Positions 1-21,367 of a DNA stretch of 21,367 bases are shown piece by piece. Source of the DNA: a virus. How positions within the stretch are numbered: the stretch's first letter is position 1; the number at the start of each line of letters is the position of its first letter. The stretch spans positions 1-21,367 of IMG/VR virus record IMGVR_UViG_3300035698_000864. One strand, 5' to 3'. The position numbers were made by a program, and so were the translations under genes. Below the pieces are notes generated by a model. That model made no database searches, was not told the origin of the DNA, and saw only the letters and a program-made list of their open reading frames with translations.

Positions 1-200
1 CCTTGCACACCTTGGGTGCCTTGTAAGCCTCGTGGGCCAGTACCGACGTCGATCCAAGCGGATCCATCAGAATATTTTAGCGATCCATCATCAGCATAAA
101 CTAGAGCACCTTCATACGGTACGGGATCTAGTTGAATAGGAAACGCTAATGGTATTCCATGTCCTAATGTAGTAGTTTTACCGCTTAAGGTCTTAAACAT
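1..200 (-). CDS. Collagen-like phage fibre protein, N-terminal part (cut by window edge)
   Basis: Only the first 66 codons and two bases of the next are inside the window; the gene runs off the left edge. Translated from the minus strand it begins MFKTLSGKTTTLGHG. A short globular segment follows, containing ALVYADDGSLKYSDGSAWIDVG (split here: ALVYADDGS at 32-40, then LKYSDGSAWIDVG at 41-53). From residue 55 it enters Gly-X-Y triplets: GPR, GLQ, GTQ, GVQ, G. Such collagen-like tracts are common in phage tail fibres and form trimeric shafts, so a fibre or fibre-tip role is inferred. The start is chosen as the second of two adjacent ATGs (200-198) because a GGAGG at 211-207 lies 6 nt upstream of it but only 3 nt from the first (203-201). 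The gene overlaps the stop of the preceding 141-residue gene by 8 nt, so translational coupling is likely. The length and C-terminal domain are unknown. Confidence 0.8.
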   Translation of the reverse strand, partial: MFKTLSGKTTTLGHGIPLAFPIQLDPVPYEGALVYADDGSLKYSDGSAWIDVGTGPRGLQGTQGVQ

Positions 201-618
201 CATCTTCCTCCGACTGACCTAACGTATATGAAATCGTAGCGTTAAGTGCGTCATTCGAGCTGCTTACTATTCTCAATTCATCACCTGATTTAAAAAACTG
301 GCCGTTAAGAGGTAGAGCATAAGTTTCATTAGCAGGTATCTGTAAATTACTTACGAGATTAAAACGCAAGCCTGATGGCCATCGTTCTGTAATTACACTC
401 ACGGTTTCTGTATTAGCTGATGTATTGCAGACAATCAACGGGCTGATTACTTCACCTACACCGTCCTCGACAACAGTTGACCCGCCGAAAACCAATTCAG
501 GTACTTCGTATTGTGGTACTGAAATCAATACTTTTTCTACCGTTGTTACTACTACATTAGCAATGACTGGTTTCGCATCAGGTGCCTGCGAGGTTGTGAT
601 TATATTTGGTATTGGCAT
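193..618 (-). CDS. Small beta-rich virion-associated protein, function unknown
   Basis: This is a 141-residue protein that I do not recognise by name. It is rich in Val, Ile, Thr and Ser with alternating hydrophobic residues, as in a beta-sandwich. The segment LPLNGQFFKSGDELRI (102-117), following IVCNTSANTETVSV (62-75), resembles small proteins found near tail-fibre genes of marine T4-like phages, where the pattern suggests an Ig-like or jelly-roll fold. There is no signal peptide or membrane segment. It sits between a giant adhesin and a collagen-like fibre gene: 17 nt after the former, with its stop overlapping the latter's start by 8 nt. An AAGG lies 9 nt before the ATG. A structural or adaptor role in the distal tail is inferred from position only. 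The acidic tail (EEDD) is partly a by-product of encoding the next gene's ribosome binding site. Confidence 0.75.
   Translation of the reverse strand: MPIPNIITTSQAPDAKPVIANVVVTTVEKVLISVPQYEVPELVFGGSTVVEDGVGEVISPLIVCNTSANTETVSVITERWPSGLRFNLVSNLQIPANETYALPLNGQFFKSGDELRIVSSSNDALNATISYTLGQSEEDDV
207..211 (-). promoter_or_regulatory. Ribosome binding site deciding the start of the collagen-like gene
   Basis: The minus strand reads CGGAGGAAGATGATG. The GGAGG is a strong Shine-Dalgarno sequence embedded in the last codons (Glu-Glu-Asp-Asp) of the upstream gene. Two in-frame ATGs follow. Spacing of 6 nt favours the second (200-198) over the first (3 nt). Because the site lies inside the upstream reading frame, the two genes are probably translationally coupled. 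Confidence 0.6.
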
Positions 619-635
619 TTTATTTAACCTTGTTG

Positions 636-3600
636 TTATATGTTTGCTCTACTGTTAGATGCTCTTCTTGCAAGTTTTCTTACAGATGAAGTAAATGGTC
701 GACCTTCAATTCGTCCTGTTCTACCATTAATTTTTAATCCACGAGCAAAGTATTGGTTGTTCAATTCGTCCGATCCACTCCATCTAACACGTCCACCATC
801 TTCTGATAGTACAGATGCTGATGCAGATATTGGCTGACCTATGTTTCTGAAGTTCAAAGGTAATGCCGTTCTGTTTACACCCGCAGATGCACCGTTAAAC
901 TGGTGAGCAATTGATTCCACTAAGCTTCCGAAGGTCAATACGTCAGGAGTAAGAACTCCTTGTATCAAAACTTCTTCGATTAATCCATTTAACATATTTA
1001 TACTGTCCTGTTTCGGAGAAACTTCAAGCGCGTCCAAATAATTTTCTTCCATGAATACTTTCATTCGTCTCCAAGATAAGTAAAACGCTTCTAATAATTC
1101 AGTATTATTAGGACCGTCTAACACCCAACCTGCAGGCTGTGAACCATTACCTGCAGGATCAGCACTCCAATAATAGATGTTTCCATCATAGAAGTTAGTA
1201 TCTAATGCATTTTGATTCGGCACCGCAATATAAGCGTGATTTACCTTTTGACCAGAAGTCGGCAATCCACCAGTACCAATAACAGTTCCCATGAATTTAA
1301 GACCAGAAGTTGCTGGGTTGAACACAGGGAATACATGAGTTCCGTCATAATCAAACAATGAAGCGACGAAAGTTCTTGTAGCTTTTTGTGATCCGAATGT
1401 ACCAAATACAGAACTGTCAGTCTTAAAGTCGTTAGCAAGTGTTGTTATTAAGTTTCCTGCATCACGTCTAGTCAGTTCAAGATTGTAATATTTAAATTCA
1501 GCATTAACAAATCTAACAACTTCTTGTGCAAGTGATTTCTTGCGCAAGTCAAGTATAGTTTTTGTTCCTACGAATTTGCTTGATTGCCACGTGTAATCAG
1601 GTTCTTCAAGTAACGGCAATTTCTTAACGTCATTATTTATTAATGTGTTGTAGAATATGTTTGCAAGTTTCTGTACCTTTTCAACTTCAGCAATAGTAGC
1701 AAGTTCGCTATTTGTTGTTTGGTTAACATGTTTGCCAATCAGAATATCAGCACATATTCTACCAAGTTGTCTATACGAAAGCGCAGTTGCTTCTCTTTGA
1801 TTTTCTGGTATTCTTAGTATGTTATTCCAGAAGTAAAAATCAGCATTCCATCTAGATGCTGTATTACCACCATAGTTAAGATCGAAACTAAATGCATCAA
1901 GTAAATAAATTGAATCTCTAGCACATTTTGTTTTATCGTAATCAAGTACTGAATATTCTGTATTAATCCATTCTACCATATCATCAGCAAGTATTTCTGA
2001 ATTCGTATCTATAGTTGCAACCGCATTTATCACGTCTGCGTCTACCCAACTCGTATCAGGCTGAACCGTAGCAGGTATACCAGACAATGAATTGGCACGA
2101 ATAACGTCTTCGATTATTCCTATTAACGAGGACACCGTAGCTCCTTCAGTTGCCGTTGCTGGTGTAGAACCAACTACTTGTTGTGTAGATGTGTAAGTTA
2201 AGTTTTCTGTGTCTGTTTCTACTACGATATCAGATAACAGATTTGCCATATAAGCATAAACGTCTGCAGTTTGAGATCTTGTAAATTCAGGAAGCACACT
2301 CACACCACTTTCGAAGTAGATTTGAGCGACAATTTTAGTTGCAATATTCCCATCGTATTGCACATCATGAGAAACGGCGTCAACGATAAGGCCAATGTCT
2401 CTTTGGCATCTATCTACAGGGAATGATAAACCATTCTGATTGATTGCTATATATTCAATAACACCTTCAACCAACACGTCGATTTGATCTTCAATCAATT
2501 CTTTAGACACTATATAATTTGGTGCGACCCAAGAAATATCAGGTTCTACTCTTACAGGAAGGTTAGAACTTGTTGACTCATTAGATACATTGGCAACAAT
2601 AAGTGCAAGTTGTTTAGCATCACGAGCAATATCTTGATTGGTAGCAATTTCAGAAACGTCTTGTGTAATCAGATTACCTTTAGATATAGTAACTGGAACA
2701 TTGAATACAACCTTTTCTATTACGTTTGCTAATCTTGTTAACGCAATTTTAGTAGGTTCTCTTTGAGTCAGAGGTAATATATTTACTGCATTAGAGAAGT
2801 AAATTTGCGCGGCATTTAAAGTTGCTGTATTACCGTCGTACTGAATATCATGAGAAACAGCATCAACTATATAGCCGATATCTCTTCGGCATTTTTCAGA
2901 GTCGTAAGCAAGACCGTTGAACTTGTTATTAATGTAAGTTATCACATCAGTCTGTTGCTTAGATATAGCACCTTCAATTTCAGAAACGGCAGTAACATAA
3001 CCACTAGCATATGCCGCAGATGGTTCTACAAGAACAGGTAATGAATCTAAATCACCTGCAGTAACCGCATCAGAAACGATATTGATTAAACCTTCAACGA
3101 CAGTACCGAGTACACCACCAGCAGAACCAGCAGCAGTATCTTGAGTTTCAGAATTACCCGCAGTAGGAGTTACTGTTGATTCTTGTACTATTAAATTAGC
3201 AACAGATGCTATATGCGCAAAAGTATCCGCAGTAGGTGCTCTTTGTTCAACAGGTAAAATGCTAACAGCATTTTCAAAATAGATAATTGCATTCTGTATA
3301 GACGCAGTATTGCTACCATGTGTAACGTCGAATGAAACTGAATCCACTAAGTATCCAATGTCTCTTGAGCATTTTGTCTCGTCGAAAGTTAATGCAGGAT
3401 AATTCGCATTAATATAGGCAATTGCTTCAGCTTGTAAGAACAATTTATTTCTTTGTAATTGTGTATTTGCGTTAGCATTATTACCACTTGCAGCAGGTCC
3501 GCCATAATCAATAGCAGATGCCTCTGAAGCACCCAGTGATAAGATCTTTATAAGTTCGCCAAATGCATCTGTTGTTCTACTTTTCGCGTCACCGTCCGAT

Positions 3601-6600
3601 ATTGAATTTAAAACATTGTCTCTTACGAATTCAATAGCGTTTACAGTTTCAGTTAACTGCTCAGATATGACAAGATCAGTGCCTGCAGTGCCAGAACGAT
3701 ATGCAAGACCTGCAAAAATTGTATTGAAATTAGAACCTGTAACAACATCACGCTTAACCGCATTCAGTATATACGCAACATCTCTGCTACATTTTTCGCC
3801 GTTATAAGTGAAGTATCTATCGTCTAAATATTTTACAATCTCTTCTTGAAGGAATGATTTGTTATTTTGTAGTATTTTTCTAGCAAAGGTTCTGTTAGAA
3901 TCAAAAACAGGGTTAACCAGTTCAGGTGTAGCTAATTCCGTATCATCAACTACGTTAGCAATACTCAGAACAAGATCTCTACCTGCAGACGCGACTGCAG
4001 CTGCGCCAGCGACACCACCAAAATCTTGCGTTTCGGTTATTGCGCTTACAGGCACAACTACATTATTTCTAATGACGCTTTCGATTACTGTTGCTAAATG
4101 TCTGAATGATTCCTTTGTTGGATCTCTTTGATCCGCAGGAAGTATGTTAACTGCATTAGCAAAATAATATTCTATTGCCTTTACAGTATTTGCGTTGCCG
4201 CTATATTCTAAATCTTTTGAAACCGCGTCCACGACATAGCCTACATCTCTTTGGCATAATTCAGCATTATATTCTAAATCAGGATAATTATCTTCGATCC
4301 ATGCGATATTTTCTTCTTGAATAAACGATCTGTTTGTTTGTAATCTTTCTCTTGCATATTGTCCATTCAAGGTTACGCCTACCAATGCAGGATCGGACCA
4401 TGTGACAGCATCAGCAGCAGCTGTTCCATTACTCATTATATCAATAAGTTCGTCGAAAGCGGCGTTAGATCTGTTAACAGATGGAGTATCAGTAGCAATT
4501 AAATTCGATACTTTAGTCTTCAAATCAGATACAGCTGCAACCGTTTCTGGCAGTTCGTCGTTTATTACTTGACTTGCGGTAGCTGCGTAATATGCAACAC
4601 CTGATTGAATAGAGTTGAAGTTAGTACCCAACGTCATATCTCTCTGTACCGCAGGAAGTATATACTGTTCAACATCACGGCTGCATTTATTAGAGTCATA
4701 GATAAAATAAGTATCTTGAATGTAGCCCATGATGTGGTCTTGAATATAAGATCTATTCGCTTGTAGTTGGCGACGAGCATTTAATTGATCTGCATTTATT
4801 GCTACGTTATCACTGAATGTTATTCCAGTTGAAGGTCCATTTTCTAATACAGTAACAATATTGTCGAATGCATCATCAGCTCGATCTGTCGCAATAAATG
4901 ACCCAGACAGATCTAACAATTCGTTAGTTTGATCTTTCAGTCTACGGTATGCACCGATTGTCTCATCTTTTTGATTTCCAAGAACCTTAGAAGCGGTTGC
5001 CATATAATAAGCATTCCCTGCTGTGATAGAATTATAGTTCGTATCTAACAAAGTGTCATATTTTACAGCAGGTAAGATATAATCAGTAGTATCACGTTTG
5101 CATTTAGTACTGTTATAAGCAAAGAAGTTCTCATTATCTTCGATCCAATCGATGAATTCGTTTGCGATAAGATCTTTATTATCTTGAATTAATGTTCTTG
5201 CAGCAGTTCTGTCAATATTACCAGTATCAGCAAAAATTATATCATTTGCGGCAGGTTCGCCATTTTCTAATATGTTTATAGTTTCATCGAAAGAAATAGC
5301 AGTACGTGAATTTACTTCAGCATCTGCATTAGCAAATAACCTGTCCACTTGACCACGCAAGTGATTGATTGCGGCAGTCGTTTCTGTTAACTGATCATTT
5401 ACTACTATATAAGATATCGGACTGCGGTAAGTTATACCATTGAGACGTCCCCAGTAGTTAGTATCTAATGCAACATCATAACCTACATTACTCACAAGAA
5501 TGCCAGTGTCTCTTTCACACTTGTCTGCGTTGTATCCTGTATAACCTAATGAAGTATCTAAATAATTTACTAAGTCGTCTATGATATCGTCTTTATTTTG
5601 TTCTATAGTTTCGGCAAAATTTACATCTTGAATAATGTCAGCGGTTGTTGATTTTGGTTGATAAACCTCAGTAGAACCTTTTGCTCTCATCGAGATATCG
5701 CCAAATTGCGTACCGGAGTTGTTAAGTGTCATCTGTCCGCCATTCAGCGCATAGAAAGCACATCGAACAAATATAGATAGCGAACCAATTCCGTTTACAC
5801 CAGCGCCGTCTCTTGCAACATATCCCATACCGTTCTGTGTACGTGGAGTAGCACCAAAACATAGGAAATAAGTGTATAAACTATCTGGGTCAAGTTGTCT
5901 TCTGTCGGCAAGTACTACACCACCGCCACGACCAACTAATTTGTTAGGGAAGTCCTCTTCGCCCAATTCCAACACGACACCACTGGCGCCATAGTTAGTA
6001 ACGATTAAGTCACCTGAATTAACTTCACCTTTTAAGTTTCTTACATAAATGACATTTTCAGTAGTAAGTTCGTCTAAACGGCTTATATAACCAAATGCAC
6101 CAGACGAGAATGTTACTTCATCATCAACCTCGAACGATCCAGTGGTCGCACCATCAAGAGTTATCATGTTTCCTAAGTCATCTATCGTGCCTTTACTATT
6201 GAAAGGCTGTAACGGCGGCTCAACGTCATCTCTTCTAAAGTTTGATAGTTGTGTACAATCCCGCGTATATGGAGATCTTCTTAATAACGCACCAGGTCTA
6301 TAAGCAACACCGAAACCTTGCTCTGGATAATCAAAGTTATCTATTTCAAAATTCTGGAAAGAAAAACCTTGTACATAGCCACCAGAACCTACTAAGATCC
6401 CGTTAGTTTTTGAAAAACCTTCTTCCATCTCGATTACAGTTGCATATTGCCCAGCGGATGAAGTTATAGCACAATCATCTGGTATAGGCACAGGTTCTCT
6501 TAAATAATAAGTACCAGGTCCCACAGATATATGTACTGCGTTGTTTACGTCATTTCTATTGAAGCTACCACCTGCCTTTTCAAGTGCGATTTCTGAAGCG

Positions 6601-7532
6601 CGCTTTAAGGTCTTAACGGGTTGTAATATTGTCGCTGGATTGTTGTCGTCGCCATCAGCTGATACATAAACCTTTAATGCAGATTCAGTAGTTTTTGATA
6701 TTTCATCAAAGAATTGCTTATAAGAGAACTGCTCAGTTTCGCCAGTCTTTGCATTTTTAAGCGCAAAATATGACTCTTCATCTAATAGGTCTTCGAACTT
6801 GTTGTCGAGTTCCATATCGAAGTCAACAAGTTTTGACTTGTCGATTATACCTTCTTTAAAGGTTGCGTTTGTTATGACACTACCATCGATATCAGTGTTA
6901 GCAATTGCTGAATCGATTATATTTAGATTTGATGCTGTAGAGTCTTTTAATTCGCCATCGGCAAATGTAGTATTTGCTACATTGAAGTTTGTGATTTCAC
7001 CTTGTTCTAATATAGTATTGGTGAATAGATTAGTATCACCAATTCCGTTATTAAACTCTGAATTACCTATTACGGTTGTTTCTATTGTTGAATCTTCAAG
7101 CGTAGAATTGATAATAGACACATCATCGAGCGTAGATTCTATTATTTCTGAATTTGATAGGCGCACTGTTATACCATCAACATCGTCAAGCGTACCTGAA
7201 CTAAATTCTGAGTTCGTAATATCGCCTAGATCGAAAGTTGATGTGGTCAGTGATAAGTTTGTTGCTGATGAATCTAATATAGATCCATTATTGAATTCTG
7301 AATTCTCGATAACGACTGAATCGATATCTGAATCTGAAAGAACAACATCACTAATGTTTCCACCAGTAATTTGGATTCTGTCGAATTCTTCAAATTGAAT
7401 AGCTTGAACCAATTCTCTACGAGTTATGCTTTTTGTCCCGTCGTCACCTTGTACTAGGTTAACAACAACAAACAAGTCTTCTGGTCTCGTATTTGAACCG
7501 GTAATGGGACCTAATTCTGTAATCTTAGACAT
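636..7532 (-). CDS. Giant repeat-built tail adhesin / virion structural protein (2298 aa)
   Basis: This probable tail-fibre or peripheral baseplate protein has four visible parts. Residues 1-56 form an N-terminal head. Residues 57-236 are 18 gap-free decapeptides (NSEFNNGSIL type), suggesting a beta-helix shaft. Residues about 285-630 look like a right-handed beta-helix (pectate-lyase-like) module, with KVYVSADGDD, PVKTLKRASEIA and VGPGTYYL. Residues about 635-2061 are nine K-C-x-R-D units plus one degenerate unit, followed by a C-terminal module ending in RGLKINGRTGRIEGRPF and a basic tail. K-C-x-R-D units occur in large structural proteins of marine T4-like phages; their role is not established as far as I know. 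The start has a good AAGGAAAGGT ribosome site. The gene follows the S74 fibre gene after 72 nt, the largest gap in the window. There is no signal peptide and no enzymatic motif I can defend. Host-surface binding is inferred from architecture and position. Confidence 0.88.
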   Translation of the reverse strand: MSKITELGPITGSNTRPEDLFVVVNLVQGDDGTKSITRRELVQAIQFEEFDRIQITGGNISDVVLSDSDIDSVVIENSEFNNGSILDSSATNLSLTTSTFDLGDITNSEFSSGTLDDVDGITVRLSNSEIIESTLDDVSIINSTLEDSTIETTVIGNSEFNNGIGDTNLFTNTILEQGEITNFNVANTTFADGELKDSTASNLNIIDSAIANTDIDGSVITNATFKEGIIDKSKLVDFDMELDNKFEDLLDEESYFALKNAKTGETEQFSYKQFFDEISKTTESALKVYVSADGDDNNPATILQPVKTLKRASEIALEKAGGSFNRNDVNNAVHISVGPGTYYLREPVPIPDDCAITSSAGQYATVIEMEEGFSKTNGILVGSGGYVQGFSFQNFEIDNFDYPEQGFGVAYRPGALLRRSPYTRDCTQLSNFRRDDVEPPLQPFNSKGTIDDLGNMITLDGATTGSFEVDDEVTFSSGAFGYISRLDELTTENVIYVRNLKGEVNSGDLIVTNYGASGVVLELGEEDFPNKLVGRGGGVVLADRRQLDPDSLYTYFLCFGATPRTQNGMGYVARDGAGVNGIGSLSIFVRCAFYALNGGQMTLNNSGTQFGDISMRAKGSTEVYQPKSTTADIIQDVNFAETIEQNKDDIIDDLVNYLDTSLGYTGYNADKCERDTGILVSNVGYDVALDTNYWGRLNGITYRSPISYIVVNDQLTETTAAINHLRGQVDRLFANADAEVNSRTAISFDETINILENGEPAANDIIFADTGNIDRTAARTLIQDNKDLIANEFIDWIEDNENFFAYNSTKCKRDTTDYILPAVKYDTLLDTNYNSITAGNAYYMATASKVLGNQKDETIGAYRRLKDQTNELLDLSGSFIATDRADDAFDNIVTVLENGPSTGITFSDNVAINADQLNARRQLQANRSYIQDHIMGYIQDTYFIYDSNKCSRDVEQYILPAVQRDMTLGTNFNSIQSGVAYYAATASQVINDELPETVAAVSDLKTKVSNLIATDTPSVNRSNAAFDELIDIMSNGTAAADAVTWSDPALVGVTLNGQYARERLQTNRSFIQEENIAWIEDNYPDLEYNAELCQRDVGYVVDAVSKDLEYSGNANTVKAIEYYFANAVNILPADQRDPTKESFRHLATVIESVIRNNVVVPVSAITETQDFGGVAGAAAVASAGRDLVLSIANVVDDTELATPELVNPVFDSNRTFARKILQNNKSFLQEEIVKYLDDRYFTYNGEKCSRDVAYILNAVKRDVVTGSNFNTIFAGLAYRSGTAGTDLVISEQLTETVNAIEFVRDNVLNSISDGDAKSRTTDAFGELIKILSLGASEASAIDYGGPAASGNNANANTQLQRNKLFLQAEAIAYINANYPALTFDETKCSRDIGYLVDSVSFDVTHGSNTASIQNAIIYFENAVSILPVEQRAPTADTFAHIASVANLIVQESTVTPTAGNSETQDTAAGSAGGVLGTVVEGLINIVSDAVTAGDLDSLPVLVEPSAAYASGYVTAVSEIEGAISKQQTDVITYINNKFNGLAYDSEKCRRDIGYIVDAVSHDIQYDGNTATLNAAQIYFSNAVNILPLTQREPTKIALTRLANVIEKVVFNVPVTISKGNLITQDVSEIATNQDIARDAKQLALIVANVSNESTSSNLPVRVEPDISWVAPNYIVSKELIEDQIDVLVEGVIEYIAINQNGLSFPVDRCQRDIGLIVDAVSHDVQYDGNIATKIVAQIYFESGVSVLPEFTRSQTADVYAYMANLLSDIVVETDTENLTYTSTQQVVGSTPATATEGATVSSLIGIIEDVIRANSLSGIPATVQPDTSWVDADVINAVATIDTNSEILADDMVEWINTEYSVLDYDKTKCARDSIYLLDAFSFDLNYGGNTASRWNADFYFWNNILRIPENQREATALSYRQLGRICADILIGKHVNQTTNSELATIAEVEKVQKLANIFYNTLINNDVKKLPLLEEPDYTWQSSKFVGTKTILDLRKKSLAQEVVRFVNAEFKYYNLELTRRDAGNLITTLANDFKTDSSVFGTFGSQKATRTFVASLFDYDGTHVFPVFNPATSGLKFMGTVIGTGGLPTSGQKVNHAYIAVPNQNALDTNFYDGNIYYWSADPAGNGSQPAGWVLDGPNNTELLEAFYLSWRRMKVFMEENYLDALEVSPKQDSINMLNGLIEEVLIQGVLTPDVLTFGSLVESIAHQFNGASAGVNRTALPLNFRNIGQPISASASVLSEDGGRVRWSGSDELNNQYFARGLKINGRTGRIEGRPFTSSVRKLARRASNSRANI
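1350..5630 (-). repeat. Array of nine K-C-x-R-D protein repeats plus a degenerate tenth
   Basis: Each unit is read as a helix-like segment (pattern NRSFIQEENIAWI), then Y-x-x-x-K-C-x-R-D, a [I/V]-[L/V]-x-[A/S]-V-x-x-D segment, a T/G-N-x-x-[S/T] turn, and a second helical part. Cysteine codons start (lowest coordinate) at 5517, 5100, 4683, 4254, 3789, 3369, 2889, 2406 and 1923, which are residues 672, 811, 950, 1093, 1248, 1388, 1548, 1709 and 1870. The spacings are 417, 417, 429, 465, 420, 480, 483 and 483 nt. A tenth unit near 1465 keeps RRD but has lost the cysteine (ELTRRDAGN). Two subtypes are visible: short units with TNYNSI/SNFNTI, and long units with GNTAT plus ILPxxQRxPT. Array edges are approximate. 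Confidence 0.85.
6825..7364 (-). repeat. Tract of 18 consecutive decapeptide repeats encoding a probable beta-helix
   Basis: Residues 57-236 of the giant adhesin can be written as 18 lines of exactly ten residues with no insertion or deletion. Examples are DSDIDSVVIE, NSEFNNGSIL, TSTFDLGDIT, NSEFSSGTLD, NSEIIESTLD, DSTIETTVIG and NTTFADGELK. Positions 1-2 are mostly Asn/Asp/Thr-Ser/Thr, position 4 is hydrophobic (Phe/Ile), and positions 7-9 alternate small and aliphatic residues. Ten is twice the five-residue step of pentapeptide-repeat helices, so a narrow solenoid shaft is a reasonable inference. NSEF(N/S)(N/S)G recurs in lines 3, 6 and 11. Confidence 0.85.
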
Positions 7533-7598
7533 GCGGTCTACCTTTCCTTTTTGTAATTATTATAGATCGAGACGTTACATGCTTCAATCATTTACATC

Positions 7599-7606
7599 TA
7601 TTTATT
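7599..7606 (-). promoter_or_regulatory. Candidate T4-type late promoter (AATAAATA)
   Basis: The minus strand reads AATAAATA, one base from the T4 late -10 consensus TATAAATA. It overlaps the TAA stop of the S74 fibre gene and lies 66 nt before the ATG of the giant adhesin, in the only sizeable gap of the window. T4-type late promoters need only this element, which is recognised by a phage sigma-like factor with the sliding clamp. Position supports the call, but AT-rich DNA makes chance matches common. Confidence 0.4.
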
Positions 7607-7886
7607 ACTTTCCTAATTCATCTACCTTAATTTGAAGTTCTTTTATCGCTTCTATTAATAGCCCGACTATGTTGCCATATCGTACGGCTTTAAGTTTATT
7701 GCCGTTTTCGTCAACGTCATAGATATAAACAGCCTCTGGTAATACATTTTCTAATTCTTGTGCAATTACGCCAACCATTCTTTCGTCGGGATTGTCTTTA
7801 TAGTTAAAAGTATAACCATTTAATTGCGAAAGTTTTTCGCCAGCACCGCTAATAATTTCTATATTTTCTTTCAATGAAATGTCTGA
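7605..7886 (-). other. S74 chaperone domain with predicted self-cleavage site at its 5' end
   Basis: This region encodes residues 249-341 of the fibre gene. The family nucleophile serine starts the motif S-D-I-S-L-K, with lysine five residues later, as in endosialidase and L-shaped tail-fibre chaperones. G-V-I-A-Q-E-L-E and V-R-Y-G-N-I are the other conserved blocks. If cleavage occurs, the mature virion fibre would end at residue 248. Confidence 0.75.
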
Positions 7887-8630
7887 TGCAGAACCATTAC
7901 TCGTTATGTCACCAGTAATTGTTAAATTGCCAGTTAATGTACCAGATTGGTCTGATCTTAAAAATTGTGTAGAGGATAACCCACCAAGTGTGTCAGCATC
8001 TGCACCGCCGTCGGCATTTATAGGTATTACACCACCAACTGGCGCACCGAACGATATATTGTCACCAGCACTAAAGGCTAATTGCGCAGCTGCAACACCA
8101 CGCTCATCGGTGAAATATAATGCAGAAGCATCTTCTGCGACTTCAGCTGTTGTTAATCCTAAATCAGTATCGCCAGTAACTACTAGACTCGGTACTGTCA
8201 ATTCACCACTTGGAGTAAGCGTAAATTTGAATTCGCCTGCGCCAGTATTCAACACAAAATTGTTATTTGTGTTATTGTGAATTCCGACGTCCCAAGTTAA
8301 TGAGTTGGAAATGTATTGAGTTCTGCCGCCTGCAGCATTATCAAAGATTGCGCCTACTTGATCAGCAGGTTGAATCAATAAAGGAGCATTGACGCCTATT
8401 TGAACCCCGGTAGAAACGACGATATTATCAACATTCAAATCATTTAGTATAGTTAAATTGTTAGCTGTAAGGTTGCCATCTAATATAGCATTACCTACAG
8501 TAGTGTCACCAACACCAGACGATGCTGTTAGCGTCTCGTCTTTAAAAAGATTGACTAAGTCGTTAGTTTTATTCAACCAATCTTGAAAGGTGTCTGTGTT
8601 TTCTAAAATTGCTATTAGTGGCTTTGCCAT
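7605..8630 (-). CDS. Tail fibre/spike protein with C-terminal S74 intramolecular chaperone
   Basis: This is a 341-residue fibre protein. The N-terminal segment (TDTFQDWLNKTNDLVNLF, 12-29) resembles attachment regions of marine phage fibres. Residues about 45-240 are repetitive and beta-rich (LTANNLTILNDLNVDNIVV, 55-73; TSTQF-type strands near 220) as in a trimeric shaft. The last 93 residues match the peptidase S74 / endosialidase-type chaperone: SDISLKEN, GYTFNYKD, RMVGVIAQELENVLPEAV, then VRYGNIVGLLIEAIKEL and a terminal helix. In this family the domain trimerises, folds the shaft, then cleaves itself off using a Ser-Lys dyad in S-D-x-x-L-K. Here these would be Ser249 and Lys254, with cleavage predicted between Ala248 and Ser249. 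The gene starts 3 nt after the 58-residue ORF. Receptor binding is inferred. Compared with typical S74 fibres the receptor-binding part is short. Confidence 0.88.
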   Translation of the reverse strand: MAKPLIAILENTDTFQDWLNKTNDLVNLFKDETLTASSGVGDTTVGNAILDGNLTANNLTILNDLNVDNIVVSTGVQIGVNAPLLIQPADQVGAIFDNAAGGRTQYISNSLTWDVGIHNNTNNNFVLNTGAGEFKFTLTPSGELTVPSLVVTGDTDLGLTTAEVAEDASALYFTDERGVAAAQLAFSAGDNISFGAPVGGVIPINADGGADADTLGGLSSTQFLRSDQSGTLTGNLTITGDITSNGSASDISLKENIEIISGAGEKLSQLNGYTFNYKDNPDERMVGVIAQELENVLPEAVYIYDVDENGNKLKAVRYGNIVGLLIEAIKELQIKVDELGK

Positions 8631-8633
8631 ATA

Positions 8634-8810
8634 TTATCTCTGCTCTAAATTATCTAATCGAGTATTCACATCAATAAGCGCGATTTTCAACTCGCCTATA
8701 TGATTCTGAATTTGTTTTATCTTTCTTTCAATCATTTTATCACGTTTGCGTTTAATGAGAGATTCTCTATCTGTGTTAATAACACCGCCAGATCTACTGT
8801 CTTTGAACAT
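8634..8810 (-). CDS. Small predicted coiled-coil protein (58 aa), function unknown
   Basis: This short gene lies between the DUF4815 gene and the S74 fibre gene. It starts MFKDSRSGGVINTDRESLIK and ends RLDNLEQR before TAA. The middle (RKRDKMIERKIKQIQNHIGELK) is strongly charged with heptad-spaced Ile/Leu/Met, so one amphipathic helix or a coiled coil covering residues about 17-57 is likely. An AGGA lies 9 nt before the ATG. The stop is 3 nt before the next ATG, so it fits the operon exactly, and it fills almost all of an otherwise empty 213 nt gap. I do not recognise the family. A fibre-assembly chaperone or a short trimeric connector are possibilities from position and helix content only. 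Confidence 0.65.
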   Translation of the reverse strand: MFKDSRSGGVINTDRESLIKRKRDKMIERKIKQIQNHIGELKIALIDVNTRLDNLEQR

Positions 8811-8843
8811 TATGAATTATCCTATATTCTATATTAATTATTA

Positions 8844-11800
8844 TTAAGTTAGTGCAATTGCTCTATAGTCCTTCAACGTAGGTACGTTGTAAATATTTTC
8901 TGATAGCATATCTATTCGTATAGAGAAACGTCTAAAGCCGTCAAAAGATCCAGCGTTACTTTCATAAGTAAATACTCCAGTATCTTTATCTGCATCAGCG
9001 ATTCTATATTTGAATTCCTTGTAGTCATTGACATTTATTGTTGAAGAAAACGTTCCCGCGCCTTCAAACATTTCAAGTTCTACCCATTCTAAAGAATCAA
9101 AATCATCACTGTCAAACACATTTTGTGCTTTAATATAAACCTTGATATCAGTATTATTAGGTCTGTATCCTGTTACGGTAACATTCATATCTTCTGCGTC
9201 TAAGTCTTCAGCAAGTTCAATCGTTTTAGATACAAATTTTGCTGTGGTTTCAGAGTCGTTCGTAACCTTGTATTGATATGCTATTAACTTAGAAGATTCA
9301 ATATCGATAAATGGAGTTGAGGTTTTGTTAGAACCGTTACTCATGTTTATATTTATATCAAAGTTTCTTGATCCAGTCAAGTCATTCGATTTACTGTACA
9401 ATAAGACGCCATTTCTGTTGAAGTGATTGTTAGCACCGAATTTCATAGCAAGTTCATATGGATTATTTGCAGGATTTAAAAATGACCCGCTCATCGAAGT
9501 TTCCGATACTGAATCGTTAGCCTTCATAATCATAGGTTGTATATAGCTCAATTGAATGTTATCAATAGAAACTAAATTTGCTTGATATCCGCTGTCAAGT
9601 CCGTTTATAACACTACCAACAGAAAAGAATCTAGAAGCCTTTGCCGTACTTGATTCTAATTGCATTTCCGTTGGGTTGTTTTTGTCATAATACGACAACA
9701 GGCCAGAAACGATAGGACTGCCAGTACCACCAACAACTGAATAAGATGAAACTCTATCCAATATTGCAGTATTAGAATTAGTAATACTTTGTATCTTGAA
9801 TATATCTTTTCTGGTTTGTCCAGCGTCTTGTATAAGTATTTCGTCGCCTACATTATAAACAGTACTAACATTATTTAATGATAGTGTATTAGAATTCAAA
9901 GCGATTGCAGCACTCACAGGAGCGCCTTTTAACTGATAAATCATTTCGCCAGATTGGAATCGGCCTGTGATATCATTAACAGTAAAGAATTCATTAAGGT
10001 TATTCGTAAGTGTAACTTCTCCAGTACCCGCAGCTGCATTGAAATCATGTCTATATAAGTTGAATTTAATATCTTCATCTTGATATGACTTCCAAGCACG
10101 GTTGTTAGTAGAAGTAAATAGAACACCATCACCCCAATCTTGTACGATTGACGTTCCGTTAGTAGGACCAGGCGTTAAATCAACACCGCCAACTTTAGAG
10201 GTGAATATTAAGTAATTCGGATCGCTCGCATCAGGTTGAACCACAATAGCATATTCCTTTTCGACATCCAATCTTACAGGAGCAGGGAATGTGAAGGTAG
10301 TAGGAGCGCTTGCGTTATCAGATACGTTAACCTGTGTAGGTCTGTAATGTACTTTTGAAAACGGGACGATTTGATTTGAAGGATAACCATTTACAACTTC
10401 ACGAATCATTACAGTAACTCCATTACCTTCTGCTGTTACATCATTGCCGCTGTTGTTATCAACTTTAAACGTAATTGGATCCGCTTTACGTTTGAAGAAT
10501 AAATCAACTTTTGATAAGAACACAGAATTAGAACCAGACCCCATACCTTGTTTAATGAAGAAAGTTTGCGCGAGTGGATCACGCCCACCAGTTGCTCTTC
10601 TTGGCAAGTTACGAGTTGTAGTAGTTGCTGCGATATCAAAATCAGGAGTACGAGTTGAAACAGTCAATGCCGCTTTTTCTACAGAGAAACTATATGCTCT
10701 GTAAGTAACAAAACCACGCGAAGTAGAACCAGAATCAATTGAAGCGTATTGGTCAACATCGACAACATCTAAAACGCGGTCACCCACGAAAAAGGTTCCT
10801 GCTGGTATATTGAATACCGCACGTAAAGTACCATTGAAATCAGTTTTTACTATCGCACCTTTAAGTCCAAATCTATTAACTTTATTTGCATCATTCACAG
10901 GAGTACCTGGATATACATTAGAGTTTACGTCAACGCCATCAAAGAAGAAATAATGTCTAGTGTTAGGTCTAAGACCAGTCATGTAAACTTTTATGTCTCT
11001 AGATGCCATGTAAGGCTGGAATCTGAAATCAGTTACAAAATCGCCTACCATGTTTTCAGTAGTAGATGGAGTTATTGATAAGTTTCTGGTAGTAGTTTGT
11101 TCTTGTGTTGTTTGTTGCCAACCGCCCACATTAATAGGACGTGAACGCGCTCGGCCCATTTCTGGAATCCATAGATCGTTAGCAAGAACTGTTGATCTCG
11201 AAACATCAGTCAATGGCATAAATTGTTGAATGTTGTCTACAAGATCATCAAAAGCAGAAGTTAAATCAACGTCTAAAGTTAATGGATTAACTGTAGTGTC
11301 ATACGCAGCATCATACGGCGGTGACACAGTACCTTCACCGTTATATTTGTAAAAATTACTTACGCAGTTTCTGAATTCAGACGCAAACGGTTGAGATATA
11401 ATGTTAACGTCAGCGTCTCTTAGAAGAGTAGCAATCGATCCATTGATATCCGCCGTTGGGAATACAGAAACCTCGCTGCCACCTTTGTAGATCAAATCCA
11501 GTGGGAATGTCTTAACAGAAGGCGTTAACTTTTTGCTGCTTGTTGACACAGCAGAGTTGAACTGAGAGTTTCTAATATTAGCAAGAGAAAGATCATTAAA
11601 AGGGTCTGCGACAAACCCATTTTTGAATCTTGATAATCCGTCTTGATCCAATACAGTAAGGTTTGCAGTTTCGCTTTCAAGTTGGTTCAAAGAGACGTAA
11701 TATTCGATTCTTTCGATTTTATTCTCTAGTGCGCCAATATCTTTCATCGTATAGTTTTTAGTACCGACTGGTTTTGCCTTAACAGCATATTCTCTTCTTT

Positions 11801-14342
11801 GTTGATCCGATGCTTCTTGGCTAGATAATGCAGGATAACCTGGTACCTTTATTTCAGATATCACGATGCTATCAGAATCAACTTTAGGCGGTATTGCGAA
11901 CTGTTCTTCTTTACCTTTAATTAGTGTAATTTCGCCATATGAGTTAGCAACAATCAAATCGACACGAGTACGGTAGTATTCTAAATCAGAACGAGCAGCT
12001 TGATTTGCTGCAGGTGTAAGTGCCACACCTAAATTTGAAAAGGTAGGTGCTACGTTTACGCCATTTGCTTGTGAAATAGTAGGAGCACTATTTACATCAA
12101 CTCCAGTATATTGTGCAGCTGAATCTTTATCGACATACGGTCTGAAGTCAAAGCATTCTCTCAAATTATACTTTTCGCCATTTGTTGCTGTGTAAACAGG
12201 TATGCTACTTTCTGGCAAACCGTTAGCGTAACTCGTAATATTGAAGAAATATCCACCAGTAGAAGGATTTGCTTCATACACTTTAAGCGTAACTCTTAAC
12301 TCACCAGAAGGTGGCACTGGACGGCCTTGTATATACTCTAAGTATGATCTGTCGTAGTAGAAATCTTTTTGATTTGATCTTAATCTAAAGCTGCCAGTAA
12401 AGTCATTGTCGTTCGCATCTAAAACGCTAACGATATCGTAAACGTCTGGGAAACCTAAACTATATTTTGTAGTAACTGGGCTGTAAGCAAACTTAACGAA
12501 GGTTTCTCTTGATTCTTTCAGATATGGGTCTTGGCCAGAACCAGATGCACCTAGTATGTTTTTATTGTAGTACACAGTAACCGGAGTTGCTGCGCCAGTA
12601 TTCGTTAGTGATATTTCAAGATCGCCAGTAGTACCATTAACAGTTACGTTTGAGACTGGTTGGAAAGTACTTGTTGCGTCGATTACGACTACATCAGAAT
12701 TATCTAATGCAAAGTCTTCATCGTTGCCATCAGCAATAGTAATCACATCAGTACCACCAACATCAATTGGAGTTGCTTGTGATACTGTCCTTATTGGTAA
12801 TATGGTACCTGTTACTTCTTTCAGGCTAAACATACCAGTATCAAAAACAAGTGGACCTTTGTTTGTTTGTCTAAGTATAGGTTGGTTGCTATTATCGCCT
12901 ATTTGAATACGACCATTGCCGACATTCGCAGCCGAATCAATAAACCATGCATCTGAAAATTTATTAGTGCCATTCATTCTTACGCCGTAAAGATATAGTT
13001 TACCTATCGAAGTACCAACAGAACCTGTAAGATTCGATGCAAAACAAGTACCTAATACAGTACTGCCATTTGACCCAACGATGTTTAGTTCTTCATTGTC
13101 CAGACCCAAAATGCCTTGAAAATCGATAACATCTACATATTGGCCATAGTTGAAAGTAGTAGGTTGGTTTTCCTGTACGTCAGTGCCCGTAGTAGGGTTT
13201 ATTTGATCTACAGTAAAAGCGCGTTCAGCACTATTTTCTACTCGGAAACCTTTTACGTAAGCAGTACCAGTACCTACAAGCACTTGCACTTCGCCGTCTC
13301 TTCGGTCTGTTTTAACCTTAAAGTCTTTTAATATGTAGTTGCCTGATTCTTCATAGGTGCGCCTTGCCATTTCTTCGCCAAGCACATTATATTGAGACAC
13401 ATCACGTAAAGTAACTTCATTTCCGTTTTGGTATCTTATAAGCGCAAAGAATGCTGGATCAACATCGCCGACTGGAGTTTCGAATACTGTTAGTATAGGT
13501 TTTAATTGTAAACGGTCTGCACCAGGCGCATTTTCGTTAGGTGAAGCATTGGCGTTATCATACAAAGTGTTATCTTGTAATGCAGATTTTAATCTTTCTT
13601 CTACTCTATAGCCAACAGACAATCCTGTCGGTACGTTAGTATATTTAGATACGATTAATGTTTGTTCTGATGCAAATAAGAAATGTCCTTTCTGGAATAC
13701 AACACCAGGTGCTGATTGAATGCCGTAAGACAAGCCAGTATGCGGAGATTCTATAGTATTGATTGTGGTCACATTTATCTGCGCAATGTTTAACTGTTCG
13801 TCAATAGCAATTGCTTCTGTGCCTACCTTGAATTTGTATAGGTTTATATTCAGCTGTTCGCCAGGCGCAAAGACTTGGTCGTCATTACCCGCAGTGTTAA
13901 TGTAGTTCACAAAGAAAGTATTAAGGTCAGGTGGTCTTGTTTCGAAACCTCTTGTTGCAGATACAACATTAGCCTTTATTTTGCTAGTGTCACCTTCAAG
14001 TTGGTAAAGATAATCGACTTCGATAAAGGTACCAGATCCTACTGGGAATTCTTCAGATACACGGCGGCTTATGTAAGATGTTGGATCAAATCCTAACAGA
14101 TCTCCGACTTTCACATAGGACAATTCGTCCAGTGTAGTAAAGTTACAACCTTTTACGATGCTACCTTCTTTGAAGATATTATCTGCAAATTGTTCTACTT
14201 GATTCTGCAACATCGTTTGCAGCTGCGTCAATTCTCTAGCTTGAACCGCATAACCTGGTTTAAACAATACTTTGTAGTATTGCTTTTCAACGTCATAGTC
14301 GTCGAAATATGGCGCGGTATTGAGATCTGTATTAATAGGCAT
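8844..14342 (-). CDS. DUF4815 virion structural protein, peripheral baseplate (1832 aa)
   Basis: The N-terminus (INTDLNTAPYFDDYD at 3-17, then LFKPGYAVQARELTQLQTML at 27-46, and FADNIFKEGSIVKG) is the hallmark of DUF4815, a family seen in marine T4-like phages and annotated as a virion structural protein. Near residue 1100-1130 is DIKVYMTGLRPNTRHYFF, and near 1725 is a related GYRPNNTDIKVYIKAQN. The C-terminus (FRRFSIRIDML, then VPTLKDYRAIAL) is typical of these proteins. The chain is beta-rich throughout with no transmembrane segment. It follows gp8 by 15 nt and has a strong AAGGAAGAGA ribosome site. In T4 this location holds gp9-gp12, the peripheral baseplate and short fibres. One very long protein may cover part of that role here, but this is inference. 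Length is at the upper end of what I would expect. Confidence 0.88.
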   Translation of the reverse strand: MPINTDLNTAPYFDDYDVEKQYYKVLFKPGYAVQARELTQLQTMLQNQVEQFADNIFKEGSIVKGCNFTTLDELSYVKVGDLLGFDPTSYISRRVSEEFPVGSGTFIEVDYLYQLEGDTSKIKANVVSATRGFETRPPDLNTFFVNYINTAGNDDQVFAPGEQLNINLYKFKVGTEAIAIDEQLNIAQINVTTINTIESPHTGLSYGIQSAPGVVFQKGHFLFASEQTLIVSKYTNVPTGLSVGYRVEERLKSALQDNTLYDNANASPNENAPGADRLQLKPILTVFETPVGDVDPAFFALIRYQNGNEVTLRDVSQYNVLGEEMARRTYEESGNYILKDFKVKTDRRDGEVQVLVGTGTAYVKGFRVENSAERAFTVDQINPTTGTDVQENQPTTFNYGQYVDVIDFQGILGLDNEELNIVGSNGSTVLGTCFASNLTGSVGTSIGKLYLYGVRMNGTNKFSDAWFIDSAANVGNGRIQIGDNSNQPILRQTNKGPLVFDTGMFSLKEVTGTILPIRTVSQATPIDVGGTDVITIADGNDEDFALDNSDVVVIDATSTFQPVSNVTVNGTTGDLEISLTNTGAATPVTVYYNKNILGASGSGQDPYLKESRETFVKFAYSPVTTKYSLGFPDVYDIVSVLDANDNDFTGSFRLRSNQKDFYYDRSYLEYIQGRPVPPSGELRVTLKVYEANPSTGGYFFNITSYANGLPESSIPVYTATNGEKYNLRECFDFRPYVDKDSAAQYTGVDVNSAPTISQANGVNVAPTFSNLGVALTPAANQAARSDLEYYRTRVDLIVANSYGEITLIKGKEEQFAIPPKVDSDSIVISEIKVPGYPALSSQEASDQQRREYAVKAKPVGTKNYTMKDIGALENKIERIEYYVSLNQLESETANLTVLDQDGLSRFKNGFVADPFNDLSLANIRNSQFNSAVSTSSKKLTPSVKTFPLDLIYKGGSEVSVFPTADINGSIATLLRDADVNIISQPFASEFRNCVSNFYKYNGEGTVSPPYDAAYDTTVNPLTLDVDLTSAFDDLVDNIQQFMPLTDVSRSTVLANDLWIPEMGRARSRPINVGGWQQTTQEQTTTRNLSITPSTTENMVGDFVTDFRFQPYMASRDIKVYMTGLRPNTRHYFFFDGVDVNSNVYPGTPVNDANKVNRFGLKGAIVKTDFNGTLRAVFNIPAGTFFVGDRVLDVVDVDQYASIDSGSTSRGFVTYRAYSFSVEKAALTVSTRTPDFDIAATTTTRNLPRRATGGRDPLAQTFFIKQGMGSGSNSVFLSKVDLFFKRKADPITFKVDNNSGNDVTAEGNGVTVMIREVVNGYPSNQIVPFSKVHYRPTQVNVSDNASAPTTFTFPAPVRLDVEKEYAIVVQPDASDPNYLIFTSKVGGVDLTPGPTNGTSIVQDWGDGVLFTSTNNRAWKSYQDEDIKFNLYRHDFNAAAGTGEVTLTNNLNEFFTVNDITGRFQSGEMIYQLKGAPVSAAIALNSNTLSLNNVSTVYNVGDEILIQDAGQTRKDIFKIQSITNSNTAILDRVSSYSVVGGTGSPIVSGLLSYYDKNNPTEMQLESSTAKASRFFSVGSVINGLDSGYQANLVSIDNIQLSYIQPMIMKANDSVSETSMSGSFLNPANNPYELAMKFGANNHFNRNGVLLYSKSNDLTGSRNFDININMSNGSNKTSTPFIDIESSKLIAYQYKVTNDSETTAKFVSKTIELAEDLDAEDMNVTVTGYRPNNTDIKVYIKAQNVFDSDDFDSLEWVELEMFEGAGTFSSTINVNDYKEFKYRIADADKDTGVFTYESNAGSFDGFRRFSIRIDMLSENIYNVPTLKDYRAIALT

Positions 14343-14357
14343 TTTTAATTCTCTTCC

Positions 14358-16010
14358 TTAGAATTCAAGAACAAACTTGAATTCTTCTCTTGATTGATCA
14401 GTTCGCGGCAATGGTATGAAATCTTCCAAAAAGTATACTTCGCCAGTTCTTTGTGCATATGGTGAGGTTGTTATACTATTTATACCGATCAATTGGCCCG
14501 TTGCGTTTCTGAGTGATTTAGTTTCGTCTAGTGAAGTGTCCGTAGCTTCTATTTTAGGATAAGGTCCGTTATATTCAGCAATATAAAACGTATTATTCTC
14601 CTCATCTATTTCGTGCACTTTACCTTTAAAGGTTATGTTATTATTTATGTCAAATTGATTTACTATAGTGTTAACAACAACCGCAGCAATATCGTCAGTA
14701 GTCACTGCAATTCTATTATCGAACACGGTCGGTGCCGATCCATCAAACTGTGGGTTCTTTACGATGCCGATAGATGAATAATTGTTAGTAGCACCTATAA
14801 GATTGTTATCTACCAATCTAATATAGGCATAAAGCAAAAAGTGTTTACACTTCAGTTCGTCGAGCAAATTAGAACCGTGGCCGCCTTTCGGCGATAATAT
14901 TCCTCTAACTACTGCTCTCGAATCTACCGAGTTCGGATCTTCTGGGTTGAAATCGAAAGCGGGGTCTACAATTCGCACTGATATGTTATTGTATCCATCA
15001 CCAACAGACGGGTCTCCTACTACATCACCAGTATCGTCTAAATAACCGCCGTTGATTATAGTTATGGAATCTATTTTACCATCATTTACGTTAGCAATTG
15101 CTTGTGCGCCTTTGCCGTCACCCAATATTTCTACTCTAGGTAATATCTTCACAATTGCGTTTGAATTTACACCAGTAAGATTGCCGTCAACTTTTATTAC
15201 TGCATAATCACCTTGAGTTATGTATTCGTATGAAGTTATCGTATGCAAGAAAGATGTACCGTTTGGGTTTGTGAAATACACAGACTGGCCTGCATAATAA
15301 TTATTAATTGGGTTCCATGTGCCATCAGTGCTTATTGCATTCACTGTATCTGGTGCAGCTCCTGCTGGGAATGGGTTACCTTGTAAGGCACCACTCTCAG
15401 CCTTGTAACCAAAATTTGTTTCGACGTTTTCGATAATGATATCAGAAACTTGTGAGCCTTTCTGCGAAGTAATATCTCCGATAAGATCACTAGTCAAGCC
15501 GCTGTTTGGTATTATTGGTATGTAACCGAGTGCATTATAAGCATCGAATTGCAATTGAGAAAGCACATACATATATTTCCACACATAACCGTCAGCTGTT
15601 TCGTATACTTGATTAGGAGTACCTTCTATGAAATTCGGAGCACTGTTGACTGGATTTCCGCTATTGTTATTAAGACATTTATAAACTCTGTAGTCGCTAG
15701 TAGTATTTTCGTTAGGACCAACGACAGCATAGTATTTCTGATCTTCTAAATCTAATGCATCGTCGTATTGGACGTAAGTAGTACCACTCTGCCACGGGTA
15801 GTATTTTATCATGAATTTAACGTCTGTGGCTTTATCTACTTCCTTTCCGAACAAGCATTTTTCGAGGAATTCGTTTTTTGATTTTACCGAGTTAGCAGAT
15901 ACTAATCTATCTATCCCGGAAGCGAAAACATAATAGTCGCTCGCAAGGATATCATCAACGAATAATCTAGTTGTATCAGTCTTAAAATTTGTAGTTAGTA
16001 TCTCTGGCAT
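14358..16010 (-). CDS. 8: Baseplate wedge protein gp8
   Basis: The N-terminal half matches the gp8 family of marine T4-like phages: MPEILTTNFKTDTTRLF, a segment around residues 22-30 (LASDYYVFA), YYPWQSGTTYVQYDD (70-84), RVYKCLNNNSGNP (108-120), and YETADGYVWKYMYVL (136-150) followed by YIPIIP. In T4, gp8 is a dimeric wedge subunit that binds the gp10-gp7 complex. At 550 residues it is clearly longer than the 334-residue T4 protein. The extra length is mainly beta-rich sequence after residue about 170, including NDGKIDSITIINGGYL and an ISVRIVDPAF strand. The gene lies after the gp7-like gene and before DUF4815, as expected for a wedge operon. A weak GGAT precedes the ATG by about 9 nt. The gp8 assignment rests on remembered family patterns and context. 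Confidence 0.82.
   Translation of the reverse strand: MPEILTTNFKTDTTRLFVDDILASDYYVFASGIDRLVSANSVKSKNEFLEKCLFGKEVDKATDVKFMIKYYPWQSGTTYVQYDDALDLEDQKYYAVVGPNENTTSDYRVYKCLNNNSGNPVNSAPNFIEGTPNQVYETADGYVWKYMYVLSQLQFDAYNALGYIPIIPNSGLTSDLIGDITSQKGSQVSDIIIENVETNFGYKAESGALQGNPFPAGAAPDTVNAISTDGTWNPINNYYAGQSVYFTNPNGTSFLHTITSYEYITQGDYAVIKVDGNLTGVNSNAIVKILPRVEILGDGKGAQAIANVNDGKIDSITIINGGYLDDTGDVVGDPSVGDGYNNISVRIVDPAFDFNPEDPNSVDSRAVVRGILSPKGGHGSNLLDELKCKHFLLYAYIRLVDNNLIGATNNYSSIGIVKNPQFDGSAPTVFDNRIAVTTDDIAAVVVNTIVNQFDINNNITFKGKVHEIDEENNTFYIAEYNGPYPKIEATDTSLDETKSLRNATGQLIGINSITTSPYAQRTGEVYFLEDFIPLPRTDQSREEFKFVLEF
14477..14484 (-). promoter_or_regulatory. Candidate late promoter inside the 3' end of gp8 (TATAAATA)
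   Basis: An exact TATAAATA on the coding strand within the gp8 gene, about 135 nt before the ATG of the DUF4815 gene. It encodes Gly-Ile-Asn-Ser (GGT ATA AAT AGT), so it could simply reflect codon choice. Confidence 0.3.
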
Positions 16011-16045
16011 TTTATTTATCCAATGTATTATTACTTTATTGTGTT

Positions 16046-16053
16046 TATTTATT
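16046..16053 (-). promoter_or_regulatory. Candidate T4-type late promoter before gp8 (AATAAATA)
   Basis: AATAAATA on the coding strand overlaps the TAA stop of the gp7-like gene and lies 35 nt before the gp8 ATG, in a 38 nt gap. The arrangement (octamer straddling the preceding stop codon) is the same as at 7599-7606. One mismatch to the T4 late consensus. Confidence 0.38.
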
Positions 16054-18226
16054 CAAGTGGCGATTGACTGATGCCATCGTCGTTAAATACACGAAGGAAC
16101 CTTTGCTTCGTTCCGCCACCCGCTTTTTGTTTGTATGAGAATTGTCCAAATAACTTAGTTCCTGCTAAATGCACATTCTGCTTCAGCAATTCTTCATATT
16201 GATCTTTACCCAACATCGATTTTATCTGGTACGAGTATTCTTGGAAGAAATCACTATCCTGTATTCTCATATTGCTATCATAATACTGTTGTAGGTCTGC
16301 ATTCGTTGGATCGCTCTCATCGACGATAAACCCGTTAAGGTGCGACGATAACGAACCCCAGAACCCAGCAGTCTTACCTTGCGTCTCCGCGACAGCTAAA
16401 CCCCGAGCTTGAACGGCCGTGCCTTTTACTAATGATATTTCATCGGCAGTATTATAACCAAACCCAGAATTCACGACAGCAGCATTAGTTATCTTACCAA
16501 TGGCAAATTCTGTTCGTGCTGTTATTGTTGCGTTGTCGCCTAATGATTTAGAACCAAAGTCTGTGCTTATAGATGTCACGACAAAGGTGCCGCCAGCATC
16601 AGTCAATCGAGTCAATACAGTATCATTATTATCAGCACTGATATCGCTAAAACCTTGATAGGAATATGGAGTTACTGTTATTGATTTTCCTGTTGCGTCA
16701 ATAGCTCGGACTATACCTCTTCTAGAGGTTGAATCTTCTTCTACTATGTCACCAATATTTAATTGAGGAGGAATAGACAATACGCTTAATATTTGATCTT
16801 TAAGTTCTAAACTTTTTACAAAATCATCTTCAGCAATAACGAATACATCGTTTATGTAGTCAGTACCTGGATTAAGATTCGCAAAAGATTTTATTGAGCC
16901 TACAGTGTAGGTAGTAAATTCGAAAGCATCTTCAATCGAAGTACTTAGCGTTTCCGCACCCGGACCAGACATTCCAAAATCGCCTGAATTTAGCGGTACA
17001 CTAAGAAAGTTTCCTATCACATCTGTTATGATAGAAATATCAGTCTGATTATCAAGTTCAGCTATTCTTACGTCAGTACTGTCTAATGTGTCTGGTGCTA
17101 AATCGCCTGGTGACGAAGTATTCGACGCTGATATGCTAATCACTTGAGGCAAACTTATATTTACGCTTCTGTCGAGTGTGCTTATTGTGTCATTGATATT
17201 AGCAGTGCCGAATGGAGATCCACCAACAGTACGTACACCTATAGAAGTTGAATTCTGTCCTATCACAACACCAACACCACTCGTATTTCCTATTCGCTCT
17301 CCAACGTTAACTAAAAGATCTTCGTTATTCAATATAATAACTTGGTCTGAAGTAAGCAGTCTAGTGTTTTCGATACTGTAGCCATACCCGCCGTCAGCAA
17401 CAGTGTATGATACTTCTCCTGTGAATTCTTCTGAGATGCCGGTTACGATTGCAGTACCATTAATTCCGAATTGCGAGGCAACATCGAAAGTATCTCCCAC
17501 ACTATTCCCTGTAGTACCACCAAGTGACTGATCTATTTGTAGTTCACTAAGAGATCCGTTTGTTCTCCCAAACAGAACTACTTCGCCTTTGATGTTTGAT
17601 TCAATATCATCGAACTTGTTAAAGGTTCCTTGTACGCTATCGAGATAGATGACAGCAGTGCTTATACCATTAAGTTGTATGAAGTTTACTTTGTTAACCG
17701 CAGCACGTGCTTTCGATGAAGACCCAGTTATGTTTCTTCCTATCAGATCGTTGTAAGTATATTCGATGCCTGACCTAGAATAAAAGATTCTATTGTTAGG
17801 AAACATCTGTAAATAAGTACCAGTTCGCCATTCAGAACTTGAAGGTTTTAACATTTGTTTAGCAGGATAATAAATCTCTACTTCCTGTTGATAAAACGCA
17901 CTAAAGAACATTTCGATGCCTGCTTTAGTGCCCTTACGTCGATACAAATCAACTATGTTCTTTACAGCAATTCTTATATTTTCTTGTTTGAACGGCAAGT
18001 CAGCCATATATTTCTTTTGAAAGAAAACCAACATGCTTTCGAGCGTAGTAGAAACGTCTCGGTATTCAAATAATCTTCTTGCAACATAATGACTTTGATT
18101 TTCTTGCGTCTCTGCGAATCTATAATACTCTTCTATTAAGGCAACTAACTCTGGTCCTGTTTCTCGAAAGATGGCAGGGAACTGTTGACTTATTAAAAAC
18201 GCAATATTCTTTTCTATTTGTTGCAT
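16049..18226 (-). CDS. Baseplate wedge protein, gp7/gpI-like by position
   Basis: The N-terminal 120 residues are alpha-helical: FPAIFRETGPELVALIEEYY (16-35), RDVSTTLESML (56-66), then DLYRRKGTKAGIEMFFSAFY (93-112) and VEIYYPAKQML. The pattern 'D-x-x-T-T-L ... K-G-T-x-x-x-I-x-x-x-F' is one I associate with phage wedge proteins of the P2 gpI / T4 gp7 kind. A long beta-rich region follows (about 190-620). The C-terminus carries DFFQEYSYQIKS (659-670) and VHLAGTKLFGQF (685-696), a pattern also seen in marine T4-like baseplate proteins. In T4 two gp6 and one gp7 make the wedge core, and this gene directly follows gp6 (12 nt gap), as gpI follows gpJ in P2. At 725 residues it is shorter than T4 gp7 (1032). 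The gp7 label is by synteny and pattern, so it could equally be an unnamed wedge protein. Confidence 0.65.
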   Translation of the reverse strand: MQQIEKNIAFLISQQFPAIFRETGPELVALIEEYYRFAETQENQSHYVARRLFEYRDVSTTLESMLVFFQKKYMADLPFKQENIRIAVKNIVDLYRRKGTKAGIEMFFSAFYQQEVEIYYPAKQMLKPSSSEWRTGTYLQMFPNNRIFYSRSGIEYTYNDLIGRNITGSSSKARAAVNKVNFIQLNGISTAVIYLDSVQGTFNKFDDIESNIKGEVVLFGRTNGSLSELQIDQSLGGTTGNSVGDTFDVASQFGINGTAIVTGISEEFTGEVSYTVADGGYGYSIENTRLLTSDQVIILNNEDLLVNVGERIGNTSGVGVVIGQNSTSIGVRTVGGSPFGTANINDTISTLDRSVNISLPQVISISASNTSSPGDLAPDTLDSTDVRIAELDNQTDISIITDVIGNFLSVPLNSGDFGMSGPGAETLSTSIEDAFEFTTYTVGSIKSFANLNPGTDYINDVFVIAEDDFVKSLELKDQILSVLSIPPQLNIGDIVEEDSTSRRGIVRAIDATGKSITVTPYSYQGFSDISADNNDTVLTRLTDAGGTFVVTSISTDFGSKSLGDNATITARTEFAIGKITNAAVVNSGFGYNTADEISLVKGTAVQARGLAVAETQGKTAGFWGSLSSHLNGFIVDESDPTNADLQQYYDSNMRIQDSDFFQEYSYQIKSMLGKDQYEELLKQNVHLAGTKLFGQFSYKQKAGGGTKQRFLRVFNDDGISQSPLE

Positions 18227-18238
18227 TATCAGAATACC

Positions 18239-20086
18239 TTATTGGAAGTTATTGTTTGTTGATGAATTAGAACTTGCAGTAGAATTTTCTTCCACAGTCA
18301 CATTAACCTTCACATCATCGTCTCTTACAATAAAGACGCGGCCTTTAGGTGCTTTGATATCATTGTTAGCAGTCGTTGCTGTTATCTTGATTGCAGACCC
18401 AACGAACGAATCAACTTTAAAATTAACCAATTTAACTTCTCCGGTTTTATAATCAACAGTACCTGCAGTAGGATTTACTATAGTCGGGTTAGTGAGATCG
18501 TCAGTTATTAATTGAATATTACCCACTCCATCGTCTTGTAAGAACATGCATGAATTGCCAACGTCAAATAAACTACTTTTTATCGCAGGTTTGAAATCAA
18601 CAAATCCGTTTGAATCTTTATAAGCATAAGGCTTAACCAATTCAGTAGAGAATTTAAAAGTAGGATTAGAAGCGATCTTAACTACAGGCGAAAATTCAAT
18701 GATAGGTTTAGCCGTTATGAAGTTACTCTGTATAGCAGTATCAACATCGTCTATCGCTTTTGACAACTTTGATAATCTTAGAGTACGATTAAAGTCTTCC
18801 AAGTTATTATCTGAATAATCTTTGATTGCATTACGCACTAATTGTTCTACTTCGCCTAATGACTTCGTTGCCAACTTCGAGGTGGTAGATACCTTCACAT
18901 CTAAACTAGCATACAAAAACTTAGTGGATATGAAGATAGGTTCGATACTTAAAGGACTGCGCGAATCAAGATATTCTATATAAGAATTTGATAAAGTCGT
19001 TGCAACCAATTGAGCATCGTCTTGTAAGTATACCGATATTGCAACTTTACCAAACTGAGGTGGTTCCAATTCATCGCCGCCGTAAGCAGATACCGCAGAT
19101 ATTTCTGGGAATTTTTGCTTCAATAGTATCTCATAATCGCTTGTCGTGATAGCGCGTTCTTGTATTTGAGTTGATTTTGGCGCAAAGAAGCGAATGCTTT
19201 CAATCGATTCTCTTTCAGCACCACCTAACGCACGAGCTATCGTTTCGACGTTTATTGTAGCACCGTCTAAGAAACTTGCGTTGAATCCAATAGCACCGTT
19301 GGCTTCTGCACCGCTGGTAACTCTATATTTAACTCTAACATCTTCAAACTCTTCAGGTTGTTGGCCGAATACATTTCTACCAAAATAGATAGAATATCTA
19401 TCGTCGAAGTACGGTTCAACGTAAAACACTTTATCTGTTGGTCCTACGCCGAATATTGTGCTAGAATAAGTATAGATATTTTGATCTTCGGTTTCTTCTG
19501 CGTCCACAAATACTACGAGCGAATCTGTATCAACCGTTTCGTTTGTTAATGCTATTCTCAACACACCATCTTCGTCTACGATGAAACCTTCTCTTTCGAA
19601 AGAATCTAGCATAGTACCTTCATAGATCGTAATGTTGTCAGTAACAAAAACGCCGTTGGCAATTTTTCTAGCTATATAAGTTTCATTAGTAACGAAATTA
19701 AAACTTACACCTTCGAATGAAGTAGTGAACTCTGAATACTGCGGGATGACTATCGTCTGGCTAGTATCGCCGACGAAAGTGTTTATGGTTAACTTCACAA
19801 TAGCACGTGCTGATTTTCGCGACCTTGGAAGATAGTTTAGTTCCTTTGCGTGGGATGCTAAAGAGTTTTTCAACCTCGCAGAATCTAAGAACATTTCTCC
19901 TAATGCCATATTCGTATAGAAGTTATTTTGAAAGCTGTTGTAAGCTAATACATCAAGTATCGCATTCATGTTAGACCCATCAAAATCATAATCTTTAAAT
20001 TGTGATTGAGTCTTCATATAACTTTTTAATTGCGACTTGATACCTTCAAAATCTAATTCTGTAATCGGAGTTGTTGGTTGTGCCAT
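18239..20086 (-). CDS. 6: Baseplate wedge protein gp6
   Basis: The protein is 615 residues against 660 for T4 gp6. The N-terminus carries ELDFEGIKSQLKSYM, FDGSNMNAILDVLAYN (35-50), NNFYTNMALGEMFLDSARL (54-72) and LASHAKELNYLPRS, the strongly conserved block of T4-type gp6. The central part has the features of baseplate J-like proteins: VDTDSLVVFVD strands, YSIYFGRNVFGQ, and RAITTSDYEILLKQKFPEIS. The latter is the conserved 'R-A-x-T-x-x-D-Y-E' motif of the J/gp6 family, which joins adjacent wedges into the inner baseplate ring. It starts 1 nt after the gp25 stop (TAA A ATG) with AAGGAT 9-10 nt upstream inside gp25, suggesting coupled translation. The C-terminus is Asn/Ser-rich and probably disordered. 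Confidence 0.93.
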   Translation of the reverse strand: MAQPTTPITELDFEGIKSQLKSYMKTQSQFKDYDFDGSNMNAILDVLAYNSFQNNFYTNMALGEMFLDSARLKNSLASHAKELNYLPRSRKSARAIVKLTINTFVGDTSQTIVIPQYSEFTTSFEGVSFNFVTNETYIARKIANGVFVTDNITIYEGTMLDSFEREGFIVDEDGVLRIALTNETVDTDSLVVFVDAEETEDQNIYTYSSTIFGVGPTDKVFYVEPYFDDRYSIYFGRNVFGQQPEEFEDVRVKYRVTSGAEANGAIGFNASFLDGATINVETIARALGGAERESIESIRFFAPKSTQIQERAITTSDYEILLKQKFPEISAVSAYGGDELEPPQFGKVAISVYLQDDAQLVATTLSNSYIEYLDSRSPLSIEPIFISTKFLYASLDVKVSTTSKLATKSLGEVEQLVRNAIKDYSDNNLEDFNRTLRLSKLSKAIDDVDTAIQSNFITAKPIIEFSPVVKIASNPTFKFSTELVKPYAYKDSNGFVDFKPAIKSSLFDVGNSCMFLQDDGVGNIQLITDDLTNPTIVNPTAGTVDYKTGEVKLVNFKVDSFVGSAIKITATTANNDIKAPKGRVFIVRDDDVKVNVTVEENSTASSNSSTNNNFQ

Positions 20087-20087
20087 T

Positions 20088-20504
20088 TTATCTTATCCTT
20101 TCTAAAATAACGTCAAGCGTTACAGGTTTGTCTACGTTAGAGACATAAAAATTAATTGTTACCTTTACGGTGCTTTCGTCGTAATTGGCTAACGCCTTGA
20201 CATTTATTATTTCAGCGCGAGGTTCATAAGTATTTATAGTAGATCGCACCTTTTCCTCTATAAGTTTTATTGTTGCCGGAGTCATGTTATCAAACAACAT
20301 CGATCTTATGTCACTACCTATGTTCGGCCTCATTAACCGTTCGCCTCTATCGGTAAGTATAAGATTCTTTATTGATTCCTTTACAGAGGCTTCGTTTTTA
20401 TATAGTGCTACGTCACCAGAAACTGGACTTACAAGAAGGTCTTTCCTGATATCAGAATAAAGTTCTGGCTTTTTAGTTTTTGGCGTAAATCTTGGTATAG
20501 TCAT
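20088..20504 (-). CDS. 25: Baseplate wedge protein gp25 (GPW/gp25 family)
   Basis: The protein is 138 residues (T4 gp25 is 132) and matches GPW/gp25. It has the segment DVALYKNEASVKESIKNLIL (31-50), then TDRGERLMRPNIGSDIRSML (51-70), and the family's conserved Glu-Pro-Arg at 94-96 (TYEPRAEI), which in contractile systems organises the core bundle where sheath, tube and wedge meet. The C-terminal strands STVKVTINFYVSN and VTLDVILERIR complete the fold. gp25 lies in the inner baseplate next to gp6 and gp53 and helps seed sheath polymerisation. The gene starts 1 nt after the preceding stop (TAA A ATG) with a modest AAGAG ribosome site inside the upstream gene. It is immediately followed by gp6. 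Confidence 0.95.
   Translation of the reverse strand: MTIPRFTPKTKKPELYSDIRKDLLVSPVSGDVALYKNEASVKESIKNLILTDRGERLMRPNIGSDIRSMLFDNMTPATIKLIEEKVRSTINTYEPRAEIINVKALANYDESTVKVTINFYVSNVDKPVTLDVILERIR
20231..20238 (-). promoter_or_regulatory. Candidate late promoter inside gp25 (TATAAATA)
   Basis: An exact TATAAATA on the coding strand within gp25 (codons ACT ATA AAT ACT), about 145 nt before the gp6 ATG. It could raise gp6 output independently of upstream genes, or it may be chance in AT-rich coding DNA. Confidence 0.3.
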
Positions 20505-20505
20505 T

Positions 20506-21324
20506 TTATGCTCTTAATGGTCTTAAATCTAAATGTAGGTATCCATCAAATGATCTTATGAATTTAAACCCTGATCTTAATGCTGCATTCTCTAGCGATT
20601 CCACGTCCCAACCATCAGTGCTAATATCAACACATAATCCACTCAGATGTGCAGATTCTGGTGCTCCGTTAATCTTGTTATATTCTTCGCTCACCCAACC
20701 CAATCTAACATTTATTTTAGGTTGACTTGTCGATGATGGTTCAGCTTGACTCCACATTCTTATTAAATAAACTCTAAGTGTTGGATCAAGCCCCGTCCAT
20801 CCTTTCATTCCCAATAGCGGGTCGTCTAGCCATTTGCCGCTTACTGATATTATTTTGCTTGTGCCAGACTTTATGCTATTGCAATTTGGTATCTCTAAAT
20901 ATTCGCTCACAGAAGGTTTTCTAGGATTAATAGGTTCATTTCCTGTTGGCGTAATTACGGCACCGCTTCTGCCTTCCCATAACGATTCAATACTATTTAT
21001 ATTCGCCTTACGAAGTTCTGGCGGCATTCTTATCGCACCTGCTCGCAATGCGGTTGACGTTGTAATGTTCGAAATAGTCTTTAACCTGTTTGCAATCCGC
21101 AGATATTTAAATTCAAATTGCTTCATAGGCGTTGTAACATCATTAACCAATGCTTCTATGTTAGTTAAATAGGCGCAGATTCTAACAACTAAGAATTCGA
21201 TTTGTGCTATACTTGGATTTGTAAATAAACTTAAGGCATAATCGAAGGCGCCCAAAACGGTAGCTACAATCAACGATTTGTTATCTTCAGAAAACATATG
21301 ACAGGCGTTGTCTTTCTCTTTCAT
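20506..21324 (-). CDS. Baseplate-cluster protein with C-terminal M15-type peptidase motif (possible tail lysin)
   Basis: The C-terminal half shows the metal-site pattern of M15 (D-Ala-D-Ala carboxypeptidase / L-Ala-D-Glu endopeptidase) enzymes: S-A-H-L-S-G-L-C-V-D (His226, Asp233) and Y-L-H-L-D (His264, Asp266), with Asp260 nearby. In the family S-x-H-x-x-G-x-A-x-D and the final His hold zinc. Cysteine replaces the usual Ala at 231. Residues 1-110 form a helical domain (NACHMFSEDNKSLIVATVLG; FLVVRICAYLTNIEAL) with no clear relative. The protein sits directly before gp25/gp6, where T4-type phages keep hub and lysozyme genes, so a tail-associated peptidoglycan hydrolase is inferred. There is no signal peptide. 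The frame stays open for 14 codons upstream of this ATG to the window edge (ending TFVDELTIRGI), and the GAGG before the ATG is only 4 nt away, so the true start may lie outside the window. Confidence 0.75.
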   Translation of the reverse strand: MKEKDNACHMFSEDNKSLIVATVLGAFDYALSLFTNPSIAQIEFLVVRICAYLTNIEALVNDVTTPMKQFEFKYLRIANRLKTISNITTSTALRAGAIRMPPELRKANINSIESLWEGRSGAVITPTGNEPINPRKPSVSEYLEIPNCNSIKSGTSKIISVSGKWLDDPLLGMKGWTGLDPTLRVYLIRMWSQAEPSSTSQPKINVRLGWVSEEYNKINGAPESAHLSGLCVDISTDGWDVESLENAALRSGFKFIRSFDGYLHLDLRPLRA

Positions 21325-21367
21325 TATGCCTCTAATAGTCAGTTCGTCTACGAAGGTTCCTATATCA

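Follow-up and report, generated by a model that had tools for sequence, protein, structure and literature searches.

The window, by which we mean the whole stretch of DNA analysed here (the 21,367-base virus record IMGVR_UViG_3300035698_000864, with positions counted over that whole stretch), carries all of its major genes on the minus strand. They encode a baseplate-side protein, gp25, gp6 and two more wedge proteins of the baseplate, a DUF4815 protein of 1832 aa, a tail fibre of the S74 type, a giant protein at 636-7532 and a 141-aa protein. By this gene content, the window covers baseplate and tail-fibre genes of a T4-like phage. A 272-aa protein beside gp25 (window 20506-21324) gave a weak C-terminal Peptidase_M15 match and is possibly a baseplate lysozyme analogue. 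The 141-aa protein (window 193-618), which lies directly downstream of the fibre gene and for which the family search gave no match, is a candidate fibre-associated protein.

The gp6 of the window (18239-20086) is nearest to that of the Sinorhizobium phages phiN3/phiM12 (39%), and phages of methylophilales, pelagibacter, Stenotrophomonas, Caulobacter and cyanobacteria follow at 32-35%. In addition, no psbA was found in the 17 related records of the window clade. A cyanophage origin of the window is consequently doubtful and a cyanobacterial host improbable; because its gp6 is nearest to phiN3/phiM12, the phage may rather infect an alphaproteobacterium.

The giant protein is indeed a single chain of 2298 residues, as a sequence-only reading of the DNA had claimed: the reading frame at 636-7532 runs on the minus strand and is free of internal stops. 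The same reading had proposed a long composite fibre, which is well supported by the baseplate-gene setting with gp25 and gp6, by matches to PHROG tail-fibre families (E 1e-65 and 8e-57) and by the annotation of the related S-SCSM1_26 from phage S-SCSM1, which has one CxRD unit, as a virion protein. With the PHROG match, the baseplate-gene setting and its tandem CxRD units, the protein belongs to the giant CxRD tail fibres known from T4-like cyanophages, and it presumably mediates adhesion. Its conserved N-terminus is probably the end that attaches to the virion. The layout is collected in Table 1.

Table 1. Features of the giant fibre gene and of its neighbour in the window.
Feature	Residues	Window position	Strand	Basis
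Giant tail-fibre gene, 2298 aa		636..7532	-	
Conserved N-terminus, M-S/A-KISELxPITG...	1-50	7383..7532	-	alignment
Pentapeptide-repeat solenoid	about 51-240	6813..7382	-	PF13599, Foldseek MfpA/Qnr/AlbG, period 5
Conserved beta-rich module	262-636	5625..6749	-	conservation, monomer model
Unit 1, CxRD at 672	647-785	5178..5594	-	motif, motif-blind HMM
Unit 2, CxRD at 811	786-924	4761..5177	-	motif, motif-blind HMM
Unit 3, CxRD at 950	925-1067	4332..4760	-	motif, motif-blind HMM
Unit 4, CxRD at 1093	1068-1222	3867..4331	-	motif, motif-blind HMM
Unit 5, CxRD at 1248	1223-1362	3447..3866	-	motif, motif-blind HMM
Unit 6, CxRD at 1388	1363-1522	2967..3446	-	inside modelled phycobiliprotein-matching stretch
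Unit 7, CxRD at 1548	1523-1683	2484..2966	-	motif, alignment, model
D, N, Y of unit 7	1562, 1568, 1578	about 2799-2849		
Unit 8, CxRD at 1709	1684-1844	2001..2483	-	motif, alignment, model
Unit 9, CxRD at 1870	1845-1995	1548..2000	-	motif, alignment, model
Degenerate unit 10 + beta-containing insert, Cys->Thr (TRRD)	1996-2170	1023..1547	-	
Near-invariant C-terminal module, ...RRASNSRA	2171-2298	639..1022	-	
Neighbouring tail fibre, C-terminal Peptidase_S74 chaperone		7605..8630	-	E 4e-15

Behind the N-terminus lies a solenoid, which had been described as 18 lines of decapeptides. The solenoid itself was recovered, but its period is five, with about 38 pentapeptides; 32 of the 38 positions i hold I, L or F, and a small residue stands at i-2. 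PF13599 matches it with E 6e-7, but at 29.8 bits this stays under the Pfam cut-off of 38. Many pentapeptide-repeat proteins, among them MfpA, Qnr and AlbG, were found among the best Foldseek matches of its model, so that we reject a decapeptide solenoid as a special class in favour of an ordinary pentapeptide repeat. The length of this solenoid differs among relatives. The following module had been read as a pectate-lyase-like beta-helix. What stands is a conserved module with 65-73% identity; profile and fold searches of residues 262-636 gave no pectate-lyase, PDB-profile or Pfam match and no match to any beta-helix family. As a monomer it is mostly predicted with low confidence, and residues 455-526, predicted as a small beta domain, reach a pLDDT of about 85. 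At the other end of the chain, the claimed conserved C-terminal module proved near-invariant in 46 relatives, while PDB and Pfam searches with it gave nothing informative.

Between these modules the predicted K-C-x-R-D array of nine plus one units is present, with nine intact motifs and one degenerate copy, T-R-R-D at residue 2021; the leading lysine is found in only seven of the nine. The motifs are spaced by 139-161 aa, and the units fall into two subtypes of about 140 aa (units 1, 2, 3 and 5) and 151-161 aa (units 4 and 6-9). This array goes far beyond what chance would produce: its units share an aligned signature, and an HMM that was blind to the motif, with the CxRD columns masked, finds 834 units in 74 proteins. 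An origin of the array by chance or artefact is ruled out by 115 relatives of the giant protein in the IMG/VR scan, with conserved N- and C-termini. We kept 80 of these, 56 of which are complete (47 unique sequences). The complete relatives begin near M-KISELxPITG, finish in RRAS-SRA, span 2221-4177 aa and are mostly longer than the window protein. Nine motifs were counted in three of them, 11 in 24, 12 in 28 and 18 in one, which bears out the proposal that the arm can grow or shrink by unit number. The longest array seen belongs to the 4177-aa relative with 18 CxRD motifs (L061, 5385-17915).

The units also occur in cultured phages. The unit region of SRSM4_214 is matched by 346 cultured phage records, all but one of which are cyanophages by name, the other being a marine virus. 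Foldseek of the model of residues 1363-2298 in a viral library returned cyanophage tail proteins, with E down to 5e-11 among the named ones. No match to the C-terminal 259 aa (window:636-1415) or to the N-terminal 640 aa (window:5613-7532) was obtained by tblastn against cultured phages at E 1e-5. CxRD units were seen in further giant cyanophage proteins of about 6200-8600 aa (L212, L213, L214, L216, L218), which are labelled hypothetical, structural or 'baseplate wedge initiator', and PHROG 701 puts a related protein in its head-and-packaging category; the annotations of giant CxRD proteins are thus inconsistent.

What are these units? The first lead came from weak PF00502 Phycobilisome matches on CxRD units in a Pfam scan of long relatives. 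When a profile built from 32 cyanophage units was searched against all PDB sequences, phycocyanin alpha came out on top (E 2.2e-6), and the best 60 of 85 matches were all phycobiliproteins. The alignment covers about 65 residues from helix B to E and places CxRD on C84-x-R86-D87. In five whole cyanobacterial genomes, all nine matches of this profile at E<=0.01 were phycobiliprotein-family genes, each falling within a place that PF00502 also marks. Conversely, the Pfam Phycobilisome family was found on 8 of the 32 cyanophage units (best E 2.4e-7), with any other family on at most one. For the units of the window clade the direct signal is weaker. PF00502 matched 7 of 64 (best E 0.0083; any other family at most two), and no single window-clade unit reaches the curated cut-off, 17.9 bits in L061 against 22.2. 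The profile of these 64 units found phycocyanins in 10 of its 13 PDB matches, at E 0.16 or worse, and a further direct search gave E 0.6. The homology is therefore firm mainly via the cyanophage units. Both sets of units are one family (hhalign P 1e-28; E down to 1e-21 in a separate search).

Comparison of both unit sets with 37 cyanobacterial phycobiliproteins by hhalign gave probabilities of 88-92% and P of about 1e-6. The observed score of 44.1 compares with at most 23.6 for 200 column shuffles of the phycobiliprotein alignment and with 9.1 upon reversal. After shuffling in 10-column blocks the scores averaged 34 and reached 45 at most, against the observed 44, showing that the motif region of about 20 residues carries much of the profile score. 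With CxRD masked, the alignment boundaries were identical and the score lay above all 100 nulls; with wider masks, it exceeded 99 and 97 of 100. Searched against the 74 phage proteins, a phycobiliprotein HMM found 552 domains, 492 of them with CxRD (best i-E 1.9e-6); the reversed proteins gave 47 domains, the best at 0.51.

Additionally, residues 1363-2298 were modelled as a monomer with template-free AlphaFold2 from a 46-sequence alignment. The model has a mean pLDDT of 66; the array is nearly all helical, the helices lying mostly at 70-90, with about five helices per repeat and without the X-Y helical hairpin. In a Foldseek search of the PDB, the model matched phycoerythrins and phycocyanins with probabilities up to 1.00 and TM-scores of 0.58-0.69 (target), superposed at about 3.2 A over 147 columns. 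The E-values of 0.1-1 belong to a long query, and hemoglobins were also matched. With moderate confidence, the model thus assigns the units a globin-like alpha fold. Taken together, the array units are very probably distant homologues of phycobiliproteins and bilin-binding globins. We call them distant homologues and not phycobiliproteins since single window-clade units miss the Pfam cut-off, the X-Y hairpin was not seen and their pigment is a proposal. Of the giant repeat adhesin that the sequence-only reading had envisaged, the modular composite fibre stands, but its array is not an anonymous adhesin repeat.

The bilin of phycobiliproteins, which are coloured antenna proteins that harvest light in cyanobacteria, is a linear tetrapyrrole, held by a thioether linkage to the cysteine, with the arginine and the aspartate as bilin partners. 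CXRD holds the bilin in phycobiliproteins and is also found in BBAG-1/3, which bind bilins without lyases (Rockwell et al., PMC10151467). Judged from their alignment, the array units retain this candidate bilin-attachment site. In the 834 units of the motif-blind HMM, the triad C84/R86/D87 is conserved at about 96-98% where the residue is aligned (C 735/766, R 750/768, D 744/768). Exceptions are mostly the T-R-R-D copy that ends the array, in which R and D are retained. Within residues 647-1995 of the window protein, nine of the ten cysteines are those of the CxRD motifs. Relative to the cysteine, the units also have a D at +14, an N at +20 and a Y at +30 that are nearly as invariant as CxRD; these are not phycobiliprotein signatures and argue against an unaltered inheritance of the site.

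Genes for bilin chemistry are found near several of the giant fibres. In Syn1, S-CAM1, S-RSM4, S-PM2, S-WAM2 and Sf-CH3, the giant CxRD fibre gene is preceded on its own strand, at a distance of 0.7-1.8 kb, by cpeT, a bilin-lyase homologue; the identities to Syn1 CpeT range from 100% down to about 37%. In Sf-CH3, pcyA (phycocyanobilin:ferredoxin oxidoreductase) is placed between cpeT and the fibre gene. Match positions suggest a like layout in S-RIM32, S-RIM44, S-CAM3, S-CAM4, S-H9-1, S-H9-2, Sf-FR1 and ACG-2014e/h/i/j; P-HM1 and P-HM2 are exceptions, with cpeT away from the units. It is possible that the adjacency is inherited synteny with no functional meaning. Heme oxygenase and bilin reductase genes are adjacent on the contigs of two relatives, L008 and L002, the latter being the closest complete relative of the window protein with the same nine-unit layout. 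Adjacent genes for heme oxygenase and a ferredoxin-dependent bilin reductase (FDBR) stand at L085 1492-2744 and L086 1447-2802, in two uncultured relatives of the window phage in which no psbA was found. A bilin reductase (FDBR) was detected in 2 of the 17 window-clade records, and cpeT in none of the nine tested. With no cpeT or psbA found in the records searched and so few reductases, the bilin supply in the window clade is uncertain. A strict coupling of bilin genes to units was rejected on these counts and on P-SSM2, which encodes bilin genes and is without units.

Light-dependent adsorption in Synechococcus phages was reportedly described by Jia et al. in 2010, and S-PM2 is said to be among those phages. 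With the unit profile, 11 matching places were located in S-PM2 and 6 in P-HM2, against none in P-SSP7, P-SSM2, HTVC008M, phiM12 or T4. Adsorption is confined to the light in some cyanophages (PMC7112961, PMC5082946); P-HM2 shows no adsorption in the dark, whereas P-SSP7 infects in the dark (PMC7112961). The presence of units fits this pattern, but the behaviour is known for three phages, which is no proof, and one of them, P-SSP7, is a podovirus.

We propose that a T4-like aquatic phage uses the protein as a very long tail fibre, which would be attached via its conserved N-terminal end and stiffened by the pentapeptide-repeat solenoid. For its arm we picture nine domains with the globin fold, kin to phycobiliproteins and bilin-binding globins, and a decayed tenth copy; the length of the array varies between relatives. 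During assembly in the infected cell, the units would bind a bilin covalently at the CxRD cysteine, either unaided, as the BBAG globins do, or helped by a lyase, for instance the CpeT whose gene lies beside the fibre gene in several Synechococcus phages. The bilin would be taken from the host or made by phage heme oxygenase and bilin reductase. With a bilin supplied and bound, the finished fibre would carry pigment, which may stabilise or photo-gate it. As a whole, a bilin-carrying fibre of phycobiliprotein-like domains is our best explanation, and we give it an even chance. The carriage of bilin by the units is itself an even bet, and gating by light through a fibre bilin we consider unlikely.

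The alternative that we take most seriously, though we rate it somewhat below even, is that the units are true descendants of phycobiliproteins or globins that are free of pigment. They would then serve as a helical repeat spacer, in which C-R-D, like D(+14), N(+20) and Y(+30), is kept for folding or for packing between units. The extra phage-specific invariant residues, which suggest a structural network, speak for this, as do the five helices per repeat, which suggest remodelling for tandem packing, and the absence of bilin genes from most of the window-clade contigs searched. A mere spacer fits poorly with a cysteine that about 96% of the aligned positions retain and beside which the array has hardly any other, with a loss of this cysteine mainly in the terminal decayed unit, where R and D are retained, and with cpeT and pcyA adjoining the fibre in several cyanophages.

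Two further readings appear very improbable to us. The conserved cysteine could serve another chemistry, such as the binding of metal or heme, or the covalent linking of fibre chains to one another; one cysteine per unit along the fibre could indeed link neighbouring chains, and heme globins were among the Foldseek matches. But the R at +2 and the D at +3 match bilin contacts, and the general unit alignment shows no conserved histidine for heme ligation in its invariant columns. We give equally little credit to the idea that the units are unrelated helical repeats whose CxRD likeness arose by convergence on a short helix motif. The large part of the profile score that some 20 residues at the motif contribute and the weak direct E-values of the window units would agree with it, yet it has to face the whole-genome specificity of the cyanophage-unit profile (9/9), a PDB match that extends over about 65 residues, helix B among them, at E 2e-6, a register that is regained with the motif masked, and the fold match.

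In summary, we obtain a predicted fold, and a possible chemistry, for giant proteins whose annotations say no more than tail fibre, structural or hypothetical. A bilin-binding globin family inside phage tail fibres is new; a search of 5.39 million open-licence articles gave no earlier report of phycobiliprotein-like or globin-like phage fibres, although such a negative is not proof of novelty. The units tie together two puzzles: the light-only adsorption of some cyanophages, and the presence in phages, even in some with non-photosynthetic hosts, of genes for bilin synthesis and bilin lyases, whose purpose was left open (PMC11480375). It is now testable whether virus fibres bear pigments and whether these explain attachment in the light only. 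One may go further and speculate, as a doubtful extension, that many aquatic T4-like phages are chromoprotein virions with tandem bilin-loaded fibre domains and that the adsorption of S-PM2 and P-HM2 is gated by light; if true, phage cpeT, pcyA, pebS and heme oxygenase/PcyX would at least partly serve the phage's own fibre, beyond the host antenna.

Among known systems, the giant cyanophage fibres are distant kin of the window protein: S-PM2p091 (T4-GC 830), the S-PM2 short tail fibre (T4-GC 734) and SRSM4_214, with PHROG 4527 and 5342. They have the tandem CxRD units in common with it (five in S-PM2p091, six in SRSM4_214) at an array identity of about 23-25%. S-PM2p091 also has parts of the beta-rich module (29% over residues 287-394) and, in an internal stretch, of the C-terminal module (40% over residues 2203-2284). 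The window protein differs in its pentapeptide shaft, its nine intact units and a C-terminal module at the very end. Phycobiliproteins go unmentioned in the annotations of these cyanophage fibres. With MfpA, QnrB1 and AlbG the window protein shares the five-residue solenoid at residues 51-240, which here is the shaft of a phage fibre and implies no functional likeness to them. Like phycobiliproteins (PF00502; phycocyanin alpha, TIGR01338), the units show the helix B-E profile, a predicted globin-like fold and C84-x-R86-D87; unlike them, they stand in tandem in a virus fibre, have about five helices and their own invariant D, N and Y, and carry a putative chromophore. The BBAGs, or bilin biosynthesis-associated globins (PMC10151467), offer CxRD in BBAG-1/3 and a precedent for bilin binding outside light harvesting, and are found with heme oxygenase/FDBR genes; they are single-domain bacterial proteins outside virions, whereas the phage units are domains of a fibre.
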